From a virus: a stretch of DNA of 52,162 nucleotides. Both the position numbers and the translations under genes were made by a program. The notes under the pieces were generated by a model. That model was not told where the DNA came from and ran no database searches. It worked only from the letters and a program-made list of their open reading frames with translations. Below are positions 1-52,162 of the stretch, piece by piece (within the stretch, counting starts at the first letter, position 1; each line of letters opens with the position of its first letter). The DNA is taken from the IMG/VR virus record IMGVR_UViG_3300001450_000052, positions 1 to 52,162 of that record; one strand, 5' to 3'.

Positions 1-863
1 GCCGGTGAATTTAATTCTTCAAAAGGTATTTCATCTAACCTAATATCACTAGGTAATAAAGCTATGTCTCTATTTTTTATTAAACATTCTTCTCTACTTC
101 CTGTCGAACCACTAGTGGACGTGTCATAATACCAGTACCAAACACGTTCTCTATTAATATTACCAAAGTCAAACTTACCACCAGGTACATTCATTAAGTG
201 TACATTTCTTTTTGCTCCATGGGGGTCACCACCTGTCCCACCTGGTCCAGCGGTTATCCTATAAGTTAAATCACCACCAATAAGTCTATTTTTTAAATTC
301 CTATCCTGCATTCTTAAAAGGATGTCAAATGCTGGCATCATAAAGTAGGAACCTTGCATTCCCATTTGAGCCATACCACCAACACCACCACCTCCAAACC
401 CTCCCCCACCAAAACCACCTAAAAAAGGGTCAATGAAAGATTCGTTTAATTCAGCTCTACTATACCACATAAGTTCATTTATTTCTCTATAAGCTGGAAT
501 TTCATAAATTTGTTGACCAGATACTAAGTCTATAAAATCTTTTTTTAATTCCCATGGACCACCAGCTTGTAAACCTACTATTTTAGAATAAGCGTAAGTG
601 TATTGGGTTTCTAAATCAAAACCTTTAGTCATAAAAGCGTTTGTCAAAGATATATTATCTAAATTTTGATTTGCTAAGTTTTGCCATTGATTCTCAATCA
701 ACCAATCCTGAACATACATTCCGTAGTCTAAAATAGCTATTTCTAAAGCGGTGTCCATCATTTCATCCAATAATTCTACACCACGTATAGGTGCCCCTAA
801 CATGTGTTTACATTGTCTAAATAATTTTTCTCTTTTTGATGCTGAAATTAATGCTTGTGCCAT
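1..863 (-). CDS. Virion structural protein, putative neck/connector-like (3' end cut by window)
   Basis: An open minus-strand frame runs from an ATG at 863 to the window edge without a stop (at least 287 residues), so its C-terminus is missing. It begins MAQALISASKREKLFRQ. The early stretch MLGAPIRGVELLDEMMDTAL resembles the start of phage neck/connector proteins that open with a short helix pair, but I cannot name the family firmly. A Gly-rich segment near residues 145-165 (GGFGGGGFGGGG) looks like a flexible loop. A Gly/His region follows, then a hydrophobic WYWYYD stretch. There is no signal peptide. A TATTTATA box lies 17 nt upstream of the start. Gene existence is secure; the structural role is inferred from composition and from the surrounding T4-like virion genes. 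Confidence 0.7.
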   Translation of the reverse strand, partial: MAQALISASKREKLFRQCKHMLGAPIRGVELLDEMMDTALEIAILDYGMYVQDWLIENQWQNLANQNLDNISLTNAFMTKGFDLETQYTYAYSKIVGLQAGGPWELKKDFIDLVSGQQIYEIPAYREINELMWYSRAELNESFIDPFLGGFGGGGFGGGGVGGMAQMGMQGSYFMMPAFDILLRMQDRNLKNRLIGGDLTYRITAGPGGTGGDPHGAKRNVHLMNVPGGKFDFGNINRERVWYWYYDTSTSGSTGSREECLIKNRDIALLPSDIRLDEIPFEELNSP

Positions 864-880
864 AATAATACCTTTTTATA

Positions 881-888
881 TATAAATA
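881..888 (-). promoter_or_regulatory. TATTTATA box upstream of the 863 gene
   Basis: The minus strand reads TATTTATA and ends 17 nt before the ATG at 863. It matches the box found upstream of many genes in this window and would act as a -10-like late promoter element. Function is inferred from its repeated position. Confidence 0.4.
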
Positions 889-961
889 TCATCTAACCTA
901 ATATAATTTTATATTAAATTTTTAATATAGATGTTATCTTAGTTTTTTATAAATTACAACA

Positions 962-969
962 TATTTATT
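962..969 (+). promoter_or_regulatory. TATTTATT box upstream of the 987 gene
   Basis: TATTTATT ends 17 nt before the ATG at 987, the first gene of a two-gene tandem unit. It is a member of the recurrent box family; promoter role inferred. Confidence 0.4.
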
Positions 970-986
970 AGTAAAATATATTAACT

Positions 987-1307
987 ATGAAAAAAATTAG
1001 ATTAACTGAAAGAAATTTACAAAATTTAATAGGTAAAGTTGTTAACGAATCAAAAAAAATGAAAAATACCAAAATCAGATTAAAAGAGAACAAAATAGAG
1101 GTTTGGTGTGAGTGTGGTAACAATGAAGGTTGTTATGGTTCTTACGGTGGTGGTTCATCTATGAATTGTAAATGTTGTAAAGAATTAAATGATACACATA
1201 AAGACAATAGTGTAAGATTTACACCTGGTAATAGTGATATGGATTTAGATATGGCTACCGACATAATGAGAGAAACTTATAGAAGACTTAAAAAGTCTAG
1301 AAGATAA
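987..1307 (+). CDS. Small tagged Cys-rich protein (copy 1)
   Basis: 106 residues. The N-terminus MKKIRLTERNLQNLIGKVV is an amphipathic helix followed by NES, the clearest form of a tag seen on about ten proteins here. The centre (residues about 40-65) is rich in Cys and Gly, with CECG, GCYGSYGG and CKCC blocks, which suggests metal binding or disulfides. The C-terminus is helical and basic (RETYRRLKKSRR). It is a paralogue of the next gene at 1329, sharing the tag, the Cys block and the RRL...SRR ending, so the pair arose by tandem duplication. It has no homologue that I recognise. The tag resembles T4 capsid-targeting sequences, so packaging into the virion is a hypothesis. Confidence 0.75.
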   Translation: MKKIRLTERNLQNLIGKVVNESKKMKNTKIRLKENKIEVWCECGNNEGCYGSYGGGSSMNCKCCKELNDTHKDNSVRFTPGNSDMDLDMATDIMRETYRRLKKSRR

Positions 1308-1328
1308 AAAATACAAAAATATTATAAA

Positions 1329-1690
1329 ATGGCAAGAAAAATTAAATTAACTGAAAGAAATTTACAACAAATTGTAAATAGAGTAATTAAAGAATCACAA
1401 TTATTAAATGAAAACCTTATTGAAATAGAGTGTGAGTGTGGTGGTGATTGTATGTGTTACGGAAACTACGATGGTTCTGCAGCTGATTGTACATGTTGTG
1501 GTGGTTTGGTGATGATGGTTGTGGTGGTCCAGATATGGTGGACGATGGTGGTAAAACAAAATACAACCCAATGTCTGGTGGTATGTCGACAGGTGGTGGA
1601 AGAGGTAAAGAAATGATGATGAAGGGTATGATGGGTGAAAACAGAAGACTTAAATTAGAAAATAGAAGACTTAGAAACTCAAGAAGATAA
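1329..1690 (+). pseudogene. Small tagged Cys-rich protein (copy 2), frameshifted
   Basis: Paralogue of the gene at 987, split by a frameshift. The first frame (1329-1616) encodes the tag KIKLTERNLQQIVNRVIKES and a Cys block (CECGGDCMCYG...CTCCGG). It then runs into an implausible Val/Met/Trp-rich tail. From about 1500 the -1 frame, ending at 1690, gives a sensible Gly/Asp-rich segment and the ending ENRRLRNSRR, matching copy 1. The joined product would be about 120 residues. The shift falls in the GGT/GGTTTGG-rich stretch at about 1497-1512. I see no classical X XXY YYZ slippery heptamer, so a natural indel or an assembly error is likelier than programmed frameshifting. A strong terminator follows. 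Confidence 0.65.
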
Positions 1691-1710
1691 ATAATTAAAA
1701 AATACTATTA

Positions 1711-1740
1711 AAAAAAGAGCTTTACGGCTCTTTTTTTTTT
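1711..1740 (+). terminator. Rho-independent terminator
   Basis: AAAAAGAGC, a six-base loop TTTACG, then GCTCTTTTT and a long T run. It closes the tandem Cys-rich gene pair. Confidence 0.85.
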
Positions 1741-1812
1741 GTTTAATATCTTGTAACTAATTATGTTTTTTTTCGTATATTAGTATAGTAGAAACCTTAA
1801 AATAATAATAAT

Positions 1813-2046
1813 ATGACATACATACTAGGATATATTCTTTTTTCATTAATAGTGATGGTACCTTTTGTTGAACTTAATAAAAAACAACTTCAGGAAAATT
1901 ATTTAAATTTTGAAAAAAAACGTAATGGAAACCCGTCTAATGGGTGGTATAATTTCTATATTTTTACACATTTTTTAAAATCCCCATTATTATGTCCACT
2001 TATCGTACTATTAATTTTAGGTAACGGAGGTAAGTTAATTAAATAA
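1813..2046 (+). CDS. Small membrane protein, two TM segments
   Basis: 77 residues. One hydrophobic segment is at residues 3-19 (YILGYILFSLIVMVPFV). A second is near residues 57-70 (SPLLCPLIVLLILG). The charged middle (KKQLQENYLNFEKKRNG) separates them and a short basic tail ends the protein. The start is preceded by AATAATAATA without a Shine-Dalgarno sequence, as is usual here. It stands alone between two terminators and faces the minus-strand gene at 2889. A hairpin of two TM helices would fit a holin-like or superinfection-exclusion role, but nothing specific is recognisable and no endolysin gene is adjacent. Confidence 0.6.
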   Translation: MTYILGYILFSLIVMVPFVELNKKQLQENYLNFEKKRNGNPSNGWYNFYIFTHFLKSPLLCPLIVLLILGNGGKLIK

Positions 2047-2072
2047 AAAAGAGCCCAATCGGACTCTTTTTA
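2045..2072. terminator. Bidirectional terminator
   Basis: AAAAAGAG-C-CC, loop AATC, GG-A-CTCTTTTT forms a stem with one mismatch, flanked by A and T runs. It can stop transcription both from the plus-strand gene ending at 2046 and from the minus-strand gene ending at 2077. Confidence 0.8.
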
Positions 2073-2076
2073 CGTT

Positions 2077-2889
2077 CTACATAGATATTTCATCGTCAAT
2101 ATCCTCTAAATCTTCAGGTTCGTCTAGTTCAGGGTAAGGTAATGGTTCAGATAATTGTTCGTAACTTCTAGGTGATGACCCACCAGGAGCTCCTGAACCA
2201 ATTAATTCAGCCGTATACGTAGCAAAGTTATTTAATTTAGTTAAAGTATTAGATATTTGTTTTTTAGTAGTAGAATCTTTAATCATATTCCACGCTTTAT
2301 TTAGGTTATCTAATATATTTTCTATACCGTCAGCCGCAGAAGAACCAGGATTACGACCACCACTCCACTCCGACTGTTCGTTAATTAATTGGGTGTAATT
2401 GGGGATTCTTAGGTTGTTTATTCCTTCTACAATAACTCTACTCCTTATTAAGTTGTACGTTTTTTTAACGTCTCTTAATAAGTTTTCCTTTAATTTATCT
2501 TTTTTTTTAGATACAACATTCCTTAAAAGAGTGTTTAAATCGTTTTCAGATAACTCTATAACCTTATTTTCACTCATACCTAAACCTTTAAAAGTACCAT
2601 AACCTTCAGATTGTTCATTTCTACTAATAGTTTCGTGTTCAGTCTCAGTCATCTCCTCATCCATATCCATATCCTCTAAATCCTCCAGTTCATCAACCAT
2701 CTTTCTAGCTGCAGCTTTTAGAACTTTGGTTTCTTTATTTGATTTACCTAATTCTTTAAGTTTTTTCTTTACCTCTTTTACAGCATCATAGGCTGCTTGA
2801 ATTTCTTGTTTAATATCACCCGCTTTAGTTTCAGAAACCATTCTACGAATTCTATTTTCAAGTAATCTAATATCTTTTATTGTATTCAT
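2077..2889 (-). CDS. Acidic helical tagged protein, possible polyprotein
   Basis: 270 residues, unknown family. It begins MNTIKDIRLLENRIRRMVSE, a tag-like amphipathic helix. A second tag-like helix (KVIELSENDLNTLLRNVV) appears near residues 108-126, and LINEQSE near residue 170 resembles the end of a third. The words RNEQSEGYG and INEQSEWSG repeat. Between them are Lys/Glu coiled-coil-like stretches (EVKKKLKELGKSNKE) and an Asp/Glu run; the C-terminus is acidic and Pro-rich. The repeated tag-plus-(I/L)xE pattern suggests a precursor cut several times by the prohead protease, as for T4 internal proteins. That is inference; the reading frame itself is sound and has a TATTTATA box 16 nt upstream. 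Confidence 0.7.
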   Translation of the reverse strand: MNTIKDIRLLENRIRRMVSETKAGDIKQEIQAAYDAVKEVKKKLKELGKSNKETKVLKAAARKMVDELEDLEDMDMDEEMTETEHETISRNEQSEGYGTFKGLGMSENKVIELSENDLNTLLRNVVSKKKDKLKENLLRDVKKTYNLIRSRVIVEGINNLRIPNYTQLINEQSEWSGGRNPGSSAADGIENILDNLNKAWNMIKDSTTKKQISNTLTKLNNFATYTAELIGSGAPGGSSPRSYEQLSEPLPYPELDEPEDLEDIDDEISM

Positions 2890-2905
2890 AAGTTATACTT
2901 TTTAT

Positions 2906-2913
2906 TATAAATA
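2906..2913 (-). promoter_or_regulatory. TATTTATA box upstream of the 2889 gene
   Basis: The minus strand reads TATTTATA, 16 nt before the ATG at 2889. The rest of the divergent gap (2890-3172) holds only AT-rich sequence and a 10-bp palindrome ACTGTACAGT at 3014-3023 that could be an operator, though such palindromes also occur by chance. Confidence 0.4.
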
Positions 2914-3172
2914 TACACGAACTTACTAATATCCCTAACTCAAAAATACTTAATTCTTAATAAAATTTATAAAACTTTAAGGTTTTTTTTAAAAAAATAG
3001 CTGCGAAATTTTTACTGTACAGTTGGTTTATTATAGGTGGTTTTTTCATTTTTAAGGGTTTTAACTACAAAGATAATTATAAATTTTAGTTAGTTTATGT
3101 GGTTTTAGTGGTATTTATCATAACGAATACACAGTAATTTGGTGTAATCATAAACTTTAAAAAACAAAAAAT

Positions 3173-3397
3173 ATGGAAAATGTAATCAAATACGTAACAG
3201 GATTTTTTGGTGGTCTATCATCAGTATTGATGGCAGTATTACCGGTAACAATCTTATGGACTGTCTTAACAGGTGGTACAGTATTTGGAATGGATGTTGT
3301 AACAAATCTTTCTGCTCTTATCACTTCACTTGGTGAAGGTGGTTTCGTAGGTTTGATTGTGTTAGTGTTATTAACATCATTCTTCGTTAAGAAGTAG
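3173..3397 (+). CDS. Small membrane protein, two TM segments (holin-like size)
   Basis: 74 residues. Hydrophobic segments are at about 8-34 (FFGGLSSVLMAVLPVTILW...) and 55-71 (GGFVGLIVLVLLTSFFV), followed by a basic KK end. The Gly-rich central loop (LTGGTVFGMD) and small size are compatible with a holin or another small phage membrane protein, but no family is recognised. The start follows AAAAAACAAAAAAT, an A-rich leader with no Shine-Dalgarno sequence. A TATTTATC box lies 51 nt upstream (3114-3121). It is followed by a pseudoknot-like RNA (3408-3443) and the beta-barrel gene, so the two envelope proteins may be co-transcribed. Confidence 0.65.
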   Translation: MENVIKYVTGFFGGLSSVLMAVLPVTILWTVLTGGTVFGMDVVTNLSALITSLGEGGFVGLIVLVLLTSFFVKK

Positions 3398-3407
3398 AGT
3401 AAAAAAG

Positions 3408-3443
3408 CGATGACTATTCACATCCATCGAAAAAAATGTGAGT
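3408..3443 (+). ncRNA. Compact H-type pseudoknot, riboswitch-sized leader element
   Basis: Stem 1 is CGATG (3408-3412) with CATCG (3425-3429). Stem 2 is ATTCACAT (3416-3423), lying in the stem-1 loop, with ATGTGAGT (3436-3443); it has 8 bp including one G-U. One base separates the inner strands and the crossing linker is six A residues (3430-3435). This is the shape of a small H-type pseudoknot such as a preQ1-I riboswitch, but the preQ1 consensus is not present. It ends 23 nt before the ATG at 3467, so it could control the beta-barrel gene. Short stems can arise by chance. Confidence 0.35.
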
Positions 3444-3466
3444 ATAAAAAAGTTTAAATAATAATT

Positions 3467-3892
3467 ATGAAAAAATTAATTTTAACATCCGCTATAGCAT
3501 TCTCAACGTTATTTGCTTCAGCTCAGAACTTTATGGTCGTAACTACTTATGATGGTGACCAAGAAGAAACTATGGATATGTTGACACAAAACTTAGGTTT
3601 TGGTTACGCTATCAACAATACATGGACTGTAGGTTTGATTCAAAACGGTGAAGATGTAGACGGTGAAACTATTTATGACATGTGGGGAAGATACAATTTA
3701 AAAAATGATATGTATGTTTCTTTACAAGCACCCCAAGAAGAAATGATGGACAACTTAACTGTTGGACTTGGTTATTCTTTTAATGTGTGGAAAGGTCTTA
3801 ATGTTGAACCAAACTATAGTATGGGATTAAAAGAAGATGAAAACGGAGAAAGAGAGGGAACTTTCAATCTAGGTTTATCATATAAATTCTAA
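3467..3892 (+). CDS. Phage-encoded outer-membrane beta-barrel protein
   Basis: 141 residues. The N-terminus MKKLILTSAIAFSTLFASAQ is a signal peptide with a Bacteroidota-type cleavage site (ASA|Q). The mature part alternates polar and hydrophobic residues in strand-like segments (FGYAINNTWTVGLIQ, NLTVGLGYSFNVW, TFNLGLSYKF). It ends in Phe, as outer-membrane barrel proteins do for recognition by the BAM complex. With about 120 mature residues it would make a small barrel of roughly eight strands. Because it would insert into the host outer membrane, likely roles are blocking receptors against superinfecting phage or altering the envelope; this is inference. It lies between two pseudoknot-like RNA elements. 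Confidence 0.75.
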   Translation: MKKLILTSAIAFSTLFASAQNFMVVTTYDGDQEETMDMLTQNLGFGYAINNTWTVGLIQNGEDVDGETIYDMWGRYNLKNDMYVSLQAPQEEMMDNLTVGLGYSFNVWKGLNVEPNYSMGLKEDENGEREGTFNLGLSYKF

Positions 3893-3902
3893 AAAAAACA
3901 GG

Positions 3903-3989
3903 ATAAGTAGTTTAAAACGGTTGCAATTAGTGAAAGTTTTTTCCCGCAACCAAAAGATAGAAACTAATTACGGATTTTAAATTACTTAT
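3903..3989 (+). ncRNA. Structured RNA: 15-bp closing helix enclosing a pseudoknot
   Basis: The closing helix pairs 3903-3917 with 3975-3989, 15 bp with one G-U. Inside, GGTTGC (3919-3924) pairs with GCAACC (3946-3951). AATTAGT (3925-3931), inside that loop, pairs with ACTAATT (3963-3969), which makes a pseudoknot. A small hairpin GAAA-GTTT-TTTC (3932-3943) fills the remaining loop, and an A-rich strand (3952-3962) crosses. Nearly every base is accounted for. A rho-independent terminator follows 8 nt later. It lies between the beta-barrel gene and the 4056 gene and encodes no protein. I match it to no known riboswitch or ribozyme consensus. Confidence 0.5.
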
Positions 3990-3996
3990 GAGTTGC

Positions 3997-4027
3997 AAAA
4001 AACCCTGACGACGGTCGGGGTTTTTTT
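3997..4027 (+). terminator. Rho-independent terminator
   Basis: AAAAAACCCTGAC, loop GACG, GTCGGGGTTTTTTT: a long stem with one mismatch and a T run. It ends the beta-barrel/structured-RNA transcript. Confidence 0.9.
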
Positions 4028-4043
4028 ATGCAAATAAAACAGG

Positions 4044-4051
4044 TATTTATA
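4044..4051 (+). promoter_or_regulatory. TATTTATA box 4 nt before the 4056 start
   Basis: TATTTATA is separated from the ATG at 4056 by only TTAT. If it is a -10-like element, transcription would begin at or next to the start codon and give a leaderless mRNA. It lies just after a terminator, so a new promoter is expected here. Confidence 0.5.
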
Positions 4052-4055
4052 TTAT

Positions 4056-5093
4056 ATGAAATTACTAAATATTATACATAAAGTTGTTTTAGAGCAGGCT
4101 AGGGATGGGGAAAAAGTTGAGGATAGAGACCGTAAACCTGACGTTGAAGTAGACATAGAAACACCCGATAGAGAACCTGAGGATAGAGAACGTGAAAGGG
4201 AAGATGGTGAACGAGAAGATAGAGAAAGGGAAGATGAGCGAATAGATGATAGAGAAAGACAAGATAGGGAAAGAGAAGATTTAGAAAATAGGGAAAGAGA
4301 AAGGGAAAATAGAGAATTAATTGGTAAATGGATATGTAAAGACCCAGTAAATTTCCCAAGATGTCAACAAATTAGAGATGAAGGTGGTGTTAGAAGGGCC
4401 TTAAGTTTTGGATTTCCATACTATAACACACAAAGGGAGTGCATATCAACTTCACCGTGTACTGGTGAACAAGTTAGAAGAGCTCCAGTAACGAGACCTA
4501 CAGTAACCACAGTAAGACCTACAGTAACCACAGTAAGACCTATAGACACCACACCAGAACCTAGGCAAACCACACAACCAGAAACCACACAAAGTACCGA
4601 AGAGGATTCGGTACCAAAAATTAATATGAAAACTAAATTTGACAGTGATGAAAAAATAGGGGATATAAAAAAAATACAGTCTAAAAAACTTATAAAAATT
4701 ATAGAAGATAAATTAGTAAAACAATTAGAATTACAACCACAAAATATAAAACAAAAATTAAATCAATTTAGGATAAAACCTAAAACCATGTCTTATTTAG
4801 TACCACTTTCATTAGAAACTGGTACATTGATGAGTAAAATGGAAATGGATGGGTTAAACCTACCATTAATGATGTTACTTTATAGTTCTAGTAATAGTTT
4901 ATATAAATCTATGGAAAGTAATATACCTTTTAAACAAGAACAAGCAAAACCTATTAGTGGGCCTATTAGTTATAAGAATTTTTGGAACTGGAGTGAAAAC
5001 ATATATAATAATTGGGGCCCGTGGTTAAAAACTAACGTCGTTAATAATTTTCCAGAAATAGCTAGAAATACATTCCCAACCTTATCTTTTTGA
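4056..5093 (+). CDS. Tagged, charged-repeat protein of unknown function
   Basis: 345 residues. The N-terminal MKLLNIIHKVVLEQ is a short tag-like helix. Residues about 20-88 are almost entirely Arg, Glu and Asp in degenerate DRERED repeats, a highly charged disordered or single-helix region. A small domain with four Cys follows (CKDPVNFPRCQQ...CISTSPC, about 93-134). Then comes a Thr/Pro linker with a perfect TVTTVRP repeat (about 148-165) and a helical C-terminal region rich in Met and Leu. No family is recognised. The composition suits an internal virion protein or linker, not an enzyme. Its last 12 bases overlap the end of the convergent gene at 5082. There is a single upstream box and no Shine-Dalgarno sequence. 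Confidence 0.7.
   Translation: MKLLNIIHKVVLEQARDGEKVEDRDRKPDVEVDIETPDREPEDREREREDGEREDREREDERIDDRERQDREREDLENRERERENRELIGKWICKDPVNFPRCQQIRDEGGVRRALSFGFPYYNTQRECISTSPCTGEQVRRAPVTRPTVTTVRPTVTTVRPIDTTPEPRQTTQPETTQSTEEDSVPKINMKTKFDSDEKIGDIKKIQSKKLIKIIEDKLVKQLELQPQNIKQKLNQFRIKPKTMSYLVPLSLETGTLMSKMEMDGLNLPLMMLLYSSSNSLYKSMESNIPFKQEQAKPISGPISYKNFWNWSENIYNNWGPWLKTNVVNNFPEIARNTFPTLSF
4130..4320 (+). repeat. Degenerate GA-rich low-complexity tract
   Basis: Repeated GATAGAGAA / AGGGAAGA words on the plus strand encode the Arg/Glu/Asp region of the 4056 gene. The period is irregular. A long minus-strand open frame here is only its shadow. Confidence 0.7.
4500..4541 (+). repeat. Two perfect tandem copies of a 21-bp unit
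   Basis: The unit beginning ACAGTAACCACAG and ending TAAGACCT occurs at 4500-4520 and 4521-4541. It encodes TVTTVRP twice in the linker of the 4056 protein. The repeat is in frame, so copy-number change would only lengthen or shorten the linker. Confidence 0.9.
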
Positions 5094-5564
5094 TTGTACT
5101 CTAGGTAGATAAGGGCCTGTTAAAATATTTTTATAAATTTGTTTAGGTAATACTACAAAAGCATCGTTAATAGTTTTATCGTCCATTGGTAAGTTTTGAG
5201 ATTCTAAAAATCTTAAAGTAGCTCGAGTCATTAAATCCCTCATTTTTTGAGAATTTTCCCAGATGTATCGTAGTGGTTCTGGTTGGTTTTCCATAAACTC
5301 TGACATGTTAACTGGAAATTCTCCAGTCTCTTTAGCGTATTGTAATATCTCACTAGATAACTCCCCCTCTATAACTGTCTTAGAGTCAGTTAAAAAAGGA
5401 CTTAAATCTGTTGTTACCATATTATATTTACCCCACAACCTAAGTTGTTCTATAAAACGTGCAACATTGTGTCTCTCGGGACTATTCAATGTCAATAGAG
5501 GACCACCTTGAGTAGGGTCCAAATCGTTTATAAGTCTTTCAAAATCACTCTCATTCAAATTCAT
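5082..5564 (-). CDS. Tagged protein of unknown function
   Basis: 160 residues. It begins MNLNESDFERLINDLD, a short version of the shared tag (LNESxFxxLI). The rest is mostly helical and soluble (FIEQLRLWGKYNMV, PLRYIWENSQKMRDLMTRAT), with no Cys, no TM segment and no catalytic motif that I recognise. It is the last gene of a minus-strand operon, starting 3 nt after the stop of the phosphatase fusion, and its 3' end overlaps the convergent 4056 gene by 12 bp. Being next to the fusion and carrying the same kind of tag, it may be a partner or another packaged protein; this is inference. Confidence 0.65.
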   Translation of the reverse strand: MNLNESDFERLINDLDPTQGGPLLTLNSPERHNVARFIEQLRLWGKYNMVTTDLSPFLTDSKTVIEGELSSEILQYAKETGEFPVNMSEFMENQPEPLRYIWENSQKMRDLMTRATLRFLESQNLPMDDKTINDAFVVLPKQIYKNILTGPYLPRVQSKR

Positions 5565-5567
5565 CTA

Positions 5568-7211
5568 TTATTTATATTTTTTACAAACTTTACAACTCAT
5601 TCTAGATTCTTTAGCTTTACACCACTCCTCTATAGGGTAAAAGGAAGCTAGGTAGTAAACAAAATTAGTAGCGTTACAAATTAATTTACTCCTATATTTT
5701 GCGTTACTACAACAACCATCATAACCGCCATCCCAACCATTAAATTGAATAGTGTAGTCCCATAATTTTTCATTAGACCAACCTAATCTTTTTTTAATGT
5801 AGGCAGCTACAACAAAACCAGTTCTGTCAGCTCCATGAGTACAATGAATTAAAGTGTTACCTTCATTAAGTTCTTTTAATCCCTTATCTACAGCTCCAGT
5901 GTAACCAGTTTCATAGTTTCTACCACCACGATAAGGGTCATGAGCATTAAACCATATATATTCTCTACCTGTAGATTCTACATATGCTTTTTCATCATGT
6001 TTTTCAACACCGGTCCCTTCTAAATTGTTCATCCTAACTACCCTTTCTATATCCGGATAATCCTCAAATACTTTGGCCAACTCTTTAAGTGTAGGTTGTT
6101 CACATCTAAAGTTTCCTTGCCCACCAGGTATTTCAGCAAAGTTACCAGGTAGTTTATTACCAGGTGTTATATTATTTATATCCACATCTTTGTCGTCCTT
6201 CTTCTTATTTGTAGTTATTTTCTCTTTATCCTTTTTAATTTTACTACACCAAACGGAATCTTTACAGTTGTCTTTTTTACAAGCATTTTTTCTACAACAT
6301 CTAGGGGTTCTACCCTTAGCTATAGTTTCTAATGTACACTTACCAACAACACCATCTACCACTAAATTAAATCTTTCTTGGAATTCTTTTATACCGTCTT
6401 CCATAATGTCTAAAAACTTACCATCTATACCATCATTCATAGGACCACTGTTACTTAAATCGATACTATAGTCGTTAACTAACATAAGTTGTACATACTT
6501 AACTAAATCACCACTATCACCTCTTTGTAATGTATCTTTACCCATTTCAATATCCCCTATCGAGGTAGGTCCTTTGGTTTTTAGTTCTGATTTTACAAAT
6601 ATTTTATCACCTTTAAATGTTTCTGTATCTTCACAATTATTATAAATTCTTCTAATACCACCAGAACCTTGCTGCCATATAAGATATAATAACCACTGAT
6701 TTTCTGGAGAAAAAACATCCACCCCAATACTACTAGAAAAACTATTACCTAAACTTGTAGCGTATTTTACAAATTGTCTTGTAGCGATATCTGCATTTTC
6801 AGCATCCTCTTGACTAGTTATGCCATAATCTGACCAATAAGGTCTACAATATTGAAATAACCCCCAACAACCCTGTCCGTTATCACCTTTTTCACGACCA
6901 CTATTTTCTATCCAAGCAAAAGTATTAAGGAGTCTCATTGGTAATTTTGAAGTTTTATGTTTTTCAAAAGCGTCTTTAACAGGTTGTTCATAACCACCAC
7001 CATTGTTTTCACTATAATCTTCATTGTACTTATTTTTCCAATACTCTAAAAAATTACAATAAGTCATAGTATCGTATTTATCCCCGAAATCTTTATAGAC
7101 ATTATTTTTCATCTTGTGGAGAGTGTCAGCTGGTATTTCTACCTGTTCTTTAATTACAGGTAAACCCATTATTTCTCTAACTCTATTTATTTCTTCTCGG
7201 ATAAGACTCAT
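5568..7211 (-). CDS. Transglycosylase-like / peptidoglycan-binding / tyrosine phosphatase fusion
   Basis: 547 residues in three parts. Residues 1-23 (EINRVREIMGLPVIKEQ) form a tag-like helix ending in an IKE site. About 80-195 resemble a lytic transglycosylase: IENSG with candidate catalytic Glu102, then GCWGLFQ and a final WQQGSGG block. About 225-298 form a PG_binding_1 repeat (LQRGDSGDLVKYVQ ... DGVVGKCTLETIAKG). After a Lys/Cys-rich linker, about 370-535 form a dual-specificity/tyrosine phosphatase-like domain with the P-loop HCTHGADRTG (Cys457, Arg463, CX5R), with Asp425 as a possible general acid. The C-terminus is Cys-rich. Wall-cutting plus phosphatase modules on one tagged protein suggest an injected virion enzyme. 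Domains are assigned by motif only. Confidence 0.8.
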   Translation of the reverse strand: MSLIREEINRVREIMGLPVIKEQVEIPADTLHKMKNNVYKDFGDKYDTMTYCNFLEYWKNKYNEDYSENNGGGYEQPVKDAFEKHKTSKLPMRLLNTFAWIENSGREKGDNGQGCWGLFQYCRPYWSDYGITSQEDAENADIATRQFVKYATSLGNSFSSSIGVDVFSPENQWLLYLIWQQGSGGIRRIYNNCEDTETFKGDKIFVKSELKTKGPTSIGDIEMGKDTLQRGDSGDLVKYVQLMLVNDYSIDLSNSGPMNDGIDGKFLDIMEDGIKEFQERFNLVVDGVVGKCTLETIAKGRTPRCCRKNACKKDNCKDSVWCSKIKKDKEKITTNKKKDDKDVDINNITPGNKLPGNFAEIPGGQGNFRCEQPTLKELAKVFEDYPDIERVVRMNNLEGTGVEKHDEKAYVESTGREYIWFNAHDPYRGGRNYETGYTGAVDKGLKELNEGNTLIHCTHGADRTGFVVAAYIKKRLGWSNEKLWDYTIQFNGWDGGYDGCCSNAKYRSKLICNATNFVYYLASFYPIEEWCKAKESRMSCKVCKKYK

Positions 7212-7227
7212 TAAGGTATGGTTTTTA

Positions 7228-7235
7228 AATAAATA
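7228..7235 (-). promoter_or_regulatory. TATTTATT box upstream of the 7211 gene
   Basis: The minus strand reads TATTTATT, 16 nt before the ATG at 7211 and just past the stop codon of the helicase gene at 7237. It could start a separate transcript for the phosphatase fusion and the 5082 gene. Confidence 0.4.
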
Positions 7236-7236
7236 C

Positions 7237-8976
7237 CTATAGTAATTGCATTTCTTCTAAAATACTTAACATCAAATCATCATCCTCCATATGGTCACCC
7301 ATAACAGTATCTATAACACGTTTTTTCTTCTGTACTATATTGTATATTATTCTTTCTAGAGTGTTGTCAAATATTGGGTATAAACAAGATACATTCTTCT
7401 TTTGACCAATCCTAAATGCCCTATCTTCTGCTTGTGCCATATCTGAAGGTACAAAAGATAAGTCATTAAAAATCACAACTTCACCAGCGGTTAAGGTAAT
7501 ACCCACACCACCAGCTTTTATATTTGAAACAAATATTTTTGTCTTTGGGTCATTTTGGAAAGAGTCTACACTATCTTGCCTTTGCTCCTGATTCATCCTA
7601 CCGTATAAAGGTACAGCTATTTTTTTATACTTTGACCAAATCTCCATCAAAGGCTCTGTAAAATTTGTAAAAACAATTACTTTCTTATCTTGTTCTAAAC
7701 ACTGGTCGATTAACTCAAAAGTGTTAGTCAATTTTTCTTTGGCTATAATTTGTCTAACTTTCATTAGTTTATTTAGTTGTATTGTAAGACTTTCATTCTT
7801 ATTTTCATTTGCCCAATCCAAATACTCACCCACTTCTTTTTTATATTCTTTTGAATTTAGTTCTAAAAATATTGGGGTTATAATTTTGTCAGGTAAATCT
7901 AAGATTTCTTCTTTTAACCGCCTTAACACTTTTTGTTTAGTTCTATCTCTAAGTTCATCAAGATTGGAAGCTCCATTAGTTAACCAAATTTTTCTACCAC
8001 CTTTATTTATTTGGTAACCCTCACAATATCTTTTAACGTAACTAACCCAGTTTTTAGCCACCCTAGATTCAACCAACTTTAAAAGGTTATAATAATTCAT
8101 AGGTCTTGATGTCATTGGGGTACCAGTCAACAACCAAACCTTCCCTACTTTTTTAACTATATCGTTAGCCAATTTGGTTCTTTGTGCTTTTGTATTAGAA
8201 ATGTAGTGAGCTTCGTCTATAATCACTAAGTCAAAACCCTCGTCTAAAATTGTTGTAATCTCATTTTTTTTATCTAAACTGTGAAAATTTTTAAGAATGT
8301 CATAATTAATAATAACAAACTTACCACCATCCCAATTCTTACTTTGAACTATAGAAATTTTATCATTAGAGTAATTTTCTATTTCCCGCTTCCAATTTAA
8401 TTTAAGTGTAGCCGGGCACATAATTAAAACTTTTTTAGCCTTACTTTCAATAGCGGCGATGGTAGCACTTGTAGTTTTACCAACACCCATATCATCAGCA
8501 AGAATGTATTTATCATTTCCTAATAATTTTTCTACAGCAGTTTTTTGGTGGTCATAAGGCATTCTATGTGAATAGGGTGAAAAGTCTACAACTACTTTTC
8601 TTTCGGTATCTGGTATTATTTGATTTCTAGGTACCCAAAAACTATAAAGTTTTTGTGTTTCTAATATTTTACCCCATATATGGAAAGCTTTTGGTTTTTC
8701 TGATAATATTTTTTCTACCCATATAGATTTAGGTTTTTCACTTAAAAAATTATCACTCATTAAACCCTCTGCGAAATAATCATCTATTTCGACCCATTTT
8801 CTAGCAACTTTAGGGGTTTTATCATAATTGTTAATAATATAATCAGCCTGTGACCTAGTAAGTGTCTTAGATTTGTATATTTCGTATGAAGATTTTAGTT
8901 GAAGTATATAGTTATTAGCTCCAGAATATTCTGAAAGTAGTTTTTTTGCTTCTATTTCCGGTAAATTTAGTTCCAT
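7237..8976 (-). CDS. SNF2-family DNA-dependent ATPase/helicase
   Basis: 579 residues with the two RecA-like lobes of superfamily 2. Lobe 1 has Walker A ADDMGVGKTT (about 160-169), a DEAH box (about 254-257) and the TGTP motif (about 284-287). Lobe 2 has FTNF, the GGVGITLTA motif and the SNF2-type arginine-finger block AQAEDRAFRIGQ near residue 520. The order and the RIGQ signature point to the SNF2/SMARCAL1-like group. It would remodel forks or recombination intermediates, a role played in T4 by UvsW, but equivalence is inferred. The roughly 140-residue N-terminal region has no recognised domain. It heads a minus-strand operon and is divergent from the neck genes at 9035. Confidence 0.9.
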   Translation of the reverse strand: MELNLPEIEAKKLLSEYSGANNYILQLKSSYEIYKSKTLTRSQADYIINNYDKTPKVARKWVEIDDYFAEGLMSDNFLSEKPKSIWVEKILSEKPKAFHIWGKILETQKLYSFWVPRNQIIPDTERKVVVDFSPYSHRMPYDHQKTAVEKLLGNDKYILADDMGVGKTTSATIAAIESKAKKVLIMCPATLKLNWKREIENYSNDKISIVQSKNWDGGKFVIINYDILKNFHSLDKKNEITTILDEGFDLVIIDEAHYISNTKAQRTKLANDIVKKVGKVWLLTGTPMTSRPMNYYNLLKLVESRVAKNWVSYVKRYCEGYQINKGGRKIWLTNGASNLDELRDRTKQKVLRRLKEEILDLPDKIITPIFLELNSKEYKKEVGEYLDWANENKNESLTIQLNKLMKVRQIIAKEKLTNTFELIDQCLEQDKKVIVFTNFTEPLMEIWSKYKKIAVPLYGRMNQEQRQDSVDSFQNDPKTKIFVSNIKAGGVGITLTAGEVVIFNDLSFVPSDMAQAEDRAFRIGQKKNVSCLYPIFDNTLERIIYNIVQKKKRVIDTVMGDHMEDDDLMLSILEEMQLL

Positions 8977-9021
8977 ATATTATTACAAATATAATATAAA
9001 AGCATAACATAGACAACAAAC

Positions 9022-9029
9022 TATTTATT
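9022..9029 (+). promoter_or_regulatory. TATTTATT box 5 nt before the 9035 start
   Basis: TATTTATT is followed by ATTAT and then the ATG at 9035, first gene of the neck/tail cluster. The spacing would place the transcription start at the start codon (leaderless). Confidence 0.5.
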
Positions 9030-9034
9030 ATTAT

Positions 9035-9553
9035 ATGGCAGAACAGAAAAAAATACCAATTACAAGGATATCCAGATTTTTTGCGTCTGAAGATTTTAGT
9101 CTAGAACAAGAAATGGGTATGGAGTGGTTACATGGTGACATGAACTTTACTTTAGTTTTATTTAGTGTTGATAGGGAAAAATCAGATGTAGATGATGTTT
9201 ACGGTGAGGCTGGACCTGAAGAAATTAGATATAAAGCACCGGTTGAATTTAACGCGTACGTAAGTATTGCGGAACCAAAAAACTCATCATACGGTTCTGG
9301 ACTAGTTAACCAAATGGAACCAGGCAATATGACAGTAAGTGTTTATATGAAACATTTAAAAGAGTTAAATATTGATGTCTCTTACGGTGATTATATTGGT
9401 TATGCAGAAACAGAAGATAGGATGAGATATTATGTGGTAACTAACGACGGTAGGGTTACGTCTGATTTAGCACATACAATAGGTGGGTATAAACCTTTCT
9501 ATAGAACAATAACTTGCTCATATGTGAGTCCAGATGAATTTAAAGGAATATAA
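9035..9553 (+). CDS. Putative neck protein (gp14-like)
   Basis: 172 residues. It begins MAEQKKIPITRISRFFASED. A mid-region VYGEAGPEEIRYKAPVEFNA followed by YV resembles the YGE...K.P.E..AYV pattern I associate with T4-type neck/head-completion proteins. A later YGDYIGYAETEDRMRYYVVT block has strand-like character. Its position immediately before a sheath-stabiliser-like protein and the sheath gene fits the T4 order gp13/gp14-gp15-gp18. The family name is tentative because identity cannot be measured here. Its TAA stop shares one base with the ATG of the next gene (TAATGG), so translation of the two is probably coupled. Confidence 0.6.
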   Translation: MAEQKKIPITRISRFFASEDFSLEQEMGMEWLHGDMNFTLVLFSVDREKSDVDDVYGEAGPEEIRYKAPVEFNAYVSIAEPKNSSYGSGLVNQMEPGNMTVSVYMKHLKELNIDVSYGDYIGYAETEDRMRYYVVTNDGRVTSDLAHTIGGYKPFYRTITCSYVSPDEFKGI

Positions 9554-10647
9554 TGGCGTTACCAAAAAAACTTAAAACAAATATTAATATTAGTCCTAGG
9601 CCACCACAACCACAGTACGACTCTGGTTATAATGGTTTAACAACACCTAATAGAAGAAGGGAATTAAGTGAACTTATAACCGAAGATGGGACTTATTTAC
9701 CAAAATCAATATTACACGCTGATATGGATAGGGGTATGTTAGATTTTGTTAAAGAAAAATTAGACACTAGTACTTCTGGTAAAAAAATACCAGTAATAGA
9801 TAGGATATTAACATTACAAAGGTGGGGAGAGTTTTCCCAATCCTGGAGTTTTAGTACTGAGGATAAAAATGTCTCACTTCCGTTTATTGTTGTGGTAAGG
9901 CAACCCCAAGTGGTTTATGGTACCAACCCATCCTTACAGTATACAATTCCTGATAGGAAACAATTTCATTTTGCAAAAGTACCTACCTGGGACGGAAATA
10001 GAAAAGGGGTGGACATTTATAGTATACCACAACCAATTCCTGTGGACATAACTTACGATGTTAAAATAATTTGTAATAGAATGAGAGAACTAAACCAATT
10101 TAATAAAATTGTTATGCAAAAATTTAGTTCTAAACAAGCTTATACATTTGTTAAGGGACACTACATACCAATAGTTTCAGAAAGCATAAGTGATGAAAGT
10201 GTGATAGATACTGAAGATAGAAGATACTACCAACAAAACTACTCGTTCCAACTACAAGGGTTCCTAATTGATGAAGATGAATTTGAAGTTAAACCAGCAA
10301 TTAATAGGTCTTTATTATTTTTTGACACAAACACATCTCATAAAAAAACAGGGAATGGTAGTCCCTCAATAGTTGACCAATCACAGATAAATATTTATAA
10401 TAAAAATAAATTTAGAAGAAAATTAGATTTCGGGACCGACGATACAACTAGTACGATTACATACGCTTATAACGCTAACGTTAATTTAGTTAGGTCTGAT
10501 AATGTTTCTAGTATAAATTATAAAATAAATGGTACACCTACCGAAGGTAAGGTACAAGTAGAAATAGGTGATGTTTTAGTTGTTACCATAGTTAAAAGTG
10601 GTTCTGGTACTGCTAGTGTAACATTAGAAGAATTTATATATTCATAA
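9553..10647 (+). CDS. Putative tail sheath stabiliser/tail completion protein (gp15-like)
   Basis: 364 residues. The core has the layout of T4 gp15-type proteins: KIPVIDRILTLQRWGEFSQS, a segment IPQPIPVDITYDVKIICNRM, then NQFNKIVMQKFSSKQAY and a YIPIVSESISD stretch. Such proteins form the terminal ring at the head-proximal end of tube and sheath. The last 100 or so residues (TYAYNANVNLVRSD ... VTLEEFIYS) look like a separate beta-rich domain. It lies between a neck-like gene and the sheath gene, the expected place. Its start overlaps the previous stop by one base and its 3' end overlaps the small antisense RHH gene by 6 nt. Confidence 0.55.
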   Translation: MALPKKLKTNINISPRPPQPQYDSGYNGLTTPNRRRELSELITEDGTYLPKSILHADMDRGMLDFVKEKLDTSTSGKKIPVIDRILTLQRWGEFSQSWSFSTEDKNVSLPFIVVVRQPQVVYGTNPSLQYTIPDRKQFHFAKVPTWDGNRKGVDIYSIPQPIPVDITYDVKIICNRMRELNQFNKIVMQKFSSKQAYTFVKGHYIPIVSESISDESVIDTEDRRYYQQNYSFQLQGFLIDEDEFEVKPAINRSLLFFDTNTSHKKTGNGSPSIVDQSQINIYNKNKFRRKLDFGTDDTTSTITYAYNANVNLVRSDNVSSINYKINGTPTEGKVQVEIGDVLVVTIVKSGSGTASVTLEEFIYS

Positions 10648-10791
10648 CTCACCATATATGTCTTTCTTTTTACCACATTTTTCTTTTATAAGTTTTTCTA
10701 AAAATCTAGACATTACCAGCCCATTATTTTTACAATAGTCTTTTAAAAGTTTGTGAAACTCTTTTCTTATTTTAAGGTTTTTTATTTCCAT
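10642..10791 (-). CDS. Mini ribbon-helix-helix-like protein (49 aa)
   Basis: A 49-residue minus-strand frame with ATG at 10791 and TGA at 10642. It reads MEIKNLKIRKEFHKLLKDYC, then KNNGLVMSRFLEKLIKEKCG, and ends KKKDIYGEL. The pattern of a short strand (IKNLKIRKE), helix, NG turn and second helix (MSRFLEKLIKE) is that of small RHH DNA-binding proteins of the Arc/CopG type. It lies antisense in the gap between the sheath-stabiliser-like gene and the sheath gene, so it might repress a promoter there. No leader signal is evident. Coding is likely but not proven for so short a frame. Confidence 0.55.
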   Translation of the reverse strand: MEIKNLKIRKEFHKLLKDYCKNNGLVMSRFLEKLIKEKCGKKKDIYGEL

Positions 10792-10879
10792 ATTAGTTAA
10801 AGGTAGAAAAAAGGGAGAAAATATTCCTACTATATATAATTATATTGTTTAATAAGTAAACTTTTGGAATTGAAATCAA

Positions 10880-10887
10880 TATTTATC
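10880..10887 (+). promoter_or_regulatory. TATTTATC box upstream of the sheath gene
   Basis: TATTTATC ends 35 nt before the ATG at 10923. The leader that would result is AT-rich (TAAATAAAATCGTTTAAAAA) without a Shine-Dalgarno sequence. Confidence 0.3.
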
Positions 10888-10922
10888 TAATAAAATATAA
10901 AATAAATAAAATCGTTTAAAAA

Positions 10923-13900
10923 ATGGCAGAAAATCAAAAAGTATTCGTATCTCCAGGTGTATATACCGCAGAAAAGGATTTAACGTTTGTAGCACAAAGT
11001 GTTGGGGTAACAACCTTAGGGGTTGCTGGTGAAACAAAAAAGGGACCTGCATTTGAACCTATATTCATAGATTCTTTTGATAAATTTAGAAATAGGTTTG
11101 GTGACACCGACCCAGAAAAGTACACAGAATCACAGATTCCTAAATTTGAAACATCGTTTATCGCTAGGTCTTACCTATCACAATCAAACCAATTATTCGT
11201 AACAAGAGTGTTGGGTTTATCTGGTTATGATGCAGGACCATCATGGCAATTATTAACAATAGGTGAATTAGATGAGTTATATGTAGCAAGTGGTTCTACA
11301 GGACAAACCGTATCCGCTTGGGCAGATAGAATATACGTACCACTTACAGGTGGAACACTAAATTCATCCAACATATACACAACTTTCTCAAATGGTACTG
11401 CTTTTGCAGACGCATTAAGTGGTTTAACAACTTCACCTATTGGTGGTGCTAATGGACCATTTAGAACAGCAGAGCAAATAACGGGTGAAACTTGGTATGA
11501 TGGTGATGGTGACGCTGTTGGTACTCTAGTTGATGAAATATCCCACTTTGTTAACGCTACATTAGATAATGACCAAAATTCATTTAATATAACTGGAGCT
11601 ACAGAATTTTACCAATATGGATTTATAGCTTCTTCAACAACAAGTCAACAATACGCTCAGATTACAGGAGCGACTGGTTTACCTGTTGACTCATATAATA
11701 GATTAGGTATATCTACAAATTTAACAGCTGGACCAACAGGTGTTGGAGCTTCAGCACCAGAATCTATTCAAAGTGCTGATTTCTCAGCTGATACTAACGA
11801 TGGTTGGTATAACTCATTATTTGATTACAAATATGACGTAGATTCTTGTACAAATAGTTGTTACTCAGGAGGTGCATTTACAATGTTTGCTAGTTCAGCT
11901 TCTACAGCTACAACTTATGTTGAGGGGGCTGTTAGTACTGGAGTATCAGGTTCATCAGACGATAAAGCTAGTACAAATGTATACGCTATACTACCTGACT
12001 TAATTAAACCAGGAAGTTCAACTCACGTAGTTAACTTAAATGGTTATACAGCATCAACTTCAGCATCATCGTGGACTGAATGGTCATTCTATGGTGCAGC
12101 TACAAACGGTGGTAATAATGTACCTGGACAAATTTCTTCAGGTAATTACTTCTCATATTCATCAGGAACAGAATCTTGGGGTAACGCAGAAGGTGCTGCT
12201 AACGGAGGGTCATTAGCTTTATCAGCGTATCAACCAACAGTTTATCCTTTCGTAGGTACAAATGGTACAGGTAGTACACTATCTGCAGCGGTAACAACAT
12301 TTACAGCAGCACAGTATTCAGGAGCTGTATCAGACTATCAATTACAAACTTGTGCAGGAACATCCATTGGTGGTAGTTCTCCAGCTTATACAGCGGTACA
12401 AGTAACCTTAAGTGGATTCTCCAATACCGGTTTACTAGGAGACGCTAGTGTTAATGGTCTTGCTAATTCACTTACATATTCTCCAGGACTTAAAGCAGGT
12501 TCGGTTGTAGCAAATGGTTTAACCGGAGCAACTAACGCTACTAATAGTTGGTTCTTTACTGGTAACTCTGTTTCGGCATTTACAACATTCTATACTGGAA
12601 GTTGTTCAGCTGTAACTTATTTAGGATTAACATTAAGTGGGGCTTACGCAAATTATAGTTGTGTAAGTGCAAACACTGATTATCATAACATGACAATCGC
12701 AACTCTAAGGTCCAGAGGTGAAAGTACACTTACAAGTGGTGGACCAGTATATAAAATTAGTGCAAGTACGGGAGATGGTTACAAACAAGGTGATGTAAAC
12801 TTTGATTGTACAGGCACATATAACGATGTTTTAAGAGACCCATTCGCTAATTTTGGTATTTCGGCAAAAACGGATGAAGGTGTAGTATCTAAATTTACAG
12901 CATCTTTAGATAGTGGTAAGAAAAATTACCTATCTAGAGTTTTAGGTAGAAAGGTATTTGACAGAGAAGCTAATGAAATTCCTATTTTTGTGGAAGAAAT
13001 ATATCCTAATTTATTAAAATATTTATACAGAAGACAAAAAATTAGAGGAATTAACTGTTGTTTATGTTATAGACCAGCAGCTAGATTTAACAACACATTA
13101 AGGAATTCCTTAGGTTGGTACATGAATGAATGGCAAACACCTAGAACACCTTACGTCGTTTCGGAATTACGAGGTAACGAAGTTTCTAGACTATTCAGGT
13201 TTATATCAATATCAGACGGTACCGCAGCAAATAGAGAACATAAAATATCGATAACTAATATTTCTTTTGAAAGAGTAGAATTTGATGTGGTTATTAGAGA
13301 TTTTTACGACACAGACGCTAACCCTATAGTGTTCGAAAAATACACTAGATGTTCGTTAGACCCAACAGCACCTAACTTTATAGCTAGAAAAATTGGTACT
13401 TCAGATGGTGAGTACGAGTTAAAATCAACATTTACAATGTTAGAATTAACTGACCCAGTTATTGAGGGAGATTTAAAAGACGCTATACCATCAGGATTTG
13501 AGGGGTATAAATTTAGAAAATCTTGCTCAAGTACAGTAAACCCTTACCCAAAATGGAAAACTAAATACTTTACACCGGGTGAAGTAGTGTTTGACCCATA
13601 CTATAATTCAGCTGGTGGTGTATCAAACGCTTCAATTTCAGCTGGTGATAACCTTAGAAAAAATTACTTAGGGTTTTCTAATGGTGATGGTGCGGCTATT
13701 GACTTCGACTTCTTTGAATATAAAGGATTTAAAACACCAACTTCAGTTTGTACTGACTCAACTGGTAGTGACTGGCCAATTTTAACACAAGGATTCCATA
13801 TGGATTCTGGAGCGACAGTGGTTATAGCGGGTTCTGGTTCTTATTTAACAGAAACAGCTACAACGTTAAGTGGTAAATCTATGTTTATGGTTGGTGAAGC

Positions 13901-15032
13901 AAACTTTAGAACGGAACCAACAAAAACAACAGACCCATACTACAAGATACAATCTAGAAAATTTACTTTAGCTCCTTATGGTGGTTTTGATGGTTGGGAT
14001 GAATACAGAAAAACTAGAACAAACCCAGACGGTTATAGATTGGGTATGACAGGTTATAAATACGGAGCATGTGCGGACGCAACATATACAGACGCTACCG
14101 GTTTAGGTTCATTTAAAAAGATTTCCTCAACTGAATCAAATACAGATTACGACGCTTACAAACAAGCAATTCACACATTTGAAAACCCTGAAGCTGTAGA
14201 TATTAATGTGTTCGCTACACCAGGAATTGATTACGTTAATAATTTAGCTTTAGTAAATGATACTATAGATATGGTTGAAAATGAAAGAGCGGATTCTCTA
14301 TATTTAACAACTACACCAGACTATAATCTATACGTAAATACAACTTCAGACGCTAGTAATAAAATATCCCCAACAGAAGCTGTTAATAATGTAGAAGATA
14401 GTTTTATAGATTCTAACTATACAGCTACTTACTATCCTTGGGTACTTGTTAGGGACAATAATACAAATAAACAACTTTATATCCCACCAACAGCTGAAGT
14501 TACTAGAAACTTAGCATTGACAGACAACATAGCCTTCCCATGGTTCGCATCGGCTGGTTATACTAGAGGTATCGTTAACGCTATAAAAGCTAGAACAAAA
14601 CTAACTCTAGATGATAGAGATACTTTATATGTTGGTAGAATAAATCCAATCGCTACATTTAGTGATGTAGGACCTATCATTTTTGGTAATAAGACTTTAC
14701 AAGTTAAAGAATCAGCGTTAGATAGAATAAATGTAAGAAGATTACTATTACAAACTAGAAAACTGATTTCAGCAGTTGCGGTTAGATTATTATTTGAACA
14801 AAATGATGACGTGGTAAGACAACAATTCTTAGACCTAGTTAACCCAATCCTAGACTCTATAAGGAGAGATAGAGGTTTAACAGACTTTAGAGTTGTGTTG
14901 TCAGATGACCCAGAAGAAATCGATAGAAATGAGATGAATGGTAAGATTTACATCAAACCAACAAGAGCACTAGAATTCATATTTATTGAATTCCTAATAA
15001 CTCCAACAGGAGCTTCATTTGAAGATATATAA
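10923..15032 (+). CDS. Contractile tail sheath protein, gp18-like, about twice usual length
   Basis: 1369 residues; T4 gp18 has 659. The N-terminus has the sheath signature VFVSPGVYTAEKDLTFVAQS and SFIARSYLSQSNQLFVTRVL. Canonical sheath sequence resumes near residue 655 (FTASLDSGKKNYLSRVLGR, then IPIFVEEIYP). It continues to the C-terminal domain (TRGIVNAIKARTKLTLDDRD ... RALEFIFIEFLITPTGASF), which forms the inner sheath core. Residues about 115-600 are a Ser/Thr/Gly/Ala-rich beta-like insertion, placed where T4 gp18 has its surface-protruding domains. The insertion could decorate the outside of the tail. A small Cys-containing patch (INCCLCYR) follows the junction. Identity as sheath is secure; the role of the insertion is unknown. 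Confidence 0.92.
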   Translation: MAENQKVFVSPGVYTAEKDLTFVAQSVGVTTLGVAGETKKGPAFEPIFIDSFDKFRNRFGDTDPEKYTESQIPKFETSFIARSYLSQSNQLFVTRVLGLSGYDAGPSWQLLTIGELDELYVASGSTGQTVSAWADRIYVPLTGGTLNSSNIYTTFSNGTAFADALSGLTTSPIGGANGPFRTAEQITGETWYDGDGDAVGTLVDEISHFVNATLDNDQNSFNITGATEFYQYGFIASSTTSQQYAQITGATGLPVDSYNRLGISTNLTAGPTGVGASAPESIQSADFSADTNDGWYNSLFDYKYDVDSCTNSCYSGGAFTMFASSASTATTYVEGAVSTGVSGSSDDKASTNVYAILPDLIKPGSSTHVVNLNGYTASTSASSWTEWSFYGAATNGGNNVPGQISSGNYFSYSSGTESWGNAEGAANGGSLALSAYQPTVYPFVGTNGTGSTLSAAVTTFTAAQYSGAVSDYQLQTCAGTSIGGSSPAYTAVQVTLSGFSNTGLLGDASVNGLANSLTYSPGLKAGSVVANGLTGATNATNSWFFTGNSVSAFTTFYTGSCSAVTYLGLTLSGAYANYSCVSANTDYHNMTIATLRSRGESTLTSGGPVYKISASTGDGYKQGDVNFDCTGTYNDVLRDPFANFGISAKTDEGVVSKFTASLDSGKKNYLSRVLGRKVFDREANEIPIFVEEIYPNLLKYLYRRQKIRGINCCLCYRPAARFNNTLRNSLGWYMNEWQTPRTPYVVSELRGNEVSRLFRFISISDGTAANREHKISITNISFERVEFDVVIRDFYDTDANPIVFEKYTRCSLDPTAPNFIARKIGTSDGEYELKSTFTMLELTDPVIEGDLKDAIPSGFEGYKFRKSCSSTVNPYPKWKTKYFTPGEVVFDPYYNSAGGVSNASISAGDNLRKNYLGFSNGDGAAIDFDFFEYKGFKTPTSVCTDSTGSDWPILTQGFHMDSGATVVIAGSGSYLTETATTLSGKSMFMVGEANFRTEPTKTTDPYYKIQSRKFTLAPYGGFDGWDEYRKTRTNPDGYRLGMTGYKYGACADATYTDATGLGSFKKISSTESNTDYDAYKQAIHTFENPEAVDINVFATPGIDYVNNLALVNDTIDMVENERADSLYLTTTPDYNLYVNTTSDASNKISPTEAVNNVEDSFIDSNYTATYYPWVLVRDNNTNKQLYIPPTAEVTRNLALTDNIAFPWFASAGYTRGIVNAIKARTKLTLDDRDTLYVGRINPIATFSDVGPIIFGNKTLQVKESALDRINVRRLLLQTRKLISAVAVRLLFEQNDDVVRQQFLDLVNPILDSIRRDRGLTDFRVVLSDDPEEIDRNEMNGKIYIKPTRALEFIFIEFLITPTGASFEDI

Positions 15033-15041
15033 TAGACAACT

Positions 15042-15761
15042 ATGAAATTTAAAAAAAGATTACTTTCAGAGGAAGTAGGTCTACCAAAAACCAATAAACA
15101 AAATTATACTAAAGGTAAAAAACAAAGAGTGGTTCTTAATGAAGGACAATTACAAAGGTTAATTAAACTTATAAATGAAAAGGATAAAAAACCTAAAGCG
15201 TTGAAGCCTACACCAACTAAACCAAATATTAAAGGTGGTATGTCCGAGACCGACAAATTCAATCCGTATGATGGACCACAAAGAAGGATTGGTGAAAAAC
15301 CTAAAGGGTTTGGTGAAACTCCACCAGCAAGACCAAATGCTGGTCAAAAAGTACCATGTCCTCCTGGGCAAATAATGACACAATACGGATGTTCATCTGT
15401 CGAACCCAATAGTAAGAAAGAAATGGGAGAACAAAAGACAAAACATGGTGGTGGGAGTGATAGTGAAGGTCATGGGGTTGACCCTGAAGACCCAACTAAT
15501 GATTACCCTACATCACCACTAAAGAGAATGTGTTGTAGAGATAGGGATGGTGTTATAACTTCCGCTGTCAATGGGAGGTGTCCTAAATCTAGTACAAAAG
15601 TAAAATGTAAGGGTACACCACCGACACAAGGTAATCAAACTTCCGAAGGTAGAAATTTAAAAACTACAAACCCTATTACAGAATCAGAAATTAAAGATAT
15701 GAAAAAATGGTTTAATAGAGTTAATAAAGCTGGAGTAGAGTATAACCCAAGTAAAAAGTAA
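15042..15761 (+). CDS. Tagged Pro/Lys-rich Cys-containing protein, unknown
   Basis: 239 residues. It opens MKFKKRLLSEEVG, followed by an internal tag at about 28-47 (VVLNEGQLQRLIKLINEK) that ends in an INE site. Residues 48-150 are Pro/Gly/Lys-rich and probably disordered, with CPPGQIMTQYGC inside. A C-terminal Cys cluster (RMCCRDRDGV ... GRCPKSSTKVKCKG) suggests a small metal-binding or disulfide-bonded module, and a final helix ends the protein. It starts 10 nt after the sheath stop, so it is late-expressed with the sheath. No family recognised. The two (I/L)xE sites near the N-terminus would release the C-terminal part if cut by a prohead protease. Confidence 0.7.
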   Translation: MKFKKRLLSEEVGLPKTNKQNYTKGKKQRVVLNEGQLQRLIKLINEKDKKPKALKPTPTKPNIKGGMSETDKFNPYDGPQRRIGEKPKGFGETPPARPNAGQKVPCPPGQIMTQYGCSSVEPNSKKEMGEQKTKHGGGSDSEGHGVDPEDPTNDYPTSPLKRMCCRDRDGVITSAVNGRCPKSSTKVKCKGTPPTQGNQTSEGRNLKTTNPITESEIKDMKKWFNRVNKAGVEYNPSKK

Positions 15762-15787
15762 AAGATTATTGTAATATTAATAAAATT

Positions 15788-15816
15788 AACGTGATGTTTT
15801 CATCACGTTTTTTTTT
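15788..15816 (+). terminator. Rho-independent terminator
   Basis: AACGTGATG, loop TTTT, CATCACGTT: a perfect 9-bp stem followed by a T run. It ends the sheath transcript. Confidence 0.92.
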
Positions 15817-15829
15817 ACCTATTTAAAAA

Positions 15830-15837
15830 TATTTATA
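15830..15837 (+). promoter_or_regulatory. TATTTATA box 4 nt before the 15842 start
   Basis: TATTTATA is followed by GTAT and the ATG at 15842, directly after a terminator. The spacing implies a leaderless mRNA if the box is a -10-like element. Confidence 0.5.
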
Positions 15838-15841
15838 GTAT

Positions 15842-16702
15842 ATGTCAAAACATTTAATAATAACAGAAAAACAATTCACAAAGTTAGTTACTGAAATTGG
15901 TGAAGTTATAACAACCAAGAAAATACGGGGTTATTCTTTTGATTGGGACGATAACATACTTTTTATGCCTACGGAGATTAGGATGGAGAAAAAGGATGGT
16001 TTAGACTGGATACCAGTAAATGTTAGTACTGAAGATTTTGCTATAATACGGGATGATTCGGACTATAGGTTAACTGATTACTCTTTTATGGATTTTGCGG
16101 AACCACAAACATTTATATCAGATGTTAAAAAGGCAATAGAAAATAAAAAATTTGCTCCTAGTTTTGAAAAATTTAAGGAGTCTTTAATTTACGCAAACCC
16201 TTTTTCTATAATAACAGCTAGGGGTACACCACCACACGCAATTAAAGAAGGTGTTAGGTTATTAATAGGGATGACATTCGAACCAAATGAAGTAAAATTT
16301 ATGTTAGAAAACATAGAAAAAACATATCCATCGACACAAGATATGACTATGGAAGAAAGGATAGATTTTTATTTATCACAAAATGATTACTCCCCAGTAT
16401 CATCTAAAGAGTTTAGAGATAAATTTGGTTTGGATTCTAAAGCTGATAAACCAGAAGAAGGTAAAAAAATAGCATTAAGAGATTATGTTAAAAAAGTGGT
16501 GGAAGGGGTTAAAAAGTTAACTAATGGTGAATACGATAGGTTAAGTATTGGTTTTAGTGATGACGATAGAAGAAATATAGAAGCTATTATTGATTTTATT
16601 AAAAAAGAATTAAGAATAGAATATCCAGGAGTTGAATTCTTTATCTACGACACTTCAAAAGGAGAAAAAAATAAAATTATAGTATCTAAACTAGATGATT
16701 AA
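15842..16702 (+). CDS. Tagged HAD-like phosphohydrolase
   Basis: 286 residues. Residues 3-22 (KHLIITEKQFTKLVTEIGEV) form the shared tag. Then come HAD-superfamily motifs: motif I at GYSFDWDDN (Asp34, Asp36), motif II at SIITARG (Thr125) and motif III/IV-like GFSDDDRRNIEAI near residue 240. HAD enzymes use the first Asp as nucleophile and Mg2+ held by the acidic motif. The insert between motifs I and II would be the cap. The substrate (nucleotide, sugar phosphate or phosphoprotein) cannot be told. It lies alone between terminator and tube gene. With the tagged phosphatase fusion at 5568 it makes two tagged phosphoryl-transfer enzymes, which hints at enzyme cargo in the virion. Confidence 0.75.
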   Translation: MSKHLIITEKQFTKLVTEIGEVITTKKIRGYSFDWDDNILFMPTEIRMEKKDGLDWIPVNVSTEDFAIIRDDSDYRLTDYSFMDFAEPQTFISDVKKAIENKKFAPSFEKFKESLIYANPFSIITARGTPPHAIKEGVRLLIGMTFEPNEVKFMLENIEKTYPSTQDMTMEERIDFYLSQNDYSPVSSKEFRDKFGLDSKADKPEEGKKIALRDYVKKVVEGVKKLTNGEYDRLSIGFSDDDRRNIEAIIDFIKKELRIEYPGVEFFIYDTSKGEKNKIIVSKLDD

Positions 16703-16723
16703 TATTATTTTGCTGTAACGATA

Positions 16724-16731
16724 TATTTATA
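16724..16731 (+). promoter_or_regulatory. TATTTATA box, distal, upstream of the tube gene
   Basis: The first of two boxes in the 100-nt gap ahead of the tube gene. It lies 71 nt upstream of the ATG at 16803, followed by a second box at 16763. Confidence 0.3.
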
Positions 16732-16762
16732 GATATATAGAGTAAATAATTAAAGTACATTA

Positions 16763-16770
16763 TATTTATT
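16763..16770 (+). promoter_or_regulatory. TATTTATT box, proximal, upstream of the tube gene
   Basis: The second box, 32 nt upstream of the ATG at 16803. Two boxes may drive strong expression of the abundant tube protein; inferred. Confidence 0.35.
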
Positions 16771-16802
16771 AACAAATAACAAAAATTAAAAATTAAACAA
16801 AC

Positions 16803-17291
16803 ATGGCCGATTTATTAATGAAAATGCCCGTACCTTATGAACCAAAGAAAAAGAATAGGTTTATAATGAGATTCGATTCTTCACTGGGTATTAACGAATG
16901 GTACGTAGAAAGTACATCAAGACCACAAGTTACAATAGGTTCCGTAGAAATACCTTTTTTAAATACATCAACTTACGTAGCTGGTAGATTTACTTGGAAC
17001 ACAATAAATGTAACGTTTAGAGACCCTATTGGTCCTTCAGCTTCACAAGCTTTAATGGAATGGGTAAGATTACACGCAGAGTCAGTGACAGGTAGAATGG
17101 GTTATGCAGCTGGATACAAAAAGAACCTAGATTTAGAAATGCTAGACCCAACTGGTGTTGTGGTTGAAAAATGGGTTTTACAAGGTTGTTTCTTAACAGA
17201 TGTAAACTTTAATGATTTATCTTATAGTGATGAGGGAATGGCCAATATAGCCGCAACACTAAGACCAGATAGATGTATATTAGTTTACTAA
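16803..17291 (+). CDS. Tail tube protein, gp19-like
   Basis: 162 residues, the same size as T4 gp19 (163). It has the tube-protein layout: NRFIMRFDSSLGINEWYVES, then RPQVTIGSVEIPFLNTSTYV, WNTINVTFRDPIGPSASQAL, a helix MEWVRLHAES and a final beta region (LQGCFLTDVNFNDLSYSDEG ... AATLRPDRCILVY). Rings of such subunits stack inside the sheath to form the DNA conduit. It stands as its own transcription unit with a leader of the type AAAATTAAACAAAC and a strong terminator behind it, fitting a highly expressed virion protein. The neighbouring chaperone-like and tape-measure genes match the usual tail gene order. Confidence 0.93.
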   Translation: MADLLMKMPVPYEPKKKNRFIMRFDSSLGINEWYVESTSRPQVTIGSVEIPFLNTSTYVAGRFTWNTINVTFRDPIGPSASQALMEWVRLHAESVTGRMGYAAGYKKNLDLEMLDPTGVVVEKWVLQGCFLTDVNFNDLSYSDEGMANIAATLRPDRCILVY

Positions 17292-17315
17292 TTTAATTTT
17301 AAATATCATATTAAT

Positions 17316-17340
17316 AAACCCACATAATTGTGGGTTTTTT
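17316..17340 (+). terminator. Rho-independent terminator
   Basis: AAACCCACA, loop TAAT, TGTGGGTTT plus T run: a perfect 9-bp stem. It isolates the tube gene. Confidence 0.92.
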
Positions 17341-17396
17341 ATTTTTTAACACTTATTGTATATATTTTTAAATTTTTATTCACTTAATAAAAATAT

Positions 17397-18188
17397 ATGT
17401 TTATGATTGGTAATAAAATATTATTAAAAATGGAAAACATGCAAACACCAGAAATATCACCTAACATATCTTACGATATTGTAGAATTACCATCTAAAGG
17501 TATTTTTTATGCTAATAAGAAAAAATCATTAAAAGTAGCTTATTTAACAGCAGCTGATGAAAATATTTTAACATCACCTAGTCTATCACAATCTGGTGAA
17601 TTAATGGATACATTATTAAAGGCAAAGGTCTTAGATAAGGATGTAGATGTGTTAAATTTAGCTGAATGTGACAAACAAGCTATTTTTGTTTTTTTAAGAA
17701 ATACTGGGTTCGGTCCAGAATATAAATTTAAACTAACAGACCCAAAAACTGGTAAAGAGTTTGAACATGTTGAAGATTTATCCATTTTAAAAACCAAAGA
17801 CGTTAGTGTAGAACCGGACAAAGATGGTTTATTTGAGTATAAACTTCCAGTATCAGGTAAGATTTGTAAATTAAGACTACTAACACCAAAAGACAATAAA
17901 GAATTGTTAGAGTTAGAAAAAAGTTACGCAGATATGAAAGTAAAACCCATGGCTACTAAACGTTTGGAAAAATGTGTTATAGAAATTAGTGGTGAAAAAG
18001 ACCCTATGACAATATCTAGTACAATCCACACTTTACCTTTAAGAGACGCTCAAGAAATTAAAAAGTTTTTAACTTCTGTAGAACCAGGTTTAGATGTTAA
18101 TAAAGTAGCTATCGCTCCTTCAGGTGAAAAAATAACATACAACATTAATTTCGGTTTAAACTTTTTTCGTCCTTTCTTCGGGCTATAG
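17397..18188 (+). CDS. Tail assembly chaperone / gp26-like baseplate protein (frame 0)
   Basis: 263 residues as read in one frame. The core (VELPSKGIFYANKKKSLKVA, LTAADENILTSPSLSQSG, NTGFGPEYKF) follows a pattern I associate with T4 gp26/gp51-type baseplate assembly proteins and tail chaperones: LPSKG, a block around dE..L, then R..G...Y. The frame ends NFFRPFFGL-stop at 18186-18188. The conserved-looking C-terminal part is in the +1 frame just downstream. Met12 (17430) is an alternative start with an A-rich leader. Its place between the tube and tape-measure genes is where tail chaperones with programmed frameshifts lie in many tailed phages. Confidence 0.7.
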   Translation: MFMIGNKILLKMENMQTPEISPNISYDIVELPSKGIFYANKKKSLKVAYLTAADENILTSPSLSQSGELMDTLLKAKVLDKDVDVLNLAECDKQAIFVFLRNTGFGPEYKFKLTDPKTGKEFEHVEDLSILKTKDVSVEPDKDGLFEYKLPVSGKICKLRLLTPKDNKELLELEKSYADMKVKPMATKRLEKCVIEISGEKDPMTISSTIHTLPLRDAQEIKKFLTSVEPGLDVNKVAIAPSGEKITYNINFGLNFFRPFFGL

Positions 18189-18360
18189 GTATGCCCTGTT
18201 GGGTGAGATTTATTACCTAACAAAAAATTTTAATTTTACTAGACAAGATATTTTAAATATGCCAATATTCGAAAGAAGGTTTTATTTAGATAAATTTGTA
18301 GAAGAAATTGACAAAAAGAATAAGGCAATTGAACAAGCTCGAAATAAAAGCAGAAGGTAA
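18160..18360 (+). other. +1-frame extension of the chaperone-like gene (candidate programmed frameshift)
   Basis: The +1 frame is open from 18160 to TAA at 18358-18360 and encodes GYRYALLGEIYYLTKNFNFT, then RQDILNMPIFERRFYLDKFV and a basic helical tail. This has no good start of its own; the first in-frame ATG (18259) would discard half of it. It continues naturally from the frame-0 end. Candidate slip sites are TTT-CGT at 18165-18170 (Phe tRNA moving from TTT to TTC) and GGG-CTA at 18180-18185 (GGG to GGC) just before the TAG. Either gives a 320-residue product. An indel or sequencing error would look the same. Confidence 0.65.
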
Positions 18361-18361
18361 A

Positions 18362-18369
18362 TATTTATA
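18362..18369 (+). promoter_or_regulatory. TATTTATA box upstream of the tape-measure gene
   Basis: TATTTATA begins directly after the TAA of the chaperone extension and ends 14 nt before the ATG at 18384. That leader also contains AAAGGA, a weak Shine-Dalgarno-like sequence. Confidence 0.4.
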
Positions 18370-18383
18370 GTTTAAAGGACTAT

Positions 18384-20561
18384 ATGTTTAACACAACTAA
18401 ACAACTTCATATTGAGGGGTTTTTATCACACGGTAAACCCTATTTAGCCTCACATCCAGAATTAGGTGTACCTTTAGGTATTTTTAATACTGTGGATGAA
18501 CCTAATTATAAGGCTAGGGTAAAATCTATTAAAAAATTAGGAACCAAAGGTAGTATACTCTCATTAGAATTAGCAAAAAAATTAGGAATAAAAAACCCAC
18601 TACCATCATACCAAGTAATTTTAAAAGATGACAATGGTGGTGATGTTACAGTAACCCAAGGTAGTTTTGATAGAGCCGTATCAGATTATTTAAGAAGAAA
18701 AGGCATTAGTTCTGATGACCCAGGAAGGTCAGACTATAACGATTTTTCTACCTCTACTACCGAATTAGGTAAAATGTTAAAAGAGCTTTCACAAGCTAGA
18801 AGTCAAGCCGACTTAACTTTAGGTGAGTCTATGCAGATGATGCAAAATATGACTGACTTAATCGCTCAGGGGGCTCAAGGTGAATTTAAAAGTACAGAAG
18901 CTCTTGGTACTTACTTGGATATTATATCGTTAACAGACCAAATGCGTAAGGATATAATAAACACTATGGGGATGGATGAAGTCTTCATGGATGATATTAT
19001 AAAAACAGTAACTACTGCTTCAGCTGATTTTATGGGGTGGGCTTTAACCGCTAATGACGCTATGAAAATGTTAAAAGAAACAGCGGAGGACACTGGTAGA
19101 GCTTTTATATTACCTAAAGACGCGATAGTTGGGGCAGCAAAACTAGAGGAAATATATAACATTGACATGTCAAACACAATATCACAGTTTGATAAGATTG
19201 GTATTGGTTCTAGAGAAGCTGTAGAGACAACCAAAGATGCGATAGCGACAGCTGGTAGATTTGGTGCTGTAGTTTCAAAATTTTTACCATCAGTAGAAGC
19301 TAACATAGATAAGATAAACACTTACGGTTTTCAAAACGGTGTACATGGTTTAACTGAAATGGTTGCACAAGCTCAAGTACTTGGGTATAATTTTGAAAAC
19401 GCGTTACAAATGGCTGACAAAGCCTTTACACCTGAAGGTGCAATTGAAATGGCAGCAAAATTACAAATGATTGGTGGTGCTGCTAGTGAACTATTAGACC
19501 CATTCCAATTAATGTACATGGCTCAAAATGATGTCAAGGGTCTACAAGACGCGATTGTAAAAACAGCAGAAAGTGCAGTAACCTTTAATAAAGAAACTGG
19601 TGAATTTGGAATCTCACCAGGGGAAAGAATGAGGTTAAAATCTTTAGCTGAAGCTACAGGTCAAGATTATACTAATCTTGCAGAGACGGCAATTAAAGCG
19701 GCTAAAAGAACCCAAGCAATAGGAAAGTTAGGGGGTATACCTGACTTAAGTAAAGAAGATAAAGAATTAATAGCTTCCATGGCTGATATTAATGCTGACG
19801 GTACGTTTTCGTTAAGTCTTGGGGATAAAGAATTGTCTTTTGATGAATTAGGTGAGGTTTTCGCTAAAGATGGTGGAGAACTATTATCAAAAATACAAAA
19901 ACAATCCCAGAAGGATACAATGAACCTGGAAGATGTTAACAAGGCTCAACTTTCAGTACAAGAGGGTATGGCCGCAAACACAGCTATTATACAAAACATA
20001 ATGACACAAGCTGCAGCTTCTGGGTTATTAGGTACCACAGCTAAAGATTTTGCTGGAGAACTTGCACAATCTGGTTTAGGTCAGTTTTTAGTTGGTGAAG
20101 GTTTAGGTGGGGTTACCACAGGAAGTGGTGCAACTGGTAATAATTTAGTGGATATAATGGGTAATTTTGGAGAATTTATACCAAACTTTCTAGATAGGGT
20201 TCCAGGTATGTCAGGTAGCCCAATAACTCCTGCTCTTGACGAGTCTATGGGTAGGTCAGAAAAAGGTAGGTCTACTGGTGGGGCAGCCACTGGTGGAGCA
20301 TATCCGGGATATGACCCACAAATGATAAATAGCTACTTAGAAAACACACCAGATGGGAAAAATTTAATAAATAATTACGTAAACAATAATACCACTGGTG
20401 GTGGTAACTCAGTTGAGGTTATATTTAAACCTTTAGAGATTGTGTATGACGGAAATACTATAAAATTAACACCAAAACAATTAATGTCAGCATTAGACAA
20501 TTCTGTGATACAAGCTATAGGAACTAGTCTAGCTGGTTTAAATGTTACCACACCAGTATAA
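18384..20561 (+). CDS. Tape-measure-like tail protein
   Basis: 725 residues, mostly long Ala/Met/Leu-rich helices (ELGKMLKELSQARSQADLTL, EGAIEMAAKLQMIGGAASEL, LMYMAQNDVKGLQDAIVKTA), with a Gly/Thr-rich region near 580-640 and a beta-like C-terminal segment (EVIFKPLEIVYDGNTIKLTP). Block composition, size and position after tube and chaperone genes suit a tape-measure or tape-measure-associated protein. A short N-terminal domain (about 1-110, GFLSHGKPYLASHPELGVP) precedes the helical part. There is no obvious TM segment or lytic domain, unlike many tape measures. T4 gp29 (590 residues) is the functional counterpart I would propose; sequence similarity to it cannot be tested here. Confidence 0.65.
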   Translation: MFNTTKQLHIEGFLSHGKPYLASHPELGVPLGIFNTVDEPNYKARVKSIKKLGTKGSILSLELAKKLGIKNPLPSYQVILKDDNGGDVTVTQGSFDRAVSDYLRRKGISSDDPGRSDYNDFSTSTTELGKMLKELSQARSQADLTLGESMQMMQNMTDLIAQGAQGEFKSTEALGTYLDIISLTDQMRKDIINTMGMDEVFMDDIIKTVTTASADFMGWALTANDAMKMLKETAEDTGRAFILPKDAIVGAAKLEEIYNIDMSNTISQFDKIGIGSREAVETTKDAIATAGRFGAVVSKFLPSVEANIDKINTYGFQNGVHGLTEMVAQAQVLGYNFENALQMADKAFTPEGAIEMAAKLQMIGGAASELLDPFQLMYMAQNDVKGLQDAIVKTAESAVTFNKETGEFGISPGERMRLKSLAEATGQDYTNLAETAIKAAKRTQAIGKLGGIPDLSKEDKELIASMADINADGTFSLSLGDKELSFDELGEVFAKDGGELLSKIQKQSQKDTMNLEDVNKAQLSVQEGMAANTAIIQNIMTQAAASGLLGTTAKDFAGELAQSGLGQFLVGEGLGGVTTGSGATGNNLVDIMGNFGEFIPNFLDRVPGMSGSPITPALDESMGRSEKGRSTGGAATGGAYPGYDPQMINSYLENTPDGKNLINNYVNNNTTGGGNSVEVIFKPLEIVYDGNTIKLTPKQLMSALDNSVIQAIGTSLAGLNVTTPV

Positions 20562-20580
20562 TTAAAATCACAACCTAATC

Positions 20581-20588
20581 TATTTATA
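20581..20588 (+). promoter_or_regulatory. TATTTATA box upstream of the 20604 gene
   Basis: TATTTATA ends 15 nt before the ATG at 20604. The leader is TTAAAAGAATAAAAT. It precedes a run of four tightly packed baseplate/hub genes. Confidence 0.45.
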
Positions 20589-20603
20589 TTAAAAGAATAA
20601 AAT

Positions 20604-23600
20604 ATGTCAGTAGGTAAAAATACAGGAATCACATACCCATTTAGTCAAGGGGATTTTAATATTTCACTTCTAAGTACACAAAAACTTAGAGAAGCTTTAC
20701 TAGCTAGGAATCTCGATGGTTCCTATCTAAACAGAGGAAATCCAATACCACCTAACGGTGACCAAGAACCGGGTAGTGTTGTTGTATCTTCACAAAATTG
20801 GGTTTCGGTTAAAGACTCACCAATACCCGAAGATGTTACTGATATGAACGGTATACCGTTAAAGAAAACACAATTTTTAGTTAACAAATATGGACCACAA
20901 ACAGGTTACGGTAACCCATTATCTGTAAACGTAGTTAATTTAGTTACAGAAGCTCAATTACAATACGTTAGTCCAAACACATTACAACCACAAGGGTTTG
21001 TCCCAGGATTATCTTTTGATTCTTTTAGGTATTCTGATTACACAGCTATTGAAATAATGCAATCTGTTAATAGTAACAATGGACAATTAGTTACTTTAAA
21101 TTCTATGGTTTTAGATGATTCTATTTTAATAAAGTCTTCATTCCCATACCTAAAAGATAATTTAGGTTTTAATTTAGCTAAATTTGATTTTAATATAAGT
21201 GAAGGTGGTGATGCTAATTTAAATATAACGACATCACCAGGAGCGATAATGCCACCAAAGTCGGATTACCTATCTAGGTTAGAAGGTGTTTATTCACCAC
21301 TATCACCAATACCTGGTAATTACACCACACCGACAATGCCTTTAAATATTAATGGTATTGCCGGCCAAGGGGCTAACAATATTTCACAAGGTGATTTTTT
21401 AACACAAGCGGGGAATATTTTAAATGGGATATATAATGGAATAACAAACTCAAACCCACTACCTAACACACCATCTAGTGTTCCAGCACCGTCTGATAAA
21501 TTTATAGAATGGATGGGAAAAGACCAACAATCAGACTTATTTGAAAATTTAAACTATAATAGGTATAGACCAGATTATACTAGAGCACAAACAGACCCAT
21601 CCTTAAAAGCTCCAATATCTAACTACTATGTGGGTAGTAAAAATACAGAACCCGGTTTAATACAATCACCCATAGAAGCCACACCTAAAGATGTGTTTGG
21701 TAGAGAAATTAGAGCTTTAGTTTATGGGCCTTCTGAGGTTTATAAAGAATTTGATAATGTGGAAGGTAGAGCCTTATGGAGGTATTACCAGATAGGTCCT
21801 TTAGGAAAAGCGTTAATAGATGGTGGTACTATAGAAGGTGGGTTTACTTGGTACGGAAGGAATTCGATATCTTCAGGGGAACAATCAATGCAATTCTACT
21901 CAACTAGGTCAGATTTAAAACCAAAGAAAAAAGGAGGTTTATTAGATTATACACAAAAACTTATGGATTCCGCACCATCTTACGGTGGAGCAAAATGGAA
22001 ACATGCCGGTAACGCGATAGACCAAGTATCTAAAGTTTTTAATGACGGTTATAAAAACATATCTAAAGGTTCTAGAGTAACTTCTTTTACACCAGGTGAG
22101 GTTGTTTGGAATTGTGTTGAATATTGTAGAGCTTGGACTAAAGATAGGACATATTCCACATATAGTGATTTAGTTAGGTCCGAAGGAAATCAATGGAAAA
22201 ACACACATTCAGTATTAGACTCAACATTTAATTTAAATATAGCACCAACAAATAGAGATGGTGGTAAATCTACAAGTATGCCTGAAGGTACTAAGGTTAA
22301 AAAATATATGTTTTCCATTGAAAATCTTGCATGGAGAGGAACTGGAGAACAAAGTAATTTACCAGCTTCAGAAAAAGGACCAAATGGTGGTAGAATAATG
22401 TGGTTCCCACCATATGATATACAAGTTGGTGACACCAATTCAGCTAGTTGGAGTCCCACAAATTTTTTAGGTAGACCAGAACCAATATATACATATAACC
22501 ATACAGAAAGATTGGGTACATTATCTTGGAAAATAGTTGTTGACCACCCATCTACATTAAACGCTATAATAGATATGCAATTAAAAGGTATGAGTGATGC
22601 CGAAGCTGATGCTGTGTTAGAAGCTTTTTTCGCTGGATGTAGAAAATTTGATATATACCAACTAGCACAACAATACCCTAATATAGGTTTAGATGTTCTT
22701 AATGCTTTACAAACAGCTGTGGTGGGTGGGTCTAAAGAAGTTACTGGTGATATTAAAAATGACACAGAAGATACTGTTTTAAATAATCTATCTGATGAAC
22801 AAGACCTAGGTGGTCATTTAACCGCAGAAGAAGCACAAGATATAGAAAATAATCAAGACAAAGACGCTGAAAGTGGTCAACTTAATGTTGATAATGTTGA
22901 CCAAGGTACGGTCACTGGTGGGTTTAAGATAGGTGCACAAAACAGAAGAGCTACCATGACAAGTGTTATTAGAACATTGTTAGGTGAGGCAAATTACTTT
23001 ACCTTTTTAAGAGAACAATATCCATTTTTATATCAGTCACTAAGGGATAATTTAAAGTTTTTTCACCCAGCATTTCACTCTATGACACCAGAAGGACTTA
23101 ACGCTAGAATGACATTTTTACTACAATGTGTAAGACCGGGTAAAACAATTCCAACAGTTACTGAACAAGGAACTAGTGTTATCGATGCTGATAATACAGC
23201 GTTTGGACCACCACCGATTTGTGTTTTAAGAATTGGAGATTTTTACCATACTAAAGTAGCTTTTGATTCCGTAAGTTTATCCTATGATGAAAACCTTTTA
23301 GATTTAAACCCAGAAGGTATAGGTGTACAACCTATGATAGTAAGTGTACAAACCAACTTTAAGTTTATTGGTGGTCAAAGCCTTGAGGGACCAGTTAGTA
23401 AATTACAAAACGCATTATCATTTAGTTATTTTGCAAATACAGAATTGTATGATGAAAGAGCTCAACCTCAGACTACACCAGAAGCTACAATGTCTCTAGA
23501 CCAAATAGCAGATAATTTCACTAACTTTTTCAAAAAACCAGAGGGTGCAACAGTAACTTCTGATGGTGATATTGATGGGGGTGGTGAAGGACACTTAAAA

Positions 23601-23609
23601 ACAGAATAA
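20604..23609 (+). CDS. Large tail tube/hub-associated structural protein
   Basis: 1001 residues, no signal peptide. Two regions look conserved. About 590-660 reads GGRIMWFPPYDIQVGDTNSA and TYNHTERLGTLSWKIVVDHP. About 790-955 reads PFLYQSLRDNLKFFHPAFHS, MTPEGLNARMTFLLQCVRPG, then PPICVLRIGDFYHTKVAFDS. These resemble tail-tube-initiator and LysM-associated hub proteins (T4 gp48/gp54 or XkdP-like), which join the tube to the baseplate. The first 300 residues are Asn/Pro/Ser-rich and low in recognisable motifs. An acidic linker at about 715-760 separates the two regions. Its stop shares a base with the next ATG (TAATGG). Structural role likely; exact counterpart uncertain. Confidence 0.6.
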   Translation: MSVGKNTGITYPFSQGDFNISLLSTQKLREALLARNLDGSYLNRGNPIPPNGDQEPGSVVVSSQNWVSVKDSPIPEDVTDMNGIPLKKTQFLVNKYGPQTGYGNPLSVNVVNLVTEAQLQYVSPNTLQPQGFVPGLSFDSFRYSDYTAIEIMQSVNSNNGQLVTLNSMVLDDSILIKSSFPYLKDNLGFNLAKFDFNISEGGDANLNITTSPGAIMPPKSDYLSRLEGVYSPLSPIPGNYTTPTMPLNINGIAGQGANNISQGDFLTQAGNILNGIYNGITNSNPLPNTPSSVPAPSDKFIEWMGKDQQSDLFENLNYNRYRPDYTRAQTDPSLKAPISNYYVGSKNTEPGLIQSPIEATPKDVFGREIRALVYGPSEVYKEFDNVEGRALWRYYQIGPLGKALIDGGTIEGGFTWYGRNSISSGEQSMQFYSTRSDLKPKKKGGLLDYTQKLMDSAPSYGGAKWKHAGNAIDQVSKVFNDGYKNISKGSRVTSFTPGEVVWNCVEYCRAWTKDRTYSTYSDLVRSEGNQWKNTHSVLDSTFNLNIAPTNRDGGKSTSMPEGTKVKKYMFSIENLAWRGTGEQSNLPASEKGPNGGRIMWFPPYDIQVGDTNSASWSPTNFLGRPEPIYTYNHTERLGTLSWKIVVDHPSTLNAIIDMQLKGMSDAEADAVLEAFFAGCRKFDIYQLAQQYPNIGLDVLNALQTAVVGGSKEVTGDIKNDTEDTVLNNLSDEQDLGGHLTAEEAQDIENNQDKDAESGQLNVDNVDQGTVTGGFKIGAQNRRATMTSVIRTLLGEANYFTFLREQYPFLYQSLRDNLKFFHPAFHSMTPEGLNARMTFLLQCVRPGKTIPTVTEQGTSVIDADNTAFGPPPICVLRIGDFYHTKVAFDSVSLSYDENLLDLNPEGIGVQPMIVSVQTNFKFIGGQSLEGPVSKLQNALSFSYFANTELYDERAQPQTTPEATMSLDQIADNFTNFFKKPEGATVTSDGDIDGGGEGHLKTE

Positions 23610-24700
23610 TGGCACTTACAGGGGAATCAAAATATAAAGTACTTTATAATAATTTTTTAACTAGTTCAAAAAACTACAGTGATTTTTTAAATACTAGTTT
23701 TGTTGATTTATATAACCAACAAGGACATGGTGTTTTAGAAGAAACTTTTAGACATGTCAGTTATGAGTGGGGTAATATAATGAATAGAAGTATAAATCTA
23801 GTAGGTTTCCCACAGGATTCGTTAAAAAGGTTAGATGGTAAGTATGTGGAATTAACAAACTCTATAACAGCTGAAACAACAGGAATCCAACAAGAGTTAC
23901 CTTTCGGAAGTAGTGATTTAGATAGAGAATATGTTAAAAAAGTTTTATTAAAACATTCTAAAAGTTCTTGGAAAGAGTTAAGAACCTTATTAGTTGAGTT
24001 TTTAGTAGAGTTAAGAGATAGACAATTGGATTTATCTAAAAACATAGATAAACTTAATTTAGTTTTTGCCAATGTTGGTGGGTACCTAACTGGTAGTTCT
24101 AATAATGGGTTGGTAAGTTATACTTTAACAACTGGAACTAGTACTACTAATTTGTTAAGTGATGTATCCGCAACAACAAATACTATAGGTAATTTTTGTT
24201 CTTATATGTTTGGTTCGGTAACACCAGAATATACAAATAAGTTAACCCACCCAAACGAATACTTATTTTTTATGGATAAACTAATGACTGATAAAATTAT
24301 TAGGTATATGGATTCTCATGTTAGATACAGCTATGCTGAAAATTTAGTTTTTTATAGGGATGACGAATTAATAAAAGAACTAACCAAAGTAAAAAGAAAA
24401 TATAGTGATGGGGTAAAAAAAGAAATATCAGAAGAATTTAGAATAAATTTATTAAAATTTTCTATAACACTTTTAAATTATGATACAAAAAAATACGAAA
24501 AACATTTTGGTAAAACAGAAATCCCAGAACAACTACAAAAAGTAAAATCTATACAAAAAGCTGTAGATAATTTCGAAGTTACCTTTACACAAAGTAATAG
24601 TGAGTTATCATTGGTTAGAAGGTTTTTTGATTCTACAGTTATGGGTACTAACAATAGTAGCTATAACCTAAAAATAACAAAAAATATAAGTATTACATAA
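23609..24700 (+). CDS. Baseplate-associated protein of unknown family
   Basis: 363 residues. The N-terminal 160 residues are largely helical (SWKELRTLLVEFLVELRDRQ; LDLSKNIDKLNLVFANVGGY). A Ser/Thr-rich loop (LTTGTSTTNLLSDVSATTNT) follows, then a second helical part (ELIKELTKVKRKYSDGVKKE). There is no Cys cluster, TM segment or catalytic motif, and I recognise no family. It is embedded in an operon, one base overlap with the gene before and 1 nt from the tail-X-like gene after, so a baseplate hub or wedge role is inferred from context alone. Confidence 0.65.
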   Translation: MALTGESKYKVLYNNFLTSSKNYSDFLNTSFVDLYNQQGHGVLEETFRHVSYEWGNIMNRSINLVGFPQDSLKRLDGKYVELTNSITAETTGIQQELPFGSSDLDREYVKKVLLKHSKSSWKELRTLLVEFLVELRDRQLDLSKNIDKLNLVFANVGGYLTGSSNNGLVSYTLTTGTSTTNLLSDVSATTNTIGNFCSYMFGSVTPEYTNKLTHPNEYLFFMDKLMTDKIIRYMDSHVRYSYAENLVFYRDDELIKELTKVKRKYSDGVKKEISEEFRINLLKFSITLLNYDTKKYEKHFGKTEIPEQLQKVKSIQKAVDNFEVTFTQSNSELSLVRRFFDSTVMGTNNSSYNLKITKNISIT

Positions 24701-24701
24701 A

Positions 24702-25019
24702 ATGTCGTATTATAATAGATATAAAGAATTTGAGGTTAATGGACAATCTAGAAGTGTGCCGTTAATAAACATACCAAAAAAAAGTTCGGACAAATACTTA
24801 GTTTATAAAGTAGGTAGGAGTAGACTAGATAAGATATCCCAACAAGTGTATAACACACCTTATTTTGGTTGGTTGATATTACAAGCTAATCCAGAATATG
24901 GTGGGCAAGAATGGAATATAACTGATGGTAGAATAATTAGAGTACCTTTCCCACTAACAGTTAGTTTACAAGACTACAAAAGTGAATTAGATAAACATTT
25001 CTTATATTATGGCAGATGA
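24702..25019 (+). CDS. LysM-like tail protein (gpX/gp53-type)
   Basis: 105 residues. The C-terminal half has the layout of tail protein X and LysM-like baseplate proteins: YKVGRSRLDKISQQVYNTPY, FGWLILQANPEY, then DGRIIRVPFPL, i.e. RLD-I-Y...W.I..AN...I.G..IR.P. In phage P2 gpX and T4 gp53 this small fold helps join tube or hub to the wedge. Its last 11 bases overlap the start of the giant hub gene, implying coupled translation and joint assembly. The conserved pattern and context make the assignment reasonable. Confidence 0.75.
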   Translation: MSYYNRYKEFEVNGQSRSVPLINIPKKSSDKYLVYKVGRSRLDKISQQVYNTPYFGWLILQANPEYGGQEWNITDGRIIRVPFPLTVSLQDYKSELDKHFLYYGR

Positions 25020-28000
25020 TATTCTTAACGCTAGTGAAAGTGTTTACACAAAACAAATTTGTGATAATCTAATTCTAATAGACCCGAATAAAATACAAAG
25101 TGCTGACGGAAAAAGTATAGAAGATAGGTTAGTTAGACATGAGGATTTAGTTATATATGTAAATTTAACAGCTAGGGTTATACCTAGGTCTAAACTAATT
25201 CAAGGTAAAGGTGCTTCAGATAGTGGTGTTAAAGTTGATTTATTTGATGGTGAAATAAATTTTTTAAAACCTAAAAACAAAAAATCTTTAGATAGTGATT
25301 GGACAGAAGCTTTTACTGACCCATCTGTAAATAAAATAGTACGTAATGAAGACACTAACGAACAAGGACAAACTTTTTATAGTAAAAGTATAGAAAATAA
25401 AAGTGATTTTCAGGGTTTTGGTATAACAGGTATTGATATAAAGATAAGTTCTTCATTTGTACCACAAGTAACTATAAATTTTGTTGATATTAGGGGTAAA
25501 ACTTTATTTGAACAAGCCGAAACAAATACCCCATATACAGCATTTTTTCATTTACCATACCCACAATTTGAGTTGACAGTAAAAGGTTACTACGGTAAGG
25601 CCGTAAAGTACCAACTAGCAATGACAAATTTTGAAGCTAATTTTGATAGTAATTCCGGTGACTATAATGTAACTGGTACTTTTATAGGTAATCATATAGC
25701 TTTATTAAATGATATTAATTTACAACAAGCTATGTTGGCACCTTATTTGTATCCAGTAGTGAAACAAACAAGTAGTGAAGAAACACCTAAAGGGTTGGGT
25801 AGAAAAATTATGGATGATGTTTATGAGATATATAAAAAAAAGAAATTAATCCCACAAGATTTTCCACATATTACAATTTTTGAATTAATAGGTTTAGTTG
25901 AAGGATTTACTGACAATCTTAAGAAAAATTTTAGTAAAGCAGACTTAAGATTTACAAATGACCAAAAAGTATACCAAGAACATTTAAAAAATTTTTGGAA
26001 TGCTATTTTTGGTACCAATGGTTGGATGGAAAATTTCATCAATACCGAAAGTGAAGAATTGTTAGATATGACATTAGGTTCCACAGGTAACCCAAACAGT
26101 AGTGATAAAAAAGTGGTAGCACATGCCTTTAAACTTAAAGAGATTACAGATGAATATATTAATAATGCTGAATCTAAATTAAAATACATAATAGAAGGTT
26201 ATAAAAAACAATTATCAGATAATGTTACTTTTGGTTTAGGTGGTGCGTCTGAGGTAAATCTAATTAGAGATTTTAATATAGAAAATCAAAGAGCGGTAAA
26301 TAATAATTCTAATGATATTAGTAAATTAAAACCAGACACCAAAGGATGGTACATACTATCTGACTCCCCAAAAAGTTTTGGTGGGGTATACGGTAGAGTT
26401 TTAGAAGAGTTTGAAAAAAACTGGAAACAAGCACAAACTAAAGCTAGTGACAAACTTAAAACCGTATTTCAACAAAGTCTATCATTTTACCCATCTATTA
26501 GAAATTTAATGGGTGTTGTTATGGCAGGGGTTGATACGTATTTAAGATTGATGGATAGAGTTCACACCAAGGCATTTGATGAAAAAACAACACCCCAAAG
26601 AGTAAAAGCTGTAATAACAAATAAAAAAGGTTATGAAGATGCTGTAAAAGGTGGTAAAGAAGTTTTTCCATGGCCACAATATTATCAGTATGATGATAAT
26701 GAAAATAGGTACGTTTTACAATATCCTGGAGCCGCGGGTAGTCTTTCGGAAACCAACGCTCAAAACGCTAAATGGTGGCCCGAAGTAGAGTTTATAGAAG
26801 AATATACAAAAGCAATCCATTCTAGGGTTAACCAAGTTCCATTCCAATCTACTAATGAAGTAAGGTATACGGGTCAAATAGCTTTATCGGTTAGACAATT
26901 TCCTTTTATTAATAAGGCGTACGATTATACTGTTAAAAATAGTATATTATGGGAAATATTAGATAGGGCAACTGACTTCACTAATTATGTTGGTGTAACA
27001 GGGTATAAATCCCAACCAGCACAGATTGTCGACACATTATTAGAAGCTGCACAAAATGATTCTAAAAATTTAATGATGGCTATTGAAAGTGATTTTAATC
27101 TACAAGAATTTTTTAAAGATAATAAAATAGATTATAATTCTTTTTTAGCGTTTCTAAAAAATGAATCACCAGACAAACACCTATTGTGGGAACACGGACA
27201 CATTAATACCGAATATTTAAATAGTCTTAATTCACAACCAAATGATATAAAAGGCACATCTTATGGTTTGTATCCAGAATCTAGTATAGTTGATATTTTT
27301 ACCGAAAACGGTAATTATGGGAAATACCAAAAATTGTTTTTAGAAAGTAAAAAAACCCAGGACTGGTGGTTCGACTTTTACCCATTTAATATTGGTAATT
27401 TAAATAGTTTAAGAAGTAAATTATCTGATTCGGCTAATATAACAGCTGAAAAATTCTTTGAAATAGACGTTTTACAAATAGACACCCAAACAAACGTTTA
27501 CGCAACAAAATCAATGGGGGACGACTTGGAATTTCGTAAATCATGTCAATATTACACTAATTTAAATTGGGATGTAGATACTGTTTATGGTAGTTTGTTT
27601 GATGTTGTAAAAGGTGATTGGGATTATGTTAGTACATTCACCACTTTTGATAATTGGGAACAATATTATAATACTAAACAACCCACTATTGAATTACAAA
27701 GTACCACTGATGGTATAAATTATACCTCAGATTCATTTTCTTCACAGATAGTTTCTATGATGAATACACCTTGGTTTGCTAATGCAATATATAAAGCTTT
27801 TATACAAGAACAAACTAGTGTTCCACAACCATACAAAGACGCGGCATACCTATTTTTAAATTCTTTACCAGTTACTAGTACATTAGAAAAAACGATACTA
27901 AAATACCAAGGTAAACACCAGTACAGTTCTTATGTAGCTCAAGCTATAAAACAACTAGCTGGTTATCATGAACTACCATATTCATTTATTTTAAAACTAG

Positions 28001-31000
28001 GTTCTATATGGCATGAGTATAAATCGGGACCAACAACTCCAGAAAATAGTATATTTTGTGGTTTAGGGGGTGGTGATGGTGGTAGTACCGGAACAGATGG
28101 TGATATTAGATGTAATGAGTGGTATGTGGACGCATCATCCGCAAATGGTTTTGGTTGGTTTGATTACACATATAATGGTAATATATTACCTGGTTTAAAT
28201 ACTGAAGAAATAACTTTAGGTTTTTGGCCTAGATTAATAAACGCTGTACATACAATTGTTACAGACAAATCCATATTACCAAATGTGGGTAGTTGGACAT
28301 CGGTAAGTGATATAAACGTTATGTTTACCGGAATTGTACCTGGTGGTTTAGAAATTGAAAAAGAAGAAGATTTGTTTACCCATAAAGACGGTATAGATTA
28401 TAATTTTTATTCTACTTTTATAGATTCTACTAATGTTGGAACACAAGGAGTTTCAGAAATAGACCCAACTATAGACCCTTATTATATAATTTATCCTTCA
28501 GCTGGAGCTTTGGTTAATACAGATTTATCTTTTATGGGTGATAATATAAATACAGCTGGTTTTGATGGTAGTGCAAGATTTTTATGGGGGGGAGCTGGTT
28601 ATGGAGCATTTGATGTTACACAACCAGGGAGTATACCATTAAAATACGGTGGATTATACGGAAGAGTACCTAAAAGTAACTACTTTAAAAGAATAGATAC
28701 GACCCAACCAAATCAACAAGCTTGGAATATTAATAATACTAATGATGTAACTACCAATTATGATGATATGACAGAATTGCTTTCTGTTTTTCCTTCACAA
28801 GTTTTAAATGAGTTTGAACAACAGTTCTTAAATTTTTGCCAACCAGAAAACCCAAACGCTACAAGTGTTGAGGGTGAGTTTACAAGTTTTAAATCTATAT
28901 TTAAAAAATTAATGGTTGTAGATAAAAATAGTATAGAAGCTGAAGTAGATATTGATGTCAGACCCAACGGGAATAAAACCCATAAAACTTTAGACATATC
29001 CAAAGCACAATATAAAAATTTCTTAAATTTAACCAGAATATTTTTAAAACAAAAAGTAATATATAAACATGGTTCGGTTAATGGTTGGGATATAGTTGTA
29101 AGTCCTACAGGTGGTAGTGATAAATTATCTACAAAACAATTAATTTACCACATAACAGGTTATGGAGCTAGTAGTATACAACTAAAAAGTTATGACGCAT
29201 CTTTATATCCGGGTGGTAATCCTGACACGTCATTTAAAACTGACATGAGACTTTATGTTATGCCTAGAAGAACTGTAGGTATAGATATTGCACACGATAA
29301 CGCTACAATCATATGTTTCGACTTCTTTAAAAATTACAACATATCACCAACCCTAGTACAACAATTTGCACCAATACTTAAACAATATTTGACAGAAACA
29401 CTACGAACATCTCCAGTAGCCACTAATGGGATAACAAAAACAGATTTCTCAACTAGAATGAGTACTTATTTCGATAACCTTAAAAGTTATGATAAATATT
29501 ATATTGATGAAATATTTAAACAAGTAGCAAAACTAGACCCGACAAAAGGTTTAAATAATTCTAATAATAATGATGGTGGTAAAGATGATGGTAGGCCTAA
29601 AATTGTTGCTGATAATCTTAAATTAGAGTTATACCAGGTATTTAAAACATTTAATGATAAATGGATATCAGGTACCCAAGTCCAGGGAGAAGATTTAAAC
29701 GCACCAACACCAACAAATTCTAAAGCTTTACCTTCCTATAATACACAATTTGAAAAATTTATGTTTTTAGATAGGGGTAATGTAGATATTGGTAATGACG
29801 CTGTTATAGACATATATCAATTTTTAGGTCTAGACACACCATTTACAGATAGTCCAAATACGTCAGTTAAACAGACTATAGGTGGGTTTGTAAGTACTTT
29901 GTGTTCTAAAAACTTTTTTAATTTTATACCCTTACCTTCCTACGTTAATTTTTACAATATGGAAGAACACGACACACAAGGTCAGGGTAACGCTATGTTT
30001 GGAGCTTTTAAACAGGTTGATTATAGTTTGTCTTCTCCAAAATATTTGTGTCAATACATAGGGCCCCCATCGACTAGTTTAGATGTAAAAACATCAACAT
30101 ATGGGTACAATAATGATACTTTTGTGTTAAATAGAGTTAGTCCAAATCCTTTATGTCAACCAATACCAAAAGGTCAAGAAGAAAAAGATTTAAATAATAA
30201 AGTAGTTGCTTTTGCTGTAGATTTCGGTATACCTAACCAACAAATTTTTGAAAGTATTGGGTTAAACCAATCAGAATTTCCAAATACTAGTGAATCTTTT
30301 AGGATTTTAGAAGATATGGGTAAGGTAGCTAGTGGTTCTAAAGTTTCCACCAATTCGATGAACTTATTTAATCTATACAAATCTAGGTCTTATCAATGTC
30401 AAGTAACATCAATGGGTAACGCTTTAATACAACCAACAACGTATTTTCAATTAAGATACCTACCAATGTTTAGTGGGCCATATCTTATAATGGACGTAAG
30501 TCATAATATAACCCCAAATGATATGACAACTACATTTACTGGGGTTAGAGTTGGTATACCTAGTTTACCTTCAATAACAGATTTGATATCGTCAATACAA
30601 GAATCATTACTTAAAAGTATGGATAGTGACCTAGAAGAGACCCCAACATCTAGTATAACACCAAATATGGACCCACATGATTTAACTGTCCCAGAAGAGT
30701 TAACTATATCTGAAGACGATATAAGTAGTTTAACTTTTGCGGTACAAGACCCTGTAGACATAAGTAAAATATTAAAACCTACAGAAAGCCAATCATTCTG
30801 GGTACAAAGAAACATTGTTGATGAGTCAACAGGGGCAGTTATTGGTCAGAAACCACATAAGGGAATAGATTATTCACCTAAAACAGAATTTAAAGGTACT
30901 GATATTGATATTTTATCACCTATAACTGGTATAATAACAGCTAAAGTTAGTGGGTGTAAACCTGGTAGTAGTGCAACTGCAAAAAAATGTGGAGGTGGAT

Positions 31001-31317
31001 ACGGAAACCATTTAGATATTGAAAAAGTACTAATAAACCCAACAGACTTATCAGCTTACGTGTCGGGAGCAGTTACTAGGTATAAATTTAGAGTAGCTCA
31101 TATAAAACAAGAAACGATAATAAGTTCTGGTATAAATTCTGGTGTAAATAAAAATACTAAATTAGGTATTATGGGCACCACTGGATACTCTACAGGTGTA
31201 CACTTACATTATGAAATAATAAAGTACCAATTAAACGAAAACCTTAAAGAAATAAAGCTATATTTAAACCCAAATAGTTTTAGTAGTGAGTACCTTGGAG
31301 GTGGAGAAACTACTTAA
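25009..31317 (+). CDS. Giant baseplate hub protein with C-terminal M23 peptidase domain
   Basis: 2102 residues. The N-terminal part (about 140-235: GITGIDIKISSSFVPQVTIN, then YPQFELTVKGYYGKAVKY) and a region near 1793-1850 (QCQVTSMGNALIQPTTYFQL, then MFSGPYLIMDVSH and TTTFTGVRVG) look like hub (gp27/gpD-like) strands. The last 150 residues are an M23 (LytM-like) metallopeptidase: PHKGID near 1948-1953 gives the first His and Asp ligands, GGGYGNHLDIE follows, and HLHYE near 2065 supplies the HxH motif. M23 enzymes cut peptidoglycan cross-bridges, so the hub carries its own wall-piercing enzyme, as T4 gp5 carries a lysozyme. The roughly 1500-residue middle is unassigned. Confidence 0.85.
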   Translation: MADDILNASESVYTKQICDNLILIDPNKIQSADGKSIEDRLVRHEDLVIYVNLTARVIPRSKLIQGKGASDSGVKVDLFDGEINFLKPKNKKSLDSDWTEAFTDPSVNKIVRNEDTNEQGQTFYSKSIENKSDFQGFGITGIDIKISSSFVPQVTINFVDIRGKTLFEQAETNTPYTAFFHLPYPQFELTVKGYYGKAVKYQLAMTNFEANFDSNSGDYNVTGTFIGNHIALLNDINLQQAMLAPYLYPVVKQTSSEETPKGLGRKIMDDVYEIYKKKKLIPQDFPHITIFELIGLVEGFTDNLKKNFSKADLRFTNDQKVYQEHLKNFWNAIFGTNGWMENFINTESEELLDMTLGSTGNPNSSDKKVVAHAFKLKEITDEYINNAESKLKYIIEGYKKQLSDNVTFGLGGASEVNLIRDFNIENQRAVNNNSNDISKLKPDTKGWYILSDSPKSFGGVYGRVLEEFEKNWKQAQTKASDKLKTVFQQSLSFYPSIRNLMGVVMAGVDTYLRLMDRVHTKAFDEKTTPQRVKAVITNKKGYEDAVKGGKEVFPWPQYYQYDDNENRYVLQYPGAAGSLSETNAQNAKWWPEVEFIEEYTKAIHSRVNQVPFQSTNEVRYTGQIALSVRQFPFINKAYDYTVKNSILWEILDRATDFTNYVGVTGYKSQPAQIVDTLLEAAQNDSKNLMMAIESDFNLQEFFKDNKIDYNSFLAFLKNESPDKHLLWEHGHINTEYLNSLNSQPNDIKGTSYGLYPESSIVDIFTENGNYGKYQKLFLESKKTQDWWFDFYPFNIGNLNSLRSKLSDSANITAEKFFEIDVLQIDTQTNVYATKSMGDDLEFRKSCQYYTNLNWDVDTVYGSLFDVVKGDWDYVSTFTTFDNWEQYYNTKQPTIELQSTTDGINYTSDSFSSQIVSMMNTPWFANAIYKAFIQEQTSVPQPYKDAAYLFLNSLPVTSTLEKTILKYQGKHQYSSYVAQAIKQLAGYHELPYSFILKLGSIWHEYKSGPTTPENSIFCGLGGGDGGSTGTDGDIRCNEWYVDASSANGFGWFDYTYNGNILPGLNTEEITLGFWPRLINAVHTIVTDKSILPNVGSWTSVSDINVMFTGIVPGGLEIEKEEDLFTHKDGIDYNFYSTFIDSTNVGTQGVSEIDPTIDPYYIIYPSAGALVNTDLSFMGDNINTAGFDGSARFLWGGAGYGAFDVTQPGSIPLKYGGLYGRVPKSNYFKRIDTTQPNQQAWNINNTNDVTTNYDDMTELLSVFPSQVLNEFEQQFLNFCQPENPNATSVEGEFTSFKSIFKKLMVVDKNSIEAEVDIDVRPNGNKTHKTLDISKAQYKNFLNLTRIFLKQKVIYKHGSVNGWDIVVSPTGGSDKLSTKQLIYHITGYGASSIQLKSYDASLYPGGNPDTSFKTDMRLYVMPRRTVGIDIAHDNATIICFDFFKNYNISPTLVQQFAPILKQYLTETLRTSPVATNGITKTDFSTRMSTYFDNLKSYDKYYIDEIFKQVAKLDPTKGLNNSNNNDGGKDDGRPKIVADNLKLELYQVFKTFNDKWISGTQVQGEDLNAPTPTNSKALPSYNTQFEKFMFLDRGNVDIGNDAVIDIYQFLGLDTPFTDSPNTSVKQTIGGFVSTLCSKNFFNFIPLPSYVNFYNMEEHDTQGQGNAMFGAFKQVDYSLSSPKYLCQYIGPPSTSLDVKTSTYGYNNDTFVLNRVSPNPLCQPIPKGQEEKDLNNKVVAFAVDFGIPNQQIFESIGLNQSEFPNTSESFRILEDMGKVASGSKVSTNSMNLFNLYKSRSYQCQVTSMGNALIQPTTYFQLRYLPMFSGPYLIMDVSHNITPNDMTTTFTGVRVGIPSLPSITDLISSIQESLLKSMDSDLEETPTSSITPNMDPHDLTVPEELTISEDDISSLTFAVQDPVDISKILKPTESQSFWVQRNIVDESTGAVIGQKPHKGIDYSPKTEFKGTDIDILSPITGIITAKVSGCKPGSSATAKKCGGGYGNHLDIEKVLINPTDLSAYVSGAVTRYKFRVAHIKQETIISSGINSGVNKNTKLGIMGTTGYSTGVHLHYEIIKYQLNENLKEIKLYLNPNSFSSEYLGGGETT

Positions 31318-31347
31318 AAATATTTAAATATACATTATAAAAGATTT

Positions 31348-31371
31348 TATTTATATTTAATAATATTTATA
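31348..31371 (+). promoter_or_regulatory. Two tandem TATTTATA boxes upstream of the 31386 gene
   Basis: Perfect TATTTATA copies lie at 31348-31355 and 31364-31371, 16 bp start to start; the second ends 14 nt before the ATG at 31386. The whole gap 31318-31385 is AT-rich, so chance occurrence is more likely here than elsewhere. Confidence 0.4.
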
Positions 31372-31385
31372 TAATAAACAATACT

Positions 31386-31625
31386 ATGATAACAGACGAT
31401 TTAAGACAAAAATTAGGTAATTTTTTAGGAAAAGCAACATCAAATATAGTGGAAAACGGTAACTCATCTGCAGGTCAAGAAGTTTGTGATTTAGATACTG
31501 GGGTTTGTTATACTATAAGAAGTAGAGATGGGTTAATTGAAAGAGTAGAAAATGAAATTAGAGTTAACCGAAAAGTAAAAGTAGAATCTCCTAATGGCCA
31601 AGTAAAACAATTATTAAATGGGTAA
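31386..31625 (+). CDS. Small protein of unknown function
   Basis: 79 residues. It begins MITDDLRQKLGNFLGKATSN, a helical segment. A short Cys pair follows (VCDLDTGVCYTIRSRDG), then a basic/acidic tail ending VESPNGQVKQLLNG. There is no TM segment or known motif. Its last 8 bases overlap the next gene, so the two are probably translated together. It follows the giant hub gene and is preceded by two TATTTATA boxes. It is not clearly tagged, although its neighbour is. Confidence 0.6.
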   Translation: MITDDLRQKLGNFLGKATSNIVENGNSSAGQEVCDLDTGVCYTIRSRDGLIERVENEIRVNRKVKVESPNGQVKQLLNG

Positions 31626-32400
31626 TTTAGAAAAAAAATTATTAGAAGAAATAAAAAGATTTAATCAAATCGGATACAACTCCCAAAATCTAGAAGAACA
31701 ATTGTTAGGTACTGGGAATGGGTCTGGATTTGCAAATAAAGTTGGTAATTCACAAAGATTAGATAAATTTAAAAATAGACAAATAGAAATGTCTGAACAG
31801 GAAGATGCTGAGGTTGATAGTGCAGAGGATGATGTTTCTAGTTTTGATGAAATGGGGTTCGATGATGTTGATGTTGAAATGGAAACTGGTGATGTGGGTA
31901 TTCCGGGTGAAGACGATGGTACAACACCTCCAGCACCAGAAACACCAGAAACACCAGGAACGATACCACCACCTCCAGTACCACCAACAACACCAACTCC
32001 AGTAACACCAGAAGAAGATGAAAACACGACAGAGGTTGAAGTTACTGATTTAGTTGATAAACAAGAAAAATTAGAAAAAAATACATCTGAAACTAATGAT
32101 AAGTTAGAATCTTTAATGTCTATGTTAGATGGTATGGAGGAAAAATTATCAGGTATGGACCAACTAATGAGTCAAATTACTAATTTAGAACAAAAAATAG
32201 AAGACTTTAGACCAAAAAGTGAACAAGAAAAACTAGATAATAGAAAACAAGATTCTGGGCCATTTGACCAAACACTCGCTGATTTTTGGGATGATAGTCA
32301 AGAAAAATTTAAATCACAAGGTAAAGAAGAATACATATTAAAACCTGAAGATATTGAAAATTTTTCTGAAACAGATATAAAACAAAGTTTTAACGTTTGA
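31618..32400 (+). CDS. Acidic, Pro-rich coiled-coil protein with tag-like N-terminus
   Basis: 260 residues. The start GNLEKKLLEEIKRFNQIGYN, followed by SQNLEEQLL, resembles the EINRVREIMGL...KEQ tag of the 7211 protein. Residues about 60-105 are Asp/Glu-rich, 105-140 Pro/Thr-rich (PETPETPGTIPPPPVPPTTP), and 145-200 form a likely coiled coil (VDKQEKLEKNTSETNDKLES, MLDGMEEKLSGMDQLMSQIT). The C-terminus is charged and helical. The acidic, low-complexity and coiled-coil layout could suit a scaffold, internal virion protein or adaptor. No family recognised. A terminator follows. Confidence 0.65.
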   Translation: MGNLEKKLLEEIKRFNQIGYNSQNLEEQLLGTGNGSGFANKVGNSQRLDKFKNRQIEMSEQEDAEVDSAEDDVSSFDEMGFDDVDVEMETGDVGIPGEDDGTTPPAPETPETPGTIPPPPVPPTTPTPVTPEEDENTTEVEVTDLVDKQEKLEKNTSETNDKLESLMSMLDGMEEKLSGMDQLMSQITNLEQKIEDFRPKSEQEKLDNRKQDSGPFDQTLADFWDDSQEKFKSQGKEEYILKPEDIENFSETDIKQSFNV

Positions 32401-32426
32401 TAGTATAAAAAAAATATAGTATGATT

Positions 32427-32451
32427 AAAGCCCTAACTTAGGGCTTTTTTT
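32427..32451 (+). terminator. Rho-independent terminator
   Basis: AAAGCCCTA, loop ACT, TAGGGCTTT plus T run: a perfect 9-bp stem. It separates the virion genes from the replication block. The following gap (32452-32541) has a TATTTATC at 32459-32466 and otherwise AT-rich sequence. Confidence 0.92.
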
Positions 32452-32541
32452 ATGGAATTATTTATCTCCATATAATTGACAACCACAAATAAGTTAGTTA
32501 TTATTATCTAAGAAATTAATTATTAAAAAAAATAAAATATT

Positions 32542-33408
32542 ATGAGTTCACTAGACGCTGTATTAGCCCAATACGAAAAAAACAAACAGACGACATCTTC
32601 TAAACCAAGAATGTCAGATGAAGACAGATTAAAACAATATTTCACTATTGCATTACCTAAAGGTACTAAACAAGGTGAAAAAAGAATTAGGATACTACCA
32701 ACAACGGATGGTAGTTCACCATTTAAAGAAGTGTTTTTCCATAACACACAAGTACAAGGTAGATGGATGAAAATTTACGACCCAGGTAAAGATTCTTCGG
32801 GTAAACCAACAGGGGAAAGAAGCCCATTAAATGAAGTAGAAGAAGCACTTAAATTAGCTGGTGACGAACAATCAAAAGAATTAGCAAGACAATATCGTTC
32901 ACAAAAATTTTACATAGTAAAAGTTATTGATAGGGATAAAGAAGAAGACGGTGTTAAGTTTTGGAGATTTAAACATAATTGGAAAGGGGATGGACCAATT
33001 GATAAAATAATCCCTATTTGGAGAAATAAAGGTGACGTTACTGATATTAATGAAGGTAGAGATTTAATCCTTATCTTACAAGCGGTACCATTACCAGGTG
33101 GAAGAGGAGAATACACAACAGTATCTTCTGTTATGTATGAAGACCCAGGAACCCTCTCAACAGACCCAGCTCAAGCAAAAGAATGGACATCTAATGAAAA
33201 AACTTGGAAAGATGTATACTCTCAAAAACCTGTTGAGTATTTAGAAGCTATATCTAAAGGGTTAGACCCAGTATGGGATAGTGAATTAAAAAAATACACG
33301 TACGATGACCCAAACGCTAAAACAAACAGTACTGTAGATATGAGTTCAACAAGCACAAACGTTGACCCACAAGCAAACCAAAAAGTAGACGAAGATTTAC
33401 CATTTTAA
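32542..33408 (+). CDS. Single-stranded DNA-binding protein, gp32-like
   Basis: 288 residues, close to T4 gp32 (301). The N-terminus (SSLDAVLAQYEKNKQ) is helical, as in gp32 where it mediates cooperativity. The core (EKRIRILPTTDGSSPFKEVF, then RSQKFYIVKVIDRD and KFWRFKHNW) has the aromatic/basic strands of an OB fold. A long polar tail ends in DEDLPF. The sequence contains no Cys, so the zinc site of T4 gp32 is absent. The DxLPF end is like the acidic tip of bacterial SSB, which recruits partner proteins. It heads the replication/recombination block, followed directly by UvsX. Function is confident from context and layout. Confidence 0.8.
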   Translation: MSSLDAVLAQYEKNKQTTSSKPRMSDEDRLKQYFTIALPKGTKQGEKRIRILPTTDGSSPFKEVFFHNTQVQGRWMKIYDPGKDSSGKPTGERSPLNEVEEALKLAGDEQSKELARQYRSQKFYIVKVIDRDKEEDGVKFWRFKHNWKGDGPIDKIIPIWRNKGDVTDINEGRDLILILQAVPLPGGRGEYTTVSSVMYEDPGTLSTDPAQAKEWTSNEKTWKDVYSQKPVEYLEAISKGLDPVWDSELKKYTYDDPNAKTNSTVDMSSTSTNVDPQANQKVDEDLPF

Positions 33409-33419
33409 AAATTATATAG

Positions 33420-34424
33420 ATGGCACTAAAAAAAAGAAGTTTTTCAGACATAAAAAGTAAGTTTTCAAAAAAAGCTAAGTTTAAAACAGATAAGTTTTTT
33501 GACCTAGGACCAGCATTCCTTGACGCGACGGGAATACCTGGTCCAGCTATGGGTCATTTACAAATGTTTTTAGGTCATTCAGATACTGGTAAAACTACAG
33601 CTCTTATTAAAACAGCTGTAGACGCTCAGAAAAAAGGAGTACTACCAGTAATATTAATAACCGAACAAAAGTGGGGTTTTAATTACGCAAAGTTACTAGA
33701 TTTTGATTGTGAAGAAGTTGTAGATGAAAACACAGGTGAAATAGATTGGGAAGGGTTCTTCTTATTTAATAACGATTTCCAATACATAGAACAGATTACA
33801 GACTACATAAATTCTTTATTAGATGCTCAAGAAAAAGGAGAATTAGATTATGATTTATTATTCTTGTGGGATTCGGTAGGTTCAATACCATGTAAAATGA
33901 CATTTGACGGTAAAGGTGGTAAAATGCATAACGCTGCTGTATTTGCTGATAAAATTGGGATGGGGATTAATCAAAGAATTGGAAAATCTAGAAGGGAAGA
34001 CTCAAAATATACAAACACACTAGTAGTAGTAAATCAACCATGGGTGGAATTACCAGATAACCCTTTCGGTCAACCAAAAATTAAAGCAAAAGGTGGTGAA
34101 GCTTTATGGTTAAATTCTACATTAGTGTTTAGATTTGGAAATCAAAAAAACGCTGGGACTACAAATATTTCAGCTGTTAAAGAAAAAAGAAAAGTTAAAT
34201 TCGCAACAAGAACCAAAATAACAATTATGAAAAACCATGTTAATGGTTTAGGTTATGAAGATGGTAAAATTTTAATAACACCACACGGATTCTTGGCTGG
34301 TAAAGAAGTAACTGAAGAAAAAAAATCAATAGAAAAATACAAACAAGAATATGCCTCTTTTTGGTCTGAACAGTTAGGCGTAGGGGGTGAATTTAATACA
34401 AAAGAAGATAAAGAAAATGAATAA
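33420..34424 (+). CDS. uvsX: UvsX/RecA-like recombinase
   Basis: 334 residues. Walker A is GHSDTGKTT (residues 52-60). ITEQKWGFN carries the catalytic Glu region. Walker B-like LLFLWDSVGSIP follows. VVVNQPWVE and KAKGGEALWLNSTLVFRFG match the L2/asparagine-rich region of phage RecA relatives. The C-terminal part (GYEDGKILITPHGFL) is shorter than in bacterial RecA. UvsX forms filaments on gp32-covered ssDNA and drives strand exchange and recombination-dependent replication. It lies 11 nt after gp32, the classical partner. The FKBP gene overlaps its 3' end. No separate UvsY candidate is seen next to it. Confidence 0.9.
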   Translation: MALKKRSFSDIKSKFSKKAKFKTDKFFDLGPAFLDATGIPGPAMGHLQMFLGHSDTGKTTALIKTAVDAQKKGVLPVILITEQKWGFNYAKLLDFDCEEVVDENTGEIDWEGFFLFNNDFQYIEQITDYINSLLDAQEKGELDYDLLFLWDSVGSIPCKMTFDGKGGKMHNAAVFADKIGMGINQRIGKSRREDSKYTNTLVVVNQPWVELPDNPFGQPKIKAKGGEALWLNSTLVFRFGNQKNAGTTNISAVKEKRKVKFATRTKITIMKNHVNGLGYEDGKILITPHGFLAGKEVTEEKKSIEKYKQEYASFWSEQLGVGGEFNTKEDKENE

Positions 34425-34851
34425 TATAGGTTTAGGTAAAAAAGTTAAAGTACATTATATAGGTACATTAAAAGACGGTTCTGAATTTGACAATTCTATA
34501 GAAAGAAAAGAACCTTTAGAACTTACAATAGGGGATGGTTTAGTTCTAAAAGATTTTGAAAATACTATAAGAACTATGTCTGTTGGAGATAAAAAAAAGG
34601 TTCACATACCAGTACAAGATGCTTACGGTGAATACTTAGAAGAAGCTTTAATAAAATCACCAAGGAACGAGTTCCCAAAAGATTTTAGATTTATTATCGA
34701 TGAAAGAATAAAAGGTAATACTAAAAGTGGTAAACCAGCAACTGCCACAATATTAGAAGTAACAAAAACAGAAGTTACTTTAGATATGAATCATCCATTA
34801 GCTGGAAAAGATTTAAATTTTGAAATAGAACTTCTAGAAGTAGAAAAATAG
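34417..34851 (+). CDS. SlyD-like FKBP-type peptidyl-prolyl isomerase
   Basis: About 144 residues from the ATG at 34417. A GTG ten codons upstream is a less likely start. FKBP motifs are clear: VKVHYIGTLKDGSEFDNSI, then LELTIGDGLVLKDFE, VGDKKKVHIPVQDAYGEY, and after the flap insert LDMNHPLAGKDLNFEIELLE, the SlyD-family ending. It would isomerise X-Pro bonds and act as a folding chaperone. The SlyD metal-binding His tail is missing. Its ATG overlaps the UvsX stop region (ATGAATAA), so it is translationally coupled to the recombinase. A folding helper inside a phage replication operon is uncommon; its client may be a replication or virion protein. Confidence 0.88.
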   Translation: MNNIGLGKKVKVHYIGTLKDGSEFDNSIERKEPLELTIGDGLVLKDFENTIRTMSVGDKKKVHIPVQDAYGEYLEEALIKSPRNEFPKDFRFIIDERIKGNTKSGKPATATILEVTKTEVTLDMNHPLAGKDLNFEIELLEVEK

Positions 34852-34875
34852 TGTTTAACCTTTAATTATAAAAAA

Positions 34876-35883
34876 TTGACTAAAACTCTTCTTGTTGACG
34901 GAAACTCTTTACTACAATTAGGATTTCACGGATTAAAAAACTTTCAAGACAAAGACACCAACCTAGGTGCTGTTTTTTATTTCTTAAATACATTAAAAAA
35001 ACTTATACTAGAATACAATTTTAACAAAGTTGTAGTCACTTGGGATGGACCAAAAAACTACGAAAGTAGAAGAAAGGTGTATAAGAACTATAAAATTAAT
35101 AGAGCAAATAAAAGATTAAGTGATGAACAAAAAGAATCACTATACTCTCAAAAAGTAAGGGTAAAACAATACCTAGAAGAAATCTTTATGAGACAATGTG
35201 AGTTTAGTGGTCATGAAGCGGACGACTGTATAGCTTATTATTGTATAAACAATAATAATGAAGAAGTAACAATACTATCAAACGACAGAGACCTAACCCA
35301 GTTAGTGTCAGACAGTGTTAATTTAAAACTTTTAAATAGTTTAGGGGTTGTTAAAAAGGGTGATAAAATTAAATTTGAAAAACACATAATACCTGTAGAA
35401 AATATAAAAATTATTAAAATTATATGTGGTGATTCTTCTGACGGTATAAGTGGTATAAAAGGTGTTGGTATAAAAACAGTTATAGATACAGTACCTGAAA
35501 TATTAGAAAAAAATATAACTCTTGAATATTTTTTACATATTTGTAGAGACAAACACCTTAAGGGTGAAAGTAATTTTAGAGTTAATAATATAGTAAAAGG
35601 GCTTACTAAAGAAGGTGAGTTAGGTGATGACTTCTTTAAAAGAAATAAATTTTTGGTAGACTTAAGTAAAACCCTACTACCAATAGAATCTCAAAAAGAG
35701 ATTCAAGAATTAATAAGTGAAAATATGGACCCAGAAGGACGTTCTTATAAAAACTTATTAAGAATGATGATGGAAGACGGTTTATTTAATTTTATTGGAA
35801 ATTCTGACGAATCTTTCTTAAATTTTACTGAACCATTATTAATGTTAACAAGAATAGAAAAAAATAAATTTAAAAAAATTTGA
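34876..35883 (+). CDS. 5'-3' exonuclease / FEN-like nuclease (T4 RNase H type)
   Basis: 335 residues from a TTG start; no in-frame ATG lies nearby upstream. Motifs of the PIN/FEN family are in order: LLVDGNSLL (first Asp), VTWDGPKNYESRRKVY, SGHEADDCIAYY (metal-binding Glu/Asp), ILSNDRDLTQLV, and CGDSSDGISGIKGVGIKTV, a helix-3-turn-helix DNA-binding motif after the acidic pair. Such enzymes remove RNA primers and 5' flaps on the lagging strand. It sits 24 nt after the FKBP gene, and its stop overlaps the possible TTG of the next. The C-terminal 80 residues are less conserved. Confidence 0.87.
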   Translation: MTKTLLVDGNSLLQLGFHGLKNFQDKDTNLGAVFYFLNTLKKLILEYNFNKVVVTWDGPKNYESRRKVYKNYKINRANKRLSDEQKESLYSQKVRVKQYLEEIFMRQCEFSGHEADDCIAYYCINNNNEEVTILSNDRDLTQLVSDSVNLKLLNSLGVVKKGDKIKFEKHIIPVENIKIIKIICGDSSDGISGIKGVGIKTVIDTVPEILEKNITLEYFLHICRDKHLKGESNFRVNNIVKGLTKEGELGDDFFKRNKFLVDLSKTLLPIESQKEIQELISENMDPEGRSYKNLLRMMMEDGLFNFIGNSDESFLNFTEPLLMLTRIEKNKFKKI

Positions 35884-35888
35884 AAAAA

Positions 35889-36317
35889 ATGCAAAAATTT
35901 GAAGAAAAAGAAAAGTTTGAATTCGTACTATCGATAAACGATAATATAATATGTCAAAGGTTTTTTACAGTTAGAAACCACAATCCTAAAACAACTCGTT
36001 CCGTTGACTTATATGAGAGTGTACTTGACGTAAAAAATGTAATAAATCAGCAGCTACTTTTAAAAACTATAGATGTTATTGATGAATTTTTTAAAGAAGA
36101 TGTGTCAAAATTACAGGAAGAAAATGAAATTTTTACGATAATGATTAAAAAAGGTAATCACGTAATAATGGAAAGAACATTCTCTGCCGACCTTTATCCA
36201 CCAAGAGTGAGGTACTCTGTAGATATAAGACCACAAATTTCTTATATACTGAGAGAACTAACTGACGTTTTGTCACTAAAAAATCCTGAGACGTACTACC
36301 TAGATAAACAACTTTAA
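35889..36317 (+). CDS. Unknown protein in the replication block
   Basis: 142 residues from the ATG at 35889. A TTG three codons upstream overlaps the preceding stop and is possible. The sequence has alternating strand and helix segments (FEFVLSINDNIICQRFFTVR, VINQQLLLKTIDVIDEFF, EIFTIMIKKGNHVIMERTFS), with an internal near-repeat: FVLSINDNIICQRFF and FTIMIKKGNHVIMERTF may be two copies of one strand-turn-strand unit. No known motif. Its position between the exonuclease and the gp41-like helicase suggests a replication accessory role, for example in the place of the gp59 loader, but nothing in the sequence proves this. Confidence 0.65.
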   Translation: MQKFEEKEKFEFVLSINDNIICQRFFTVRNHNPKTTRSVDLYESVLDVKNVINQQLLLKTIDVIDEFFKEDVSKLQEENEIFTIMIKKGNHVIMERTFSADLYPPRVRYSVDIRPQISYILRELTDVLSLKNPETYYLDKQL

Positions 36318-36330
36318 TTAGTAATTTTAA

Positions 36331-36338
36331 TATTTATT
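36331..36338 (+). promoter_or_regulatory. TATTTATT box upstream of the helicase gene
   Basis: TATTTATT ends 15 nt before the ATG at 36354. It shows that the box family is not confined to virion genes. Confidence 0.35.
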
Positions 36339-36353
36339 TTTAAAGAACAATAC

Positions 36354-37727
36354 ATGACGAATACCGAAAATTTTGGATACCTAGGATATAACTTCCAACT
36401 AAAAATACTAAATTTAATTATAACAGATAAACTATTTGCACAATCTATAATAGACAGCATACAGTCTAAATATTTTGACAACCAATACTTTAAACTGATT
36501 ATGCAAATGATGAAAGAGTACTATGAAAAGTACCAATCTATACCTTCTTTTGAGGGGATAGAACAATTAACACAATTGGAAATATCTTCTGAAATGGCTA
36601 AAAAGTGTGTTATTGATATGTTAAGAGATGTAAAAGAGGCTTCATTTGAAGACCATTTGTTTATAAAAGAAAAAACAATAAAATTTTGTAAACAACAAGA
36701 ATTAAAAAAAGCTATTAGAAAAGTAGAAACTATTTTAGAAAAAGGTGATTTTGAAAGTTATGATTTGTGTGAAGAGTATATAAGAGAAGCTATTAGTATC
36801 GGTGAAGGTGACGAAGGTACTGTCGAAGTTTTTCAAAACCTAGAAGACGTTTTAAAAGAAGACTATAGACACCCAATCCCTACTGGGATAGACGGCATAG
36901 ACAATTTATTAAATGGTGGACTCGCAAAAGGAGAATTAGGTGTGATATTAGCACCCACAGGTGTAGGTAAGACTACAATTTTAACAAGGTTCGCTAATAC
37001 AGCTTTTAATATGGGGTACAACGTGTTACAAATATTTTTTGAAGACAACCCTAAAATTATACAAAGAAAGCATTTTACTTGTTGGACGGGGATAGAACCT
37101 CAAAAACTAAGTGACAATAAAGAAATAGTACTTTCTAAAGCTGATGAAATGAAAACAAATGGTGGTAAATTAATATTAAAAAAGTTAGCATCAGATGAGT
37201 TTACCATCGCTCAAATTAAAAACCAAATCAGAAAAATAACAGCAGAAGGTACCACCTTGGATATTGTAGTTTTAGACTATATAGACTGTGTTATACCAGA
37301 TAGAAGTTATAACGATGAGTGGAAAGGTGAAGGTTCTGTTATGAGAAAATTTGAAGGTATGTGTCACGAGTTAAATCTAGTAGGTTGGACCGCAGCACAA
37401 GGTAATAGGTCATCTATATCCTCTGAGGTAGTAACAACAGACCAAATGGGTGGCTCCATTAAAAAAGCTCAAGTAGGACATGTCATAATTTCAGTGGCAA
37501 AAACATTACAACAAAAAGAACTTGGTTTGGCTACTATTGCTATAACTAAGTCTAGATTGGGTCAAGATGGTATTATATTTGAAAATTGTACATTTAATAA
37601 TGCTACATTAGAAATTAATACTGAATCGACACAAACCTTCTTAGGTTTTGAAGAAGACAAAACACAAAGAAACCGAAAAAGAGTTATGGATGCTCTAGAA
37701 AGAAGAGAAAAATTTATAAATAAATAA
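36354..37727 (+). CDS. Replicative DNA helicase, gp41/DnaB-like
   Basis: 457 residues, close to T4 gp41 (475). The N-terminal 150 residues are helical (the primase/loader-interacting region). The RecA-like motor has Walker A APTGVGKTT (200-208), NVLQIFFEDNP, Walker B-like DIVVLDYIDCVI, WTAAQGNR and ITKSRLGQDG, in the order expected for DnaB-family hexameric helicases. It unwinds the fork 5'-3' on the lagging strand. No gp61-like primase is visible in the window. It follows the unknown 35889 gene and precedes the RNR gene by 16 nt, so nucleotide supply and unwinding are probably co-expressed. Confidence 0.9.
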   Translation: MTNTENFGYLGYNFQLKILNLIITDKLFAQSIIDSIQSKYFDNQYFKLIMQMMKEYYEKYQSIPSFEGIEQLTQLEISSEMAKKCVIDMLRDVKEASFEDHLFIKEKTIKFCKQQELKKAIRKVETILEKGDFESYDLCEEYIREAISIGEGDEGTVEVFQNLEDVLKEDYRHPIPTGIDGIDNLLNGGLAKGELGVILAPTGVGKTTILTRFANTAFNMGYNVLQIFFEDNPKIIQRKHFTCWTGIEPQKLSDNKEIVLSKADEMKTNGGKLILKKLASDEFTIAQIKNQIRKITAEGTTLDIVVLDYIDCVIPDRSYNDEWKGEGSVMRKFEGMCHELNLVGWTAAQGNRSSISSEVVTTDQMGGSIKKAQVGHVIISVAKTLQQKELGLATIAITKSRLGQDGIIFENCTFNNATLEINTESTQTFLGFEEDKTQRNRKRVMDALERREKFINK

Positions 37728-37743
37728 AACAAAAATAAAAAAT

Positions 37744-39648
37744 ATGGAAATTTCGAACAAAATTTTATCGGATATTACTGTTTACATGAAGTACGCAAAA
37801 TATCTACCTGAATTAAACAGAAGAGAAACCTGGGAAGAGTTGGTTACTAGGAATAAAAATATGCACATAAAAACTTACCCTAAGTTAAAAGATGAAATAG
37901 AAGAAAAATATAAATTTGTGTATGATAAAAAAGTATTACCATCTATGAGAAGTATGCAGTTTGGAGGTAAACCTATTGAAATTAGCCCAAACAGAATTTA
38001 TAATTGTGCGTACCTACCTATAGACCACATTGATTCATTTTCAGAAACAATGTTTTTATTATTAGGTGGTACAGGTGTTGGTTATTCGGTACAAAAACAT
38101 CATGTTGCAAAATTACCAGTCATACAAAAACCATACCCAAAAAGAAAAAGAAGATTCTTAATTGGTGATTCAATAGAAGGCTGGGCAGACTCAATTAAAG
38201 TCCTAATGAAATCATATATGAATGGTGGTGGGTCTAGAGTAGAATTTGATTATACGGATATTAGAGCCAAAGGTGCTAGATTAATTACCTCAGGAGGAAA
38301 AGCTCCAGGACCACAACCACTAAAAGAATGTTTAGTTAAGATTGAAGGGATATTAGAGGAAAAAGAAAATGGTGAACAACTTACCACTATTGAAGTACAT
38401 GATATTGTATGTTATATAGCTGATGCTGTACTAGCAGGTGGTATTAGAAGAGCAGCTTTAATTAGTTTGTTTTCAGCTGATGATGACCTTATGATTGGTT
38501 GTAAAGCTGGTAATTGGTGGGAATTAAACCCCCAGAGAGGTAGAGCAAATAACTCGGCAGTTCTAATGAGACATAAAATTACTAAAGAGTTTTTTATGGA
38601 CCTATGGAAACGCGTCGAATTATCCAATTCCGGAGAACCAGGAATTTATCTAAACAACGATAAAGATTGGGGAACTAATCCTTGTTGTGAGATTGCGTTA
38701 AGACCATATCAGTTTTGTAACCTCTGTGAAGTTAATGTGAGTAATATAGAATCACAAGAAGACTTAAACGAAAGAGTAAAAGTAGCTGCATTCATTGGAA
38801 CACTCCAAGCTGGGTACACTTCCTTCCATTACTTAAGAGAAATATGGCAAGAGACAACAGAGAAAGACGCACTTATAGGTGTGTCAATGACAGGTATAGG
38901 TTCAGGTAAAGTTTTAAATTATGATACAAAAAAAGCTGCTAGTCTAGTTAAAAGAGAAAACACCAGAGTATCAAAATTACTAGGAATAAATCAAGCAGCA
39001 AGAACAACAACTGTTAAACCAGCAGGAACTACATCATTAACATTAGGTACATCTTCAGGTATTCATGCGTGGCATAATGATTATTATGTTAGAAGAGTTA
39101 GAGTTGGTAAAAATGAAGCTATTTACACTTATTTAAATATTAATCATCCAGAACTAGTAGAAGATGAATACTTTAGACCTCACGATACTGCGGTAATTAG
39201 TGTACCACAAAAAGCACCTAAAGGGGCTATTATGAGAACAGAATCTCCGTTTGATTTGTTAGAAAGAGTTAAAAAGATAGCGAAAGAATGGGTTAGAAGT
39301 GGACATAGAAAAGGTTCAAACTCACATAACGTTTCCGCAACAATTTCATTAAGAGACCATGAATGGGATGCAGCCGGAGAATGGATGTGGGAAAATAGAA
39401 AACATTATAACGGATTGTCTGTTTTGCCATATAATGGGGGTACATACACACAAGCTCCATTCGAAGATATTACCGAGGAAAAATATAACCAAATGATGAA
39501 ATCGTTAACAGATATTGATTTAAGTAGGGTTATAGAATTAGATGACAACACTGATTTGTCCGGTGAGTTAGCTTGTTCTGGTGGGCAATGTGAGATAGAT
39601 GTAGATTTAAAATCTTTAGAAAAAGAAAAAGAATTAAACGATATATAG
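37744..39648 (+). CDS. nrdJ: Class II (adenosylcobalamin-dependent) ribonucleotide reductase
   Basis: 634 residues in one chain. Conserved blocks: MRSMQFGGKPIEISPNRIYN with CAYLP (N-x-C), LLLGGTGVGYSVQ, SNSGEPGIYLNN, NPCCEIALRPYQFCNLCEVN (thiyl-radical Cys and Glu near residues 312-330), KPAGTTSLTLGTSSGIHAWH, and a C-terminal CSGGQC redox pair near 611. The one-subunit layout without NrdB or NrdG partners fits the B12-dependent monomeric type, so dNTP synthesis needs no oxygen but does need host cobalamin. It is somewhat shorter than the roughly 740-residue bacterial RTPR. It follows the helicase directly. Class is inferred from motifs and the lack of partner genes nearby. Confidence 0.88.
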   Translation: MEISNKILSDITVYMKYAKYLPELNRRETWEELVTRNKNMHIKTYPKLKDEIEEKYKFVYDKKVLPSMRSMQFGGKPIEISPNRIYNCAYLPIDHIDSFSETMFLLLGGTGVGYSVQKHHVAKLPVIQKPYPKRKRRFLIGDSIEGWADSIKVLMKSYMNGGGSRVEFDYTDIRAKGARLITSGGKAPGPQPLKECLVKIEGILEEKENGEQLTTIEVHDIVCYIADAVLAGGIRRAALISLFSADDDLMIGCKAGNWWELNPQRGRANNSAVLMRHKITKEFFMDLWKRVELSNSGEPGIYLNNDKDWGTNPCCEIALRPYQFCNLCEVNVSNIESQEDLNERVKVAAFIGTLQAGYTSFHYLREIWQETTEKDALIGVSMTGIGSGKVLNYDTKKAASLVKRENTRVSKLLGINQAARTTTVKPAGTTSLTLGTSSGIHAWHNDYYVRRVRVGKNEAIYTYLNINHPELVEDEYFRPHDTAVISVPQKAPKGAIMRTESPFDLLERVKKIAKEWVRSGHRKGSNSHNVSATISLRDHEWDAAGEWMWENRKHYNGLSVLPYNGGTYTQAPFEDITEEKYNQMMKSLTDIDLSRVIELDDNTDLSGELACSGGQCEIDVDLKSLEKEKELNDI

Positions 39649-39680
39649 GTTTATTAAAAAATAAGTAAAAGAGGTTAGAG

Positions 39681-39920
39681 ATGAAAAGAAATGATGATTG
39701 GATTAGTGAATTACATTATAAAGAATTTGTTAAACCAAAACTACAACCAGAAGATTTTTATTGGAAAAACGGTACTATGGTTATGACTGAACAATATCAT
39801 AAAAAAAGAGGTAGTTGTTGTGGTAATGGGTGTAAACACTGCCCTTTTTCACCACCACACCTTAAGTTAAATAAAGAACTTAGAAGTAATATTTATAATA
39901 ATGATGAAAGACCTAATTAA
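39681..39920 (+). CDS. DUF5522-like small Cys-rich protein
   Basis: 79 residues. The centre FYWKNGTMVMTEQYHKKRGS, followed by CCGNGCKHCPF, matches the pattern of small bacterial DUF5522 proteins (YY..NG..V.T..YH..RG.CCG.GC.HCP). These are frequent in Bacteroidota and presumably bind metal through the four Cys and His; function unknown. It is one of the few genes here with a purine-rich, Shine-Dalgarno-like leader (AAAGAGGTTAGAG). It lies between the RNR gene and a small tagged gene that it overlaps by about 20 nt. Probable acquisition from a Bacteroidota host. Confidence 0.7.
   Translation: MKRNDDWISELHYKEFVKPKLQPEDFYWKNGTMVMTEQYHKKRGSCCGNGCKHCPFSPPHLKLNKELRSNIYNNDERPN
39890..39897 (+). promoter_or_regulatory. 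TATTTATA box 3-6 nt before the 39901 gene
   Basis: TATTTATA, inside the 3' end of the DUF5522-like gene, ends 3 nt before the ATG at 39901 and 6 nt before the second ATG at 39904. The box spacing favours the second ATG. Confidence 0.4.
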
Positions 39921-40113
39921 AAAAATATTAAGAGAAGATTCATATTGGCAACCCCAAGACGACAAAAAATGGGAATTGTTAGATAAAGATGTGAAACATA
40001 TCGTTGAAAGACTTATTGAACGTCATAAGTCAAACTGGGGTGGGGACCAATATGCGGTAATCTCAGCAATAGAAGAAATTCTAAACGGAATGTTCCAAAG
40101 AGTTAATAGATAA
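39901..40113 (+). CDS. Small tagged protein of unknown function
   Basis: 70 residues, or 69 from the second ATG at 39904. MKDLIKKILREDSYW is a minimal form of the shared tag, with a short amphipathic helix ending in LREDS, an L-x-E site. The remainder is helical (WELLDKDVKHIVERLIERHK, then AVISAIEEILNGMFQRV) with no recognised fold. It overlaps the DUF5522-like gene before it and lies 24 nt before the gp25-like gene. If the tag is removed, only about a 58-residue helical peptide would remain, similar in size to small internal proteins. Confidence 0.6.
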   Translation: MMKDLIKKILREDSYWQPQDDKKWELLDKDVKHIVERLIERHKSNWGGDQYAVISAIEEILNGMFQRVNR

Positions 40114-40125
40114 TATAAACCATAG

Positions 40126-40133
40126 TATTTATT
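40126..40133 (+). promoter_or_regulatory. TATTTATT box 4 nt before the 40138 start
   Basis: TATTTATT is followed by TAAT and the ATG at 40138 of the gp25-like gene, where baseplate wedge genes resume. The spacing implies a leaderless transcript. Confidence 0.5.
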
Positions 40134-40137
40134 TAAT

Positions 40138-40644
40138 ATGACAATAGCTAGAGAAAGATACGGTATAGCTTTTCCATTCCAAGACAGTGATAGTGGGTTT
40201 TTTTTAAAAACAACAACTACTGTCGCGGAAGAGACAAAAGCTGATTTAATACACCTTATATTAACAAGGAAGGGGTCTAGATACTTTTTACCAGATTTTG
40301 GTACAAGACTATATGAGTATATTTTTGAACCACTAGACAGTACAACATTCCAAGCTATTGATTCAGAACTCAGAGACGTTATTCAAAAATATATACCAAA
40401 TATAATAGTTAATGAAATAAAATTACAAAATTTGGAAGACGTAAGAGAGGAAGAAAGAAAAAATAATTCATCCAACCACCCATCATTGATGTCTAATGAC
40501 AGTACCTTAGATACTGACTTAGATGATAGAATATATAGGGTAGCTGGTGATGGTACCGAAGAATATACTACTAAAATTTTTATAGATTATAGTATAAAAG
40601 ATGATGTATTTGGTACGAGAGATTTTATAATTATAAATTTATAA
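40138..40644 (+). CDS. Baseplate wedge protein, gp25-like
   Basis: 168 residues. It has the gp25/W family layout: RERYGIAFPFQDSDSGFFLK, TVAEETKADLIHLILTRKGS with RYFLPDFGTRLYEYIFE, then DSELRDVIQKYIPNIIVNEI. gp25 proteins have a lysozyme-like fold, nucleate sheath assembly and bind the gp6 arms. An acidic insert (about 100-140, with NNSSNHPSLMSNDSTLDTD) makes it longer than T4 gp25 (132). The gp6-like gene follows after 1 nt, the conserved order of contractile injection systems. It has a TATTTATT box almost at its start codon. Confidence 0.9.
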   Translation: MTIARERYGIAFPFQDSDSGFFLKTTTTVAEETKADLIHLILTRKGSRYFLPDFGTRLYEYIFEPLDSTTFQAIDSELRDVIQKYIPNIIVNEIKLQNLEDVREEERKNNSSNHPSLMSNDSTLDTDLDDRIYRVAGDGTEEYTTKIFIDYSIKDDVFGTRDFIIINL

Positions 40645-40645
40645 T

Positions 40646-42499
40646 ATGGCAGAAAAAAAAATAGCTTACACAGAAAGGGATTTCCTAGGTTTAAGAAATG
40701 AATTACTTAGACTAACAAATATATATTACCCAGATTTAATTAAAAATTCTAATGACGCTTCTATATTTTCAGTATTTTTAGATTTAAATGCTGCTGTGGC
40801 TGATAATTTACATTTTAGTATTGATAGGTCATTACAAGAAACTGTTTTAGGTTACGCACAGGAAAGAAGTTCCATTTTTAATATAGCTAGAACTTACGGT
40901 CTTAAAATACCGGGAAATAGACCATCTATAACATTATGTGATTTTTCTATAGTAGTACCAGCTAGAGGAGATAAAGAAGACAGTAGGTATTTAGGTTTTT
41001 TAAGGAGAGGAGCTCAGGTAAGAGGGGGTGGTCAGGTATTTGAGTTGGTTAATGATTGTGATTTTTCATCCCAATACAATATAGAAGGTGCCGTAAATAG
41101 GACTAAAGTACCAAACTACAATTCAAATGGGATAATTCAAAACTATACAATTACTAAAAGAGAAGTTGTTGTAAATGGTGTTACTAAAGTGTTTAAAAAA
41201 GAAATTACTGATATAGATAGTAAACCATTTTTAAAATTATTTTTACCAGAAAGAAATGTACTTGGTGTTACTTCTGTAATACAAAAAGAAGGTTTAGGTT
41301 ATACAAATTTACCATCATCTTTAGAATTTATCACCGCTAGAGAATCTAAATGGTATGAAATGCACGCATTGGCCGAATCAGAAGTTTTTGAAATAGATGA
41401 ATCAACACCAGCTGATGACCCTGGTTTAAAAATTGGTAAGTATATAAGGACAGATAATAAATTTATAACTGAGTTTACACCTGAAGGTTTCTTTTTTTTA
41501 ACTTTTGGTAGTGGTAATAATAATTCACAAAACCTACTAGACGAATTTTCAAAGTACGGAGTTAAATTAAATCTAAATAAATTTATAAATAACATTTCCT
41601 TAGGTACAATACCTAAACCAAACAGTACTTTATTTATACAGTACAGGGTGGGTGGGGGTAAAGCGTCTAATTTAGGGGCTGGTGCGATAAATTCATTAGG
41701 TCTTATAGATTTTGTAGTTTCCGGTCCAGTATCTTTAATTAATAACAGTGTTTCTAATAGTTTACAGGTTACAAATGTAACATCAGCTTTGGGTGGGGAC
41801 GACCAAATGTCAACCGAAGAAGTTAGAAATTATGTTACTTTTAATTTTGCAGCACAAAATAGAGCTGTGACCATAAACGATTACATAGCAAGGATAAGGA
41901 CTATGCCTGCTCATTTTGGTGCAGCGGCAAAAGTTGGTGTTACCGAAATAGAAAACAAAGTAAAACTTAGTCTGTTATCTTATTCACCAGAAGGAACCTT
42001 GACATCAAATGTAAGTTCTACCTTAAAAAATAATGTATCAGAATACTTGTCTAATTATAGGATGTTAAATGATTATATAGAAATTTCTTCTGGTAAAGTA
42101 ATTGATTTAAGTTTAGATTTAGACCTAGTAATAACTACAGATGTAAACCAAGGACAAGTTGTTTCTAATGTAATTGAATCTGTGAAAAACTTTTTTGATA
42201 TAGATTCTCATGAATTGGGTGAAACAATTAGTCTTAGTAATCTTTATGCTAGAGTATCTGAACAACCGGGGGTTTTAAATGTTATAGATATTAGAGTGTA
42301 CAATGAAATAGGTGGGACATACTCAAACTCTATGACTTCACAACCACTAGTTTCAGGTTCCACAATTAGCTCAACATACCAAATTGGTGTAGTAGACCAA
42401 ACACTATTCTTCCAACCGGACGAAATGCCACAGGTAAGATATCCAGATATTGATATACGTGTACGGGTTAAACAAATTAACAGACCAAACTTTTCATAA
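40646..42499 (+). CDS. Baseplate wedge protein, gp6-like (baseplate J family)
   Basis: 617 residues, near T4 gp6 (660). The start AYTERDFLGLRNELLRLTNI, then YYPDL and FSVFLDLNAAVADNLHFSID, is typical of gp6/J proteins. Later parts include GGDDQMSTEEVRNYVTFNFA, NRAVTINDYIARIRTMP, and a C-terminal NLYARVSEQPGVLNVIDIRV segment of the J-family core. gp6 forms the inner iris of the baseplate that opens during contraction. It is paired with the gp25-like gene, spaced by 1 nt. The gap after it (42500-42572) holds only an AT-rich leader and a box. Confidence 0.9.
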   Translation: MAEKKIAYTERDFLGLRNELLRLTNIYYPDLIKNSNDASIFSVFLDLNAAVADNLHFSIDRSLQETVLGYAQERSSIFNIARTYGLKIPGNRPSITLCDFSIVVPARGDKEDSRYLGFLRRGAQVRGGGQVFELVNDCDFSSQYNIEGAVNRTKVPNYNSNGIIQNYTITKREVVVNGVTKVFKKEITDIDSKPFLKLFLPERNVLGVTSVIQKEGLGYTNLPSSLEFITARESKWYEMHALAESEVFEIDESTPADDPGLKIGKYIRTDNKFITEFTPEGFFFLTFGSGNNNSQNLLDEFSKYGVKLNLNKFINNISLGTIPKPNSTLFIQYRVGGGKASNLGAGAINSLGLIDFVVSGPVSLINNSVSNSLQVTNVTSALGGDDQMSTEEVRNYVTFNFAAQNRAVTINDYIARIRTMPAHFGAAAKVGVTEIENKVKLSLLSYSPEGTLTSNVSSTLKNNVSEYLSNYRMLNDYIEISSGKVIDLSLDLDLVITTDVNQGQVVSNVIESVKNFFDIDSHELGETISLSNLYARVSEQPGVLNVIDIRVYNEIGGTYSNSMTSQPLVSGSTISSTYQIGVVDQTLFFQPDEMPQVRYPDIDIRVRVKQINRPNFS

Positions 42500-42549
42500 T
42501 TATTTACATAATTTAATCCTAAACCTATTCTTAGTTTTGCAATAACAAC

Positions 42550-42557
42550 TATTTATG
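42550..42557 (+). promoter_or_regulatory. TATTTATG box upstream of the 42573 gene
   Basis: TATTTATG ends 15 nt before the ATG at 42573. It would start transcription of the distal tail gene block that continues to the window end. Confidence 0.4.
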
Positions 42558-42572
42558 ATATAAACCCACGCA

Positions 42573-45500
42573 ATGGTAAAAAGTTTAAGAGTTAGAACCG
42601 AAATCGGTGTAGATAAAGAAATCACTTTAGATTTAAATCAAGATTTTGATTTATTGGAGATACTGAGTTTAAGGTTACATCAAACAGATGTTTACCCAAA
42701 AGATTGTTCTGATTTTGGTGTTGTGGTTGGTAGGGTTGTGGTTAATGGTGGTTTTGGATTACCAAACGCTAAAGTATCCGTGTTTATACCTTTAGATGAA
42801 AAAGACGAAGAAAATCCAGTAATAAGTGGTTTATACCCTTATAAAACACAAAATTATAGAAATGAAGAGGGTTATAGGTATAACCTATTATCTAGTGTCC
42901 CAAACTATAATGGACACCAATCTACGGGTAGTTTCCCATCTATAGATAACGCATTACTCAACCAAGAAGTTTCTTACGTATATAACAAATACTACAAATA
43001 TACAGCCAAAACAAACGATGCTGGTGACTTTATGATTTATGGGGTGCCTTTAGGCGAACATACTTTAGTTATGAATGTTGACTTATCTGACATCGGATGT
43101 TTCTCAATGGTCCCAGAAGATTTTAAATTACAAGGAGAACCAGAGTCCTCTTTTAATGGTGCAGAATTTAACACAAATTCGAACTTAGACGCTTTACCAC
43201 AAGTAGTTATGTTGTCAAAATCTATAGATGTAAAACCTTTATGGGGTGATAAAGACTCTGGTTGTGGGGCAACCATAACTAGAGCTGATTTTGACTTAAG
43301 AGAATCTGGAAGTGTGGAGATAAAACCCACAGCAGTGTTTATGGGTTCATTAGTTACTGATACAGAAAGGTCTTCAGTTAATAAAAACTGTAAACCTAAA
43401 AGGGATATGGGTGAACTATGTAATTTATCTCCAGCACAAGGAAGTTTGGAGTCTATAAGGTGGACACCATTTTTTAAAGAAGATGTCAGACCTAGTGGTT
43501 ATACAAATAACCCAGGAAAAACTGAATTAGTCCCTGTTTTAGAAAGATTTGATATTAATGGTGGTTATACGATAGATGAAAACGGTGCTTTTTTAGTTAA
43601 TGTACCTATGAATTTAGAATATGTGATAACCAATGAATTTGGTGAACAAGAAATATCTAAAAAACCAGGAATAGGAGTACCAACAAAAGGTAAATATAGA
43701 TTTAGAATTAAACCTTTAGAGACAACGGGTACAGCAAGACAAAGAAAACGAGGGGCTTTTTTGGTTCCTCAAATTAAAGAACACTCAAGGGAGGGTGTCG
43801 ATTTTACCAATACATTTCCATATAATATTTTAGGTGTGAACCCACCACAAACCACACTAGTAGACCAAAAAAGTTATGCTTTTTCTGTAAAGTATTTTGA
43901 TTATGCGGAGGCTGCTATTGACAGTGGTGATATATTATCATGTAATGATGTTTTTTATGAATTTGAATACTCTAAAGTATATACATTAACTTCGTTCCAT
44001 AACCATTGGAAACATAGAGCTAAAGATGCTTTTATAGGGGTAAAAGAAATATCACCAAGACAAGAAGATAGTTGTGCTGGACAAGCAGCACCATTTCCAA
44101 CGAACTCAGCTAACAAAAATGTTAATTTTGCAATTGTAATGAATCAATTTGTTACAAGATTTTTACAAGGGATATATACCATGTTATATTTTGTTATGGT
44201 TCTAGTGTGTACCATAGTTGCTATAATTATGATTATAATTGATATTATTTATGGTATAATAATGGTTATTATATGCGTTCTTTGTAATGTGATTTATTTT
44301 TGGAGTAGGTCCAAAAGGAAGAAAAATTGTAATTGTGGAACTTGTCCATGTAATCAAATAAGTGGTTTGGGCATTTCCTGTAATGATATATTTGGTTGTT
44401 TATTTTTAAGATTAACAAAATATCCAGAATGTGATAAATGTGGTTGTTATACTAGTGGTGTAAATGGTAGTGCAAATCCAGATTGTTGTGGTGGGTTGGT
44501 GGGTTGTGATGACGAAGGAGATGACGATAATGATTACTTAGAGTGTAGTTCACCAACAAACGATGATAAAGCTTTAGACCAGGGTTGTTATAGTATTGAC
44601 TGGGACAATATTTTTAGTGCCATATCAAGTATTTTTAGTTCAGAACCTACAAAAGTAGCTATGATTATAGATTGGAGAAAAAGAGAAAACTTATTTAGGT
44701 CCATGTGTGATGGTTTAATGAATTATTTTTGGTCAAATAATTATGTTGGTGGTGTATTGTACGCATTCCAGTTCAGAGCTAAAATTAGACCTAGTCAAAT
44801 AGAGGGTAAGTATAGGTCACAACATTGTGACGAAATAGTGTACTTCCATACAAATGACCAACAATATTATTACAGATGTACACCTTACAGTTATGATTTT
44901 GCCACAGGAACTGGTGTGTTTCGTGGTAGTCCTTTCTTCGATGCTAGTATACCACCATTAGTTGGATTTTTAATAGGTGGACCAATAGGGTACGCTGCGG
45001 CTTTAGGACAGGAAAAGGCTGCCGGAGCAAATAACAGAAATCTACATTGGCCAACAACAATAATGGATTTAGGGCCAGTAAAAACAAATATAGGTGAAAT
45101 ATGTACTAACACTGGTGGGTCTAGTGAAGGTTGTGCTGTTGCACCTAACATAGGTAGCACCACATTTAATGGTGCGGGTGATTTTTTGTTTGACTCTATA
45201 AATGAAATAGTTAACTACAATAATAGTGCTTTTGATTTAATAAATTTAAGAACACCATTTAACAGAAATGAAAGTTGGGGACAACCAGGGAGAAGAAGAG
45301 AACTTAATGGTGGTATGGCTTCCATACTATCACAATTTAATGAAATAGGTGTGGTAGAATATGAAACACCAGATACAGCTGAAATAAATTATTTTGCTGT
45401 ACAGTGTAACCCACCAGATTGTGACCCAGCTACAAGATATACAGCGGATAATATGGGTTGGGATTACCCACCAGCTGGTGGAAACACATGGGCTAACGGT

Positions 45501-46064
45501 GCTACTATGTGGGATAGCAGTTGGCCTTCTACAGCAACAATAAGTCCGACTAGTGCAACTTGGCAACTTGGATGGCAATTTGAAGGAGAAGCAGCTTGGA
45601 TAAATAGGTCAGTAAGTGTACCAGGTTTTGGGGGTTCTTCAGACGATAGTGTTGAAATGACAGTACAATTAAGTAGTGGTGATACTGTAAATCCTTCAGC
45701 TGAACACATTAGAGAGTGTATTGTCGAAGTTAACAACAATACATCTCAAATAGTACCATTTTTTCCTTGGGATAAAAACGGTGGTGGGTATGGTAATACT
45801 CAATGGCGTGACGGGGATTGGGCAACACATGAAAATGACATAGCTTTTGGTAATATACAAGATATATTTACATGGCAAACAAATACTGGTACAGCTTTAC
45901 CAACAACACCAATAACACCAAACCAAACACAGACTAGATTATCTTTAGGTATGGGGTACCATTATTATTTTGGTTTAATACCTGGAGCAACTTCTTATGA
46001 TACATTTGTTAAAAAGTATGTTCCATTAGTTAAAGAAAGCTCAGATGATTACGTAGTACTATAA
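42573..46064 (+). CDS. Large baseplate/tail protein with a hydrophobic hairpin and Cys cluster
   Basis: 1163 residues. Residues about 45-180 resemble a carboxypeptidase-regulatory or beta-sandwich-like domain (DFGVVVGRVVVNGGFGLPNA, then AKTNDAGDFMIYGVPLGEHT). Near residues 536-576 is an extended hydrophobic stretch (TMLYFVMVLVCTIVAIIMII, then YGIIMVIICVLCNVIYFW) able to span a membrane twice. It is followed by basic SRSKRKK and a dense Cys cluster (CNCGTCPC, CDKCGCY, DCCGG). The C-terminal 400 residues are beta-like. A position after gp6 suits a gp7-like wedge protein (T4 gp7 is 1032 residues), but similarity cannot be shown. A membrane-insertable segment in a baseplate protein is unusual. 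Confidence 0.7.
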   Translation: MVKSLRVRTEIGVDKEITLDLNQDFDLLEILSLRLHQTDVYPKDCSDFGVVVGRVVVNGGFGLPNAKVSVFIPLDEKDEENPVISGLYPYKTQNYRNEEGYRYNLLSSVPNYNGHQSTGSFPSIDNALLNQEVSYVYNKYYKYTAKTNDAGDFMIYGVPLGEHTLVMNVDLSDIGCFSMVPEDFKLQGEPESSFNGAEFNTNSNLDALPQVVMLSKSIDVKPLWGDKDSGCGATITRADFDLRESGSVEIKPTAVFMGSLVTDTERSSVNKNCKPKRDMGELCNLSPAQGSLESIRWTPFFKEDVRPSGYTNNPGKTELVPVLERFDINGGYTIDENGAFLVNVPMNLEYVITNEFGEQEISKKPGIGVPTKGKYRFRIKPLETTGTARQRKRGAFLVPQIKEHSREGVDFTNTFPYNILGVNPPQTTLVDQKSYAFSVKYFDYAEAAIDSGDILSCNDVFYEFEYSKVYTLTSFHNHWKHRAKDAFIGVKEISPRQEDSCAGQAAPFPTNSANKNVNFAIVMNQFVTRFLQGIYTMLYFVMVLVCTIVAIIMIIIDIIYGIIMVIICVLCNVIYFWSRSKRKKNCNCGTCPCNQISGLGISCNDIFGCLFLRLTKYPECDKCGCYTSGVNGSANPDCCGGLVGCDDEGDDDNDYLECSSPTNDDKALDQGCYSIDWDNIFSAISSIFSSEPTKVAMIIDWRKRENLFRSMCDGLMNYFWSNNYVGGVLYAFQFRAKIRPSQIEGKYRSQHCDEIVYFHTNDQQYYYRCTPYSYDFATGTGVFRGSPFFDASIPPLVGFLIGGPIGYAAALGQEKAAGANNRNLHWPTTIMDLGPVKTNIGEICTNTGGSSEGCAVAPNIGSTTFNGAGDFLFDSINEIVNYNNSAFDLINLRTPFNRNESWGQPGRRRELNGGMASILSQFNEIGVVEYETPDTAEINYFAVQCNPPDCDPATRYTADNMGWDYPPAGGNTWANGATMWDSSWPSTATISPTSATWQLGWQFEGEAAWINRSVSVPGFGGSSDDSVEMTVQLSSGDTVNPSAEHIRECIVEVNNNTSQIVPFFPWDKNGGGYGNTQWRDGDWATHENDIAFGNIQDIFTWQTNTGTALPTTPITPNQTQTRLSLGMGYHYYFGLIPGATSYDTFVKKYVPLVKESSDDYVVL

Positions 46065-47800
46065 TGAGATATCAAGAAAATTTACATATAGTAAGAGGTT
46101 CCCAAAAATACATTGGTGCACAGGATAAAAATTTAAGAGTCCCGTATACTTTAGAATCCACTAACAGAACTTTAATTGAGGGTGAAAGGAATTTAGTATT
46201 AAATTTAGCAGACCAATATATAAGAGAACGAGAAGAAAGTTATCTTTATAGGTTATATGGTAAAATAAATGTTTTATATGACAATGTAATTTCTGGTTGT
46301 AGTTATGACCCACTATTTGTTTCTAACCATCTATACTATGACCCAATAATACCTTCTGCGTCTACAGCTGCTTGTGGGTACCCATCAAGTAGTTTTTTTG
46401 ATTTTATACCATATACAGCATTAACTTCGGCACACAATTTCCAAGAAATAAAAGCAAGAAAAGATAATTGGGTAATATATGAATCTTATATAGATAGTAG
46501 TGTGTCAGACCACCCAATGGAATATACAGTTTCATCAAAAGATGATAGTGGAACAGTTAGTTATTCCGGACTAACATACCAATCTGGTGATGGTGTACCG
46601 TTTTTTGTTGAAAATGTTAAGATACAAGGTAAAAGTGGTGTAAAGTTTATCTGTCCAGTAAATCACGGATTAAATGAGGGTGAGTATGTGGTTTTACAAA
46701 CATCACCTTCAATAGCTACAATAGGTGGGGTTAGTTTGGTAACTACAGTAAATGGTAAAACAACATTGTCCGTATTTTCATTAGGTGACGAAACTCTAGG
46801 TAGTGAAGAAAAAGTATTTACAGTATTACTACAAGACTCAACTATAACAGTTACAAATAATGATTTTGGTGTGTTTAAAAGATTAATAGACCCAAGTAAT
46901 GTTAGTGAAACACTATCTAGTTATTATGTACACTCACACAAAATTTTAACAAAACCAACAGACGATGTTTTAGATAGAACTGGTTTTGAGTTTGGTATTT
47001 TTTCTAAAAGAGAAAAAAACTTTAGGGATGAAGACGCACCAACTTTAGGTTTACAACATATAGTTACTAAAAGTGAATATAAATCATATTTGTGGAATTT
47101 TAATAACGATTTAGATGTTAGTGATTATTCTGATAATTTGGGAAGACCTATTTTAGATTTATATTTAAGTATTTTTGCCGTTAACGAAACTAGAATTTGG
47201 AAAACTAAAAATGGTAGTCCTGTTGGTATTGGTTGGGACTGGAACTTTAAACCTACAGGTATAGTCGACCCTTACCCAAATAATAATATAGAACCAAATC
47301 TTACAACACCTTGGAATTTACCACAAAGTGGTGATACGTTTACTGGTGCTTTTGTTGAATATAATATATGGGATATAGGTGAAAGAATAATTTCGGAAGT
47401 TTATCATAAACTAACATATAACGACACACTAACTGACGGGTTTTCTTTTTATGATTCAGGATTAGTTGGTGATAGTTTTAATGAAATACAAGGTGGGTAC
47501 TACTACCAACCACATAACAGGATACCAATTAGGAAATTATCAGAAGCACCTTCTGTTCACGACAATTTTGAATTTGTATCTCAGTACGCTACGTATTCTA
47601 TGTTTGAAAACCAATTTAGGTGGAGAGAAATGTTACCCATAGGTTTTTATGAATCTGAAACTAATGGTGTGGACTATCCCTTTGTAAATGGAGCACATTA
47701 CCCATACACTAATATAAATTTTAAAATAAACCCAATAATAATCGATAAAGATTATCTAACACCACCTTACGTAAGATTACCTCTAGATGACTGTGAATAG
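46064..47800 (+). CDS. Large distal tail/baseplate protein, unknown family
   Basis: 578 residues. It begins MRYQENLHIVRGSQKYIGAQ and contains beta-like segments. One, near residues 195-240, reads VKFICPVNHGLNEGEYVVLQ, the NHGL..G..V pattern often seen in phage tail and baseplate structural proteins. Another region reads NFNNDLDVSDYSDNLGRPIL. It is rich in aromatic residues, without TM segment or Cys cluster. Its ATG shares a base with the previous stop (TAATGAG), and its 3' end overlaps the next gene by 14 nt, so it is part of a tightly coupled structural operon. It may be a wedge or fibre-attachment protein; no exact counterpart is recognised. Confidence 0.65.
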   Translation: MRYQENLHIVRGSQKYIGAQDKNLRVPYTLESTNRTLIEGERNLVLNLADQYIREREESYLYRLYGKINVLYDNVISGCSYDPLFVSNHLYYDPIIPSASTAACGYPSSSFFDFIPYTALTSAHNFQEIKARKDNWVIYESYIDSSVSDHPMEYTVSSKDDSGTVSYSGLTYQSGDGVPFFVENVKIQGKSGVKFICPVNHGLNEGEYVVLQTSPSIATIGGVSLVTTVNGKTTLSVFSLGDETLGSEEKVFTVLLQDSTITVTNNDFGVFKRLIDPSNVSETLSSYYVHSHKILTKPTDDVLDRTGFEFGIFSKREKNFRDEDAPTLGLQHIVTKSEYKSYLWNFNNDLDVSDYSDNLGRPILDLYLSIFAVNETRIWKTKNGSPVGIGWDWNFKPTGIVDPYPNNNIEPNLTTPWNLPQSGDTFTGAFVEYNIWDIGERIISEVYHKLTYNDTLTDGFSFYDSGLVGDSFNEIQGGYYYQPHNRIPIRKLSEAPSVHDNFEFVSQYATYSMFENQFRWREMLPIGFYESETNGVDYPFVNGAHYPYTNINFKINPIIIDKDYLTPPYVRLPLDDCE

Positions 47801-48716
47801 AATAAGAATATTAAGAAGTGAAACTGATAAAAAAGTTACACTACCTATAGCTAATGATTTTGATGAGTCTTTAGGTAGAGAACAATTAATTAAATTGTAT
47901 GAAAGGTCAGAAATGCAGGATAATGTTAATATCACACAAGACTTTGAGACTACTAGATATTCACCAAAAACTGAACACCCGGAAAAACACATATTTTACG
48001 ATATGCAATTTAGCATGGTTTCAACACCAACAGCTGACCCGCTAGATTATATCCCGGATTATTCAGTTGTTGGAATAAGTCATCCAGATATTGTAGATAG
48101 AAAAAGTAATTTTACTAGAAGTTTTTTTAAATTTGATTTTTATGACACACCAGACCCACAGAGACAGAGGTTGTATTTTTCTATAATAAATCCTGCTAAC
48201 AATGGAAAAAGTTTTACTGAAACAGGGTTATATTCTTCATTATTACAAATATCTAACGATGAAACCTCAATTAATTACGACCCATTAGCTTATAGAGATA
48301 AAGAAATAGAAGATTTACAAGATGGTGTTTATGATGGTCCACCATATTATTATAATAAACTAGAATCATCTAGGTTTGAATTTGCATCCATTGGTAAAAA
48401 TACTGAAAATTATTTTATACAATGGTTAAAAAATAGGGAGTTGGTAAGTAAAAATGTATTTTACATGTCGTGTAAGTTTTTTAATGCTGAAACAGGAAAA
48501 ATACATAAGTTTGTAAATAAGATACAACCATTAAACACTTATAATTTAAGTGTTCCGGAATATTATTACTATCAGTTAACTTTTGACCCAATAAAATTTA
48601 CTTATATGTTTAATGAGTATGATATAAATTTATATAGTGCTAATAGTGGTTTGGGTCCTCAAGTAGGTGGAGATTTTTCTACACCTGTAAAATTTTATGA
48701 ATACATAAACCCATAA
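47787..48716 (+). CDS. Baseplate/tail structural protein, unknown family
   Basis: 309 residues. It begins MTVNRIRILRSETDKKVTLP, then IANDFDESLGREQLIKLYER. The middle is rich in Tyr, Phe and Asp with beta-like segments (IFYDMQFSMVSTPTADPLDY; RLYFSIINPANNGKSFTETG). The C-terminal part (YYYYQLTFDPIKFTYMFNEY) is similar in character. No domain recognised, no Cys. It overlaps the gene before by 14 nt and the next by one base (TAATGG). Its co-translation with the Cys-rich giant downstream suggests it is the adaptor that attaches that protein; inference from context. Confidence 0.65.
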   Translation: MTVNRIRILRSETDKKVTLPIANDFDESLGREQLIKLYERSEMQDNVNITQDFETTRYSPKTEHPEKHIFYDMQFSMVSTPTADPLDYIPDYSVVGISHPDIVDRKSNFTRSFFKFDFYDTPDPQRQRLYFSIINPANNGKSFTETGLYSSLLQISNDETSINYDPLAYRDKEIEDLQDGVYDGPPYYYNKLESSRFEFASIGKNTENYFIQWLKNRELVSKNVFYMSCKFFNAETGKIHKFVNKIQPLNTYNLSVPEYYYYQLTFDPIKFTYMFNEYDINLYSANSGLGPQVGGDFSTPVKFYEYINP

Positions 48717-51700
48717 TGGAAATTTATAGATATAAAATATGGACTGGTAATATACCAGGTAAATGGACAAAACCCTGTGAAGATAAAAAACTAGTTGGGG
48801 TTAGAAGGACTGCCCCAGTAACGCCAGTTCCAATTTCACCAGATTGTCAAACTTGTAATGATTTAGGTAATGCACAAGCTGTAATAGATGCTTGTTTAGA
48901 TTGTTATAGTGGTTCTTTAAATGTTTGTTGTCCTGATAATAATACAAATTGTTGTGGGTTAATCCTAGATGATTGTGAAGAATTTTATACTTTAGACTTT
49001 GAAAAACAAAATGAACATTGTCTTAGTTGTGAAGAAAGAGTACAAAAATCTAAACAAAAAGCCTTTACAGAAACAGGTTTTCCGTTAAAACCAAAAAAAA
49101 CAAGTAATACATTCACCGACCCAAATAATTGGTGTAAATGTTGTAACAGAACAGGTAGAAATAGTAATAATTCACAGTTAACAATATTACTAGACCAAGA
49201 CTTAAATGATATTGGTCATTATTCTATGTGGGATGGTGAAATGGAACAACAAGACACCTTTTCTAATTTTGTTGTAGTAGGTGACCCAATCAACCCATTT
49301 CTAGTTAGTTTAACCAATAGTACAGAATTTAGATTTTTTAAATTTTTAGAAAATATACAATATACGGTAGATTGGGGTGACCCTTTAAGTGTTCCAGATG
49401 TTATAACAGCACCATTAGACACTGTTGTTCATGATTATAGTGGTGTGGGTCCAGGTGTATACACAGTTAATGTTAGAATGGTAGGACCTTGGGGGACTAG
49501 TTCAGTATCACACCAAGTAGCTATCCCATTTCAAACAGGAGCAGCCTTATGGGCTGGTGTCGCTAACACTGGACAAACATATACGTTTGTACCCCCAGGA
49601 TTCACAACACCAGTTAGTATGGATTATGAAACTTCTGATTGGGGGCCTATGGATAGCGGTTTGGATATACATGGATACCTAACATCCAATTACGGTTCAA
49701 CACCTTATCCAGTACAAGGAGTTACATCTAGTATGTTACCTTCTTTACAGTCTTACAATAACGCATTTTCACCGGGATTACCACCTGGTTATGTTATAGG
49801 AAACACAGTAAGTGTAGCTGGACAATCATTACTACCAGATGGTACTTATGTGGATAGTTTACAAGGTCAAATAGATGCGGTAACACCTACAGGAACAGCG
49901 TATACGATTACAAACGGTACCGAAGTATTCCAGATGTTTGACCACATAAATGGTGAAACCATTTTCCAAACACAAGGGTTTGGGATGAGTATTGACGATT
50001 TTTTAACTAGACAATGTGGTTACTCACTACAAGGAGCCTGTGACATTTGTAACACCAATCAGATATACTACTCAACTTCCTCTTATGTAACACAAAGTGT
50101 TAGTATTGATAGGGGTCTTTGGGATGTTAATGAAGACTATGAACCAGGAGATTATGTTTTTTATGATGGTTGTTGTTATTTTGCTATTAGTATTATAATT
50201 TCAGGGGGTAACCCACCAGACCTACTAGATGTAAACTCAACTACTTGGAGAATATGTCAAGGGTCGTGTGCTATTGAAGACCAATTACCATCAAGATATA
50301 ATTGTATAGATGGTACATGTGTGTTAATTTCACCTACAAGTACTTACTATACTAATGCTACATTTGTGGGTAGTCCACAAACTACAGCTAACGCTTTAAA
50401 CGATTGTGTTAATAATCCTTGCGTACCAACAACTGGTCCTGATATGCATTATGAATGTGATGAAGGAGCTTGTGTACAAGTTTCACCATTAGCTCCTGGT
50501 TGGGCAGTTGCAACCTACTCTGGACCAACAGCTTTAGCGTTATGTCAAGCTGCTGTACTCGCAGGGACTTGTACTACAACTAATACTAGGTATAATTGTG
50601 TTTTTGATAGTGTTACAAATAGTTCTAGTTGTCAACCAACACCAGTTGGGTTCTACCCTGATTTAGTTACTTGTAATGATAATTGTGGTGGGTCTACAAC
50701 AATTTTTGATTGGTATTGTGTAGACCAAAGTGGTACTAATAATTGTGTAGGTGTTCAACGTACGGGTACACCACCTGGTACACCAGGACCTGTACCTGGT
50801 AATGCTACAACAGGTGTGGCCCATGCAACACTTGGTGATTGTCAAGTAGATTGTTTAAATAATGTCCCTGAATGGTTTTGTATGTGTAATATGACAATAG
50901 AAGGGGTACAAGTGCCTTTAGGTGGAACTGCTTATGGGGGCCAATATTGTATTAGTATGATAAATTCTGGTGTTTCAGGAGGTTTTGAAAACAAATTAGA
51001 TTGTGAACAAAATTGTTTATCTTGGGCTTGTGATGACGTTACTGGGGTTTGCACCCAATATGATTCTGTAGGTACTACACAAGGAACTTATTGTGCTCCA
51101 AATATTGATTTACCTGGCCAAGGTACAGCTCCATTTAGCACCCCAATCCCACCACCAGTGGATGTTCAAGGTTGTGACGCTAATTGTGAAGAAGAAAATG
51201 CGTATATCTGTATAGGTGGTACTTGTACACAAATTTTTATTATTTCATCACCTGACCCCGTAAATCCTTCTCACGTAGCTTTAGGTGGTACAGCTATTAA
51301 TTATACGACTATGGATAGTATCTTATCAAATTCAGGGTGTGGTGGTTCTGATGACGTTGCTTGTAATAGTTCTTTAGTCACACAATGTGGTCAAGGGTGT
51401 GGTCCATGTGACGCTAATCCTAGTTCACAATGGCCATTTACATATTATGACCCATTATACCCATACTTATTTTATGATGTGGTCATATCTTTCCCATATG
51501 CAGGTTCCCAAAATGCTGGAGATAATCAGTTTAAATACTTTTACGACCCCGCTCCGGTATGTCAAGATAATGGAACCTTTAATCTTCTCTCTGGTCCTTG
51601 GATTGGTATTTTTGATTGTAGTACAGCAGGAGATATCTCAGTATGTGAAAATTTATCAACTAATCCACTTGGCGACCATCCGTGTACAGCATTTATGTGT

Positions 51701-51793
51701 AACGTACCACCATTAATTAATGTAACACCACCTTTGAATCCAGCAGATTCAAAATTAACCTCAGGGTCATGTTGGGCACCTTGTGATGGATAA
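48716..51793 (+). CDS. Cys-rich repeat protein, probable tail fibre/adhesin
   Basis: 1025 residues. The N-terminal 150 residues hold many Cys (DCQTCNDLGN, CLDCYSG, CCPDNNTNCCG). Near 205-275 is a PKD-like beta sandwich (IQYTVDWGDP ... VVHDYSGVGPGVYTVNVRM). From about residue 520 to the end are at least seven degenerate repeats of the form (Y/W)xCxxGxCxxxx...C...C: YNCIDGTCVLI, YECDEGACVQV, YNCVFD, WYCVDQSGTNNCVGV, WFCMCN, WACDDVTGVCTQY, YICIGGTCTQI. Spacing is about 45-65 residues, with paired Cys likely forming disulfides. This fits an exposed, stable receptor-binding or decoration protein at the tail tip. Host target unknown. It overlaps the preceding gene by one base. Confidence 0.7.
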   Translation: MEIYRYKIWTGNIPGKWTKPCEDKKLVGVRRTAPVTPVPISPDCQTCNDLGNAQAVIDACLDCYSGSLNVCCPDNNTNCCGLILDDCEEFYTLDFEKQNEHCLSCEERVQKSKQKAFTETGFPLKPKKTSNTFTDPNNWCKCCNRTGRNSNNSQLTILLDQDLNDIGHYSMWDGEMEQQDTFSNFVVVGDPINPFLVSLTNSTEFRFFKFLENIQYTVDWGDPLSVPDVITAPLDTVVHDYSGVGPGVYTVNVRMVGPWGTSSVSHQVAIPFQTGAALWAGVANTGQTYTFVPPGFTTPVSMDYETSDWGPMDSGLDIHGYLTSNYGSTPYPVQGVTSSMLPSLQSYNNAFSPGLPPGYVIGNTVSVAGQSLLPDGTYVDSLQGQIDAVTPTGTAYTITNGTEVFQMFDHINGETIFQTQGFGMSIDDFLTRQCGYSLQGACDICNTNQIYYSTSSYVTQSVSIDRGLWDVNEDYEPGDYVFYDGCCYFAISIIISGGNPPDLLDVNSTTWRICQGSCAIEDQLPSRYNCIDGTCVLISPTSTYYTNATFVGSPQTTANALNDCVNNPCVPTTGPDMHYECDEGACVQVSPLAPGWAVATYSGPTALALCQAAVLAGTCTTTNTRYNCVFDSVTNSSSCQPTPVGFYPDLVTCNDNCGGSTTIFDWYCVDQSGTNNCVGVQRTGTPPGTPGPVPGNATTGVAHATLGDCQVDCLNNVPEWFCMCNMTIEGVQVPLGGTAYGGQYCISMINSGVSGGFENKLDCEQNCLSWACDDVTGVCTQYDSVGTTQGTYCAPNIDLPGQGTAPFSTPIPPPVDVQGCDANCEEENAYICIGGTCTQIFIISSPDPVNPSHVALGGTAINYTTMDSILSNSGCGGSDDVACNSSLVTQCGQGCGPCDANPSSQWPFTYYDPLYPYLFYDVVISFPYAGSQNAGDNQFKYFYDPAPVCQDNGTFNLLSGPWIGIFDCSTAGDISVCENLSTNPLGDHPCTAFMCNVPPLINVTPPLNPADSKLTSGSCWAPCDG

Positions 51794-51812
51794 AATAAAA
51801 AAAATATAAGAT

Positions 51813-52162
51813 ATGCCAAATACAGCACCATGGAATTTTGTAGAGTTTAACAGTGAAGGGCCTAACGCTGTTGCACCAGTTAATAATGGTATAGGTGCAA
51901 AAGTAGGTATAGTGGGTAGAGTTGTTCTTGGTACAACTCAAGACCCAGGTTGTCCATTTGGACAATGTTGTCCGGTTATTAATCAAACCATAGGTTGTTT
52001 TGCTATGGAAAATTCATTATTCGTAGATTGGAATGAACTAAATCTTAATAATGGTAATATTAATGGAAACTATAATGGTTGTGCTGGTTACGGAAGTACC
52101 CAACCATGTACTGTTTCACCAACATGTCCTAATGGAAATTGTGCTCAGGGAGAGTATTATAA
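51813..52162 (+). CDS. Cys-rich tail-associated protein (cut by window end)
   Basis: An ATG at 51813 opens a frame with no stop to the window edge (at least 116 residues). It begins MPNTAPWNFVEFNSEGPNAV and includes CPFGQCCPVINQTIGCF and CTVSPTCPNGNC. Cys content and position, 19 nt after the Cys-rich repeat gene with an A-rich leader (AAAATAAAAAAAATATAAGAT), suggest another exposed tail-tip protein. The C-terminus is missing, so length and domains cannot be judged. Confidence 0.65.
   Translation, partial: MPNTAPWNFVEFNSEGPNAVAPVNNGIGAKVGIVGRVVLGTTQDPGCPFGQCCPVINQTIGCFAMENSLFVDWNELNLNNGNINGNYNGCAGYGSTQPCTVSPTCPNGNCAQGEYY

Follow-up and report, generated by a model that had tools for sequence, protein, structure and literature searches.

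We present a marine phage protein in which a lysozyme-like domain, a peptidoglycan-binding domain and a PTP/DSP-fold phosphatase are joined in a single chain, a fused architecture that is real and recurrent. The window, by which we mean the whole stretch of 52,162 nucleotides analysed here, comes from an IMG/VR fragment record of 52,515 bases and has the tail and baseplate genes, the helicase and the recombination and replication genes of a T4-like phage, whose host is only guessed to belong to the Bacteroidota. The initial annotation had placed the gene at exactly 5568 to 7211, with HCTHGADRTG at residues 456-465 (C457) and the Glu of IENSG at E102. All of these positions hold, on the minus strand, and GCWGLFQ lies at 114-120. 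From the N to the C terminus the modules are a tag, the lysozyme-like domain, PG_binding_1, a Cys-rich linker and the phosphatase. The same architecture is found on the independent contigs L001 (93 % identity), L002 (61 %) and L048 (45 %), where the flanking genes are identical in kind, so the fusion is no accident of assembly. The features to which we refer are the following, related contigs and loci being given as L numbers.

5568..7211, minus strand: whole gene, 547 amino acids; open frame with ATG at 7211 and stop at 5568-5570, orthologues having the same neighbours
7146..7211, minus strand: N-terminal tag, residues 1-22, MSLIREEINRVREIMGLPVIKE; the same tag is found on the unrelated phage proteins L047, L049 and L050
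7146..7154, minus strand: I20-K21-E22, predicted prohead-protease cleavage motif, after the T4 consensus L/I-x-E (PMC9026906)
6567..7136, minus strand: predicted lysozyme/SLT-like catalytic domain, residues 26-215; profile comparison with SLT domains, SLT match in L048, PHROG transglycosylase
6906..6908, minus strand: E102, predicted catalytic Glu; invariant in the window, L001, L002 and L048, and aligned to the Glu of SLT ES..NP
6852..6863, minus strand: G117-Q120 (GLFQ), equivalent of SLT GLMQ; invariant in the four SLT-type members
6312..6542, minus strand: PG_binding_1 domain, residues 224-300; Pfam match over 252-296, conserved across all swapped versions
6165..6311, minus strand: Cys-rich linker, residues 301-349, from the alignment; C305, C306, C311, C316 and C322 invariant
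5571..6164, minus strand: PTP/DSP-fold phosphatase domain, residues 350-547; AF2, Foldseek and profile against PDB
5817..5846, minus strand: P-loop HCTHGADRTG, with C457 as predicted nucleophile, D462 as probable general acid, and R463; orthologue conservation
7237..8976, minus strand: SNF2-type helicase gene, synteny marker (Pfam SNF2-rel_dom, 5.5e-25); adjoins the gene in L001, L002, L006, L048 and L076
5082..5564, minus strand: 160-aa gene, synteny marker; adjoins the gene in the same five contigs

An earlier claim that no known phage protein joins wall hydrolysis to a dual-specificity phosphatase agrees with our searches: we found no description of such a fusion in 50,697 phage records or in the literature searched, most of it outside subscription journals. 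Searching the same records by tblastn with the proteins of the window, L017, L020 and L025 returned no close relatives in cultured phages; the matches were confined to PG-binding domains, weak SLT domains or lone phosphatases.

We judge the chances to be about even that the protein is a modular envelope-penetration enzyme borne by the phage particle. Residues 1-22 would direct the protein to the capsid as a propeptide like those of the T4 internal proteins, and a prohead protease would cut after I-K-E. At infection the mature protein would enter together with the genome and reach, at least in part, the periplasm, where the PG-binding domain would anchor it on peptidoglycan, the lysozyme/SLT-like domain would cleave glycan strands, and the cysteine phosphatase (C457 as nucleophile, R463, and D462 as general acid) would dephosphorylate an envelope molecule, the candidates being a phosphorylated glycan, lipid A or a lipid carrier, and an exported phosphoprotein. 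Muralytic activity, packaging, cleavage and the periplasmic site of action are what we infer in this proposal.

Domains and catalytic residues

The PG_binding_1 domain (PF01471) is matched in the window protein with an E-value of 1.5e-8 and 35.1 bits against a curated cut-off of 23, and in L076 with an E-value of 1.2e-11. Where a PG_binding_1 repeat had been described, the domain itself is present, but as a single copy.

The N-terminal domain had been called transglycosylase-like. The case for a lysozyme/SLT-like enzyme is made by profile comparison, by weak family matches and by its exchange for a lambda-type lysozyme, though not by a structure: AlphaFold, run on the domain alone, did not resolve it (pLDDT 43). 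When a profile of the four SLT-type members was compared with 13 SLT domains by hhalign, the score was 30.7 (P 2e-4), with E102 paired to the catalytic Glu and GLFQ to GLMQ; the best of 40 column-shuffled controls scored 18.0 and the reversed control 13.5. The window copy has no significant Pfam match. Its L048 counterpart matches SLT (PF01464) at 0.008, or at 2.2e-4 in a one-genome search, with 16.1-16.7 bits that lie below the curated cut-off of 21.3, and the PHROG transglycosylase family is matched by L002 (0.0027) and L048 (0.012). Against the PDB the N-domain profile gave chance matches only. At the same position L006 and L076 carry a lambda-type lysozyme (phrog_90, 3.3e-17 and 2.6e-12), for which a three-member profile finds lambda lysozyme as its best PDB match, at an E-value of only 0.02. 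Elsewhere in the window, a 2102-aa baseplate-type protein (25009-31317, plus strand) carries at its C terminus a domain resembling M23 peptidases (residues 2042-2073, E 2.2e-4); this is probably the enzyme with which the tail itself cuts the wall.

The PTP/DSP fold proposed for the C terminus is borne out by modelling and by profile search. The phosphatase is the only part resolved by AlphaFold at full length with 11 sequences (pLDDT about 70-90 over 361-490 and 511-547), and the model places the CX5R P-loop between a strand at 453-457 and a helix at 463-476. Foldseek relates this model with probability 1.00 and TMt up to about 0.7 to SIW14, AtPFA-DSP1, TpbA and RNA triphosphatase. A sequence profile built from 12 phosphatase domains and run against the PDB leads to these families too, with an E-value of 7e-8. 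In Pfam, the phosphatase is matched over residues 437-518, by DSPc at 2.6e-6 with 27.7 bits, under its cut-off of 33.5, and by Y_phosphatase3 at 7.6e-5 with 23.2 bits, over its cut-off of 22.2. An RNA 5′-triphosphatase-like domain acting on host or phage RNA is, in our estimation, very improbable. The best P-loop matches in solved structures are indeed the HCTHG of capping-enzyme and baculovirus RNA phosphatases; however, those matches barely exceed the P-loop, whereas the alignments with SIW14, TpbA and AtPFA-DSP1 span the entire domain, and both the fusion to a wall enzyme and the exported relatives described below make an RNA substrate unlikely.

Residues C457, G460, A461, D462, R463, T464 and G465 are invariant in five module-swapped orthologues. 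C457, D462 and R463 are unchanged in every phage and cellular member examined, a conservation that is partly built in since most phosphatase loci were retrieved by this P-loop; L048, which was found via the tag, and the flanking sequence of the cellular relatives are more independent witnesses. At the classical acid position in the WPD/D-loop, D425 of the window protein is replaced by N in L002 and by Q in L006, and we rejected it as general acid because the position is not conserved. In MptpB-type enzymes and myotubularins the general acid is an Asp of the P-loop and the WPD Asp is absent (PMC3091653); here D462 is the probable general acid. The substitutions at D425 could also be taken to mean that the phosphatase is dead, or a binding-only module that recognises envelope phosphate and positions the lysozyme, and the large divergence between phosphatase types would suit such a recognition role. 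We regard this as decidedly unlikely, given that the three catalytic residues are invariant and that the enzymes just named need no WPD Asp.

The phosphatase resembles the MptpB/ALP atypical lipid phosphatases, whose signature is HCXXGKDR, in having a P-loop Asp before the Arg and no conserved WPD Asp. Unlike them, it reads HCTHGADR, the Asp being kept and the phosphoinositide-binding Lys replaced by Ala; it falls outside that family, though it may use the same chemistry. As the P-loop lacks the MptpB-type Lys, the substrate is not readable from it.

Module exchange and relatives

Six contigs carry the gene between an SNF2 helicase gene and a gene for 156-160 amino acids: the window, L001, L002, L006, L048 and L076, the first two being near-identical. 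The wall enzyme is SLT-like in the window, L001, L002 and L048 and lambda-type in L006 and L076, while the phosphatase has the P-loop HCTHGADRTG in the window, L001, L002 and L006 and the divergent HCRNGADRTG in L048 and L076. All four pairings of the two wall enzymes with the two phosphatases occur among the five distinct syntenic relatives, around a constant PG-binding and Cys-rich core. L006 keeps the tag, the PG-binding domain and the phosphatase (65 % identity in the PTP domain) and replaces the SLT-like domain by a lambda-type lysozyme, its N domain being unrelated to that of the window. L048 keeps the SLT-like domain, 45 % identical to that of the window, and has a divergent phosphatase (38 %), which in the tree falls outside the clade of the window, L001, L002 and L006 (98/96 support). 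L076 combines a lambda-type lysozyme with the L048-type phosphatase. No version of the locus without the wall enzyme or without the phosphatase was seen among the syntenic contigs. This exchange is the pattern that selection for a wall-enzyme/phosphatase pair with swappable parts would leave. The sequences themselves show which modules are present, that the phosphatase has the PTP fold, that the catalytic residues are conserved, and that both enzymes recur and are exchanged.

Scanning 2.9 million viral contigs for HCTHGADRTG identified 15 loci. L017 joins the tag to a muramidase and the phosphatase, L019 and L026 have the same arrangement with an SGNH-like C terminus, and L075, from a further scan, has a lambda-type lysozyme, the phosphatase and an SGNH-like domain. 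Two of these loci hold triads of a lysozyme-type enzyme, a PTP and an SGNH-like esterase in one protein each:

L019, 4449-6590: lysozyme-type enzyme, PTP and SGNH-like esterase
L075, 4561-7149: lysozyme-type enzyme, PTP and SGNH-like esterase

In both, the SGNH-like assignment is drawn from a GDS...DxxH motif together with weak matches to GDSL; Pfam gave no match to SGNH. Further phosphatase proteins lie in the baseplate gene region (L013, L014/L016, L020, L021 and L024) or the structural region (L022), labels that reflect a reading of the neighbouring genes rather than family searches. In the marine phage loci L013, L016, L020, L021 and L024 the N-domain is common to neighbouring paralogues, of which only one bears the phosphatase. 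Lone viral phosphatases with a signal peptide or anchor are found in L025 and L027.

Applied to 84,980 cellular genomes, a stringent pattern retrieved ten relatives, about 24-57 % identical over short stretches. An export signal, whether signal peptide, lipobox, Tat motif or N-terminal hydrophobic anchor, is present in ten out of ten, as judged by motif and hydropathy and with no control set of other phosphatases behind the count. All identified fusion partners of the phosphatase act on wall or glycan. Together, the exported cellular relatives and these partners make the envelope a likelier place for the phosphatase than the cytoplasm. TpbA of Pseudomonas aeruginosa, a periplasmic phosphatase among the top fold and profile matches, has the PTP fold and shares its periplasmic site with the cellular relatives, but is a lone exported enzyme without fusion to a wall enzyme. 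One exported relative (L041, 5662-6285) is flanked by genes resembling murD and ftsW in a proteobacterial MAG; a tie of the phosphatase to peptidoglycan synthesis through this setting was set aside as a lead only, the setting not recurring in 60 genomes of the order.

These relatives bear on the proposal, made in the initial annotation, that the protein alters host phosphoprotein or phospho-sugar signalling, which our results do not support. Injected by the particle, the phosphatase would then act on its targets in the cytoplasm, as do the T4 head proteins that carry the same kind of tag (PMC9026906), and the fold is that of tyrosine and dual-specificity phosphatases. We nevertheless find such a role improbable: export signals or anchors in all ten cellular relatives make action in the envelope likelier than cytoplasmic signalling, the partners to which the phosphatase is fused have wall or glycan as their targets, and the PG-binding domain stands between both enzymes in every orthologue.

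The N-terminal tag and head packaging

Six distinct proteins in the viral collection bear the tag pattern EEIxR[IV]xEIMG, and three of these (L047, L049 and L050) have no relation to the window protein. Within 10 residues behind EIMG, all six tags have an L/I-x-E motif (IKE in three, and INE, IVE and IIE) followed by Q, A or S, compared with a background of 9.9 % in the bodies of the same six proteins. These phages have a second class of tag, LTExxLxxII..., of which 11 out of 13 examples end in L/I/V-x-E; the background here is 9.5 %. Across the exchanged versions of the locus, IKE is retained in the window, L001, L002, L006 and L048, including L002, in which the leader itself differs and IKEQ is still present; L076 has no IKE at the aligned place, only L-T-E a few residues away.

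In T4, the prohead protease gp21 cleaves after L/I-x-E, and ten N-terminal residues are enough to direct a protein into the head (PMC9026906). From the tag sequences, packaging of the window protein into the head appears likely, and it could plausibly be carried in the virion by means of a capsid-targeting propeptide of T4 type with an L/I-x-E end. As with the T4 internal head proteins (IPI-IPIII and Alt), proteins of one phage group that are otherwise unrelated have in common a short amphipathic leader ending in L/I-x-E. In contrast to those proteins, the leader in the window has about 22 residues rather than 10, its packaging and cleavage are predicted from sequence, and it leads a wall enzyme, a kind of cargo that T4 does not send into the head by this route. 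T7 gp16-type and tape-measure proteins carry SLT domains in virions, and the window protein, probably virion-borne as well, shares an SLT-like domain with them; it is weakly similar to proteins of phiR1-37 and Paul. It differs in being a small modular enzyme and no channel or tape measure. Pfam searches of the related contigs for the prohead protease and gp23 gave no match, an absence that is uninformative as the positive controls were also silent; these contigs are fragments without recognised head genes.

Several unrelated proteins of the window also have short leaders ending in L/I/V-x-E, with N-termini at 987, 1329, 2077, 4056, 15842 and 39901, and a census of such leaders might predict the full head-packaged set of the phage group. 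Two of them are adjoining tagged small Cys-rich proteins (987-1307 and 1329-1616, plus strand), the second of which looks frameshifted, its Gly/Met-rich end resuming in another frame at 1487-1690. The protein at 4056-5093 (plus strand) has the leader MKLLNIIHKVVLEQ, a long Arg/Glu/Asp repeat, strongly variable among the relatives in L001, L002, L006 and L048, and a conserved C-terminus.

Counting against a particle-borne enzyme, T4 internal proteins reach the cytoplasm, where there is no substrate for a lysozyme, and delivery to the periplasm is an assumption. The main rival is an endolysin with the same accessory phosphatase, which would lyse the cell late, once a holin has opened the membrane, by means of its lysozyme and PG-binding domains, the phosphatase weakening the envelope and the tag having a different role. 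A lysozyme-like catalytic domain with a PG-binding domain is the usual layout of modular endolysins and virion-associated lysins (lysozyme or SLT with PG_binding_1), the PHROG matches are named endolysin, and no other free endolysin was recognised within the window. A possible holin is a protein of 74 amino acids (3173-3397, plus strand) that has two hydrophobic stretches and no Pfam match; however, it lies on the opposite strand and is not adjacent. Known lysins of this kind differ from the window protein, which adds a C-terminal PTP-fold phosphatase and an N-terminal capsid-type tag, and from its looser relatives L019 and L075, which add an SGNH-like esterase. Moreover, a tag ending in L/I-x-E that is common to unrelated, non-lytic proteins points to head packaging, and related PTP proteins are found among baseplate and structural genes. 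We therefore regard the endolysin as a possible but somewhat doubtful explanation.

Possible meaning for phage entry

Returning to the particle-borne enzyme, we suggest, tentatively, that virion-delivered combinations of a wall enzyme with a phosphatase, and sometimes an esterase, have arisen repeatedly in several lineages of marine phages, their catalytic halves being traded independently. The phosphatase would strip phosphate decoration of the envelope, or lipid phosphate, that hinders entry or wall cutting, and this would be a new step of entry. Removal of phosphate probably helps these phages to pass or disable the host envelope.

Phage lysins are familiar as enzymes that cut peptidoglycan and bind it. 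If this holds true, a phosphatase that recurs as partner of different lysozyme types would imply that some component of the envelope bears phosphate that acts as a barrier or target important enough for a dedicated enzyme, and would provide a starting point for identifying this component in marine bacteria. The leader with its L/I-x-E end offers a simple sequence rule for guessing the head-packaged proteins of uncultured T4-like phages.
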